Shown in pieces: positions 1-45,533 of a stretch of 45,533 nucleotides of DNA. The stretch is from positions 1 to 45,533 of the forward strand of contig CAILCG010000006.1 in NCBI GenBank assembly GCA_903832665.1, written 5' to 3'. Source of the DNA: an uncultured Methanomicrobiales archaeon. GTDB lineage: Archaea; Halobacteriota; Methanomicrobia; Methanomicrobiales; Methanospirillaceae. The position numbers were made by a program, and so were the translations under genes. Position 1 is the stretch's first letter. The number at the start of each line of letters is the position of its first letter. The notes beneath the pieces were generated by a model. That model saw nothing but the letters and a program-made list of their open reading frames with translations, was not told where the DNA came from and made no database searches.

Positions 1-116
1 GCTGATTTCTTTATTGTCTCCTTTCGATTTGACTTCACAATCAACAAAAGGAGACGCTGTACCTTAGATCTTTCGGTCGTCAGTACATCTCTTTTGGACT
101 AGGTTTTCTACAGAGC
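1..116. mobile_element. MITE-like element, copy 1 (right end only; continues left of window)
   Basis: The right terminus at 105-116 reads TTTCTACAGAGC, the exact reverse complement of the 12-base left terminus of copy 2 (20872-20883). Including the bases just inside, about 16 bases match (GGTTTTCTACAGAGCA). The flank outside is A-rich (AAAATCATC), like the flanks of the other copies. The inner sequence to position 1 contains no gene and is not clearly alignable with the other copies, so membership rests mainly on the terminus. The other end lies outside the window. The terminus supplies the stop codon of the regulator gene at 108-650. Confidence 0.55.
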
Positions 117-650
117 AAAATCATCAATAATTTTTAATGCTTTTACAATTTTTTCTTCTGGTTTTGTGATTTTATAACTTGGAAGAGCAAAAATATCTTT
201 GCAACCACTCGCGAATGGGCTGTGATCTTCAGGTTCGTTATAGTCTTCGGGAACTACGTAATAGGGTGTAAGTTTTGTTTTTTCAGAACTAAAAATCATA
301 CATGCCATCATTCCAGCAATTGAATGGATTTTCGTTCCCGTTGATACATTAACATAAATTTTATTTCCTGCTTCTGCTTCAATTATTTCTCTGTAGGAAT
401 GAAGTACAGAGAACAAGTCTCTCCCTATTACATCGGAGGGTCGAAGTTCAACTTCACAATGTAATTTTAATTTTTTAATAGCCTGTTGAATAGTGTCAAG
501 GTATATCCGTCCTTTATCACTTTCACTTTTTTGCTCAATTATTAAATACACTTTTTCTGCAGACATTTTTTGTAACGGGAGGATGACCCGATCTTTTTCA
601 AAACCCACTGGGGCGATATGGACCCGTCTTGGAATTGACATTTCTTCCAT
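108..650 (-). CDS. CARF-like HFX_2341/DUF6293-family regulator, C-terminus lost
   Basis: The start (IPRRVHIAPVGFEKDRV, followed by VYLIIEQKSES) and the middle (IYVNVSTGTKIHSIAGMMA, YYVVPEDY) are typical of the HFX_2341/DUF6293 family, which has a CARF-like Rossmann sensor domain followed by a C-terminal winged helix of about 80 residues. Here only 180 residues remain: the sensor is complete, but the frame stops at the point where the winged helix should begin (after KALKIIDDF). The final Ala-Leu-stop is encoded by GCTCTGTAG, the terminal repeat of the adjacent MITE-like element, so the truncation looks like an insertion. Members of the family are thought to bind a nucleotide-type ligand and regulate transcription; without the DNA-binding half this copy may be inactive or act as a bare sensor. 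It is divergent from the methyltransferase-like gene, with about 110 AT-rich bases between. A start at the second Met (641) is also possible. Confidence 0.65.
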   Translation of the reverse strand: MEEMSIPRRVHIAPVGFEKDRVILPLQKMSAEKVYLIIEQKSESDKGRIYLDTIQQAIKKLKLHCEVELRPSDVIGRDLFSVLHSYREIIEAEAGNKIYVNVSTGTKIHSIAGMMACMIFSSEKTKLTPYYVVPEDYNEPEDHSPFASGCKDIFALPSYKITKPEEKIVKALKIIDDFAL

Positions 651-763
651 AATTATCCTAACTCTTTGTAATATTTTAACTATTATAACGTTAATCAGAC
701 ATAAATATGATTTAAAACTAACAAGTTATATAGAAAAAATAATTTGAATGAGGTGTGGTTTCA
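651..763. promoter_or_regulatory. divergent promoter region between regulator and methyltransferase-like gene
   Basis: A 113-base AT-rich spacer separates the two start codons. Candidate TATA elements are GTTATATAG (about 725-733, plus strand) and GTTAAAATA (reading minus, about 675-683). A good Shine-Dalgarno, GAGGTG at 750-755, lies 8 bases before the ATG at 764 and decides that start over the in-frame GTG at 755, which overlaps the Shine-Dalgarno itself. No clear operator palindrome was seen. Confidence 0.45.
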
Positions 764-1669
764 ATGATTCAACACGATCCCTTAAGACATATCATTAATA
801 ATATCGGTCTTGTTGAATCCTGTAATCCTATTGATAAAGCATTGGTAATGCACTGCTCATCAAAAGTAAACGAATTGAAAAATCTATATCGGATTAACTG
901 GCAGGAACAAATTGAGTACAATTCTGCTGATTGTCAGACTGCATATATGATATATTATTTTCCTAATTACATCGAGACGATGTATCATACGTTGATCAAG
1001 GTAGAAACAAATGCAATTAACGGATCATTCAAAGAAAATATGAAAATTTGTATAATGGGAGGAGGTCCGGCCCCGGAACTTTATGGTTTTCTAGCATACT
1101 TGAAAGAAAATTTTCCTGGAATAAAAAAGATTGAAAGTCATTTTTTCGACAAAAATAACTGGGAAAATTGGAGACAGTTTTGTTTTGATAATTTTATAGA
1201 AGAATATTGGGGTTCAGGAAAAATTGTTTATTATAAACATCATATCTGTGACCTCTGTAAGTTACATGAAACTTATGAAATTGAGAGTTTGCCAATAATT
1301 AAAGAAGCAGATTTGCTAATAATTCAAAATTGTGGTCTCGATATCTATACTTCATTACATGACATAGGCAAATATCGTCAGGTCTTTAATAATCTAATTC
1401 AAGCAATGAAACCTGGAAGTATAATTGTTATCATAGATGTTGTAGTCTATAATGTCATCAGTGGAAATTGGTTTGAGACACGAGGGAATTTACACCATAT
1501 CCGAGATATGGCCCAATCTAATTACAATTGCACCGTTTTACGAGACGTCTCCAACGGAAATCCCTATCGTTACACACCTAATATAATTGAACATCCAATT
1601 ATCCGGGATAATTTTCCGTTTAAAGGGGATGTAAAATATCATGCACTAGTAATGAGAAAAACAACTTAG
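764..1669 (+). CDS. predicted class I SAM-dependent methyltransferase-like protein
   Basis: The protein has 301 residues from the ATG preceded by GAGGTG. Residues about 94-107 (KICIMGGGPAPELYG) have the glycine-rich loop of Rossmann methyltransferase motif I. A hydrophobic strand ending in acidic residues follows (KKIESHFFDKNN), and LLIIQNCGLDIY resembles a motif IV strand. Later strands (GSIIVIIDVVV and YHALVMRK near the C-terminus) fit the usual seven-strand fold. The N-terminal 90 residues look helical and may bind the substrate. No substrate-specific motif such as NPPY was found, so the target is unknown. The gene is AT-rich and ends 9 bases before the DUF1848 gene, so the two are probably one transcript. 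It could also be a non-catalytic Rossmann protein; the fold is more certain than the activity. Confidence 0.5.
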   Translation: MIQHDPLRHIINNIGLVESCNPIDKALVMHCSSKVNELKNLYRINWQEQIEYNSADCQTAYMIYYFPNYIETMYHTLIKVETNAINGSFKENMKICIMGGGPAPELYGFLAYLKENFPGIKKIESHFFDKNNWENWRQFCFDNFIEEYWGSGKIVYYKHHICDLCKLHETYEIESLPIIKEADLLIIQNCGLDIYTSLHDIGKYRQVFNNLIQAMKPGSIIVIIDVVVYNVISGNWFETRGNLHHIRDMAQSNYNCTVLRDVSNGNPYRYTPNIIEHPIIRDNFPFKGDVKYHALVMRKTT

Positions 1670-1678
1670 GAAAATACT

Positions 1679-2755
1679 ATGGCATTTAAAGGTTGGGAGA
1701 AAATTTCCCTTGCTGTCGAAATCGATCCTGATAATATTGACGCCAAAAATACAGTCAGTAAATTCAAAATCGTTGAAGCTGTTACTCCTATTGTAATTTC
1801 CGCAAGCAGAGCAACGGATATTCCGGCTTTTTACTCCGATTGGTTTATCGATAAATTTAGAAAAGGATACATGTGTTGGATCAATCCATTCAACCAACAA
1901 AAACAATATATTTCTTTTGGCAAAACAAGGGTTTTTGTTTTTTGGTCAAAAAATCCGAAAAATTTAATCAAATATTTACCGGATCTTAACAATTCAAACC
2001 GAGGATATTATTTTCATTTTACATTGAATGATTATGAAAACGAAAAACTTGAACCTAACTTGCCCTCGCTCGAAAAAAGAATTGAAACATTTAAAGACTT
2101 GTCACAAAAAATTGGTAAAGAAAAAGTCATTTGGCGATTTGATCCCCTGATACTCTCTGATACCTTATCAATCGATGATTTACTTCAAAAAATTGAAAAT
2201 ATTGGCAGTCAATTACACCAAAATACAGATAGTTTGGTTATTAGTTTTATTGATATTCAAGATTATAAGAAGGTACAAATTAACTTTAAAAACGAGGGAA
2301 AGGGAAATTATCGTGAATTTACATTTGATGAGAAAAAGGAATTTGCTGAAAAGATTCAAAAATTAAATAAAAATTGGAACTTGAATATTTTTACTTGTGC
2401 AGAGGAGATTGATCTTCGAAAATATTGTGTAAAAAAAGGACGTTGTGTCGATTATAATTTAATGACAAAATTATTCTCTCATGACAAAGAATTGATGGCG
2501 TTTTTAAATCCATCACTCCAGACGGAATTAACTTCATTCGATTCTGACGATAAAGCAAAAAAAATGAAAGATACAGGTCAAAGAAAAGATTGTGGATGTA
2601 TATTTAGTAAAGATATTGGACAATATAATACCTGTATGCATTTGTGCACCTATTGTTATGCAAATCATTCAAAAAATACCGTTAGAAAAAATTACGAGAC
2701 CTTTATTCAACAAAATTACTCAAATTCATTTTCTGATACAATTATTCCAAAATAA
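1679..2755 (+). CDS. DUF1848 family protein with C-terminal CX3CX2C cluster motif
   Basis: The pattern ISASRATDIPAFYSDWF, NPFN, VFVFWSKNP, FHFTLNDYE, VIWRFDPLIL is characteristic of DUF1848 (PF08902), a barrel-like family of about 300-350 residues and unknown function. Near the C-terminus Cys305 and Cys307 (DCGC) are followed by DIGQYNTC and Cys319, Cys323 and Cys326 in CMHLCTYC. That spacing, CX3CX2C, is the one that binds the radical-SAM [4Fe-4S] cluster, but in classical radical SAM enzymes it sits near the N-terminus. A radical-SAM-type or permuted iron-sulfur enzyme is therefore an inference. The first 35 or so residues precede the conserved start of the family. AGGA lies about 8 bases before the ATG. 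It is the second gene of a pair with the methyltransferase-like gene. Confidence 0.75.
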   Translation: MAFKGWEKISLAVEIDPDNIDAKNTVSKFKIVEAVTPIVISASRATDIPAFYSDWFIDKFRKGYMCWINPFNQQKQYISFGKTRVFVFWSKNPKNLIKYLPDLNNSNRGYYFHFTLNDYENEKLEPNLPSLEKRIETFKDLSQKIGKEKVIWRFDPLILSDTLSIDDLLQKIENIGSQLHQNTDSLVISFIDIQDYKKVQINFKNEGKGNYREFTFDEKKEFAEKIQKLNKNWNLNIFTCAEEIDLRKYCVKKGRCVDYNLMTKLFSHDKELMAFLNPSLQTELTSFDSDDKAKKMKDTGQRKDCGCIFSKDIGQYNTCMHLCTYCYANHSKNTVRKNYETFIQQNYSNSFSDTIIPK

Positions 2756-2830
2756 CATTTCAAAGAGTCTGTTATATTTTTCCAGATCCCTCAACCTACT
2801 TTCCCCCAGCACCCAAAAAATCAGACACAA

Positions 2831-2965
2831 CCCTCATTCCCCTCTCCGACATAAAAGCCTCGCCACTACCGGACCTGACCCGCCCGAGCACAAAAACGCT
2901 GAAACGAAAAGCAGCCTCCCGATGATTCCGTCAGGGGAGATAAAAAAAAGCACACAGGGAAAATG
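2831..2965. repeat. imperfect direct repeat, copy A (left of TPR gene)
   Basis: This GC-rich stretch aligns by eye at roughly 80 percent with 4567-4697. Shared blocks include CCTCGCCA, ACCCGCCC, CCCGATGATT, GATAAA and CAGGGAAAA, in the same order and orientation. It stands out sharply from the AT-rich genes on both sides. No protein is evident in either copy. The remainder to 3197 holds no recognisable gene. Confidence 0.75.
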
Positions 2966-3197
2966 AATATATTTTTCAAGAAAATCCTATTGAAATTTTT
3001 TTGTCCTTGGTCAGCTGGGAAAATTTCCGGCAAGGCCCGACCAGTTCCCTTTGAATCCGCTGGCCTGATTTCATTTTGGCGAAGGCTCTATTCACTTTCC
3101 CGTACCGCCTCCGCCCCTAGTAAATCATTGAATTTCTTGTTGGAATATTTTATGATAGGATTCGAGCGTGTTAAAATAATACGGATATTTATTTTTA

Positions 3198-4400
3198 TCA
3201 AGTATTTTTATAGGCTTCAGAAAATGCTTGATCAGCCAACTGGCGATTGGTTTGATTATTTTTTACATCTCCAAGAGATGCATACATTAAACCGATGTTT
3301 TCTTGAGTTCCTGCATATAGTAAAGGATATTTATCAATTGTTTGGATTTTGAGAGCATTTGAAAATGAGGTTCGTGCATTTAAAAAATTTATTTCTTTAT
3401 CTTTAATCATACCTAATTTCATATATGCATATCCGAGATTATTTTGAATAGACGCGTATAGAATAGGAGATTTTTCGTAAGTATATATTTGCAAAGCATT
3501 CTGATATGAGATTATTGCCTTCTGAAGTGATGATTCATTTGATGGATCAAAACGCACGTATTCCATCCCTAAATTATTTTGAATGATTGCATATTCTTGG
3601 GGATAATTTTCAATTGTAAAAATTCTAAGGTCCTCATTATACGCATAAACTGTGTCGCTCAAAGAGTCAGAAACGTATTCACCATAATTCGTCTGAATAA
3701 GGGCATATTCTTTAGGATTATTTTCAATAGTAACATATTTCAAGGCATTTTTATAAGAATCAAAAGACTTTTTAAAATTTAAATTTGTGTTCTCAATTTT
3801 TCCAAGGTGTTTATAAGAAATTGATAAATATGATTCAATTTGTGCGTATTGAGATGGAAAATGATCCCCATCGTAAACCAATAACGCTAAATTAAATGAA
3901 TCAATTGATTTATTGAGATTATTTTTACTATCCCGAATATCAGACAATGATTGATATGCTAAACCGAGATCAAGATGTGTCGTCGCAAATTCATTTGGAT
4001 ATCTTTTTAAATCATAAACTGTTAAAGCTTCATTTAGGGATTCAATAGCGTATTGTAAGTTTTGTTCTTGATTGTCATTTTTGCTCAACGATAAATAATT
4101 TTTTCCGATTTGAGTTTGAGTTCTTGCATATTCGTAAGGGAACTTTTTCTTTGGCACTGTATTTAATAATTGATCATAGGTTTCAATCGCTTTTTCATAT
4201 TCTGTAGAATTTTCATATTTTTGAGCGGTAATCCATTGGTTTAGTATTTGATCTTTAGTTTGTGAGTCCGAAAAATAGGGTTGAGCAATGAATATTATAA
4301 TTATTGCAACAATTACACCACCGATGATTGTTATCACCCATGGGTTTTCAAAAAAAATTTTAATATTTTTTCTAGAAATTTTATTTAGTATTTTCGGCAT
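3198..4400 (-). CDS. membrane-anchored TPR repeat protein
   Basis: The protein has 400 residues. A basic N-terminus is followed by one membrane segment at about residues 21-40 (WVITIIGGVIVAIIIIF), and the rest is made of tetratricopeptide-type repeats of about 45-50 residues. Each repeat carries a variant of YPxEYAxxQxNLGxxY and a helix like AIxSYxNALxIYT; at least seven are visible. The predicted topology is a cytoplasmic stub, one anchor and a large repeat domain, which would act as a protein-binding scaffold. No enzymatic domain is present. Low GC content and flanking direct repeats at 2831-2965 and 4567-4697 suggest a transferred cassette. Its partner is unknown. Confidence 0.8.
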   Translation of the reverse strand: MPKILNKISRKNIKIFFENPWVITIIGGVIVAIIIIFIAQPYFSDSQTKDQILNQWITAQKYENSTEYEKAIETYDQLLNTVPKKKFPYEYARTQTQIGKNYLSLSKNDNQEQNLQYAIESLNEALTVYDLKRYPNEFATTHLDLGLAYQSLSDIRDSKNNLNKSIDSFNLALLVYDGDHFPSQYAQIESYLSISYKHLGKIENTNLNFKKSFDSYKNALKYVTIENNPKEYALIQTNYGEYVSDSLSDTVYAYNEDLRIFTIENYPQEYAIIQNNLGMEYVRFDPSNESSLQKAIISYQNALQIYTYEKSPILYASIQNNLGYAYMKLGMIKDKEINFLNARTSFSNALKIQTIDKYPLLYAGTQENIGLMYASLGDVKNNQTNRQLADQAFSEAYKNT

Positions 4401-4566
4401 ACTAGCATTTCAATATATTATTATTGTCTAATAGAATTTAGCATTTATAGGAATATCCTAGATATCTCAATTTTTTCTTTCTGCAGTCGTCCCCCCTTTC
4501 GTTCAAAGTTTCCCCCAACATCAAACTCCTCTCCTATCCCACCACACCAAAAAAAACCTAGCCCAC

Positions 4567-4697
4567 CCCTAATCCCCCCTCCGGCATCAAAACCTCGCCA
4601 CCACCGGGCCCTGGACCCGCCCAAGCATAAAATACGCCGAAATAAAAGCTGCCGCCCGATGATTTCGTTAGAGTGATAAAGATCACAACAGGGAAAA
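4567..4697. repeat. imperfect direct repeat, copy B (right of TPR gene)
   Basis: This is the partner of copy A at 2831-2965 (roughly 80 percent identity by eye over about 115-130 bases, same orientation). It lies in the 411-base gap between the TPR gene and the 3' end of the addA-like gene, at the point where base composition changes from AT-rich island to GC-rich genome. The rest of the gap (4401-4566 and 4698-4811) shows no gene. Confidence 0.75.
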
Positions 4698-4811
4698 ACT
4701 CAAGAGCCCACATTCACAGGGACGACATCTTCAATATTATCAGGTTTCATTATCCGATTTTACAATTTCTGCTATCTTTGTTATCTTGCAATATATTGGC
4801 AACAATTATCG

Positions 4812-7800
4812 TCAATTCTTCCAAAACTCTTCCGTCTCTGTAAAATACACCCATCCCGCAATCTCTGTAAGAACAATCTGCCGGGCCGCCTTAATGTAAA
4901 CCGACATTGAAAACGCATATTCCCCAACCAGAGCTGAATAATCCCACGAGGCCTCCGATTTGTAATCAATCATAATCCACGATCCATCCGACAACTCACA
5001 CAACCGGTCGATCTTCCCCGTTACCGGCTTCCCGTCAACCGTAACAACAAACGGCACTTCACAATACGACCGCTTCACCCGCTTCATCAGGTCCGAAAAG
5101 AAAAACGCAGAACGAATCTCCTCACACTGCCGGACATGCTCCTCCGAAGATTCCCCATATTCTTTCAGAACTGTCGCAGCATCCCGGCCCCGCAACACCT
5201 CATGAATGATCGTGCCCTTAACAGCCCCGGGAACGCCCGGTAAATACTTCGAAACCCCCGGCTCCCGGACGTGAACCGGTCCCTTCTCCAGCTCCGAGAC
5301 AGACTGGATCCGAACCCGCTCCGGCCCGGGGGAGTACCGAACCACGCTCCACGTCCCGCTCTTCCCCGAACACTCATCCGGTACAACCAAAAGTGAAGGC
5401 GAGACCCGCCCCGTCTCTGCAGGAATCGCCAACGGATCCGAAACAATCGAAAGATGCAGACCGGAAGGCAACACCAGCCCCCCCGCAGCAATCGCATCCC
5501 CCGTCACCCCAAGGGAAGTAAACACCCACTCAATCCGGGACCGGCCCAGATCAAAAGACAAACCAGAATCCTCCGGGGCCGTCCCGCTCATGAACAGATG
5601 ATCCCGCGCCCGCGTCAGCGCCACATACAACAACCGCTTCCGCTCGGCCCGCTCCTTCTGGCGCTGCAACTCCCGCAGCATCACCATGACGGCACTTTCC
5701 GTCATCTCGTAATTGTCAGCGGGATTGGGGACCTTCACCCCCACCATCAGCGGGTTGTCCCCAATCATGATGGGGCCGGGCCGGTCCCGGAAGCCGGAGC
5801 CTATGTCCGGGACAAACACAATGGGGAACTCCAGGCCCTTGGCCGCATGGACCGTCATGATGTTGACGGCATTCTCCGCAAGGGCATCGAGCGGTGCCTC
5901 GCCCTCCCGCTCGTCCTCGTCCATCGCCTGCCGGAGATCCGCGGTGAAATCGGCGAGCGCATAGTTCCCCGCCTCCTCGCGGTTCCGGGCCATGCTCACC
6001 AGCTTCTCAATGTTGGCGAGGATCTGCTCCCCCGCCGGAAGAGCGGCATACACGGTGTAAATCCCGGACTCCGACAAAATCCGGCGCAGCAACGGGACCA
6101 GCCCGGAGCGACCGGCGTACTGCTGCCAGGACGAGAGCAACTCGCGGGCCCGGGTGGCCGGCCCGGCACCGGTCCGGTCCGCGTATAAGAGCACCTTCTC
6201 CCAGAGGGTCCTGCCGTTCTCCTGCGCAATGCAGAAGAGTTCCGTATCCTTTACCCCAAAATATGGGGACCGCAGGATGCCCGCAAGGCTGATATTGTCG
6301 TGCCGGTGTTCGAGGAACGCGAGGATGTTGCAGAGATCGTACACTTCCTGTCTATGGTAAAACCCGATCCCCCCGTGGACATAGAAGGGAATCCCGTACT
6401 CGCCGAGCGCCGAAAGGTAATACGAGAGGCTGGTCCTCGCCTCCAGCAAAATCGCGATATCGCCGTACCGGGCCGGGCGCTCGATGAACATATGGTCCGG
6501 CAGTTCCTCGTACACGGTGAGCGGCCGGGCATTCACGATGCTGTGGATCCGCCGGGCCAGCATCCCGGCCTCGTTGCGCTTGGTTTCGGCTGCATCGCTT
6601 CCCTTCGGGGGAAGGAGCAGTTCGACGGAACCGGCATGACCGGCGCGGCTTGCCGATGTGTTGACCGGCTCGTACCCGAACTCCCACGGTTTTTCCGCTG
6701 ATGCCAGCAAGCGGGAGAAGATGAGGTTTGCAAGGCCAATCACTTCCTTCGTGCTCCGGAAGCTGGTATCGAGGTTCACCACCCGGCCCCGGCAGGAGGC
6801 CGCAATGATCTCCTGCGCCTCCTTGAATCGCGTCACATCCGCATCGCGGAAGAGATAGATCGATTGCTTGGGATCCCCCACGATGAAGAGGCAGTCCGTT
6901 GAGGGGGACGGGGTCCCGATGATCGAGAGGATGATATCGAACTGGGATAAGTCCGTATCCTGGAACTCGTCGACCAGGATATACCGGAACCGGGGCATGA
7001 AGTGCGTTGCCACGAGTGCCCGCTTTTCGACAAAGAGCTGCCGGGCACGGAGGATCAGGTCCGAGAAGTCGAGACCCCCGGCCAAAGCCTTGCCATTGCC
7101 GGCCAGCTCCCCATACCGGAAGAAGACCACCGAGAGGTCCCGCAGGAACCGGACCGATCCGGTGATGACCGGGTCTGCGGTATCAACCGTCATCCGGAAG
7201 AGGGCATTCTTCCGCTCGATGATCTCGTACAGGTCCTTCCGGGCTTTCTTAAAGTCCTCCAAATCTGATTCTTTCCATATTTTCTTGCTCCCGATATTGC
7301 CGGGCTTCTTCTTCACCAGTTCCGGCGCAGAACAACAGAACTCCCCGGGGTTCGCAGGCTCGGCAAGCCGGCACAGGAGGGGCCGTATCTCCTGCAAAAA
7401 TACCGCAGCCTTGTCATCAACCCCCTCGTATAATGACGTGAGGCCGAGCAGGGTCCGGAGGCAGGAAGCAAACGAGGGATCCTTCCGGAGAGCCGCGATC
7501 TCGCCGTCCCGGAATAGTTCAACTTCCCGTTTCCACGCCGCGAGCACCTGCGTTTCATCAGCATCAAGCGCAGCGAAGAACCGGGCATACTGCTCCCGCT
7601 TGCCGTAGAGTGCCGAGAGTATCGTCTTCAAACCGTGCTGGTCCGTGATGGAGAGGACATGGACCAGCGCCTCGTTGGCCGGGCCTGCCTGCCGGGTATG
7701 GATCAGTTCCTCAAAAGCGGCGCTGTGGATACGGGAGTTCTGCTGTTCGTCGAGCACCGCAAAGCCGGGTTCGAGACCGGCCTCGATGGGGAACTCCCGG

Positions 7801-8105
7801 AGCACCTGGGCGCAGAAAGAATGGAAGGTCTGGACCGGCGCGATCATGAAATCCTCGGCCGCCTTTGCCCACTGCGGGCCTTCCTGCCGGAGGAGCTCGG
7901 AGCGGATCCGCTCCTTCATCTCGGCCGCTGCCTTGTCGGTAAACGTCAGGGCCAGGATCTGCGGCACCGTAACGCCACGGGTCCGGAGGAGATCGATATA
8001 TTTCTGGACCAGCACGTAGGTCTTGCCGGTGCCGGCCCCGGCCGTGACCACCATGCTCTTGTCATGCAGGGTGATCGCTTCCCCCTGACGCTCGGTAGCT
8101 GCCAT
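4812..8105 (-). CDS. addA: AddA-like ATP-dependent helicase/nuclease (UvrD/RecB family)
   Basis: This is a UvrD/RecB-type superfamily 1 helicase with a C-terminal nuclease, 1097 residues, close to bacterial AddA length. Visible motifs: Walker A TAGAGTGKTYV (21-31), motif Ia LTFTDKAAAEMKERI, motif II ILVDEFQDTD, motif III IVGDPKQSIYLFRDAD, motif IV LDTSFRS, motif V MTVHAAKGLEFPIVFV, motif VI RLLYVALTRARDHLFMSG. The C-terminus has the PD-(D/E)XK nuclease pattern: a conserved His in GTIIHEVLRG, then GKIDRL and IMIDYKSE. With AddB it should unwind and resect double-strand DNA ends for recombination. Its ATG lies 2 bases after the addB-like stop codon, so the two are translationally coupled. The symbol is by similarity to the bacterial enzyme. 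Confidence 0.88.
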   Translation of the reverse strand: MAATERQGEAITLHDKSMVVTAGAGTGKTYVLVQKYIDLLRTRGVTVPQILALTFTDKAAAEMKERIRSELLRQEGPQWAKAAEDFMIAPVQTFHSFCAQVLREFPIEAGLEPGFAVLDEQQNSRIHSAAFEELIHTRQAGPANEALVHVLSITDQHGLKTILSALYGKREQYARFFAALDADETQVLAAWKREVELFRDGEIAALRKDPSFASCLRTLLGLTSLYEGVDDKAAVFLQEIRPLLCRLAEPANPGEFCCSAPELVKKKPGNIGSKKIWKESDLEDFKKARKDLYEIIERKNALFRMTVDTADPVITGSVRFLRDLSVVFFRYGELAGNGKALAGGLDFSDLILRARQLFVEKRALVATHFMPRFRYILVDEFQDTDLSQFDIILSIIGTPSPSTDCLFIVGDPKQSIYLFRDADVTRFKEAQEIIAASCRGRVVNLDTSFRSTKEVIGLANLIFSRLLASAEKPWEFGYEPVNTSASRAGHAGSVELLLPPKGSDAAETKRNEAGMLARRIHSIVNARPLTVYEELPDHMFIERPARYGDIAILLEARTSLSYYLSALGEYGIPFYVHGGIGFYHRQEVYDLCNILAFLEHRHDNISLAGILRSPYFGVKDTELFCIAQENGRTLWEKVLLYADRTGAGPATRARELLSSWQQYAGRSGLVPLLRRILSESGIYTVYAALPAGEQILANIEKLVSMARNREEAGNYALADFTADLRQAMDEDEREGEAPLDALAENAVNIMTVHAAKGLEFPIVFVPDIGSGFRDRPGPIMIGDNPLMVGVKVPNPADNYEMTESAVMVMLRELQRQKERAERKRLLYVALTRARDHLFMSGTAPEDSGLSFDLGRSRIEWVFTSLGVTGDAIAAGGLVLPSGLHLSIVSDPLAIPAETGRVSPSLLVVPDECSGKSGTWSVVRYSPGPERVRIQSVSELEKGPVHVREPGVSKYLPGVPGAVKGTIIHEVLRGRDAATVLKEYGESSEEHVRQCEEIRSAFFFSDLMKRVKRSYCEVPFVVTVDGKPVTGKIDRLCELSDGSWIMIDYKSEASWDYSALVGEYAFSMSVYIKAARQIVLTEIAGWVYFTETEEFWKN

Positions 8106-8107
8106 GG

Positions 8108-11100
8108 TCAGGTCTCCTCATGCACGTCAAAGATCCGGTAGGGATCAAAGCGGCAGATCCGTTTGAACTCGCAATACGGGTTCGGGCATTCCTCTTCCAG
8201 GGGGAGCGGGAAGCTCCCGTTCCGGATCCCGTCGATATAGGCAAACGTGCAGTCCTGTGAATTCCGGATGGTGCCGGCAAAATCTTTTGATACCCGGGGC
8301 CGCGACGTCATCAGCTCGCAGGCTGCCGCATCCACGAGCACCATGCTCCGGTCCACCTCGCGCCGGATCGTGTAGTAGCCCCCGCCGATCCCGTGGTTGC
8401 CGGTGATCTTCCCGAACGCGAGCAGGTAGAGCGGCAGCTGGAGGGCAGTGCCCGCCTCGATATCTTTTGTCTTGGGATGCTGCGAGCCGGACTTGTAATC
8501 ATAGATCAGGAAGTTCCCGTCCGGGGTGCAATCGATCCGGTCGATCCGGCCCCGGATGAAGACTTTCCGTTCGCCATCCGGTGAAACGAGTTCAACCGGC
8601 GAAGGAGATGACAAAGGATCGTCCGACCCGGTAATTCCCATGCCAAAGGAATATTCGAAGAGCGACGGGACAAGCGGGGAATCGGATTCATCCGTCTCAT
8701 GCGCCAAAAATCGTTCGAAGTACCCGGGCCCGGTGTGCCGGTCGCCAAGCATCAGGATCCGGGTGGCATCCCAGAGCGGGCTCTGGAAGGAGTACGTGTC
8801 GAGTTCTTCCGTGGCGATTCGGAGGATCATCTCCGTGGCATCCACCAGGGATACGGGATTTACCCGGGTCTTGCCGGCAGCACGCCACTGCCGGTAAAAG
8901 GTGCTCAGGATATCGTGGATGGCTGTCCCGCGATCGCCGGCCGACAGGTTCGGCTCCACCTCCGGCAGGGCCTGGAGATTGATCACCCGGTTGAGGAAAT
9001 ACTCGAACGGGCAGCGGGCATAGGTCTCCAGGCTCGTCGGGGAGTACACATGTGCCGGGCCGTAGCGTTCAGCAAGTTCTGCACGGATCGATTCGTCCGA
9101 AAGAATATCATCATAGGGAGAATCGCAGCTGCCCCGGCGATGGAACCGCTCCATGTTGATCCGTTCCACCAGGTCGCTAATATCCTGTGAATCCGGTACC
9201 AGGCTGAGTGCTGCACAAATCTTCTCATCGCGGATCTCAGTACCCGCATGAACAGCAGCAGTGCGCCGGGAGGCAGGAACAATTCCAGCAGCATCCGGCC
9301 ACGGCTGATCACCGGTCCGCATCCGGACCCGTTCGAAGAATGCGGAGGTTAAGAGCGGCTTATCCCCATCGGCCAGCGGGGCGCTCAGGTACACTGTCTT
9401 CTGCGCAGAGACCAGGGCCGCGATGAAATAATACTGTTCCTCCCGGAGGATCTCTGAGAGCGAACGCGTTCCCATCCGGGTGTTTTCAAGAGAATTCGTG
9501 AAGGGGAGGCGGGTGGTCAGCCGGGGAAAAGTGCCCTCCACCAGTCCCCCGATAAAGACCACCGGGAACTTCAGGTGCTGACATTCGTGGGGACCGAGGA
9601 CAGCAACCCCCGTGGAATCCTGCAGACCGCTCTCATCTCCTTCTTCACCAAGGGAGGAGATCAACCGGGCGAATTCCTGTGCATCGATGGGCTTATCGGC
9701 AGGAATCCAGGCCGCATGAGCGAGAGCCTCAAGAAGGGACGAGAACTTTCGGCATGCCTGGATCTCCCGCTCCTTGATATGTTCCTCCGGTGCGGCGTAG
9801 AGGTGGGGAAGATGCCATAATGTTAAGAAATTGTTAAAGCCGGTGATATGATCCCGGAGCAGTTTCTTTCCCGAAAGAGCATCCAGATCGCGGATGAGAT
9901 GCCGGATCCCGTCCAGCACGCGTTCTACGGTGTTGACCGAAATGCCCGGGTAGTTCTTTGCCCGTTCCGGGTTCTCTAATTCGGTATGGAGCCATTCCAG
10001 TTGTCGGATCCATTCAGGGCGGGGGCCATCGATCCGGGCATATCGGGATACCAGGTCAACCTCAGCAGAGTGCAACGGGCTCCTTCCTCCCGGCACCGTC
10101 TCCCGGGTAAAAAACGGGCTCCCGATCAGCCGGACTATATCCTCGCGGGCGTACCCGCGTGCAACGAGACCGGCAATGCCGGAAAGGAACTGGACCACCG
10201 GCGCCCGGGATAATTTTGGGCTCACGGCAGAGTTCCACGGAATCGCAAACTCTGCAAATATCTCATCGATGAGACCGTAGTCACTTCCGTGGAGATCCGG
10301 AAAAACTACCGCGATATCGGAAAGGGGTGTCCCGGCAGCATTGAGCCGGCCGATCTCCGCAACAATCCCATAGACTTCGGCATACCGTGTGGGAAACGTC
10401 TGCACCCGGAAATGATCCCCGGCTTTGAGCTCACCGGTCTCCGAAAAGAGGCCGGAGATCTGAGCCTGGAGTGATGAGGGATCGGGTACCGGTCGATTGC
10501 CGGCCGGGTTTCCCGCCGCAGCCCGGTTCCTGAAAATATTCTGATCCCGGCCATCAGGAATGAAAAGGGAAACATTCCCTGCGTGCTCAACTATGGTATC
10601 CAGCAGATCCTGTTCCAGCGGTACCGGCTCGTGAAAGCCATAGAAAAAGACGTGGCCGAGCGGGGAAGATTCACCGAGGTCCAGGTAATCGATCGTCCAT
10701 TCAAAGATCGTATCCCCATCGAGCAGATCCAGTTCCCCCAACCGGTTCCGGTATGCCGTGATGATGGAATCAATCTGATCGCTTTTCCCGGTCTGGAGAT
10801 CCAGGAGACATTCAGGAAACGCAACTTTCCTCATCAGCGTGACATGCATGAAGTGCAGGAGATCATTGAGCGTTCCCGGGTTCGGATGGTCGCGGGTGAT
10901 GAAAAGCGGGACATCTTCTGCATTTTCCTCAAGAAGTGCGCTGAGCAGGTGTTTCGATTCACGTTCTGACAGGACCCGTTCGATCGTCCGGTTCTCTTCA
11001 AACAGGCACCTGCAGAATCCTTCAGGAGTGCAGATGCGGGAAGGGATGAAGGGAATACTATTCTCTGTCAGCTGCCCGGTGACATGCAGCACGAGTCTTT

Positions 11101-11248
11101 TTGTAGGAAGTAACAGCCAGCTGGTGAAGGGATCTTCTTTTGCGGCTGATACAAAACGGTGGATGAAAGCATCCAGTTCTTCCCCGGGAAGTCCGGACTC
11201 AATGGATATGTTCAGATCCAATGAACCCGGGGAAGACTGCGCTGGCAT
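8108..11248 (-). CDS. addB: AddB-like nuclease subunit (inactivated helicase fold, Fe-S nuclease)
   Basis: The 1046-residue protein pairs with the downstream AddA-like helicase. Remnants of the UvrD fold are visible (LLLPTKRLVLHVTGQL near residue 45, SDIAVVFPDL, HLKFPVVFIGGLVEGTFPR), but no GxGKT Walker A precedes them, so this subunit probably does not hydrolyse ATP. The C-terminal nuclease is intact in pattern: CPFEYFLNRV, then GTAIHDILSTFYRQW, RGRIDRID and LIYDYKSG, then CPNPYCEFKRIC. The four cysteines flanking the nuclease match the iron-sulfur nuclease domain of AddB. It starts about 40 bases after the RmuC-like gene and ends 2 bases before addA, so it is the middle of a three-gene operon. 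Confidence 0.82.
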   Translation of the reverse strand: MPAQSSPGSLDLNISIESGLPGEELDAFIHRFVSAAKEDPFTSWLLLPTKRLVLHVTGQLTENSIPFIPSRICTPEGFCRCLFEENRTIERVLSERESKHLLSALLEENAEDVPLFITRDHPNPGTLNDLLHFMHVTLMRKVAFPECLLDLQTGKSDQIDSIITAYRNRLGELDLLDGDTIFEWTIDYLDLGESSPLGHVFFYGFHEPVPLEQDLLDTIVEHAGNVSLFIPDGRDQNIFRNRAAAGNPAGNRPVPDPSSLQAQISGLFSETGELKAGDHFRVQTFPTRYAEVYGIVAEIGRLNAAGTPLSDIAVVFPDLHGSDYGLIDEIFAEFAIPWNSAVSPKLSRAPVVQFLSGIAGLVARGYAREDIVRLIGSPFFTRETVPGGRSPLHSAEVDLVSRYARIDGPRPEWIRQLEWLHTELENPERAKNYPGISVNTVERVLDGIRHLIRDLDALSGKKLLRDHITGFNNFLTLWHLPHLYAAPEEHIKEREIQACRKFSSLLEALAHAAWIPADKPIDAQEFARLISSLGEEGDESGLQDSTGVAVLGPHECQHLKFPVVFIGGLVEGTFPRLTTRLPFTNSLENTRMGTRSLSEILREEQYYFIAALVSAQKTVYLSAPLADGDKPLLTSAFFERVRMRTGDQPWPDAAGIVPASRRTAAVHAGTEIRDEKICAALSLVPDSQDISDLVERINMERFHRRGSCDSPYDDILSDESIRAELAERYGPAHVYSPTSLETYARCPFEYFLNRVINLQALPEVEPNLSAGDRGTAIHDILSTFYRQWRAAGKTRVNPVSLVDATEMILRIATEELDTYSFQSPLWDATRILMLGDRHTGPGYFERFLAHETDESDSPLVPSLFEYSFGMGITGSDDPLSSPSPVELVSPDGERKVFIRGRIDRIDCTPDGNFLIYDYKSGSQHPKTKDIEAGTALQLPLYLLAFGKITGNHGIGGGYYTIRREVDRSMVLVDAAACELMTSRPRVSKDFAGTIRNSQDCTFAYIDGIRNGSFPLPLEEECPNPYCEFKRICRFDPYRIFDVHEET

Positions 11249-11287
11249 AGTATGTGATCAACCTGCCGGAAGAAAAAAGGGCGGGAT

Positions 11288-12778
11288 TTATTCCAGGAAC
11301 TTATCGAGGGGAATATTTTCGATTCGCTCCTTTGTCACTGCCGTCACATCGATCTCGCGGGCTTCCGCTTCCTTCGTGATGACCTTGACATCGTGCTCAA
11401 GCTCTTTGATCGGAATGAGTTTCTTGCGCTTCTCCATCGGGGGATTCATCTTCTCAGCTTTCTCGTAGTCCACAACCTTCTTGAGAATCTCTTCCGGCAG
11501 GGTTTCGCAGCTCTTGAGAAGACCTAAAAATTCATTGAAGAAGTACGTGTCAATCTGCATCCGGCGTTTCGTGGCATGGGCAAACTTGCCGATCACATGG
11601 CAGATCTTCTCCCGGTCCTCGGGGCTCAGCTGGTCGACAAACTGGTAATCCTCGATCTTTCGCAGGGCAAGAACAACCGGCTCAAGACATTCGTGGGTGA
11701 CTATATACACCTGGTACTCCGCCATATCCAGGTGGTACTCGGTCAGGAACCCGAGCGTGTTTGCCGGGACAACCAGGAAGATGTCCTTCTTGACATTCTC
11801 CTCTTTGGCATATTTTTTTGCCGCCTCGGCCTGGTTCTTGATGTAGAGGGGAAAATTCCCGAGTTCATCGGAATTCTTCGGGCTCTTGGCATCGAAAATC
11901 ACATACTGGTCTGCGATGATGACGGAATTATCCGGCTTCTTGCCCGAGACCGGGAATTTTTCCTTGTCACAGTATTCGATCGTGTGCCGCTGGCAGATCG
12001 ACTTCAGGGATTGTTCGACAAGATCTTCATGATTTTTCCAGGTCTGCTCCATCAGCGCATGTCTCGATCGGATCTCGTTCTCCCGGTCGGCCTGAACCCG
12101 GAGACGATCGTCCTCAAGCTGCTTTTTGAGGGACATCAATTCAGTTATCCGGGAATCGTGTTCGCGGGTACGCTCCTCTTCCCGCTGACTGAGTTCTGCA
12201 AGTGATTTTTGTGCCTCAATGAACTGGGAGTTTAAGTGATCATTCTTCGCAGAGAGGGCAGAAATATCGGCATTGAACTTCTGGATAAGTTCCCTGTTCT
12301 TCTTCTCGCTCTCAATGAGTCCCCCGGCCTCGTTCTCCTTCTCATTCATCCTCTTCAGGAGATCTTCATTCTTCATCTTGAGGGCGACCATATCTTCCTT
12401 GAGCTGGAGGATCATCGCATCTGTGTTCTGCTGAACCTCAGTAAGAGTTGCTGAGATTTTTGCACGATCACTTTCTTTCTCTGTAATTTTTTCATTGAGT
12501 GATTGGAATCGAAGCTTTTCAGATGAAAGATCCTGCCGGAGTCTTTCGGCCTGTTGTAGTTGGTACTCTGTGCTCTGGGTCAGTTCACGATTCTTTGAAA
12601 TCAGCCCGACGATTTCCTGATCTTTTTCTTGCGCAAGATTCTGGAGTCGCTGGAACTCCCCGAATGCGTCGTAACCTTGTGACACGATCCCCTGCCATGA
12701 GAAAATCCGTTCAAAAAAGCCGACATTCTTTATACGTTCAAAAAATCTGCGGAGATGTTCGAAAGGGGGAGCGTCCAT
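11288..12778 (-). CDS. RmuC-like coiled-coil nuclease-fold protein
   Basis: This 496-residue protein has a long coiled coil (about residues 45-240, rich in Lys, Glu and Gln heptads). A compact domain follows with KPDNSVIIADQYVIFDAKSP, the D...DAK pattern of PD-(D/E)XK-type nucleases, as in RmuC. Bacterial RmuC limits DNA inversions and rearrangements, but its biochemistry is poorly defined. It has no N-terminal membrane segment, unlike many RmuC proteins. It is first in the operon with addB and addA (about 40 bases to addB), which supports a role in processing broken or foreign DNA. The nuclease-fold call rests on one motif region and the overall layout. Confidence 0.7.
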   Translation of the reverse strand: MDAPPFEHLRRFFERIKNVGFFERIFSWQGIVSQGYDAFGEFQRLQNLAQEKDQEIVGLISKNRELTQSTEYQLQQAERLRQDLSSEKLRFQSLNEKITEKESDRAKISATLTEVQQNTDAMILQLKEDMVALKMKNEDLLKRMNEKENEAGGLIESEKKNRELIQKFNADISALSAKNDHLNSQFIEAQKSLAELSQREEERTREHDSRITELMSLKKQLEDDRLRVQADRENEIRSRHALMEQTWKNHEDLVEQSLKSICQRHTIEYCDKEKFPVSGKKPDNSVIIADQYVIFDAKSPKNSDELGNFPLYIKNQAEAAKKYAKEENVKKDIFLVVPANTLGFLTEYHLDMAEYQVYIVTHECLEPVVLALRKIEDYQFVDQLSPEDREKICHVIGKFAHATKRRMQIDTYFFNEFLGLLKSCETLPEEILKKVVDYEKAEKMNPPMEKRKKLIPIKELEHDVKVITKEAEAREIDVTAVTKERIENIPLDKFLE

Positions 12779-12979
12779 GAGATTGCACCTGAGGGAATTT
12801 CATTCTCACTGTATTGTCTGGAGATTTCTTGGAGAATTCCCCTTATTAACATACTGGGTGATGGGTGAAAATGAGTTTTTCCTAATCAATGCCAATAATT
12901 GAATTTCAGACGGGATAAAAAAATGTAGTAAAGTCCGGCTCTCACAAAAACAACCCGGCCAAAATTCCCCGGATACCGG

Positions 12980-13292
12980 TCACCGCACCTCAATGCCATA
13001 GATCCCGCTGCCAATCCCCCACGTATCATCGACCGCCTTCATGTACATGAGTCTCGAGACAGGAACTGCCGACCCGGTCGACGTATCAGCAAATGTGCCG
13101 TGCACCGGTGCCATTGGTGATGGCGCTGATGTCAACACGGGTCGTCTTCTCGCTGTACGCATCGGTGTAATCAATAAAATTCTTCCCAACAGAACCCTTC
13201 AGGTAGGGATCGGGAACAACGGGCGGCCGCACTCTCCGGAGAAATTCCCCGTGTCCAGCCGGAAGAATTCCCGGCCATCCAGGTTTTACCAT
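12980..13292 (-). pseudogene. frameshifted Cache sensor-domain remnant
   Basis: Two overlapping minus-strand frames together give one Cache-type domain. The upstream frame reads PYLKGSVGKNFIDYTDAY then TTRVDISAITNGTGA. The other frame continues with TSTGSAVPVSRLMYMKAV and DDTWGIGSGIYGIEV, the typical close of extracellular Cache sensor domains in methanogens. The frame change falls near 13090-13190. No signal peptide, membrane segment or output domain remains. The 201 bases from 12779 to 12979 show nothing else. It is probably a fragment of a receptor or secreted Cache protein next to another decayed sensor gene. Confidence 0.6.
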
Positions 13293-13366
13293 GAGCTCCT
13301 GCCAATATTTTTTTCAACCCGGAAATTATCGAAAGAGATATACTACCCCGTCTTCATGTATAACAT

Positions 13367-16300
13367 ATGACGGGGATCATCCGGGTTCTCTATGTCGATG
13401 ATGAACCGGATCTTCTGGAAATAGGAAAGCTCTTCCTCGAGCAGTCGGGCGGGTTCAGGGTCACTACCTCCAGCTCGGCACGGGAGGCGCTGGAAGCACC
13501 TGAACTTGCATCCTACGATGCGATAGTCTCCGATTACCTAATGCCCCTGATTGACGGGATCGCATTTCTCAAAGAGGTCCGAAAACGGTGAGGAGATATC
13601 CCGTTCATCCTCTTTACCGGCCGGGGACGCGAGAATGTAGTCATTGAAGCGTTCAACAACGGGGCCGATTTCTATCTCCGGAAAGGCGGCGAGCCGTTGG
13701 CACAGTTTGCCGAGCTCGCCCACAAGATTCGAGAGTCCGTACGAAGAAGAGAGGCAGAAAAAGGGCTCAGGGAGAGCGAAGAGAAGTTCAGGTCCCTGGT
13801 TGAAAATGCCCTTGAAGCGATCCTTGTTCTCGATCTCCAGGGAACGATCCTCATGGCGAACCGGGCAACTGCCGTACTGGTCGAGGCCGGTGAGGGGGCC
13901 AGCCTTGCCGGCAGGAATGTGATGGAGTTCATTGCCCCGGAATCCCGGGATGATGTGATAAAAGATTTTCTCCAGGTTGCCAGCGGTCACGATGCCTATC
14001 TTACTGAATACACGGGAGTATCAAAAAAAGGGAACCGGTTCACGGTCGAGAGCATTGGAAAGATCATCACGTACGAGGGCAAAATCGCTGACCTCATCTC
14101 GCTCCGGGACATCACCGAAAGAAAACGGCACAGGGAAGAGGTGCACCAGAAAAACCTGATGCTGATGACCCTCAACGATCTTCAGAGAGCATTTGCCGAG
14201 CTGCCCGCCGGCAAGCGTGTCGAGGACCTGGCAGTAAATACGCTTGCCAGCCTCTCAGGAGCCGCCGTAACGGTATTCTCCACCTATTATCCGGATGAAC
14301 AGCTGCTCCGGGTCTCGAGCCTGGTGTTCGGATCGGGGTTGCTGGAAAATCATCCGCGGGTCCGGGAGATGGTGACAGAATTTCTGGGAAAAAGACCGGA
14401 AGATATCCAGGTACCGCTCAGCCCTGAAATGTACCAGGATATCAACCGGAGTGTTGTTGGAATAAAAAAGACCGTAGCCGAGATAAGTTACGGGAGTATC
14501 ACGCCTTTTGTTGGCGCAAGTATGCAGAAGTTGTCGGGCATCGATCATTTCATCCATATTGCCCATGTCATCGATGGCGAACTCTATGGCACTTCGGTGA
14601 TCGGGTTAAAACGCGATCAGCCGGATCCCTCAGGAGAACTCCTGGAATCCTTTGCGCATATCGTTGCACTTTCCCTGCGCAGGCAGCGGGCTGAAGCGGG
14701 ACTCAGGGAGAGCGAAGAGCGGCTCCGCTCATTTGTCGGACAGGCACTCGAGGGGGTTTCCATTGTCGATGAAGAGGGGCGGATCGTTGAGTAGAACCCC
14801 GCACAGGAGAAGATCACCGGGATCCCCCGGGCTGATACCCTGGGGGTCTATGCATGGGACCTTGCAACCCGGATGATGCCTGACGAGCGCCGTCGCGGGG
14901 CAATCCGTTCCCGCATGATGGAGAGCATAAAACTAACCATCAAATCCGGAATCAGCACCCATCCGGATCCCATGTACTACTCCTTCAACCGACCCGACGG
15001 GACAACTGCGGTCGCCAAACAGATCGTCTTCATTGTAAAAACATCACACGGCCACATGATCGGCACCCTCATCCAGGATGTTACGTCAGAAAAGCGTGCA
15101 GATGAGATGATGAAGGAGAGCGAGGCGAGCTACCGCGGGCTCTTCAACACCATACCGCAGGCACTCTACTTACTGGACCGGGAGGGAAAATTTGTCGATG
15201 TGAATGCAGGGGCAGAGAAGATGTACGGCTGTGCCCGGGAGGAATTCCTCGGCAAAACGCCGGAGTTTCTCTCTGCACCCGGCAAAAATGATCTTCATGC
15301 AGTTGCAGAAAAGATACAGGTGGCATTTGCCGGAGAACCCCAGGAATTCGGATTCTTTGGCTTGCGGAAAAACGGGGAGGTGTTTCCCAAGGACGTGTAC
15401 CTCAACCGGGGCACGTACTTTGGCGAAGATATTGTGCTTGCCATTGGCATGGATATTTCTGAACGCAGGCTGGCCGAAGAAACCCTTCGTGAATCCGAGA
15501 ACAAGTTTGCAACGGTCTTCAAGAGCAATCCGGTTCCCCTGACGCTCGTCTCAGCCATCGACGGCAGATTTGTTGATGTCAATGATGCGTTTGTGGCAAA
15601 CGCCGGGTATTCCCGGACAGAAGTGATTGGCAGGACTTCTTGTGAACTGGGGCTCTTTCCCGATCCCCGGGAGTATGAAGAACTGGTCTCCCAACTCCAG
15701 GGCGCACGCCATGTTGAGGGAATGGAACTGCATATCCGGCAAAAAACCGGCGAGACCAGGATCTGCCGGTTCTCCTCCGGCATCATCCTGATGGGGAACA
15801 GGCCGTACATTCTTTCAACGGTGGAAGATATCACCGAACGCAGGAACGCAGAACTGACATTCCATACCATAACGTCGGGCATTGTGGGAACGACCGGTCT
15901 GAATTCCCTACAGAAGATCACGGAAAGTATCCGATCATGGCTGGGAGCCGATTGTGTCATGATCGGGGAGATCCAGCCCGACAACCAGACCGTCAGGGTC
16001 ATCTCGATGCTTCTCGACGGGAAAGAGGTTGCGGATTTTTCCTATATGCTCAAAGGGACGCCCTGCGAGAATGTGGCGGAGAAAGGATTCTGCCTGTACC
16101 CGGATAATGCCAGCCGGCTCTTTCTGGAGAGCAGGGATCTCGCCGAACTCAATATCCGGGGCTATGCCGGTACCCCGCTCAGGGATACCCGGGATCTGGT
16201 AGTCACTTTCGAAGATGATGGCGACGGGATAGGGGCAAAGGACAAGGAGCGCCTGTTCGAGCGGGGATTTGGGAAAAATACCGGTCTCGGCCTCTTCCTC

Positions 16301-16444
16301 TCCCGCGAGATCCTTTCCATCACCGGTATCACCATTACGGAAAATGGTGAGCCGGGGAAAGGAGCACGATTCGAACTGGCCGTGCCGGCCGGACAGTACC
16401 GGGGAGTTAAACAGCAACCCGGGCTGAAAGAACCGGCGTTGTGA
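13367..16444 (+). pseudogene. decayed REC-PAS-GAF-PAS-GAF-HATPase hybrid sensor gene
   Basis: One continuous frame is interrupted by TGA at 13589-13591 and TAG at 14792-14794; the sequence on both sides of each stop stays in register and continues the same domain. Order: response-regulator receiver (IRVLYVDDEPD, IVSDYLMP, then after the TGA GDIPFILFTGRGRE); PAS; a GAF-like domain (14150-14680); PAS broken by the TAG (GRIVE-stop-NPAQEKITGI, where Trp is usual); two more PAS domains with ITERR-type ends; a second GAF cut short at GYAGTPLRD. This then joins directly to the ATPase motif FEDDGDGI and GLGLFLSREIL. The rest of the GAF, the His dimerisation helix and the N-box are missing, so an internal deletion is also present. 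Such proteins are soluble sensors in Methanomicrobiales. Separate short products are possible but a working kinase is not. Confidence 0.8.
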
Positions 16445-16504
16445 ATACAAAACAAAAACGGGACTCCTTCGATTTCCCGTAAGATTTTTAAAAAACTGCG
16501 TGCC

Positions 16505-16993
16505 ATGAATCCCATACCACGAAAGAAACAACCAAAATTCTCGCTCAACCGCCATGATGAGCCCATGGAAGCGCTGGTAAAAGGGACCGACAAGAAAATC
16601 CTGGCCATCTGGGCGACTGACTGTGCGGAACGGGTCCTGCCGTACTTTGAGGAAAAATACCCGGAGGATCCCCGCCCCCGGGACGCTCTCGAAGCACTCC
16701 AGGTATGGATACGTACCGGGGAATTTCACATGACGGTCATACGGACGGCTTCGCTTGCAGCCCATGCCGCTGCCCGGGACGTTGGTGAGGATACTCCCGC
16801 CCGCTCGGCTGCCCGGGCCGCGGGCCAGGCCGTGGCAACAGCCCATGTCGCCACGCATTCCCTGGGCGCGGCCATCTATGCCCAGCAGGCCGTCTGGAGA
16901 GCCGCCAACCCGGATGAGACCGATGAAGCGGTAGCCGGGGAACGGGACTGGCAGTACCGGCACCTGGCGGAGTCGAGAGGTTCGACCGGATAA
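16505..16993 (+). CDS. Imm-5-like putative immunity-type protein
   Basis: The 162-residue soluble protein is Ala-rich and helical. The segment WATDCAERVLPYFEEKYPED, PRDALEALQVWIRTGE, then AAHAAAR and AAGQAVATAHVATHSLGAA matches the family annotated as Imm-5-like or putative immunity protein, which is widespread as single genes in bacteria and methanogens. The family name comes from an analogy to polymorphic-toxin immunity proteins. No toxin gene is seen beside it here, so its role is open. It stands alone between a pseudogene and a non-coding stretch. A T/A-rich element (TTTTTAAAA) lies about 15 bases before the ATG. Confidence 0.65.
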   Translation: MNPIPRKKQPKFSLNRHDEPMEALVKGTDKKILAIWATDCAERVLPYFEEKYPEDPRPRDALEALQVWIRTGEFHMTVIRTASLAAHAAARDVGEDTPARSAARAAGQAVATAHVATHSLGAAIYAQQAVWRAANPDETDEAVAGERDWQYRHLAESRGSTG

Positions 16994-17359
16994 CGAAACG
17001 AAAGAAGGCATCAGCCTCCCGGTTTTTGGGCATGAAACCAGATTCGGACCGGTAATTTTCTGCACAACAAATCTTTTCTGGTGCACATCAATCCGGTTCC
17101 CCCAGACAGGGGGCAGCTGAAAAAAATATATCCCTGCGAGTGGCAGTGCCGGAAGATGAACCATTCCCATGACGTTGCAGAGATAGTTGCCGGGAGTGAA
17201 GAGTCGGGTCTTTCGCAAGGCATGCCGCCAGTTTTTACCGGGGTCTGGATGCAGGAACCCGGGAATTTTTTTATTTTTTTCCAGGCATGCATGCGTATTG
17301 GTATCCGGCATCTTCACCGGGCAGACGGTTTTTATAGAGGGGTCATCGGCAAGTCACAC
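16994..17359. other. 366-base gap without a recognisable gene
   Basis: A plus-strand reading frame runs through part of this stretch (17081-17743), but it has no start signal or domain and is antisense to the better-supported small membrane protein at 17360-17677. No repeat or RNA gene was recognised. A T-rich run lies at 17266-17280. Confidence 0.5.
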
Positions 17360-17677
17360 TTACCCATTCTGACAACTATGATCAAAATTGTACCCCCAGC
17401 ATCCCACCGGGGCTGCCACACGACACCAGAATGCATTCCTGTTGTCAGACCCATACGTAAACTGACAATAGAGATACTGCTTTTGAATGCACTCATGAGT
17501 GGTCTTTGCACACTGCTCGCCTATTTTATTGGACGGGGGATACTGCTTCTCCATATTCTGTATAGGCACAATCGTCCAGAAATACAACAGCAATGTCACA
17601 ATAGTTGCAAGTACTGCAAGGGTTATCATGAAGACAACAAATTTCTTCAGATAGTCAGTCTGTCCGGTTTCGGTCAT
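17360..17677 (-). CDS. small Cys-containing membrane protein, function unknown
   Basis: The 105-residue protein has one hydrophobic segment at about residues 11-37 (VVFMITLAVLATIVTLLLYF) followed by a polar domain of about 65 residues with seven cysteines (QCAKTTHEC, YCQF, WCRVAAPVGC, SCQNG). This suggests a membrane-tethered outer domain with disulfides or a bound metal. GTGAT lies about 5 bases before the ATG as a ribosome-binding site. Codon use fits the neighbourhood better than the overlapping plus-strand frame. No family was recognised. Confidence 0.55.
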   Translation of the reverse strand: MTETGQTDYLKKFVVFMITLAVLATIVTLLLYFWTIVPIQNMEKQYPPSNKIGEQCAKTTHECIQKQYLYCQFTYGSDNRNAFWCRVAAPVGCWGYNFDHSCQNG

Positions 17678-17916
17678 GGGATATCACACAAGATAAGTAA
17701 TTCAATTTCACACCGAACGTCATATACATCTGGCGTTAAGTGAAAAAATTTCATCACCATCGGGATGAATGTATTGCCTTCGCAATTGCCCTCCGAATCA
17801 CCCTGTACCCGGCCATATGATCGCCCGCTGTTTTTCCTCCCTGGGCCGGTTCCGGATCGTCACGCATAAGAACACCCCGGACATAACAATCTTAAAAAAA
17901 TAGCAGGCCAGCACTG

Positions 17917-19206
17917 ATGTTTGAGAAGGTTCTCATCCCCACCGATCTGTCGGAGACATCCGGAAAGCTCGTGGCCTGTGCCAACGATATCCGGAATATA
18001 CGGGAGGTCGTCTTACTCCATATCGTCCGCACGGGGCATACCCTGGTACGGGAACGTGAGGATGTGGAAGAGCAGCAGGCCCTCATCACGAACCCGGATA
18101 TTGCCGTGCGATGCCTCATCACAGAAGATCCCGAACACGACATTCCTGCAGCCATCCTTAAGACTGCCGAGAGCGAACGGCCCTCCCTTCTCATCATGGG
18201 AGCCAGGAAAGGGCGCCTCAGCAAGATCCTTCTCGGCCATGACGATATCGAGGTCCTGGCCCACAGCCGGACCCACGTCCTGATCATGCGGTTCCCCCCG
18301 CAGGGCTTCCTGGCTTTCCGTCCCCCGGTGATGGAGGGGCCGCTCTTCCACCGGATCCTCTTCCCGCTCGACTTCTCCCGGCCGGCACACGAAGCGCTGA
18401 AGTTCATCGGTGAACTCGAGGGAGTCTCCGAGATCATTCTCCTCCACGTCATCCGGAAGATCGAGACGGAGGAGCGGATGAACTTCATCCTGCGGGAGGT
18501 GGAGAAACGCCTCTCAGACGCCCGGGAAAAGATCAAGGCAGCCCACCCTGACATACGGGTGAAGATGATGGTCCGGTACGGCGACCCGACCCGCCAGATC
18601 GCAATCGTTGCGGATGACGAGGTGGTCTCGCTTGTCATGATGGCCCGTTTCGGGAAGAGGGACTATATCCGGAAAGTTCCCCTCGGCATCACGACATCGA
18701 AGGTGACGGCACTCACAAAAAAACCCGTGCTGGTCATGTTCACTGCCATCCAGCTGGAGATCAACACCAGAGAGCTCGCCCCGTCCGAGTTCTACATGGC
18801 CGAGAAGATCTGGTTTGACTACCACCAGACCAAATCCGACCCGGTGCATAACCGAATTTTTGCAGTTTTTATTGAAGATACGCCGGTCAGCGTGGCCCGG
18901 TGCAAGCGGCACGATGACGGGTACGAGGTGGACGGGATCTTTACCTGGGACGAGTTCCGGGGCAACGGGTACGCCCGGAATGCCATCGAAGCCCTGGTGA
19001 GGGAGTGCGGAACTTCCGTGCTATACATGTACGCGGTACGGCATCTCGTGGATTTCTACCAGTCGTTCGGGTTTGCACCGATCCCGGAAACGGATCTGCC
19101 CCGGACGGTCCGGGAGCGATACGCATGGGCCATGGGCGAGATGGAGGGGGCAGATGTCTGTCCCATGAGACGGGAACCGGGTAGCCTGAAGACACCGGAA
19201 GGATAA
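17917..19206 (+). CDS. fusion protein: two UspA domains plus GNAT acetyltransferase
   Basis: The protein has 429 residues. Domain 1 (about 1-135) begins MFEKVLIPTDLSE and contains GARKGRLSKILLG, the Usp-type ATP-binding loop pattern. Domain 2 (about 145-275) begins FHRILFPLDFS and has MMARFGKRDYIRKVPLGITT. Domain 3 (about 280-415) has the N-acetyltransferase pattern VSVARCKRHDDGYEVDGIF, WDEFRGNGYARNAIEALV (the R/Q-x-x-G-x-G/A acetyl-CoA loop) and VDFYQSFGFAPI. Universal stress proteins bind nucleotides; a GNAT fusion suggests acetylation controlled by nucleotide or stress state. A TATA-like TTAAAAAAAT (about 17891-17900) lies close before the ATG, so a short leader or none is likely. The substrate is unknown. 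Confidence 0.82.
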   Translation: MFEKVLIPTDLSETSGKLVACANDIRNIREVVLLHIVRTGHTLVREREDVEEQQALITNPDIAVRCLITEDPEHDIPAAILKTAESERPSLLIMGARKGRLSKILLGHDDIEVLAHSRTHVLIMRFPPQGFLAFRPPVMEGPLFHRILFPLDFSRPAHEALKFIGELEGVSEIILLHVIRKIETEERMNFILREVEKRLSDAREKIKAAHPDIRVKMMVRYGDPTRQIAIVADDEVVSLVMMARFGKRDYIRKVPLGITTSKVTALTKKPVLVMFTAIQLEINTRELAPSEFYMAEKIWFDYHQTKSDPVHNRIFAVFIEDTPVSVARCKRHDDGYEVDGIFTWDEFRGNGYARNAIEALVRECGTSVLYMYAVRHLVDFYQSFGFAPIPETDLPRTVRERYAWAMGEMEGADVCPMRREPGSLKTPEG

Positions 19207-19270
19207 GGTTTCATGGCGGATTGAACGTGGAATGGAACCCGACACACTCTGGAGAAGAGAACGCAATCTA

Positions 19271-19278
19271 TTTTTTTT
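19271..19278 (+). terminator. oligo-T terminator after UspA-GNAT gene
   Basis: A run of eight T lies 64 bases after the stop codon of the fusion gene; archaeal transcription commonly ends at such runs. Confidence 0.45.
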
Positions 19279-19316
19279 CGGTGAAGCCCGGGTAACGGAA
19301 ATTTCCGGGAAAAAAG

Positions 19317-20225
19317 TTACTTCCTCCTCATCACCATCGCGAGCCCCACAAGCCCGAGAGCACCCACCGCTGCAAGGGGCGGCAGGCCGGACTTCGTTGT
19401 AGGGAGGGGCGCAACCGGGGTGGAAGAGGGTATCGGGGCTGATGAGGTTTCATACATTGCCGGTGACGGTGAAGTCAGTGCCTCATCGGGCCGGGTCGTG
19501 GTGGCGGTCCTGATATTGGTCTGGCCAAATCCGACCGGCGGTACTACTGTTATATTGAAGACCGAGATCGGCTGCGGTCCGGTCCCTGAGGTTGGTCCGC
19601 AGAAACCGGCTGACATCTCACCATTCCGGAAGAAGACTTCAACACGGGATCCGTCATCCCTGCCATTGTAGTTCAGATTCTGGCCGGGAAGAAGGACATT
19701 CTGCTGTACCAGCATTCCGTTGCTCAGGACCTTAATCTCGGTTGACTCCACCGTGCAGACCAGTCCTGTGCAGACAGAGCAGTTCGGGGCCATGGTGATA
19801 TCCAGCACATATCCCGCAACAAGAGGTGTCGGGATCTTCTCCGGGTCTCCTACCAGGGCGGTCACGTTCTCCTCGTTCGGGCGCGAACCGTAGAGTTTTG
19901 CCAGCGTGATCCAGGTACCTCCGGCGCCGCCAAGGCTCGTTGCAACAACCGTGTCACCGGGTTTGAAGACCGAGAATGCGGCATTGTCCGGAGCGGTTCC
20001 CGTGAGGGTCTCCACATTCATCGGCTTGTAGGTGCAGACCGGTGCTGCGGACCCGGGATAACTGCACCCGTACTGCTGCGGATGGTCGATAGTGATGGTA
20101 TTGGTACCCGGGCTGAGGGTTGCAACCGTACCTTTTACCGTGACTTCCAAGAGCGCTGCTCCTGCCGGCAGACAGCAGCACCAGAGAAGCAGGGCTGCAA
20201 TAAAGAGAAGGGATGCCAGTTTCAT
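19317..20225 (-). CDS. secreted surface protein with sorting-type C-terminus
   Basis: The start is placed at the ATG encoding MKLASLLFIAALLLW because GAGGAT precedes it and a TATA element (TTTTATAG, minus strand, about 20264-20272) lies inside the longer reading frame. The protein has about 302 residues: a signal peptide ending near LPAGA, a beta-rich domain with repeated Cys (YGCSYPG, PVCTYKP, CSVCTGLVC, GFCGP), a Thr/Ser/Pro linker, then TKSGLPPLAAVGALGLVGLA and a basic MRRK tail. The C-terminus has the three-part layout of archaeosortase substrates but lacks a clear Pro-Gly-Phe. It may be processed by the archaeosortase encoded at 41179. Function otherwise unknown. Confidence 0.7.
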   Translation of the reverse strand: MKLASLLFIAALLLWCCCLPAGAALLEVTVKGTVATLSPGTNTITIDHPQQYGCSYPGSAAPVCTYKPMNVETLTGTAPDNAAFSVFKPGDTVVATSLGGAGGTWITLAKLYGSRPNEENVTALVGDPEKIPTPLVAGYVLDITMAPNCSVCTGLVCTVESTEIKVLSNGMLVQQNVLLPGQNLNYNGRDDGSRVEVFFRNGEMSAGFCGPTSGTGPQPISVFNITVVPPVGFGQTNIRTATTTRPDEALTSPSPAMYETSSAPIPSSTPVAPLPTTKSGLPPLAAVGALGLVGLAMVMRRK

Positions 20226-20445
20226 GATCGTAATCCTCAGTATAGTTTCCCTCTGGAAGTGGCAACTATAAAATTGCTCCCCACCGGTTATGGAGATTTT
20301 CTTCTTCAATCAAACTGACAACCGTCGAGTCAAATTTTGAAACAACGGCGAAGGTGTATATAGGATGCCGTGAGATTTTGGCGTAACCGGGGATTTGGCG
20401 ATAAATATTGACCGGATCCCGGAAAAATACCAGGAAAATGACAAA

Positions 20446-20646
20446 ATGTATACAAAAATCAAACAAAACCTGAACACCAGCATCGCTAACGCGGTCGGAG
20501 AGATCCGGTCTGCCGCATCCACTAGTTGTCCCGGCAGCACGTCCTGTGCATCGCAGACAATTGGTCATGAACATTTTATGGATCCCCGCGGGTTCACGTA
20601 CCATTCGGTGCGCTTCTGCGATCTCGACCTCATCCGGGACAAGTGA
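20446..20646 (+). CDS. possible small protein, 66 residues
   Basis: The reading frame begins MYTKIKQNLNTSIANAV and ends GFTYHSVRFCDLDLIRD. An AGGAAAATGA stretch precedes the ATG and the third codon positions lean to C and G, as in real genes here. No family was recognised. It ends 10 bases before a second small frame on the same strand. A chance open frame cannot be excluded. Confidence 0.35.
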   Translation: MYTKIKQNLNTSIANAVGEIRSAASTSCPGSTSCASQTIGHEHFMDPRGFTYHSVRFCDLDLIRDK

Positions 20647-20656
20647 CGGGATAACC

Positions 20657-20824
20657 ATGCCGTGCGTACACGATAGAAAACATTGCGTCTGGCCCGGGGC
20701 AATGCGATTGCCCGGGGAAGAGGCTGAGCCCGTTTCAATGCACCCGGATGACTTCAGGGCTCACCTTGCCTGGGTGACAGCCTGCCGGGCACGGGACGCT
20801 GTACGTGAGGGGATCCACCGGTAA
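20657..20824 (+). CDS. possible small Cys/His protein, 55 residues
   Basis: The frame begins MPCVHDRKHCVWPGAMRL and includes HPDDFRAHLAWVTACRARD. Cys3, His5, His9, Cys10 and Cys43 could bind a metal, but this is only a pattern. It follows the 66-residue frame by 10 bases and ends 47 bases before a MITE-like element. No family was recognised. Confidence 0.35.
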   Translation: MPCVHDRKHCVWPGAMRLPGEEAEPVSMHPDDFRAHLAWVTACRARDAVREGIHR

Positions 20825-20871
20825 TGCCGGCGATCCTATCCGCTCTTTTCAATTCTTTTGATGGAAAAACT

Positions 20872-21115
20872 GCTCTGTAGAAAACCCCCAAGTGAGGACA
20901 ACCGCTCTTGGGGGCTCCAGCACTTCATGCTTCTGCCCCCGCCGCTCGGGCATCCCCAATAGCGATAGTCCTTCCGAATGTTATGACCAAAGTAAAGGGG
21001 GTCGAGGGGAGCTTTCCTTGGGATGCCTCTCCCTCTGGGGGAGAGAGGGGGTCACACTCACAACTGCTGCAGAGATTTGCCGGATATATTTTGGAAACGA
21101 GCATTTCTACAGAGC
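20872..21115. mobile_element. MITE-like element, copy 2 (244 bases, perfect 12-base TIRs)
   Basis: GCTCTGTAGAAA at 20872-20883 is mirrored exactly by TTTCTACAGAGC at 21104-21115. GGAAAAA occurs on both outer sides (20863-20869 and 21116-21122), a likely target duplication with two extra bases on the left. The interior has no credible gene. In the reverse direction it aligns with copy 3 (shared blocks ATCGCTAT and GCGGCGGGGGC, then GAGCCCC), and its GGGGGAGAGAG part matches copy 5. It lies just downstream of the antiporter gene. Confidence 0.8.
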
Positions 21116-21137
21116 GGAAAAAAACAGGAAAAAGCGA

Positions 21138-23150
21138 CTATCCGCCGGCTATGCGGCCGGAGAAGAGTCCCGCACCCCGCGTGATATCTTCCGGGGAGGC
21201 GTAGATGATCGCGATATCCCCCGCCTCGATCCGGCTCTCACCACCAAGGCCCGTGATGATCTCATCACCGCGCCGGACCGCAAGCATCAGGAGATTGTAC
21301 TCTTTGCGCAGGTTCACCTCTCCCAGGGTTGTGCCGTCAAGCGGTGACCCCGGTTCGACCGTGAGAGTCGTGAGGGAAACACGGGGGATATGCTTCACGA
21401 GATCCGGCAGGGTTCCCTGCAGGGGATTCCGGCTCCGCAGCATCTGGTAGCCATTGGCCCGGACATCGGTGATGAACGATTCGATCCGGTCCCGGGGAAC
21501 AAAATACTTGTTCAGCACGAGCGTGAAGATCTCGACCGAGGTCTCGAACTCTTCGGCGATCACCTCATCTGCCCCCAGTGTGTGCAGGGATTCAGCTTCA
21601 CTCACGTACCGGGTCCGCACGATGATCGAGAGCGGGGGGTTCAGGTTCCGGCAGAGGCTGACGATCTTGCGCGTTGCAACCGGGTCGTTGATCGCGACTA
21701 CCACAATACGGGCATCCAGGATGCCGGCATGCGTGAGTACCCCTTCACCGGTTGCATCGCCAAAGACCACCGGCTCTCCCGCGTTCCGTGCACCGATGAC
21801 CAGGTCCGGGTTGAGCTCGATAATGTGGTAGATGATTCCCGCCCGCCGTGCGGTCAGGGCAAGATTCTTCCCGGTTACGCCATAGCCGACAATCACCAGG
21901 TGGTCCTTCTGTTTTCTGCGGGATTCTTCGTCATCCATGGAGCACGTCCCCTGGGCAACCCGGGACAGGGCCGGTAACTCACAGAGCCGGAGAGTGATGG
22001 GCTGGCCAATCCCGATCACAAACGGGGTGGCAGCCATCGTGATCAAGGCGACGACCAGGAATGTCTGGTAGGTTTCGAAGGGCAGGATATCCATGCCAAA
22101 TCCGGACTGGGCGATGATAAACGAGAACTCCCCGACCTGCGCAAGGGCAAGTCCCGTCATCGCAGCAGTCCTCAGCGGGTACCCGAGCGCCAGCGGTGCT
22201 GCAGTGGCGAGCAGGGCCTTGACCACGATCGCCATCACGATGAGGAAGAGGATGAACCAGAAGTGGCCAAAGAGGAACCGGACATCAACCAGCATTCCTA
22301 CCGAGATGAAGAAGAAACTGGTGAAGATATCCCGGAAGGGAAGGACAATGCTCGTTGCCTGGTGACTGTATTCCGACCCCGAGATGATCAGCCCGGCGAG
22401 CAGGGCACCAATAGCAACCGAGATCCCGGTGATCGAGACCAGCCACGCAACACCAAAACAGGTCAAAATCACCACGAGCAGGAAAAGTTCCTGGTTGCGC
22501 GTCCGGGCAATCTCGTGCATTGCCCGGGGAATGAACCATTTTGCCGACGCGATGAGAACGAGCGCAATGGCGACATCCTGGAAGATCAGCGTGACCAGCG
22601 CGTCAAGGGAAAGGAAGGGTGTCGGGTCCAGCTGGGGAATGCTCGCGAGGAACGGGATCGCCATGATCATGAAGATTGCTATCAGGTCCTGGAAGATCAG
22701 GATCCCGAGCGCAATACTGCCATGCGGGGAATCCATCTCCCCCCGCTGGTGCAGGATCTTCAGCACGATCGCGGTGCTTGAGAGGGAGAAGAGAAAACCC
22801 ATCAGGATCGCTTCATTGACCGGCAGGGCCAGCATGATGGCAAGGCCGAAGAAGAAGAGAAACGAGAGCCCGACCTGGAGGGCCCCTCCCACGATCGCAA
22901 TGAGCCGGATCTTCCAGAGATCCTTGAACGAGAACTCGAGCCCGATGGTGAAGAGCAGCAGGATGATGCCGATATCTGCAAGGTTCGAGACGTCCTGGCC
23001 CTTGATGATACTCAACCCGTAGGGACCGACTATCACGCCGGTAAGTATGAACGCGACCAGGGGGGGCACCCTGAAACGGTTGAAGATCATCCCGACGATG
23101 AGCGCAATGGCAAAAACGATCAGGATGTCAGTGAGGAGTTCGAGAACCAT
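21138..23150 (-). CDS. CPA2-family cation:proton antiporter with RCK (TrkA-N/TrkA-C) domains
   Basis: This 670-residue membrane protein has about 12 membrane segments in residues 1-390 (LLTDILIVFAIALIVGMIF; VGPYGLSII; the conserved GIILLLFTIGLEFSFKDL). A cytoplasmic Rossmann RCK-N domain begins near residue 415 (HLVIVGYGVTGKNLALTARR, GDATGEGVLTHAGI). An RCK-C domain occupies the C-terminus (VEPGSPLDGTTLGEVNLRK). The family exchanges K+ or Na+ for protons and is gated by nucleotides bound to RCK. It is KefB/KefC-like, though the ion is not fixed by sequence. It is a single gene preceded by a 170-base spacer. Confidence 0.85.
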   Translation of the reverse strand: MVLELLTDILIVFAIALIVGMIFNRFRVPPLVAFILTGVIVGPYGLSIIKGQDVSNLADIGIILLLFTIGLEFSFKDLWKIRLIAIVGGALQVGLSFLFFFGLAIMLALPVNEAILMGFLFSLSSTAIVLKILHQRGEMDSPHGSIALGILIFQDLIAIFMIMAIPFLASIPQLDPTPFLSLDALVTLIFQDVAIALVLIASAKWFIPRAMHEIARTRNQELFLLVVILTCFGVAWLVSITGISVAIGALLAGLIISGSEYSHQATSIVLPFRDIFTSFFFISVGMLVDVRFLFGHFWFILFLIVMAIVVKALLATAAPLALGYPLRTAAMTGLALAQVGEFSFIIAQSGFGMDILPFETYQTFLVVALITMAATPFVIGIGQPITLRLCELPALSRVAQGTCSMDDEESRRKQKDHLVIVGYGVTGKNLALTARRAGIIYHIIELNPDLVIGARNAGEPVVFGDATGEGVLTHAGILDARIVVVAINDPVATRKIVSLCRNLNPPLSIIVRTRYVSEAESLHTLGADEVIAEEFETSVEIFTLVLNKYFVPRDRIESFITDVRANGYQMLRSRNPLQGTLPDLVKHIPRVSLTTLTVEPGSPLDGTTLGEVNLRKEYNLLMLAVRRGDEIITGLGGESRIEAGDIAIIYASPEDITRGAGLFSGRIAGG

Positions 23151-23320
23151 CGGGATATTCCTGTAGATAGTAGGGGCCCGGTAGAAAAAAGATCATGGGT
23201 GCCCGCCAGAAAGCAAAACCGGTAAAAAAAGTCTCTTCCGGAAAAATGCCGGGCGAACCCCGCTCCTGGGGATGTTCCGGGCGGGTACCGCTCAATCGTA
23301 TCAGGGAGGTGCCGGTTCCC

Positions 23321-24136
23321 TCACTGGAACAGTTTCAATAAAAATGCCTGGCACCCGAGCAGGTGGGGACGATCGGTCTCTGCACCGATCCAGGCTGCGC
23401 TGAAGATGACCAGCAGGGCATTATCCAGCTGGGCATCAAAGTGCCGCTCTTCATCTTCCGAGGGAGGGAGGGGCTTTGCCAGCAGGGCTTCGTCTTCCGG
23501 TAAGAATGTCTTATAGTTTGCAGGCCGGGGCGCAGACCCCTCCAGGAGAAGGGCATGCTCGTTGGCGATCCCGGCGGCCCGTGACAGGATGGCCGGGAGG
23601 GAGCCGGAAGATCCGCCAAGTGTCCCGGCGGCCCGGGCGTACTCGCCGGTGGAAAACTGGCTGATAACTACGGCAGCCTGGTGGGCGGTCTCCGGAGAGA
23701 GCCCCGAAACGGCATCCCGGGTCAGGTCCACGTAGTCCCGGAGGGGGGAGGCCAGTTCCTTCCCGGCCGATACCGCTGTATGGGCCTCACCGAACCGGTA
23801 CTTCAGCCGCACGAGAAGCAGGGTCAGGCTTGCCGCATAGAGCATCTGGAGGACAATCCCTGACATATAGTCCGTGGGCACGACAAAGAAGATGAAGGCG
23901 TAGATCGGGGTGGATAATGCCACGATATCTTTTTTCGGCCGGCACCATGCCAGGTAAGCAAGGAGACAGGATCCAATAACACATCCGAGGGCGAAAAACT
24001 GGAAATTGATCTCGATACCCCGGCTCCAGAGAATGACACCGGCAAATGTTGCGCCAAAGGAGAAGAGGGGGATCGCGAGCTCCAGGTATTGCTGGTTGTT
24101 CATCCCGGGGGTGGCAGAGACGGTGGAGCTGCTCAT
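23321..24136 (-). CDS. membrane protein of unknown function, 271 residues
   Basis: Four hydrophobic segments fall in the N-terminal 115 residues (around LAIPLFSFGATFAGVILW, FFALGCVIGSCLLAYLA, IYAFIFFVV and IVLQMLYAASLTLLLV). A soluble helical domain of about 150 residues rich in Ala, Ser and acidic residues follows. No catalytic motif was recognised. It is on the same strand as the antiporter and the OB-fold membrane gene, but spacers of 66 and 170 bases leave an operon uncertain. Confidence 0.65.
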   Translation of the reverse strand: MSSSTVSATPGMNNQQYLELAIPLFSFGATFAGVILWSRGIEINFQFFALGCVIGSCLLAYLAWCRPKKDIVALSTPIYAFIFFVVPTDYMSGIVLQMLYAASLTLLLVRLKYRFGEAHTAVSAGKELASPLRDYVDLTRDAVSGLSPETAHQAAVVISQFSTGEYARAAGTLGGSSGSLPAILSRAAGIANEHALLLEGSAPRPANYKTFLPEDEALLAKPLPPSEDEERHFDAQLDNALLVIFSAAWIGAETDRPHLLGCQAFLLKLFQ

Positions 24137-24202
24137 AGAGATCTAGTCCAGGTACAAAAAATTCCGGCGTTTATGGCTGACGGTGTTGATTCACGAAATA
24201 AT

Positions 24203-24715
24203 TCATGCATCATCAGTATCGCGTTTCTTCCGGATTGATACACAGTTTACCACAGGTTCACCAGTCACAATATACCGGCGGATCACCTGGCCCAGCACCA
24301 CGACCAGGTCATTTACCTTGATCTCCTCGTCGGGACTGGTAAACATCTTGACCGAGATTGCACCGGAACGGTCTGCCACCGAATACTGGGGGCGGTTTAA
24401 GAACTGGAAGTGAACGCGTTCCACCACGCCATCGATCCGCACAATTTTTCCGATCATATTTTCATTGATCAGTTTCACCCGCACGGTCTTTGCCTGGCGC
24501 TCGTACTCTGGTTCAAGTTCCGCGTACTGGCTCCGGCTCATGTAGTTGAGGGCAACAGGGATGACAAGCAGCATGAAGAGGACCGGGATCAACCAGATCA
24601 GGTTAGACCGCACATCCGGACTGTTCAGGGAAGCAAGAATGAGAAAAATAGTGAAGATCACAAACACCCCTATCGAGATGACCGAGATCTTTACTTCGAC
24701 ATTTCCAATTTTCAT
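24203..24715 (-). CDS. membrane protein with C-terminal OB-fold-like domain
   Basis: The protein has 170 residues. Two membrane segments lie at about 10-30 (VISIGVFVIFTIFLILASL) and 38-57 (LIWLIPVLFMLLVIPVAL). From about residue 85 a beta-barrel pattern follows: IGKIVRIDGVVERVHFQFL, YSVADRSGAISVKMFTS, IKVNDLVVVLGQVIRRY, VVNCVSI. The order strand, D-G-V, D-R-S-G, K-V-N-D, V-x-G resembles OB-fold nucleic-acid or NfeD-type domains. Which side of the membrane the domain faces is not clear. No family is certain. Confidence 0.6.
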   Translation of the reverse strand: MKIGNVEVKISVISIGVFVIFTIFLILASLNSPDVRSNLIWLIPVLFMLLVIPVALNYMSRSQYAELEPEYERQAKTVRVKLINENMIGKIVRIDGVVERVHFQFLNRPQYSVADRSGAISVKMFTSPDEEIKVNDLVVVLGQVIRRYIVTGEPVVNCVSIRKKRDTDDA

Positions 24716-25038
24716 TGAAAAATTTATTCGCTGTTGATCTACTTTAAGTGCTGCGTTTCATTCCCCGGGTGATTCCCGGGGTGTTCAAATCCTGAAATTC
24801 AGGGAGGGGTGGACACGGGAGTTACGCCATGCTCCGGTTCAGGGTTACGCGATTTTTATCGCGGTGCTGTGGATGAACACTGTTTCCGTTTCCGGGGATC
24901 TGGATGAGACAGTTATGCGTTCAAGGGGCTGTAAAAAAGGCGATAACGGGAATTTGTGATCATCACAAAAACCGCTGCCGGGATGAGAGATACTTTGTGA
25001 AATTGTCAAAATGAAAAAAATTATTGGGGGGAAATGAT
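24716..25038. other. 323-base spacer with three perfect hairpins
   Basis: No gene is seen. Three exact inverted repeats are present: CCCCGGGTGATTCCCGGGG at 24763-24781, CGCGATTTTTATCGCG at 24848-24863, and TTTGTGATCATCACAAA at 24953-24969. The last is operator-like. The spacer lies 3' of fdhC and 5' of the OB-fold gene, so they could be terminators or regulator sites. Confidence 0.6.
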
Positions 25039-25932
25039 CTACTTGAGTGCTGCGATCTCTTTGCGGAACGCAACCCAGTAGATGACACCGACGAAGAAGA
25101 TACCTCCGACGATGTTCCCAAGAGTTACCGGTATGATGTTTGCTGTCCACATGGTAACCCAGTTGACACTTGCCACGAGCTTCGTTGGATCGGTAATGAA
25201 TCCCTGGGTAAAGATACCTGCCGGGATAAAGTACATGTTTGCAACAGAGTGCTCGAACCCGCTGGCAACGAAGGCCATGATCGGGAACCAGATACCAAAG
25301 AACTTGCCGACTGCGTCATCTGCACAGATACCGAGAAGGATAGCGAGGTTGACAAGCCAGTTGCAGGCAATGCCCTTTAAGAATGCTGAATAGAATCCCA
25401 TCAGACCGACGTACCCGGTCTTTGCTCCGGCAATGGCGATTGCACGTGAACCGAACGCGGTCACGGTGCCGACACCGGCTGCATCGAATGAGACGAACGG
25501 GCCGTTTGCACAGATGTAGGCAAAGACTACGGACCCGATCAGGTTACCGATATACACGAAGATCCACAGGTTGATGACCTGCATCCAGGTGACCTTGTGG
25601 ATGAATGCAGCCATCGGGGCGAGCATTGCATCGCCGGTGAAGAGCTCAGCACCCGTAAGAACGGTGATGATAAGCCCAACCGGGAAGACGGCTCCCATAA
25701 CCAACTGTACCATACCCGCTGATGCAAAACCACCAGGAACGGCACCCGCAGTGATCTGCGCTGCCGAATAGGCAATACCGGTACTGCACACTGTTGCGAG
25801 TGCGGCACCCATAGCGATGTATGCGCCCGACATGAATCCACGGAGGACCATGTTCCAGGCCGGCAAGCCGACTTTGTACTTACCGGCATCTCCTGCTTTT
25901 GCAGTAATTGCTACCGGAGGATGAAACACCAT
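25039..25932 (-). CDS. fdhC: formate channel/transporter (FNT family)
   Basis: The 297-residue integral membrane protein belongs to the formate-nitrite transporter family, with six membrane segments. Family signatures: GAYIAMGAALA near residue 37, TGAELFTGDAM, and the C-terminal GFEHSVANMYFIPAG. It brings formate into the cell for the formate dehydrogenase encoded by fdhAB nearby. In many methanogens fdhC is contiguous with fdhAB; here it is about 1.4 kb beyond fdhB, with a small plus-strand gene and a MITE-like element between, and has its own promoter. GAGGTG lies 9 bases before the ATG. Confidence 0.93.
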   Translation of the reverse strand: MVFHPPVAITAKAGDAGKYKVGLPAWNMVLRGFMSGAYIAMGAALATVCSTGIAYSAAQITAGAVPGGFASAGMVQLVMGAVFPVGLIITVLTGAELFTGDAMLAPMAAFIHKVTWMQVINLWIFVYIGNLIGSVVFAYICANGPFVSFDAAGVGTVTAFGSRAIAIAGAKTGYVGLMGFYSAFLKGIACNWLVNLAILLGICADDAVGKFFGIWFPIMAFVASGFEHSVANMYFIPAGIFTQGFITDPTKLVASVNWVTMWTANIIPVTLGNIVGGIFFVGVIYWVAFRKEIAALK

Positions 25933-25941
25933 TTTTTAACA

Positions 25942-26006
25942 CACCTCTAAATGTCCACCTATACCAGCAACGTATTAAATCACTTTCTTGTATAGGTCAT
26001 TTTATA
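25942..26006 (-). promoter_or_regulatory. fdhC promoter: TATA box and ribosome-binding site
   Basis: Reading the minus strand, AGTATAAAATGACC places a TATA box at about 26000-26006. A start of transcription near 25977 would give a leader of about 45 bases containing the Shine-Dalgarno GAGGTG (25942-25947). This supports independent transcription of fdhC. The stretch 26010-26290 upstream is AT-rich and shows no gene. Confidence 0.6.
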
Positions 26007-26290
26007 CTCTTTTGTGTGGATATTAATAATTTTCGAATTGTTTGCGAATCAGGCTCGTGTACAGCAATGATTGGAAAAAAACCCGGTATCGATCATTAAT
26101 GGATTTAATTTGACTTTATAACACAATCAATACACTTTTTGAATGGCAGATTATCCAAAAGAAATTATAGAGATCATCCCGGAAAAAAACCGGGCATTTT
26201 TCCTTCCGCGCAGTCAGGGATACACGGGAATGGGGAAATTGAGGTATTCCTGAAGATTTTTACAAGGGTGATACCCGGAAAGATAAAATT

Positions 26291-26533
26291 GCTCAGGAGA
26301 GATCATCGTTTCCCCATTACTTGCCAGTCCTCTTCGATATAATGAGGATGACCCACTCTCCCAGTGGGGGAGGCAACCTAAGGGTGCACCTCTGCCGCCC
26401 TTTTTCTCAAAGTTCTCATCTACGGTCTGATAAAATCGCTATAGGGGGGGATACCCGGGCGGCGGGGGCGGATGCAGGAGGTACGAGAGCCCCGCGACAC
26501 CTCAATTCTCCACAAGGATATCCCAAGAACAGA
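26291..26533. mobile_element. MITE-like element, copy 3 (degenerate)
   Basis: The left terminus GCTCAGGAGAGATCATCG (26291-26308) matches the reverse complement of the right end of copy 5. Inside, CGAAGAGGACTGGCAAG (read in reverse) is shared exactly with copy 5. Farther on, ATCGCTAT, GCGGCGGGGGC, GAGCCCC and CCTCAATTC blocks align with copies 2 and 5. The right end is diverged near AAGAACAG and no clear terminal repeat is left, so this is an old copy. It lies between the fdhC promoter and the gene at 26741. Confidence 0.7.
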
Positions 26534-26740
26534 AAAAGACTGGACAAAAATTAAAAAATGCCCCTCAAGAATGAACACTGAGGAACTAAAAAATCGGATA
26601 TCTCAGGGAATCAGAAAACGGGATCCGAAATTACCCGGGAAAAATCGTTGTCTCTTTCGGAAGGATCGGGTGAATACGGGTATTTCCATTCTGAAAGATA
26701 AACCGTTAAGCAAAAAAAGGGGAGATGAACAACTATCACT

Positions 26741-27193
26741 ATGGATAAAAAAACTCAGATCGTTCTGTTTTCCGGTGTCGCCATCACCATCATTCTTTTC
26801 CTTATCAATATCTACCTCGCAGGGATCGTCTTTATCCTGGTAGTAACGATAGTGATGTCGATGCTCATTATGCAGGACAGCATCTCCCACCCGGACCTGG
26901 ATGCAGAACTCTCGGATGATGCCAAATCGATCATCCTGAAAAATTCCGGGAATGCAACTGCACTCAACATCCATGTAGCACTGGTCCCCATGAATACCGA
27001 GTACGATCTGCCCACTCTTGCCGTGGATGCGACCCATTCCTACCCGTTCGATGCAATGATCCAGAACGTCAAGGCGGTCATCACCTATGAAAACGAAGAA
27101 AAAGTTGTCTTTTCCAAGTCATATTCCCTGTCAGCACTGGGAAATGAGTACGAACCATTCAAACCGATGATTCCCCTGTTCAAATGGAAATGA
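26741..27193 (+). CDS. small membrane protein of unknown function, 150 residues
   Basis: The N-terminus has two closely spaced membrane segments (about 7-25 and 27-45; IVLFSGVAITIILFLINIY, AGIVFILVVTIVMSMLIM). A beta-rich outer domain of about 100 residues follows (IILKNSGNATALNIHVAL, SYPFDAMIQNVKAVITY), reminiscent of Ig-like folds that act on the cell surface. GGGGAGATGA lies before the ATG at a rather long spacing. It is the only plus-strand gene inside the formate locus and is convergent with fdhB; a link to formate use is not shown by sequence. Confidence 0.6.
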   Translation: MDKKTQIVLFSGVAITIILFLINIYLAGIVFILVVTIVMSMLIMQDSISHPDLDAELSDDAKSIILKNSGNATALNIHVALVPMNTEYDLPTLAVDATHSYPFDAMIQNVKAVITYENEEKVVFSKSYSLSALGNEYEPFKPMIPLFKWK

Positions 27194-27298
27194 CCGGCAT
27201 CGATCCTGATTACTCTTTTTTTTACGCAGAAATTCTGGTGGCACCCTGTGCGTGAGGGGCCGGACACGTGCCGGAACAAAAGCGCCGGGTTACCCTTT

Positions 27299-27307
27299 AA
27301 AAAAAAA
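27299..27307 (-). terminator. oligo-T terminator directly after fdhB stop
   Basis: On the minus strand nine T follow the TAA of fdhB immediately, a typical archaeal termination signal for the fdhAB transcript. Confidence 0.55.
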
Positions 27308-28561
27308 TTAATGTTTGTTTAAGGGCTTGAACACGTTCTCGTAGATCATGTCGCTGCCGGTGTTGTGGAGACGGTCACGCTCGACTCTCTCCTCGGCATA
27401 GGCCATGAGCGGGAGTTCCATGCTGACACCGGGCACGTGGTTGAACATCTTCTCGAGTTCAACCTGCTGGGAGTGCATGAAGAGTGCATTGGGAATCTCA
27501 GACGGGCAGAGTTCCTGGCACTGGCCACAGTTCACGCAGGAGTCTGCGATATGGGCGAACCGGATGAGGTGGAACATGAAGTTCGGCGGGACTTCCCCCG
27601 GAGTGACATAGTTCGGGTTTTTGGTTGTGCAGTCCACGCAGTAGCAGATCGGGCAGGCAGAGATACACGAGTAGCACTTGATGCAGCGTGAGGTCTCTTC
27701 CATGATCTTCTTTAACCGGTCCGTGCCTTCGCCAAGTGCTTCGAAGTCGTGCTTGCGCCACTTGTCGCCAAGCTTGAGCATGGCCCCTTCAACTTTCCCG
27801 CGGATCTCAAGACCCTTGGGGATGGACGGCTCAACGGAGAGGACTCCGGACTTTACTGCACCGTCAACAAGTTTTGCGCCCTTGTCGGAGCAGACTTCAA
27901 CGAAAGTGGCCTTGCCGGCCTTCTCGCCAATGACTCCCCAGTTACCGCAGGCAAGGTCAGCCTGGCGGGGGATCTTCATCTTGCAGCGGCGGCAGTTGCT
28001 GCGGCGGCCGTAACCTGATTCTTCGAGCTCGTCAACGGAGATACCCTTGTGTCCGCCTTCGAACTCGATGATGAACTGGCCCTTGTCGATCTCTTCCTTG
28101 TGAACCATGTCCGGATCAACGCCGTACTTCTCGGTGATCATCCTGCGGGCGAGCACCGGGCTGACCGATCCACCGCAGTTGACCCCTATCATAACGACAT
28201 TGTCGAGGTTGATCTGTTTGCGCTTGGCCAGTTCGTAGAATGCCATCGCGTCACAGCCCTTGACCGTGACACCGAGCTTCATATTCTCGGCACCTTCGAG
28301 GTACTTCTTGACCAGTTTGGGCAGGAGGAGCGTACCGCAGTGGAGTGAACCGGCGGTGTTGGCAAGTTCAGCTGCGTTCTTCACCAGGGTCGGCTTGGCA
28401 TCGTAGAGATCTTTGCCTTTCGAGATGACGAGGACTGCATCGACAGCCTTGGACTCGAGCGCATATTTCCAGAGTGCGGTGACAGCGCCACCGAGTTCGG
28501 CCTTCTTCTTGATATCCGCGTCATTGGTCCACGCGTAGAGCATATCGCCTTTCTTTGACAT
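27308..28561 (-). CDS. fdhB: formate dehydrogenase beta subunit, F420-reducing (FrhB-like)
   Basis: The start is the ATG of MSKKGDMLYAW, one base after the fdhA stop, with GGAGG about 7 bases before it; a longer in-frame start inside fdhA is less likely. The 417-residue protein has an N-terminal FrhB-type domain that binds FAD and reduces coenzyme F420 (GGAVTALWKYAL, VTVKGCDAMAFYELAKR, VMIGVNCGGSVSP, CRRCKMKIPRQADLACGNWG). It ends with two ferredoxin-type cluster motifs (CIKCYSCISACPICYCVDC and CVNCGQCQELCP). Electrons from formate oxidation at FdhA reach F420, and in methanogens this enzyme can also feed heterodisulfide reductase. Translationally coupled to fdhA. Confidence 0.95.
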   Translation of the reverse strand: MSKKGDMLYAWTNDADIKKKAELGGAVTALWKYALESKAVDAVLVISKGKDLYDAKPTLVKNAAELANTAGSLHCGTLLLPKLVKKYLEGAENMKLGVTVKGCDAMAFYELAKRKQINLDNVVMIGVNCGGSVSPVLARRMITEKYGVDPDMVHKEEIDKGQFIIEFEGGHKGISVDELEESGYGRRSNCRRCKMKIPRQADLACGNWGVIGEKAGKATFVEVCSDKGAKLVDGAVKSGVLSVEPSIPKGLEIRGKVEGAMLKLGDKWRKHDFEALGEGTDRLKKIMEETSRCIKCYSCISACPICYCVDCTTKNPNYVTPGEVPPNFMFHLIRFAHIADSCVNCGQCQELCPSEIPNALFMHSQQVELEKMFNHVPGVSMELPLMAYAEERVERDRLHNTGSDMIYENVFKPLNKH

Positions 28562-28562
28562 A

Positions 28563-30419
28563 TTATGCCTCCTCCGTCTTTTCAAGTTTCACAGCCGCAG
28601 CCGCAAAGGTGAGCGGCAGGGATACAACGCCGGCCTTGATGGCAGTTGTTACGGTGGCTGCAAGGGTGACTGACCCGGATTTGCCGGATACTTTTACCGA
28701 AGAACCGGTAATGATACCGAGATTCTCTGCATCGGCCTTACTGATGATGACCTTTGCCTCAGGGAATTCCCTGACAATCGAAGGGGTGTTCATAGACAGG
28801 GTGCCCATGGGCCACTGGGCTGCAACTGCAAACGGATATTCTGCGCTGACTGCTTCGCCGGCCTTGTACTCTACTGCGGCAAATGCGCCCTTGCCATCTT
28901 TCGTTGCGAACTTGTCTGCATAGAGGACTGCGGTGCCAAATTTTCCGCCGGCTGCGGGCCACTGGACTGCCTCGGGGGCCTCAAGCTTTGTATAGGTGAT
29001 GCCTGCATAGGCGGGCACATGTTTGGTGATCTCTGCAAAGATCTCTTCAGAAGACGTAAAGGCAAAATCCTTCTCTGCTCCCATTGCCTTTGCAAGGTCA
29101 CAGACGATCTGCCAGTCGGCCTTGGATTTGCCGGCGGGCTCGACTGCCTTGGTGACACGCTGGATGCGGCGCTCGCTGTTGGTCACGGTTCCGTCGCGCT
29201 CGGCAAAGGATGCGGACGGGAGAATGACGTGAGCTTTTGCAGCGGTCTCGGTCATGAACATGTCCTGGACTACGAGGAAACCGACCTTGTCGAGGACTGC
29301 TGCCACGTGGGAACCGGCAGAGGCGATGTTCTCGCCCATGATATAAAGGGCCTTGATCTTACCGGCTGCTGCCGCCTCAATCATGGCGGGGACGGTGTGG
29401 CCATTGTCTGCGGGAACGCAGCCAACATCCATGGCTCCCTGGGCATTGCTCTTGCCACGGAGCAGATTGACACCGGCTCCTGCAACACCTACATTTCCGG
29501 TGAGGAGGGCGAGGTTGGCACATGCCCGGATAAGATCGCCGGATACTGCACCGGCGGAGGTGATGATCGATGCAGGGTGAGCTGCAGTGAAGAGTTCGGC
29601 TGCCTTGGTGACAGCCTCAGCGGAAATACCGCAGATCTTTGCTACTGCATCAGGAGTGCACGGGGCAACTGCTGCCTTGCACTTCTCGAAGTTGGCAGTC
29701 TTTTTGGCAATGAAGTCCTTGTTCTCCTTTCCTGCCTTGATGATGGCAGCGGCGACGCCGTTTACGAAAGCAACTTCCGTGCCGGGGTTGACCGCAAGGT
29801 GGAGGTCGGCAATCTTTGCCGTGGCACTCGTACGGGCATCGGCAACGATTACCTTTGCACCGTTCTTCCGGGCCATGATGACCCGGCGGCCTGCGAGCGG
29901 GTTCTCCTCGAGCGGGTTGCTCCCGATAACGAGAATTGCCTTTGCAGCCGAAATGTCAGTGATCGAGTTGGTCATGGCACCCTGGCCGAATGCTTCGGTA
30001 AGGCCCCTGACGGCATCGGCATTACAGCGGCGTCCGCAGTAATCGATATTGGCAGTCTTGACTACATTTGCTGCGAAGTTCTTAAAAACGTAGTTATCCT
30101 CGTTGCAGGTGCGGGCTGATGCTACGCAGCCGATCTCATCGCCTTTGACAGCCTTGAGTTTCGATGCGATCTCCCGGTAAGCGTCTTCCCAGCTCGCTTC
30201 GGCAAATTTACCATCCTTCTTGATCAGGGGAGTGGTGATACGCTCAGCGCTGTTGACAAACTCGAAAGACTTGTTACCGCGAATACAGACCTTTCCCTCA
30301 TTGACAGGGTTGCGCTGCCAGGGGGAGATCCCCTTGACCTGACCATCCTTGACGACAAGGTTGATCCCGCAACCGGTTCCACAGTAGGGACAGATGCTTG
30401 GTACGTATTTGAAATCCAT
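28563..30419 (-). CDS. fdhA: formate dehydrogenase alpha subunit (molybdopterin enzyme, Cys form)
   Basis: This catalytic subunit oxidises formate to CO2 at a Mo or W bis-pterin centre; it has 618 residues, short for the family (about 680). An N-terminal [4Fe-4S] motif is seen at Cys10, Cys13, Cys17 and Cys45 (CPYCGTGC, GKVCIRGN). The metal ligand is Cys132 in DYCGRRCNADAVRGL, where selenocysteine forms have U; all codons are standard. Later motifs include VIGSNPLEENPLAGRR, GVNLLRGKSNAQGAMDVG and FAERDGTVTNSERRIQ. The C-terminal pterin-binding domain is Ala-rich. The ATG is preceded by GAGGTT and a TATA box 37-44 bases upstream. It is the first gene of fdhAB. Confidence 0.95.
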   Translation of the reverse strand: MDFKYVPSICPYCGTGCGINLVVKDGQVKGISPWQRNPVNEGKVCIRGNKSFEFVNSAERITTPLIKKDGKFAEASWEDAYREIASKLKAVKGDEIGCVASARTCNEDNYVFKNFAANVVKTANIDYCGRRCNADAVRGLTEAFGQGAMTNSITDISAAKAILVIGSNPLEENPLAGRRVIMARKNGAKVIVADARTSATAKIADLHLAVNPGTEVAFVNGVAAAIIKAGKENKDFIAKKTANFEKCKAAVAPCTPDAVAKICGISAEAVTKAAELFTAAHPASIITSAGAVSGDLIRACANLALLTGNVGVAGAGVNLLRGKSNAQGAMDVGCVPADNGHTVPAMIEAAAAGKIKALYIMGENIASAGSHVAAVLDKVGFLVVQDMFMTETAAKAHVILPSASFAERDGTVTNSERRIQRVTKAVEPAGKSKADWQIVCDLAKAMGAEKDFAFTSSEEIFAEITKHVPAYAGITYTKLEAPEAVQWPAAGGKFGTAVLYADKFATKDGKGAFAAVEYKAGEAVSAEYPFAVAAQWPMGTLSMNTPSIVREFPEAKVIISKADAENLGIITGSSVKVSGKSGSVTLAATVTTAIKAGVVSLPLTFAAAAVKLEKTEEA

Positions 30420-30424
30420 GTTCT

Positions 30425-30463
30425 AACCTCGAACAACAGATTTTTGAAAAAGAGACTTATAAA
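30425..30463 (-). promoter_or_regulatory. fdhAB promoter: TATA box and ribosome-binding site
   Basis: On the minus strand TTTATAAG lies at 30456-30463 and GAGGTT at 30425-30430, giving a predicted leader of about 15 bases before the ATG at 30419. The divergent zinc-ribbon gene begins about 150 bases away, so the spacer could serve both. Confidence 0.6.
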
Positions 30464-30615
30464 CCCGAATGGTTCGTTACGGGTATTTGGTGATTATCAG
30501 TGGGTATTTATGGGACTACATATAAAGATCCGGGTAGAGACCGGAAAAGCGCGCGGCGCTAGTGCACAGCGCTTTATCATCAACGACGGCAAAAAAACAT
30601 TTGGAGTAACGTTCA

Positions 30616-31212
30616 ATGAAACCCCCGCGGTTTCCCCCCATGGTGATCGATCTGATCCAGACGGCCCTGCTGGTCTGTGATGGAATGGAATTCTCCCACA
30701 GGTCGACCTGTCCGTCGTGTGGTGGAGCGCTCCAGGGATATGATACCCGGAAAAAAAATTTCGCCGTTATTCTTGAAAACGAAAAAGAACGCCTTATCCA
30801 GGTCAGGGTCAGGCGGTTTTCCTGTAAATCCTGCAAGACGTTCTGTTATGCCGATGAGCCATTCTACCCGGACACCCGCATGGGATCCCCGGTTATCGAT
30901 CTCTGCACAACCTTTGCCGCCACGATCCCGTTCAGCCGCACCGCTACCAGTCTCTCCCGCATGGGAATTGTCATCGATCGCGGCAGTGTCCGTAATTATG
31001 CTAACCGGGATTTCCCGGTAATTCCCAAAGTTCCGATATTCAACCTGCAGATTCCGCATTCCATCATCTCGCTCACGGCTCTTGCCAACAGCACCGGCGA
31101 GGGGAGCGGTATCGATCCGGATGATGTGCTGGCCGCCTGCGGTTACCCATCCGCGACAATAAAACCGGTTCACCTCCCCCATTCCAGGGAAGAGGGGGAA
31201 CGAAAGCAGTAA
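30616..31212 (+). CDS. zinc-ribbon/HTH protein resembling a transposase N-terminus
   Basis: The 198-residue protein has two CxxC pairs, Cys32/Cys35 (CPSCGGALQGYDTRKK) and Cys70/Cys73 (RRFSCKSCKTFCYADE), forming a zinc ribbon. A helix-turn-helix-like part follows (FSRTATSLSRMGIVIDRGSVRNYA). This layout is seen at the N-terminus of several transposases, but no DDE catalytic domain, terminal repeats or target duplication is found here. The C-terminal 60 residues are low in pattern and may be disordered. It starts divergently from fdhA with GGAGT about 9 bases before the ATG, so a domesticated DNA-binding role, perhaps on the fdh promoter, is possible but unproven. Confidence 0.6.
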   Translation: MKPPRFPPMVIDLIQTALLVCDGMEFSHRSTCPSCGGALQGYDTRKKNFAVILENEKERLIQVRVRRFSCKSCKTFCYADEPFYPDTRMGSPVIDLCTTFAATIPFSRTATSLSRMGIVIDRGSVRNYANRDFPVIPKVPIFNLQIPHSIISLTALANSTGEGSGIDPDDVLAACGYPSATIKPVHLPHSREEGERKQ

Positions 31213-31340
31213 AGAACGATGAAGAACAAGTCAGATGCGTCGCGGGGTGCCGGGATCGAAAGCCAGAAGGGGGAGGGGATCTGGTGTGCACAAACCCCAT
31301 TTTATCTACAAAAATCAGAATGCTTTTGATGACGGGGCAC

Positions 31341-32270
31341 TTACACGGCTGACCGGGCCAGCTCCCGGACTGCATACGCGGGAAGAGCATCGGCTACGTC
31401 CCCAAGTACCGTATTCAGATCGGTCGCGGCCAGTTCCCGGGCAAAGAGCGGTGCGCCGATACCGGCAACGATAATCTGCCGGGCACCTGTGTCGGCAACA
31501 ACCTTATGGACCTGATCGCAGACAAGACTGCGCTGTTTTTCCCAGAATTGCTCTGCGATCTGCAAGGCACCCAGTTCCCCAATCTCTTCCAGATCCGCAC
31601 AGACAATACGGGCGAGTCGCCGGAGGGAAGCGGCCCGGGTTGTTTCCTTTTTATCGGGAGTATCACAGGTATACTGGCTTGATGTGATATGATCCAGGAC
31701 CAGGTGGGCATCAGCACTGGCAGCAAAGTATTCTGAACTGACCGGGGTTTTTATTCCATCGATCGAGACCGATTGAACCATTGCGGCCACATTTCCCCGG
31801 AGCATACCGGTGTAGAAGAGATAGCCATTCTGGAGACGCCGGAGATCGGTAAGGCCGAGGAGCGACTCAAAACGGTTGAGCGGGATGATGTCAGCAGTGG
31901 TGCTGCCGATATCGAGAAGTACTGCATCGAGATAATCCTCCCGCAGGTATGCAGCCGAGGCAAGCCAGTTTGCGGCTGCCAGCTGGGGGACTGCATGGCT
32001 ATGGAATTTTCCATCCATGCCGTAAAAACGGGCGCGGGGGAATGCTGCCTGCACCGCGTGAACGATAAACGAGATCCCCCCCTGCTTATCGGGAAAACTA
32101 TCCGCCAGCTCGCCGCTCATGACTACAGCTGCCGGATCCTCCGGAGAGATGACATAGGGTTCGAGCAGGGATGTGATGGGGGCGTGTTCCCAGAGCGGGC
32201 AGTAGTGGATATGGACTCCGGTCCCGCTGACAAGCTTGAGGTTTGCCCCACCCACATCGATCCCAATCAT
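31341..32270 (-). CDS. mfnF: methanofuran biosynthesis enzyme MfnF (hydantoinase/oxoprolinase-like)
   Basis: The 309-residue protein begins MIGIDVGGANLKLVSG, an actin/hydantoinase-type phosphate loop, and has AVLLDIGSTTADIIPL, MSGELADSF and a C-terminal IIVAGIGAPLFARELA. This is the family once called H4MPT-linked C1 transfer pathway protein, whose Methanocaldococcus member joins aminomethylfuran-methyl diphosphate to gamma-glutamyltyramine. It overlaps mfnD by four bases (ATGA), and that partner makes the gamma-glutamyltyramine substrate, which strengthens the call. It is cytoplasmic. The exact reaction is assigned by family, not by visible catalytic residues. Confidence 0.8.
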   Translation of the reverse strand: MIGIDVGGANLKLVSGTGVHIHYCPLWEHAPITSLLEPYVISPEDPAAVVMSGELADSFPDKQGGISFIVHAVQAAFPRARFYGMDGKFHSHAVPQLAAANWLASAAYLREDYLDAVLLDIGSTTADIIPLNRFESLLGLTDLRRLQNGYLFYTGMLRGNVAAMVQSVSIDGIKTPVSSEYFAASADAHLVLDHITSSQYTCDTPDKKETTRAASLRRLARIVCADLEEIGELGALQIAEQFWEKQRSLVCDQVHKVVADTGARQIIVAGIGAPLFARELAATDLNTVLGDVADALPAYAVRELARSAV

Positions 32271-33154
32271 AGTTTTGAGACCTTCCCGCTCGTATCAAAA
32301 CGGACACTGCCGGTCAGGTGCACCTGGTCAGGACCCCCTCCCTTCGATGCATCAACAAGGATCTCTGCGATCTCTTCCTGCATACAGGCCGCAATACCAA
32401 CCAGGCTCGTGGTGATGCGGGGATTTACATCTACCACGTACACCTTGTCCCCAACTACCACGTCAACGCCGCAGTACCCCTGGCAGCCCAGAACAATGAT
32501 CGTCTTTTTGGCCACTTCAAGGATCTCGGCTTCCCGGACAGGATGAACCGGGGTTTCCCCACCAAGGTACGAGATCGCCCCGTCACTTCCCATCCGGATG
32601 GACTGACTGTTTACGGCAAGCACAAGCGGGGGTTTACCGGTGTAATATGCGCACGCATCCCCGATTACCCGGCTTGCCACCAGGCTCACCGAGAGATGTT
32701 CCCCTTCGATATATTGCTGGGAAAATTCCCCTTCACCTGAGGGTTCTGTCGAAACCCGGACACCCTGGGCCCCGCAGCCTTTTACCGGTTTTATGATCTG
32801 CTTACCTGAAGTCGCGGATGAGGGGACCGGCACTCCATGGGTACGCAGGATCTTTTCGGACTGCACTTTATTGGCACAGAGTGCAGCGGTCATGAACCCG
32901 CACCCGAGATTGTGAGTGTGCTGTTCGAGAGTCTGCGTGAATCGTGCGAGAAGATGATCGGGTGCGATCACCAGGCCCATATCGCAACCCGGGGCGAGGC
33001 GTTCGATCTCACCGGCAAAATCCCCGCTTCCGGGCAGGACAACTTCATACCCGCAGCGCTCAAAACTCATCTTTACGGTCTCCAACATGGCGGTACCCTC
33101 ACCGGAAAGGTTCGGGTCGTGACTGGTGGCATACTCTGCGAGCAGGACTTTCAT
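32267..33154 (-). CDS. mfnD: tyramine--L-glutamate ligase (ATP-grasp)
   Basis: This 295-residue ATP-grasp enzyme is probably MfnD, which couples glutamate to tyramine in methanofuran biosynthesis. Motifs: QIIKPVKGCGAQGVRV (ATP-binding lysine and glycine loop), FSQQYIEGEHLSVSLV, and the metal-binding end GYCGVDVVVGD then VVDVNPRITTS. The N-terminal domain begins MKVLLAEYATSHDPNLSGEG, typical of the family in methanogens. It is upstream of and overlaps mfnF, so the two form an operon. A TATA-like element lies 15-28 bases before the ATG, suggesting a leaderless message. It is divergent from surE. Confidence 0.82.
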   Translation of the reverse strand: MKVLLAEYATSHDPNLSGEGTAMLETVKMSFERCGYEVVLPGSGDFAGEIERLAPGCDMGLVIAPDHLLARFTQTLEQHTHNLGCGFMTAALCANKVQSEKILRTHGVPVPSSATSGKQIIKPVKGCGAQGVRVSTEPSGEGEFSQQYIEGEHLSVSLVASRVIGDACAYYTGKPPLVLAVNSQSIRMGSDGAISYLGGETPVHPVREAEILEVAKKTIIVLGCQGYCGVDVVVGDKVYVVDVNPRITTSLVGIAACMQEEIAEILVDASKGGGPDQVHLTGSVRFDTSGKVSKL

Positions 33155-33231
33155 CTTTTTCTTATGTATGCGCTTTAAGAAAATTACCCTATCCGATCGG
33201 TGAACTATTTGTGAGGCGGCATCAATAGAAG

Positions 33232-34020
33232 ATGAACATGAGACCTTCGATCCTGCTCACCAATGACGATGGGGTAAGTTCAGTCGGACTATGGGCCGCC
33301 TATGAAGCACTCATCCCCATTGCCGATGTCACCGTTGTAGCCCCGGCAACCCAGCAGAGCGCTGTTGGCAGGTCGATATCGATCTTCGAACCCCTTCGGG
33401 CTAGCCAGATCACGATCAATGGCCTTCCGGCCTGGTCTGTGGCAGGCAAACCGACCGATGCAGTAATTATCGGCCTCTATGCCCTCAAACTCACGCCTAC
33501 TATGATCGTCAGCGGCATCAATATCGGGGAAAATCTCTCCACAGAATCGATCATGACGTCGGGAACGGTGGGTGCGGCACTCGAAGGCTCCAACCAGGGG
33601 ACCAAGGGTATCGCCTTCTCCCTCCAGGTAGAGGACCAGGGGGATAAGTTTGATGATCCCCGGAAGGCCGGAAAGAGTTTTGATGCTGCAAAAAAAGTTG
33701 TCCGCGATGTCGTCTCCCGGGTACTTGAGCACGGTTTCTCTCCCCACACCGATGTGATCAATGTAAACATTCCCTCGGTGGTCAAAGGGGGATATGAGAT
33801 CACCCGGCTGGGTCCCAAACTCTTCCATACCGGTGTGGAAAAACGACTGGACCCCCGCGGGCGGCCATATTTCTGGATCAATGGCCCGCTCTATGATGAT
33901 GCCGAAGAAGGAACCGACGTGCATGCAATCCGGAAGGGAAACGTTTCCATCACCCCGATCACCCTGGATTGTACATCCTATGCAGCAGTGGAAGACACCA
34001 AAAAAGTGTTCAGGAACTGA
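33232..34020 (+). CDS. surE: 5'/3'-nucleotidase SurE
   Basis: The 262-residue SurE family phosphatase acts on nucleoside monophosphates. The metal-binding NDDG is at residues 11-14 (ILLTNDDGVSSVGL). Further family motifs are VVAPATQQSAVGRSIS, IVSGINIGENL, YSGTVGAA in the variant TSGTVGAALEG, and a C-terminal TPITLDCTSY. It is a single gene divergent from mfnD by 77 bases. Two ATGs lie two codons apart (33232 and 33238); the first is used here, and neither has an ideal ribosome-binding site. Confidence 0.93.
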   Translation: MNMRPSILLTNDDGVSSVGLWAAYEALIPIADVTVVAPATQQSAVGRSISIFEPLRASQITINGLPAWSVAGKPTDAVIIGLYALKLTPTMIVSGINIGENLSTESIMTSGTVGAALEGSNQGTKGIAFSLQVEDQGDKFDDPRKAGKSFDAAKKVVRDVVSRVLEHGFSPHTDVINVNIPSVVKGGYEITRLGPKLFHTGVEKRLDPRGRPYFWINGPLYDDAEEGTDVHAIRKGNVSITPITLDCTSYAAVEDTKKVFRN

Positions 34021-34022
34021 TC

Positions 34023-34030
34023 TTTTTTTT
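34023..34030 (+). terminator. oligo-T terminator after surE
   Basis: Eight consecutive T begin two bases after the stop codon of surE. Confidence 0.5.
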
Positions 34031-34176
34031 GATACGGGATATTTTTCCCGCATTACCAGGTTTTGGCAGAATTCTGAATTATTCCGATATTGACTTTTTC
34101 TCATCAGGCACAAACGGGCTCTCTCATCCCGGCATCACCAGTTTTAATAATTCCTGTACCGATATGTAACTCTTTG

Positions 34177-34872
34177 ATGGACTCAGCGATTCGTGATCCA
34201 GCGGCAGCCAAACGGGCAGCCGGATACCAGGCAGCAGAACGGGTAAAAGAAGGTATGATCATTGGCCTTGGCACGGGTTCAACGGTTATGTACACCATGG
34301 AGCGACTCTCGCAGCGCATCCATGAAGGGCTCACCATTGCCGGTATACCGACATCATTCCAGACGGCCATCCGGGCCCGGGAATATGGCATACCGCTGAC
34401 AACCCTTGACGATCATCCGGTGATCGATCTGGCCATCGATGGCGCGGATGAAGTTGACCCGCTGCTGCGGCTGATCAAAGGCAGGGGAGCCGCACACACC
34501 CGGGAGAAATGCGTAGCTGCTGCCGCACGACAGTTCATTGTCGTGGTCGATGAGCAGAAGATGGTACCCTGCCTGGAGGGGTTGGTACCGGTAGAGATTA
34601 TCCCGTTTGCCATCCAGCCGGTTATGGATCAGATCACTGCAATGGGTGGCATTCCGGTACTGCGGGAAGGAGTGAAAAAAGATGGCCCGGTGATCACCGA
34701 TAACATGAACTTCATCATCGATGCACGGTTCGAAACGATCGGCGAACCCGAAAAGCTCGAAGCATCGATTGGCCTCATTCCCGGTGTTGTCGAGAGCGGG
34801 CTCTTCTGCGGGTTTACGCATAAAACCACCGTTATTGTCGGTGACGAAAAAAAATGCAGGATTATCCCTTAG
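34177..34872 (+). CDS. rpiA: ribose-5-phosphate isomerase A
   Basis: The 231-residue enzyme interconverts ribose 5-phosphate and ribulose 5-phosphate. Motifs: IGLGTGSTVMYTMERL, IDLAIDGADEVDP, LIKGRGAAHTREKCVA and FIVVVDEQKMVPCLEG, all typical of RpiA. The start is taken at MDSAIRDPAAAKRAAG: a TTTTAATAATT element (34142-34152) lies about 30 bases before it, and the in-frame extension upstream has no family similarity. Its stop overlaps the convergent winged-helix gene by four bases. Confidence 0.93.
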   Translation: MDSAIRDPAAAKRAAGYQAAERVKEGMIIGLGTGSTVMYTMERLSQRIHEGLTIAGIPTSFQTAIRAREYGIPLTTLDDHPVIDLAIDGADEVDPLLRLIKGRGAAHTREKCVAAAARQFIVVVDEQKMVPCLEGLVPVEIIPFAIQPVMDQITAMGGIPVLREGVKKDGPVITDNMNFIIDARFETIGEPEKLEASIGLIPGVVESGLFCGFTHKTTVIVGDEKKCRIIP

Positions 34873-35243
34873 TTGAGATAATCGCGTAACTTATGAACAA
34901 GGGCGAGCTGGTTGTTCGCCTCTTTCTTCTTCTCTTTTTCAATGCTGTCCATGATCTGATGGATAGGCTTTGCCAGTTCATAGATCTTTACGGGGCGGCC
35001 TTTGCTCTCGGCCTTGCTCTCGCGGCTGGAGATCCAGTCCTGTTCGAGCAGGTAACGCATTGCAATGCTGACTTCCGGCTGGCGGAGATCGGTTCCACGC
35101 TCAATTGCCCTTGACGTTGCTTCGGGTGTATTTGCAAGAAATACCAGCACTTTAGCCACATTTCTCTTGGTTCCAATCTCGATAAGGAGATTTGCAAACT
35201 CCTCTTCCTTTTCCGTGAAATACATTACATTTTCTGTTCTCAT
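34869..35243 (-). CDS. winged-helix transcriptional regulator
   Basis: The 124-residue protein has a winged helix at about residues 20-85: NVAKVLVFLANTPEATSRAIE, LRQPEVSIAMRYLLEQDWI (recognition helix region), then a basic wing ESKAESKGRPVKIYELAK. A C-terminal helix rich in Lys and Glu (DSIEKEKKKEANNQLALV) could be a dimerisation coil. It resembles TrmB/MarR-type archaeal regulators widespread in Methanomicrobiales. No ligand domain is present. Convergent with rpiA with a four-base overlap; GGATGTGA lies before the ATG. Targets are unknown. Confidence 0.75.
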   Translation of the reverse strand: MRTENVMYFTEKEEEFANLLIEIGTKRNVAKVLVFLANTPEATSRAIERGTDLRQPEVSIAMRYLLEQDWISSRESKAESKGRPVKIYELAKPIHQIMDSIEKEKKKEANNQLALVHKLRDYLN

Positions 35244-35429
35244 ACATTCACATCCACACTATTTTTTGTACAATTACCACTAAAAATTATCTAATTGTTG
35301 ATATATATGCTCTCGTATTGCTGTGCAATGACGGGAGGTTTTTATATATTATAACAAATGTCTGCCCGACATCCTAAAAAAAAGAAAGGAAAAAATCTGA
35401 ATGGCTCCTATCAACCGGGATAAAAAGTT

Positions 35430-35990
35430 TTAGATCAGGCCGATACTGCGGAGATCTGAGACTATCTTGATCACCGCTTTGGTTGCATCCCCGGGTTCTT
35501 TACCACCGGTAATGATCAGTTTGCCGGATCCAAACAGGAGAACGACAACTTTGGGGACTTCCAACCGGTATACCAGGCCGGGGAACTGCTCAGGCTCGTA
35601 TTCAATCCGGTCAAGATTGAAACCAACGGCAATCTTGTTTAAGTTAATCGGAGTGGCGAGATCCGCGGAGGTGACAATGTTCTGGATCTTATAATCCAGC
35701 TTTTTCGGGATATCAATTCCCAGGTCGCGCAGGAGACCGCCTAAGATATTGAGACCCTTGCTGAGGCTGTCGACACTCTTTGCGCCGGTTAAAACCACTT
35801 TTCCCGAACCAAAAACGAGTGCTGCGATCTTGGGATCCTGCATCCTGAGAACAACTCCGGGAAAGCGTTTCTTGTTATATTCCGCGCCCGGGATTTTGGA
35901 TGCAATATCGGGTAGATCCAGATAATCGGTTACCTTGGCTGAGGCAACAATATTTTCGATCTTAAGGGAATCTTCTGGTCTGACCTTCAT
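35430..35990 (-). CDS. tbp: TATA-box-binding protein
   Basis: The 186-residue archaeal TBP is made of two direct repeats of about 90 residues. Repeat 1 has IENIVASAKVTDYLDL and FPGVVLRMQDPKIAALVFGS; repeat 2 has IQNIVTSADLATPINL and FPGLVYRLEVPKVVVLLFGS, each followed by GKxxxTGxK. It recruits TFB and RNA polymerase to TATA boxes. Unlike many archaeal TBPs it has no long acidic tail. It follows the acetyl-CoA synthetase gene by 54 bases but has its own TATA box in that spacer. Confidence 0.97.
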   Translation of the reverse strand: MKVRPEDSLKIENIVASAKVTDYLDLPDIASKIPGAEYNKKRFPGVVLRMQDPKIAALVFGSGKVVLTGAKSVDSLSKGLNILGGLLRDLGIDIPKKLDYKIQNIVTSADLATPINLNKIAVGFNLDRIEYEPEQFPGLVYRLEVPKVVVLLFGSGKLIITGGKEPGDATKAVIKIVSDLRSIGLI

Positions 35991-36012
35991 ATTTATAAAT
36001 GATATAAAACAG

Positions 36013-36020
36013 TATTTAAA
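36013..36020 (-). promoter_or_regulatory. tbp TATA box (leaderless transcript predicted)
   Basis: TTTAAATA on the minus strand is centred about 27 bases before the tbp ATG, so transcription should begin at or next to the start codon. Confidence 0.6.
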
Positions 36021-36044
36021 AAGTTGGTTATGATCGTGCCCAGA

Positions 36045-37940
36045 TCATTCATCCAGGGTTGATATATCACCCGGGTCCATCCCCATCTCTTTTGCCTTGA
36101 GGACACGACGCACGATCTTTCCGCTCCGGGTCTTGGGAAGGGAATCGGTAAATTCTATCTCTGACGGCATAGCGATAGGCCCTAAGGTAATCCGCACATG
36201 GTAGATGAGTTCGTTCCTGAGTTTGTCGCTGGGTAGATGACCCACCCTTAACGTTACGAAGGCTTTTATGGTGTTGCCTTTTAACGGATCCGGTTTGCCA
36301 ATGACGGCTGCTTCTGCTACGGCCTTATGGGAAACCAGCGCGCTTTCAACTTCAGCGGTACCGATATTGTGACCTGCCACAACAATCAGGTCATCGGATC
36401 TCCCGATCACCATGATATTGCCGTCCTCCCCTTTGATTGCGAGATCCCCTACTGTGTAGCAACCGGGAATCGTCTCCCAGTATTTGCGGTAGCGCTCGTC
36501 ATTGTTATAGACCGTGCGCATCATTGCAGGCCAGGGTTCTTTGATCACCAGGAACCCATTTGTCCCCGGGGGTACGGGCTTTCCTTCGCTGTCTACCACG
36601 TCCGCGATCACTCCCGGAATGGCTTTTCCCGCAAATCCCGGGCGCATCGGTTCTCCGAGAACGGTCGTCACCATATGCATACCCGTCTCGGTCTGCCACC
36701 AGGTATCCACAATGGGGCACTTATCTTTCCCGATTACATGGTAAAACCACTCGAATGCCTCCGGGTTCAGCGGTTCTCCGACCGATCCCAGGATTCGCAA
36801 TGAACTGAGATTGTACTTGTCAGGCCATTCGCGACCGAGTTTCATGAACATGCGGATGGCCGTCGGAGCCGTGTACAGGATCGAGACGCCGTACTCCTCC
36901 ACCATCTTCCACCAGATGCCCGGATCCGGGTAATCGGGGGTGTTCTCGCAGATGAAGATCGTGCCACCTACGCAAAGCGGGCCATAGACAACGTACGAAT
37001 GACCCGTGATCCAGCCGGGATCGGCAGTACACCAGTACACATCGTTCTCCTTGAGATCGAAAATGTACTTGGTAGTATAGTATGCCCCGACCATGTACCC
37101 CCCGCAGGTATGGACAATGCCCTTGGGTGCACCGGTGGTCCCGCTCGTGTACAGGATAAACATCGGATCTTCCGAGTCCATCACTTCTGCCGGGCAATCA
37201 GATCCCACATCAGCGAGCAACTCGTAGAAGTCAATCTCCATCTCGCTGTGAATCTCTACCGGGAGGTGAAGATTACGCCGCAGGATAACAAGATGTTCAA
37301 CCATCGGGGCATTGATGATCGCCTCTTCTATCACGTGCTTTAAAGGAATCGACTTGCCCCTGCGGATTGCGATATCGGCCGTGATCACGATCTTTGCGCC
37401 GGCACCTACGATCCGCTGGTTCAGCGCCGCTGCTCCGTAACCCCCGAAGACGACCGAATGGATCGCCCCAATCCGGGCACAGGCGAGCATCGCAATGATC
37501 TGCTCCGGGATCACCGGCATATAGATACAGACACGGTCCCCTTTTGTGACCCCGAGCTTTTTCAACCCGTTTGCAAAACGCTGGACTTCCCGGAAGAGCT
37601 GACGGTAGGTATAGACCCGGTCTTCCGTTTCGGTCTCGCCCCGCCAGATCAGTGCCACCTTATTCCGGTTTTTTCCCAGCACGTGCCGGTCCAGGCAGTT
37701 ATAGGTGATGTTTGTCTTGCCATTGACGAACCATTGTGCGTAGGGGTAATTCCATTCGCGTACTTTGTCCCATGGAGAGAACCAGTGAAGTTTCTGCGCG
37801 ATCTTTGCCCAGAACGCCTCCGGATCTTTTAGAAATTCATTATACGCCCAGTTGTAGTCACCTATCCAGCTGCTCTGGCGATAGGAGGGATCAGGAGTGT
37901 AATACTTCTGTTCGGTCTTCACATCCGCGCTCTCAACCAT
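36045..37940 (-). CDS. acs: acetyl-CoA synthetase, AMP-forming
   Basis: The 631-residue enzyme makes acetyl-CoA from acetate, ATP and CoA through acetyl-AMP. Motifs: ILYTSGTTGAPKGIVHT (phosphate loop), VDTWWQTETGMHM (acetate pocket with the conserved Trp), YTVGDLAIKGEDGNIMVIGRSDD, and PKTRSGKIVRRVL with the catalytic C-terminal lysine. The N-terminal 40 residues (YWAYNEF-like ACAS_N region, here DYNWAYNEFLKDPEAFW) are complete. AGAGGTA precedes the ATG. It is divergent from the ADP-forming enzyme at 38180, so both routes of acetate activation lie side by side. Confidence 0.94.
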   Translation of the reverse strand: MVESADVKTEQKYYTPDPSYRQSSWIGDYNWAYNEFLKDPEAFWAKIAQKLHWFSPWDKVREWNYPYAQWFVNGKTNITYNCLDRHVLGKNRNKVALIWRGETETEDRVYTYRQLFREVQRFANGLKKLGVTKGDRVCIYMPVIPEQIIAMLACARIGAIHSVVFGGYGAAALNQRIVGAGAKIVITADIAIRRGKSIPLKHVIEEAIINAPMVEHLVILRRNLHLPVEIHSEMEIDFYELLADVGSDCPAEVMDSEDPMFILYTSGTTGAPKGIVHTCGGYMVGAYYTTKYIFDLKENDVYWCTADPGWITGHSYVVYGPLCVGGTIFICENTPDYPDPGIWWKMVEEYGVSILYTAPTAIRMFMKLGREWPDKYNLSSLRILGSVGEPLNPEAFEWFYHVIGKDKCPIVDTWWQTETGMHMVTTVLGEPMRPGFAGKAIPGVIADVVDSEGKPVPPGTNGFLVIKEPWPAMMRTVYNNDERYRKYWETIPGCYTVGDLAIKGEDGNIMVIGRSDDLIVVAGHNIGTAEVESALVSHKAVAEAAVIGKPDPLKGNTIKAFVTLRVGHLPSDKLRNELIYHVRITLGPIAMPSEIEFTDSLPKTRSGKIVRRVLKAKEMGMDPGDISTLDE

Positions 37941-38179
37941 GAGTACCTCTATTTAACATTATCAATAATGATGAATTCTAATTAATCTTGTGGTTCTGAT
38001 TGCCAAAATCTGCCCGTTTCAGCCACCATTACACGCCGGAGCGGAGCGCGAAGAATACAGCAAATTTAAATTGCGCCATATCAAATTTTACAAAAAAAAT
38101 GTTGTGTGGCATCTGTTCTGTTGAGATCCTGATTATTCTGCACGCATTGTTTTTTTAATAAAAAAAGTCCGTTCTCCGC

Positions 38180-40279
38180 ATGGGAACAAAAACCAGTAAT
38201 TACCGAGGTGAACCATTGACCCAGAAGATGTTGAGTGAAGCAGAAGGCTATGATATCCTCAGGAAGTACGATATTCCTGTCCCCGGATATGAAGTTGTAA
38301 AGAGCGGAGAGGACGCAGCACATGCCTGTGAGCGCATAGGCTGCCCGGTGGTCATGAAGATCATCTCACCCCAGATCATCCACAAGAGCGATGCGGGCGG
38401 TGTCGTTGTCGGTATCGGAAGCAGAAAGGCTGCACTGGGAGCATTTACCAGGATTATCGATGGCGCAAAAGCCTACAACCCGGATGCATCCATTGAGGGC
38501 GTCATTGTCGAACAACAGGCAGAACCCGGCCTTGAGCTCATCATCGGAGGGAAGACGGATCCGGCATTTGGAAAAGTGATCACCTTTGGCATGGGCGGTA
38601 CCATGGTCGAACTGATGAAAGACGTGACCCTCCGCATCCTCCCCATAACAGAAGATGAGATCCGCACGATGATCCGGGAGATCAATGCGTACCCGCTTAT
38701 TAGCGGGTACCGCGGAGCAAAACCCCGGGACGAAGAAACACTGGTACAGATCATCACCAATGTCGCCCGTTTTTTCGCGGAGAGCGAGAATGTCGTGGAG
38801 TTCGATATCAACCCGCTCCGGTTATATGAGAAAGGTGCCCTGGCAGTGGATGTCCGCATCATCGTGACCGATGAAGTGCAGACAATCGAGACCAAAAAGC
38901 GGATCCCGGTCCCGATGGAATATTTCAATCCCCGTTCGATTGCGGTCATCGGCGCTTCACAGGATTCCACGAAGATGGGATATGCCGTTATGCATAACCT
39001 GCTCCATTTCCCCGGCCAACTGTACCCCGTCAACAACAAACGATCGGAGATCCAGGGGCTTAAGGCTTATTCCAGCATCACCGCGATTGAGGCTCCGGTG
39101 GATCTCGCAGTGATCACCGTTCCCGCGCTTCATGTTCCGCGTGTGGTGGAAGAATGCGGGCAGAAAGGCGTCCCGATGGTCGTCATCATCACCGCTGGTT
39201 TCAAGGAGATGGGCGAAGACGGCAAGATGCTTGAAGAGCGCGTGAAGGCGATCGCCCGGGGTCACGGAACCCGGATTATCGGACCGAACTGCCTGGGGAT
39301 CATCGTTCCCCCACGTGGGATTGACACGACCTATGTCCACCAGTCACCCAACCCGGGGAACATTGCATTCATCTCCCAGAGTGGTGCAATCATCAACACG
39401 GTCGTTGACCTGAGTCTTGCAAAAGGTATCGGGTTTTCCAATGTTATTTCAGTAGGAAACCAGACCGATCTCGATTTCCTCGATTACCTGCGCTATGTCC
39501 AGAAAGACGACAAGACCAAGGCAGTTATCCTCTATATCGAACAGATCACTGACGGCAAAGGATTCATGGAAGTGGTCTCCGAAGTCGCTAAGACCAAACC
39601 CGTAGTCGCAATCAAATCCGGTTCATCTGCAAAAGGTGAGCATGCAGCATCTTCCCACACCGGTTCCCTCTCGGGTTCCTATGATGTGTACATGGAAGCA
39701 TTCAGGAAATCCGGAGTCATCGCCGTTCACACCCTTACCGGTGCATTCCTTGCCGCACAAATGCTCGCCCACCCGAAAGGCTACCCTAAAGGCAAACGTG
39801 CAGTTGTTATTACCAATGCCGGTGGTTTTGCAGTCCTGTCATCGGATTATGCGGAGCGCTATGGTGTGGAGATCATCGATCTACCCCAGGATGTTATTGA
39901 TGAGCTCAACGGATTCCTCCCTGAGTTCTGGAACAAGGGCAACCCGATTGACCTGTTGGGAGATGCAAGCGACAGACGGTTTGAGAAGACGTTTGAGGTG
40001 CTCGCACGTCACGACGATCTCTGGGACATGGCATTTGTCATCGGATTCCCCAACCTCGTGCTCACTTCAGAAAATCTCGCCAAAAAGATCCTGAAGTTCT
40101 CAGAGATGACCGAAAACCGGCTTATCGCCACCCTACTTGGGGGAGATTCCATGAATGTCGGGCGGGAGATCTTGAAAGAGAACAATATCCCGAGTTTCGA
40201 TGAACTTGATTTTACCTTCCGGGTTATGGGAAGGGTACTCTGGCAGAAGTTCCGGGTCAAGGCGCCAGGCCTTCTCTGA
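38180..40279 (+). CDS. acetate--CoA ligase, ADP-forming (fused beta-alpha)
   Basis: The 699-residue single chain has the ATP-grasp (beta) part first and the CoA-binding (alpha) part second. Beta part: CPVVMKIISPQIIHKSDAGGVVVGI and FGMGGTMVELMKDVTLRI. Alpha part: NPRSIAVIGASQDSTKMGYA, IIGPNCLGIIVP, NIAFISQSGAI, and HAASSHTGSLSGS with the His that carries phosphate. The enzyme converts acetyl-CoA, ADP and phosphate to acetate and ATP, reversibly; related members use other acyl groups, so acetate is the family default. A TTTTTTTAATAAAAAAA element ends about 12 bases before the ATG, so the leader is very short. Confidence 0.9.
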   Translation: MGTKTSNYRGEPLTQKMLSEAEGYDILRKYDIPVPGYEVVKSGEDAAHACERIGCPVVMKIISPQIIHKSDAGGVVVGIGSRKAALGAFTRIIDGAKAYNPDASIEGVIVEQQAEPGLELIIGGKTDPAFGKVITFGMGGTMVELMKDVTLRILPITEDEIRTMIREINAYPLISGYRGAKPRDEETLVQIITNVARFFAESENVVEFDINPLRLYEKGALAVDVRIIVTDEVQTIETKKRIPVPMEYFNPRSIAVIGASQDSTKMGYAVMHNLLHFPGQLYPVNNKRSEIQGLKAYSSITAIEAPVDLAVITVPALHVPRVVEECGQKGVPMVVIITAGFKEMGEDGKMLEERVKAIARGHGTRIIGPNCLGIIVPPRGIDTTYVHQSPNPGNIAFISQSGAIINTVVDLSLAKGIGFSNVISVGNQTDLDFLDYLRYVQKDDKTKAVILYIEQITDGKGFMEVVSEVAKTKPVVAIKSGSSAKGEHAASSHTGSLSGSYDVYMEAFRKSGVIAVHTLTGAFLAAQMLAHPKGYPKGKRAVVITNAGGFAVLSSDYAERYGVEIIDLPQDVIDELNGFLPEFWNKGNPIDLLGDASDRRFEKTFEVLARHDDLWDMAFVIGFPNLVLTSENLAKKILKFSEMTENRLIATLLGGDSMNVGREILKENNIPSFDELDFTFRVMGRVLWQKFRVKAPGLL

Positions 40280-40678
40280 TCTCTTTTTTATTATCGCTGG
40301 GAAAGCCGGTCTAATTTCTACCGGCACGTTAAAACAATCCAGAAAAGTTTTTTTGACGTCTAAGTTTGAGGCAAATGTGATTTACGGGCCTGTCTCATTG
40401 ACCTTTGGGGCAATTGTTATGCAGCCATCAGATCCATCCGATGTAATTAGCCGCAGTCCCGGGTTCATTTTTGCCAGGTCAAAAAAAGGTGGGTTCCGCA
40501 CCGCCGTTTCGATGCATGGATGTGAGTACACATGCACAATCCTGTAGCAGCATGTATTCTTGGAGGCGAAAAGATATTTTTCCTCGGGAACCGTAAACCC
40601 TTCACTGCTGGAAAAAATAAACCGGACTTAAGGATTGGAGAAATTTTTAAAAGAGATGTTATGGTGGGTGATTATGAA
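40280..40678. other. 399-base gap without a supported gene
   Basis: A T-rich run just after the acetate--CoA ligase stop (40284-40291) may be its terminator. Short plus-strand frames exist, for example 42 codons ending at 40547, but lack start signals and similarity. GAAATTTTTAAAAGAG near 40640-40655 looks like a TATA element facing right with no gene to serve, since tfs comes from the other strand. Confidence 0.45.
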
Positions 40679-40993
40679 TTAGTCATACTGTCGCCAGGTG
40701 TGACCACATTCCGTGCACCGGAAAAACCGCACCTCGGATTCATCTGCAGCACGTAACTGGCGGAGCCACCAGAAAGCAAGATTATGCTCACATTTCGGGC
40801 ATTTTATCTGGATGGTGGGCATGGTTTTGATCTTGGTGTCCTCATCATCCACAATCGTAATTTCGTTCTCCGTGCGCATCTTCTGGGTCTTCATCTGATC
40901 GGCGGAGTCAATCTTACGAATATACCCACATTTCCGGCACTTAAGCTGACCGGCCGAAGATATCATCATCGTCTTACATTCAGGACAGAACAT
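40679..40993 (-). CDS. tfs: transcription factor S (TFIIS-like cleavage factor)
   Basis: The 104-residue factor helps backtracked RNA polymerase by stimulating transcript cleavage. The N-terminal zinc ribbon has Cys pairs in MFCPECKTMM and KCRKCGYIRK; the C-terminal ribbon has IKCPKCEHNLAFWW and FFRCTECGHTW. The loop QLRAADESEVRFF carries the Asp-Glu pair needed for cleavage, so this is the active form. The start MFCPEC is chosen because family members begin there; the frame extends upstream only to a TTG. Confidence 0.93.
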   Translation of the reverse strand: MFCPECKTMMISSAGQLKCRKCGYIRKIDSADQMKTQKMRTENEITIVDDEDTKIKTMPTIQIKCPKCEHNLAFWWLRQLRAADESEVRFFRCTECGHTWRQYD

Positions 40994-41178
40994 CGGTATT
41001 CCATGCGTGAGCAAAGGAGATTAAACCTCGTGTCGGGAACGTCAGAGTTTGCCGGATTATTAATTGAAGGAATAATTTCCTGGCAACAATTACCAGTGTT
41101 TTAGAGTAAGAGGCTTGTGAAAAAATACCTGTGCCTCTTCAGAATCCTTTTTTTGGTTAAGGAGTGAATAATTGTATA

Positions 41179-41988
41179 ATGATCGAGTATCTGGTTCTGA
41201 TATCCTGTATTGGATTTCTTCTGTTCCTCGTACCCGGCCGTCACCGGACATATACCGCCATTATCGGCTGGACATTTATTGTTCTCGCTCTTTTTACCCA
41301 GTTGCCGGAGTTTTTTTCGGAAAATAATTTCATGTACCCGGTGATTGCGGCCTTATCGGTGCCATTCCTTGTTATCACCGCCAAATATCTGCTCGCGGAA
41401 GATGAACGGGTGATGCACCTCTCGCGGGCTGCAGCAGTAGCTTTCATCATTTACGCCCCTTTTGAGTACATACCTGCATTTGGGGACTGGCTCATTGCAG
41501 TCGTGGTGGGCCAGGTAATCTGGATCCTGGACCTGCTCCACTACAATGTCACCAATACCGACTGGAATATTATTGCCCGCAACAGTTTCCGGGTAGAGAT
41601 TATTCTCGGGTGCACCGGTATCCAGAGTATTGCCATCATGCTGGGAGTTGCAGCAGCAGTCCCGACTACACTCAGGCAGAAATGCTATGCATTTCTCGTT
41701 GTTGCACCGACAATCTATTTCCTGAATCTCTTGAGAAATGTGTTTGTCATCATCGCGTACACTGACCAGATTTTTCCGTATTACCCGGATATCGCCAGTA
41801 ACGGAGAACTGGGATACGAGAGTTTCTTCTGGGCACACAACGTGATCGCGGAACTATTGGCTCTGCTCTGCCTGGTAGTAATTGCGTACGGACTCTTCAC
41901 CCTCATTCCAAAACTAGGAAACCTGGCCGACGATCTCTATCAGCTCTATTCCGGTGAAGTGAGAAATGCATTTTACAAGAAAAAATAG
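41179..41988 (+). CDS. artA: archaeosortase A-like transpeptidase
   Basis: This 269-residue membrane protein has about eight membrane segments. The exosortase/archaeosortase catalytic triad is visible: Cys145 in EIILGCTGIQSIAIM, Arg186 in YFLNLLRNVFVII, and His220 in FFWAHNVIAE. It cuts C-terminal sorting signals of surface proteins and attaches them to membrane lipid. The ArtA assignment is by general resemblance; other archaeosortase types are possible. AAGGAGTGA (41159-41167) lies about 11 bases before this ATG and would overlap an alternative GTG at 41164. The protein at 19317-20225 is a possible substrate. Confidence 0.85.
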   Translation: MIEYLVLISCIGFLLFLVPGRHRTYTAIIGWTFIVLALFTQLPEFFSENNFMYPVIAALSVPFLVITAKYLLAEDERVMHLSRAAAVAFIIYAPFEYIPAFGDWLIAVVVGQVIWILDLLHYNVTNTDWNIIARNSFRVEIILGCTGIQSIAIMLGVAAAVPTTLRQKCYAFLVVAPTIYFLNLLRNVFVIIAYTDQIFPYYPDIASNGELGYESFFWAHNVIAELLALLCLVVIAYGLFTLIPKLGNLADDLYQLYSGEVRNAFYKKK

Positions 41989-42128
41989 TCCGGTAAAAAA
42001 TACTGGAACTTTGTAACAACTACAAAATCAGCACCGTTCTAAAGACCCACCCTTTTTAAAAGATCCACGCGAGAAACTCACAACACCCCCGAAAGACCAA
42101 TGGATTATTCCCGCCAGCCAAAAAAATT

Positions 42129-42415
42129 GCTCTTTAGAAACGCACATGAACTGGAGCTCACACCAGAAACAAGAAAATCACAGTTATGATTTTCCCCACC
42201 TCAGGGCCTCGCATAGGAACGGCAGGGGAAGGTGTTTTCCTGCATTTTTCGTCATTGATCCGCCGCGGGGGTGCCCCTTCGGGGGCAGCGGGGTTCATCG
42301 TAATTGAAAAATGAGAAAATTTCCGAAACAGATCGATTTGCATTTTGATTTTTATCGGAAATCCTTGCGGGAAATGGACTAGCAAGTTATAGGAAAACGA
42401 TGATTTCCACGGAGC
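42129..42415. mobile_element. MITE-like element, copy 4 (287 bases)
   Basis: Termini GCTCTTTAGAAA (42129-42140) and TTTCCACGGAGC (42404-42415) are imperfect inverted repeats (9 of 12). AAAAAAAT flanks both sides (from 42120 and from 42416). The interior aligns with copy 5 through CCGCCTCAGGGCC-like, TCATTGATCCGCCGCGGGGG and CTTGCGGG blocks, but lacks about 190 bases present in copy 5. No gene. The flanks within the 41989-42547 gap are otherwise empty. Confidence 0.8.
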
Positions 42416-42547
42416 AAAAAAATAACGTAAAAATGGGATCAAACAAAAAAGACGGATGGCTTTTTTGCTTTTTTAACGTCCCCGATTACCGGGTATGCTA
42501 CGAACGGTTAGTGATAATACGGTCGAGAAAAATCTGTCCCGGTAAAA

Positions 42548-43180
42548 TCAGGATAATGTTTTGTAAAGATAGACAATTCTCTGGATTGCAGAAAGGTTTG
42601 TGCAGACCGCAATAAAGATAACCGAGACCCAGATAAAACCGGATAACCCGCCAAGAATCAGCACAAGGATAGTCTCCGGCCGGCCAAAAAAACCCACGCC
42701 TTCGAGCGGATCGTCAATCTTTCCCTCCACTTTCTTGTGGTACCCGATCTCTGCGTACACCACCGGCTTGATGAACGTGTTCATCAGGGAACCGATGATG
42801 GCAAAGGCAACAACAGCAAAATCTGCAAGCGGAGGAAGTGCAAAGTACTGGCTCACGATTGCGATACCGCTGAGCCCGACACCCAGCAGGACAAGGGCAT
42901 CGACATACTTGTCAACAATCCAGTCGAAGACAGCCCCGAAATCCGTGTGCGAGTTGGTCTTTCTTGCCACACTTCCATCCACAAGGTCAAAAATTGCCGA
43001 GAGCAGAAGAAAGAGTGCCCCTACGAGAAACTGTTTCTGAAAAAACAGGACCGCACACACGATACCGGCAAGAAGCGCAAGCAGAGAGATCTGGTTTGGC
43101 GTGATACCAATCCTGACAAAGACCTCTGCGACCGGCTCAAGGTATTTGGAAAACCTTGGGCGGAGTGCAGTAATATTCAT
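42548..43180 (-). CDS. archaetidylinositol phosphate synthase (CDP-alcohol phosphatidyltransferase)
   Basis: The 210-residue membrane enzyme joins CDP-archaeol to inositol 3-phosphate in archaeal lipid synthesis. The family motif DxxDGxxARx8GxxxDxxxD is complete: Asp65, Asp68, Gly69, Ala72, Arg73, Gly82, Asp86, Asp90 (FDLVDGSVARKTNSHTDFG). About six membrane segments are predicted. The choice of inositol phosphate over other alcohols rests on resemblance to methanogen members and is less certain than the family. TTATTAAA (minus, 43203-43211) is about 26 bases before the ATG, predicting a leaderless message divergent from the reductase gene. Confidence 0.82.
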   Translation of the reverse strand: MNITALRPRFSKYLEPVAEVFVRIGITPNQISLLALLAGIVCAVLFFQKQFLVGALFLLLSAIFDLVDGSVARKTNSHTDFGAVFDWIVDKYVDALVLLGVGLSGIAIVSQYFALPPLADFAVVAFAIIGSLMNTFIKPVVYAEIGYHKKVEGKIDDPLEGVGFFGRPETILVLILGGLSGFIWVSVIFIAVCTNLSAIQRIVYLYKTLS

Positions 43181-43202
43181 AGCTCAAATCATAGGAACTA
43201 AA

Positions 43203-43266
43203 CATTTAATAATTGCTCTATATCGTCGATAGGTTCCAACTACCTCTATCATCACATTATTTATAT
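43203..43266. promoter_or_regulatory. divergent TATA boxes between lipid synthase and riboflavin reductase genes
   Basis: TTATTAAA on the minus strand (43203-43211) suits the lipid synthase at 43180. TTTATAT on the plus strand (43260-43266) would start transcription near 43289, just before the ATG at 43303. The second box lies inside a longer upstream frame of the reductase gene and argues against a start at 43213. Confidence 0.55.
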
Positions 43267-43302
43267 GACACGTCCAATGGTACGGAAGAGCTGAAGTTAC
43301 AA

Positions 43303-43989
43303 ATGACATCACCTGCCGATCGCCCGCACGTACTGATGATGTCGGAGATCACTGCCGACGGCAAACTGACGTTAAAAAAGGGCGCATCTTCCAAGATCCT
43401 GATGAAATACATGGCCCATGAGACCGAGCTGCTGCTCCACAACACCCGGGCTGAATATGATGCGATCATGGTTGGAGCCAACACGATCCGGATCGATAAC
43501 TCGTTTCTTACCGTAAGGTACGTACAGGGCAAGAGCCCCCTGCGGGTAATCCCCTGCAGCATGGCCGATCTTCCTCTTGATGCCAATGTTCTGGGTTCAG
43601 ATGCACCCACGGCAATCGCGGTCTGTGAATCGGCCCCTCAGGAGCGTATTGACGCAATCAAACAGAAAGGAGCGCACGTGATCGTTGCCGGAAAAACCCA
43701 TGTTGAACTCCCGCTTCTCCTAAAGATTCTCAAGGAAAAATTTGGCATAAACAAGCTCATGATCGAAGGCGGACCTACCCTCAACTGGCACATGCTCCAT
43801 GATCGTCTGGTTGATGAGATCCGCCTTATCCATCTGCCGTTCATTGTCGGAGGGGCCGACACCCCTTCTCTGGTCGGGGGCATGCACATCAATACCGAAG
43901 ATGAGATGATCCGGCTTAACCTGAAGAAATTTTACCTGTGCGGCAGCAATCTCGTTTCCGAATTTGATGTTCTCTATACTAAGAAGTAA
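43303..43989 (+). CDS. 2,5-diamino-6-(ribosylamino)-4(3H)-pyrimidinone 5'-phosphate reductase
   Basis: The 228-residue RibD C-terminal-type reductase acts in archaeal riboflavin and F420 precursor synthesis (the ArfC/RIB7 step), reducing the ribosyl group with NAD(P)H. Motifs: VLMMSEITADGKLTLKKG, YDAIMVGANTIRIDNSFLTVR, and LMIEGGPTLNWHMLHDRLVDEI. No deaminase domain is attached, as expected in archaea. The start is set after the TATA box at 43260. It ends 3 bases before sppA and is likely cotranscribed with it. Confidence 0.88.
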   Translation: MTSPADRPHVLMMSEITADGKLTLKKGASSKILMKYMAHETELLLHNTRAEYDAIMVGANTIRIDNSFLTVRYVQGKSPLRVIPCSMADLPLDANVLGSDAPTAIAVCESAPQERIDAIKQKGAHVIVAGKTHVELPLLLKILKEKFGINKLMIEGGPTLNWHMLHDRLVDEIRLIHLPFIVGGADTPSLVGGMHINTEDEMIRLNLKKFYLCGSNLVSEFDVLYTKK

Positions 43990-43992
43990 ACA

Positions 43993-44793
43993 ATGGATGG
44001 TACGTACACCCTCGTTCCTTCGGGATCAGCAAAACCCCCGTCCAATGCGGGACTGAAATGGTTTTTACTAATTATCTTCGGGCTCATCGTAATGATCGGA
44101 AGTGTCGTTGCTGCATTCTACTTTTCCCATGCGGATGAGCAGGGCGTGAAGGTTATCCGCATGGAAGGAGCAATGATGACCGGCGAAGCGTCGGGTGGAG
44201 ATAGTATTGGCAGCGAAGTGGTAGGAAAAGAGTTGCGGGAGGCTGCCGATGACCCGATGGTAGAGGCAATTGTGTTGCGGGTGAACAGTCCCGGAGGCAC
44301 GCCCGCAGCTGCCCAGGAGATCATAGGGGATCTCGAATATGCAAAAACCAAAAAGCCGGTGGTTGTATCCATGGGCGACATGGCAACTTCAGCAGCCTAT
44401 TACGTGAGCGCCCATGCGGACAGGATCTATGCGAACCCGGATACCTTCACCTCCGGTGTCGGTGTCATATGGAAATTCCCCGACATCAGCCGCTATAATG
44501 AGAAGGAAGGCTACAACCTGAGTGTGGTCAAGTCCGGCAGCAAAAAGGATATGGGCTCTGACGCCCGCCCGCTCAGCAGCGATGAGCAACAGTACGCCCA
44601 GAAGATTGTGGATGAAAGTTTCAACACATTTATTTCGGATGTGACATCCCAGCGGGTGATCTCGCGATCCGATATCGATGATGGCCGGGTGATCCGCGGG
44701 GCCGATGCAATAAAATTAAACATCGTCGATGAGCTCGGCAATTTAAACGATGCGATAAGCGGTGCCAAGAAGATTGCCCAATCGCGGAATTAA
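43993..44793 (+). CDS. sppA: signal peptide peptidase SppA-type protease
   Basis: The 266-residue protein has one membrane segment at about 22-44 (KWFLLIIFGLIVMIGSVV) and an outer ClpP-like protease domain. AIVLRVNSPGGTPAAAQEI is the conserved substrate-binding strand. Ser133 in MGDMATSAAYYVSAHAD is the nucleophile and the lysine in KSGSKKDMGSDARPL the base, as in archaeal SppA. It would degrade cleaved signal peptides in the membrane. The ATG is 3 bases after the reductase stop, implying coupling. Confidence 0.92.
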   Translation: MDGTYTLVPSGSAKPPSNAGLKWFLLIIFGLIVMIGSVVAAFYFSHADEQGVKVIRMEGAMMTGEASGGDSIGSEVVGKELREAADDPMVEAIVLRVNSPGGTPAAAQEIIGDLEYAKTKKPVVVSMGDMATSAAYYVSAHADRIYANPDTFTSGVGVIWKFPDISRYNEKEGYNLSVVKSGSKKDMGSDARPLSSDEQQYAQKIVDESFNTFISDVTSQRVISRSDIDDGRVIRGADAIKLNIVDELGNLNDAISGAKKIAQSRN

Positions 44794-44804
44794 TTTTTTT
44801 TTTT
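44794..44804 (+). terminator. oligo-T terminator after sppA
   Basis: Eleven T directly follow the TAA stop of sppA, a strong archaeal termination signal. Confidence 0.65.
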
Positions 44805-44829
44805 GAATTATTCACCAGGTTGAAATTTT

Positions 44830-45304
44830 ACTCTGTGGAAGCGTACATGAACCGGTCAGGATCGCACCAGAACCTGAAAATCGTATCTTATGAGGTTCCC
44901 CCGCCTCAGGGCCACTCATAGGCACGGCGGGGCAAAGAAGCTTCCTGCATTTTTACATTTTGTCATTGATCCGCCGCGGGGGCGCCCCGTCAGGGGCGGC
45001 GGATTCATCGTTATTGGGGGTATGGGGGTCTCAACCCCCATCATCATATCTAAAAAATTTGGTTTTCATAGGAAATTCTTGCGGGGAATTGAGGAGTCGT
45101 TCCTGGGGGCTCACGCACATCTTGCTTCCGCACCCACCTTTCAGAAATCCTTCCATATTGCGATAGCCCACCGGAGGTTGATTAAAACCGGGGGTCTGGG
45201 GGAACTCCCCTTGGGACGCCTCCTCCATTGGGGGAGAGAGTGGAGCTTCCCCATATACCGAAGAGGACTGGCAAGAAACGGGAAAATGATGATTTCTCCA
45301 GAGC
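44830..45304. mobile_element. MITE-like element, copy 5 (475 bases, longest)
   Basis: Termini ACTCTGTGGAAG (44830-44841) and TTTCTCCAGAGC (45293-45304) are imperfect inverted repeats. Flanks GAAATTTT and GAATTCTT are similar. The left 230 bases align with copy 4, the right 250 with copies 3 and 2, so this is the fullest version in the window. It includes a strong hairpin (GCCCCGTCAGGGGC region near 44990) and the block CGAAGAGGACTGGCAAG shared with copy 3. No gene was identified; a minus-strand frame of 107 codons through it has no recognisable domain. Confidence 0.8.
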
Positions 45305-45462
45305 AGAATTCTTAAAACCAGCCATGAAGCATACCGCTGCTTTGGAAGGAACAAGGTAATTGGTAAAATTTCGTGGGCTCAGAAAAAAAACGCCCTCAAC
45401 TGGATAAGCGTTCTGTTGACCGGATATCTCCCGAAAAAAAATCGAGATGGCCCACACCTGAT

Positions 45463-45533
45463 TTAGATCATCTGAATCGGGTCGGCTTTCATAAACTCCC
45501 GGCAGACCGTTGTCGCATAATGACCGGGGGGAA
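45463..45533 (-). CDS. C-terminal end of a probable tRNA pseudouridine synthase TruD (partial)
   Basis: Reading inward from the right edge, 22 codons and a TAA give PPGHYATTVCREFMKADPIQ then MI. The PxGxYATxxxREFMK close is typical of archaeal TruD, which modifies U13 of tRNA. Only the last residues are in the window, so the call is tentative. The 158 bases between this stop and copy 5 hold nothing recognisable. Confidence 0.5.
   Translation of the reverse strand, partial: PPGHYATTVCREFMKADPIQMI

Follow-up and report, generated by a model that had tools for sequence, protein, structure and literature searches.

Organization of the locus

The 45,533-nucleotide stretch analysed here (the window) is the entire contig C6 of genome G000, a 2.88-Mb assembly in 28 contigs from an uncultured Methanomicrobiales archaeon, and its position 1 is the very end of that contig. 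As listed in Table 1, an open reading frame for a CARF domain faces, across a common spacer, two genes of the opposite strand, the first encoding a methyltransferase-like protein (hereafter MT) and the second, whose reading frame begins 9 bp past the MT stop codon, a DUF1848 protein. This is the divergent layout with a closely spaced pair that the initial annotation, made from the letters of the window, had given for positions 108-2755, and all three reading frames are confirmed. The ATG at 764, with GAGGTG upstream, is the more likely MT start, the GTG at 755 being possible as well, and MT and DUF1848 would be co-transcribed as one operon.

Table 1. Features at the left end of the window (contig C6)
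Feature	Position	Strand	Description	Basis
Insertion-element end	1-117	-	17-bp terminal inverted repeat at 101-117; multicopy	matching inverted end on contig C16
CARF ORF	108-650	-	genuine CARF codons about 118-650; predicted 5' half of a CARF-wHTH regulator gene	
Target-site duplication	118-125	-	8 bp, GATGATTT	identical 8 bp beside the repeat on contig C16
Intergenic spacer	651-763		A+T-rich; common to CARF and the divergently oriented MT-DUF1848 pair	sequence
MT	764-1669	+	301 aa; predicted class I SAM-methyltransferase fold; motif GGGPAPE	family alignment, AlphaFold2 model, fold search
DUF1848 gene	1679-2755	+	358 aa; predicted radical-SAM enzyme	PF08902, 6.9e-92
CX3CX2C codons (C319, C323, C326)	2633-2656	+	predicted [4Fe-4S] site	invariant in 21 aligned relatives
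TPR ORF	3198-4400	-	within the A+T-rich first 4.4 kb	

The first ~4.4 kb (1 to about 4,450) has a G+C content of 32-34%, against roughly 45-61% across most of the window, so that the AT-richness described in the initial annotation is borne out. Its reading of this region as a mobile-looking island is favoured by the base composition and by the insertion element at the contig end, but neither an integrase nor a tRNA was seen in the window. In three relatives that carry the flanking AddA-like gene (L200, L201 and L202), alignment to the window starts only at about 4,950, and their comparison with the window gave neither a clean empty site nor a clean left border of the A+T-rich island; these are not definable because contigs C16 and C6 connect only via the insertion element. 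By inspection, the remainder of the window looks like ordinary methanogen chromosome.

Inspection of the window's reading frames revealed no helicase in the MT-DUF1848 operon, nor was any known defence system, BREX genes such as pglZ and pglX/brxC included, noticed in its vicinity. The TPR protein encoded within the same A+T-rich stretch was rejected as a member of the module, since its gene is separate and on the opposite strand and the MTs of loci L023-L025 have TPRs of their own.

Interruption of the CARF regulator gene

The CARF reading frame matches PF19810 (HFX_2341_N, 1.7e-32) and the PADLOC family CARF3 (5.9e-47). An alignment with 11 close relatives from the class (45-54% identity) shows that the full-length proteins have 249-269 aa and a C-terminal wHTH domain; the window reading frame ends at 180 aa, where the wHTH should begin, and no C-terminal wHTH is present in it. 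Using a full-length relative as the query against the same genome, we located the absent half at the end of contig C16 (G000:C16:201780-202001). The ends of C6 and C16 both carry the terminal repeat TGCTCTGTAGAAAACCT (the - strand of 101-117), in opposite orientation relative to the CARF gene, with GATGATTT outside it on both sides. At up to two mismatches the genome holds 43 copies of this 17-mer (20 of them exact), many of which lie 100-141 bp from a contig end, while a reversed-control 17-mer gave 0 matches in the genome. Judged from the two contig ends, the repeat and the 8-bp duplication are the signature of a multicopy insertion element, known from its ends alone, at which the assembly broke, and the CARF-wHTH gene is taken to be interrupted by this element and separated from its wHTH half. 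The possibility that the CARF protein is a natural one-domain protein was rejected once the wHTH half and the insertion repeats had been located. The CARF-like sensor proposed in the initial annotation holds as to its domain, but its gene is broken.

Intact CARF relatives adjoin, often divergently, type I-E cas genes (L161 and L162) and type I-G cas genes (L169). A ThsB-like TIR gene adjoins the relative in L165, with a similar gene order by inspection in L164 and L167, and type I RM genes adjoin those in L165, L168 and L170. No MT or DUF1848 gene was found near the close intact CARF relatives, and no CARF relative was found at any other MT/DUF1848 locus read, which led us to reject the CARF protein as a fixed third member of the module. 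Since its relatives adjoin varied defence operons and none of those read adjoins MT or DUF1848, the CARF-wHTH gene resembles a regulator that can be exchanged among defence operons, and its presence at the window locus hints at a defence role for the MT-DUF1848 pair. A regulator of this kind, Csa3 of S. solfataricus, binds a cyclic oligonucleotide (PMC8844856). However, as the trio is not recurrent and the CARF gene is cut by the insertion element, control of the pair by a small molecule, as initially suggested, is at best a past state of the locus.

Predicted folds of MT and DUF1848

The window MT matched no Pfam family and has no significant relative in the PDB by sequence. At the place of motif I it has GGGPAPE, where its Bacteroidota counterparts have the classical FGCGTGGE. 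An AlphaFold2 model built from a shallow alignment (pLDDT 60, pTM 0.64) arranges its strands and helices in the order seen in class I methyltransferases and shows the corresponding Rossmann-type seven-strand fold, at the moderate confidence that this pLDDT conveys. In the fold search, 976 of the 1000 chains compared reached Z >= 8, the best of them Z 15.6 with 4.1 Å over 247 residues. The mitoribosomal METTL17/Rsm22 covers most of the model (Z 15.6), and the matches listed were nearly all methyltransferase-fold chains, small-molecule methyltransferases among them. As a single query, the window MT gave 0 matches among the genome contigs; its profile found nothing in viral contigs and tblastn found nothing in phages. 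Altogether, the model fits a class I SAM-methyltransferase fold, for which methyl transfer is predicted.

The DUF1848 model is of higher quality (pLDDT 89, pTM 0.89), and this protein, too, has no PDB relative by sequence. Foldseek alone returned only weak TIM-barrel matches. On realignment, radical-SAM enzymes filled the first 23 places (Z 7.8-9.4), including Elp3 (Z 9.4), SuiB (8.7), spore photoproduct lyase (8.7), viperin (8.6) and also SkfB, and the model contains a partial TIM barrel. The iron-sulfur motif noted in the initial annotation is present as CX3CX2C near the C-terminus. Radical-SAM cysteines normally lie near the N-terminus, and the barrel is probably permuted because here they lie at the opposite end. 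Four more cysteines (C240, C256, C305 and C307) are invariant in the same 21 relatives and could form a candidate second metal site. The model fits a radical-SAM enzyme with predicted SAM cleavage, and the initial assignment of a Rossmann methyltransferase-like protein next to a radical-type enzyme therefore stands at the level of predicted folds. We found no paper naming DUF1848 in the literature searched (a 2022 survey of UG/Abi reverse transcriptases lay outside it), nor did a function for this common family turn up.

Radical-SAM enzymes and methyltransferases are often paired in the biosynthesis of peptides (RiPPs) or small molecules, and the presence of SuiB and SkfB among the DUF1848 fold matches and of small-molecule methyltransferases among those of MT would suit such a pathway. 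Yet no precursor-like small reading frame was seen by eye around the pair, and its recurrent partners, described below, are helicases and defence genes rather than transporters or peptidases, which makes a biosynthetic pair very improbable.

Recurrence of the MT-DUF1848 pair

Among 232 genomes of the class, MT was found in six, and all seven MT genes adjoin DUF1848 (the window, L021, L022, L023 in G159, L024 and L025), with two MT genes flanking a single DUF1848 gene in L022. DUF1848 itself is present in 103 of the 232 genomes, mostly without MT. Among the MT-less genes read directly, many stand behind ksgA or near thiI, the solitary Methanoregula genes directly behind ksgA. Since most DUF1848 genes of the class lack MT and several are fixed beside ksgA or thiI, the DUF1848 family would also have a role outside defence.

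These same placements are what might be expected if the pair modified host tRNA or rRNA, for instance to produce a hypermodified base resistant to phage nucleases or to restore cleaved tRNA, and the fold matches of DUF1848 to the tRNA enzyme Elp3 and of MT to METTL17/Rsm22 point the same way. The fold matches do not fix the substrate, however, and the partner helicases match helicases of DNA defence (DpdF, GajB and C3a187), so that we consider host RNA an improbable target.

For a wider survey, genome contigs were scanned with DUF1848, the best 80 of at least 592 stretches were kept, and their neighbourhoods were searched with three MT profiles. An MT-domain gene lies close by in 35 of these best 80 loci, usually accompanied by a UvrD or DpdF/RecQ-like helicase that in some cases is part of the same protein. 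In 13 of them (variant A), MT is a separate gene, mostly in the order MT > UvrD helicase > X > DUF1848; L105, where the helicase and X are present and the locus is cut off, is a fourteenth candidate. Variant A and window-type MTs are homologous (hhalign probability 95%, E 4e-8), including a tyrosine/proline segment before motif I. In the other 22 (variant B), the MT domain is part of a protein near DUF1848, mostly encoded directly downstream, and is linked to variant A by profile matches of 3e-8, 3e-6 and 7e-5. The pair recurs in archaea, Bacteroidota, Deferribacterota, Cloacimonadota and on one cyanobacterial plasmid. The neighbourhood survey proposed with the initial annotation accordingly upholds the pair across phyla but not the trio with CARF. 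On comparison of these loci, we regard MT and DUF1848 as a genuine two-gene unit, of which the window holds the minimal form.

A tree of 116 DUF1848 proteins, built by a quick method, shows clustering of variants A and B (0 of 500 shuffles), whereas the MT-linked genes of archaea are dispersed over it (7 changes for 7 genes). Most Methanoregula genes form a starred clade to which the window gene does not belong, and no starred set contains it. This pattern fits a repeated gain of the pair by transfer. A second DUF1848 gene in the same genome (contig C18) was rejected as a paralogue of the window pair, since its coding sequence is broken across two frames and it lies near ksgA without MT; the tree places the window gene away from the main Methanoregula clade.

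Helicase partners and defence surroundings

Larger forms of the module also contain a helicase (of the UvrD-like SF1 or the DpdF/RecQ-like SF2 type, encoded separately or fused to MT), TPR repeats, a PD-(D/E)XK-like domain, a protein here called X, or AlkB. A UvrD-like helicase is found with variant A as well as with the archaeal TPR forms L023-L025, in which the order is TPR-UvrD > TPR-MT > DUF1848. In variant B, eight proteins of 1,377-1,746 aa fuse the MT domain to a helicase, and the SF2 part is DpdF-like in both giant proteins tested (L057 and L038), with a weak REase-like match between the MT and helicase domains of L057. In L070, the MT domain is fused to a NERD-UvrD helicase.

An MrfA/Hrq1-like helicase carrying an MZB domain closes the L024 operon, and AlkB occurs in six loci, beside MT in four cyanobacterial plasmids (in one of which, from Planktothrix, DUF1848 converges on MT) and next to DUF1848 in L038 and L055. 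Such partners would be at home in a nucleic-acid repair module without a defence role, in which DUF1848 would reverse a base lesion radically, AlkB dealkylate, the helicases expose damage and MT support the process. Spore photoproduct lyase, which reverses a base lesion by radical chemistry, is moreover among the best fold matches of DUF1848, although it scores no better than other radical-SAM enzymes. Because the sporadic distribution within the class and the placement in BREX, Dnd and Hma surroundings would be unusual for a repair pathway, we consider this explanation unlikely.

These surroundings are single examples each. In L033, the only BREX case, MT > DUF1848 > UvrD > X has a PglX-like fragment (read by eye) on one side and PglZ with BrxL on the other; MT follows DndC/DndD-like genes in L023, and in L018 MT and AlkB follow HmaB. 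On the Synechocystis plasmids pSYSA and pSYLA, a type III-B locus has its cas1-cas2 end some 4-6 kb away from MT. Against a defence link, many Bacteroidota DUF1848 loci are flanked by ordinary chromosomal genes. The neighbouring BREX, Dnd, Hma and type III CRISPR genes, together with the helicases, lend support to the possible defence link raised at the outset, and the module is probably linked to defence.

A model for the pair

Taken together, these results partly confirm what was initially observed at this locus and partly support its interpretation. The best reading is a nucleic-acid-modifying module, undescribed as judged from the literature searched. Nucleic acid is the most likely substrate in view of the helicase fusions, the defence loci and the use of SAM by both folds. 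We put about equal weight for and against the full proposal, namely that MT and DUF1848 form one enzyme pair, the smallest version of a module that is widespread, moves horizontally and modifies nucleic acid in conflicts with viruses and plasmids. Weighing against it are the many DUF1848 genes of the class that lack MT, the ordinary surroundings of many Bacteroidota copies, the helicase-free operon of the window and the moderate confidence of the MT model. In such a model, the helicase, where present, would open or track nucleic acid, MT would move a group from SAM, and DUF1848 would carry out a radical-SAM step on the same nucleic acid, so that the two would act jointly and DNA or RNA would be marked, altered or repaired during the conflict. 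The module may work by itself or may supplement a BREX, Dnd, Hma or type III CRISPR system, and in the window genome the divergent CARF-wHTH regulator would formerly have controlled the pair, before the insertion element split its gene.

A more specific version, which we advance tentatively and with clearly less confidence, is an undescribed stand-alone immune module in which the MT-fold protein would work together with a radical-SAM enzyme wired at its C-terminus to install or reverse a nucleic-acid modification. Such a module would normally be driven by a helicase and be able to plug into loci of BREX, Dnd, Hma or CRISPR type III, with CARF (cyclic nucleotide) control possible in methanogens. 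Across phyla, DUF1848 is paired with an MT domain and with helicases in the vicinity of defence genes, and this makes it a testable enzyme system; if the model is true, a defence-linked radical-SAM step on nucleic acid would be, to our knowledge, chemistry new to the field.

Comparison with known systems

The window CARF domain is 45-54% identical to intact CARF-wHTH regulators (HFX_2341, Csa3) beside cas, TIR and RM genes, but unlike in these its wHTH half has been cut off. DUF1848 shares a partial TIM barrel and CX3CX2C with the radical-SAM superfamily (Elp3, spore photoproduct lyase, viperin), from which the C-terminal motif, suggesting a permuted layout, and the four extra invariant cysteines set it apart.

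Several PADLOC families resemble parts of the module. DUF1848 matches RTasDUF1848 (5e-40), a family listed as associated with reverse transcriptases; RTasHel/RTasNERD-Hel is matched by a partner helicase, and the N-terminal part of the DRT-related RT_UG35 by Bacteroidota MTs; in contrast to the UG35 reverse transcriptase, however, MT is a free gene or fused to a helicase, not to a reverse transcriptase. A motif scan with inspection detected no convincing YxDD protein near DUF1848 in the best 80 of at least 592 loci, and inspection of the window's reading frames showed no reverse transcriptase there. The window MT weakly matches C3a159 (methyl transferase, 2e-5), and the MT-NERD-UvrD protein of L070 matches C3a187 (NERD+UvrD, 1e-43), names in which we take 'C3a' to mean a type III accessory. 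Unlike type III CRISPR accessory families, the pair has no cas gene that was noticed in the window, and MT lies near type III-B only on the Synechocystis plasmids. Finally, the SF2 part of the giant MT protein of L057 matches DpdF (4e-71), a helicase of the Dpd systems for 7-deazaguanine DNA modification; no other dpd gene was noticed with it, and, unlike those systems, the protein includes an MT domain, shows a weak REase-like match and is encoded beside DUF1848.

Proteins and genes accompanying DUF1848

In four loci (L057, L038, L055 and L042), the giant proteins encoded behind DUF1848 carry the methyltransferase (MT) domain at their N-terminus in addition to a helicase part. The next gene in several loci with such a giant protein encodes a coiled-coil protein, and the one copy tested gave weak ZorA/JetC-like matches. 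For protein X, which belongs to the operon with a separate MT gene (variant A), a Pfam and PADLOC scan of two copies returned no significant match. Four viral contigs from IMG/VR (L005, L006, L007 and L008) were found to contain DUF1848 genes, and a search of their stored stretches with the MT profile detected no MT.

Several side observations concern the surroundings of these genes. ADP-ribosylglycohydrolase-like genes lie close to DUF1848 in several genomes, as judged by sequence inspection. The acetyl-CoA-synthetase-like and TATA-binding-protein-like genes directly adjoin the MT-DUF1848 module in L022 and are located 33 kb from the pair in the window. Relatives of the source genome (G000) possess a solitary DUF1848 gene at the position matching its split copy on contig C18. 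An additional internal copy of the insertion-element repeat, with 1 mismatch, is present at 20.9 kb of the window (20871-20887).

Coordinates of features in the window, in G000 and in loci of other genomes
Feature	Location	Remark
Acetyl-CoA-synthetase-like gene with adjoining TATA-binding-protein-like gene	L022 11989-14356; window 35430-37940	named by eye
Protein X, variant A operon	L060 7217-8962; L061 3962-6364; L033 4582-6621	580-820 aa
ADP-ribosylglycohydrolase-like genes near DUF1848	L066 14480-15292; L109 14639-15448; L080 13046-13870	sequence inspection
17-bp terminal repeat, multicopy insertion element	window 101-117	same repeat at many G000 contig ends
Giant MT-helicase proteins	L057 9996-15236; L038 2746-7305; L055 9971-14587; L042 5957-10564	behind DUF1848
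Second DUF1848 gene of G000	G000:C18:108666-109705	near ksgA; two reading frames (split)
Two-gene unit with ThsB-like TIR	L164 3455-4947; L165 7922-9403; L167 3091-4416	divergent from CARF-wHTH gene

A TIR unit opposite a CARF-wHTH regulator

In three methanogen genomes, a CARF-wHTH regulator gene faces a two-gene unit in which an unknown protein of about 280-330 aa is partnered with a TIR protein, whose ThsB-like assignment was tested in L165. Together, the unknown protein and the ThsB-like TIR appear to make up a candidate defence system in their own right.
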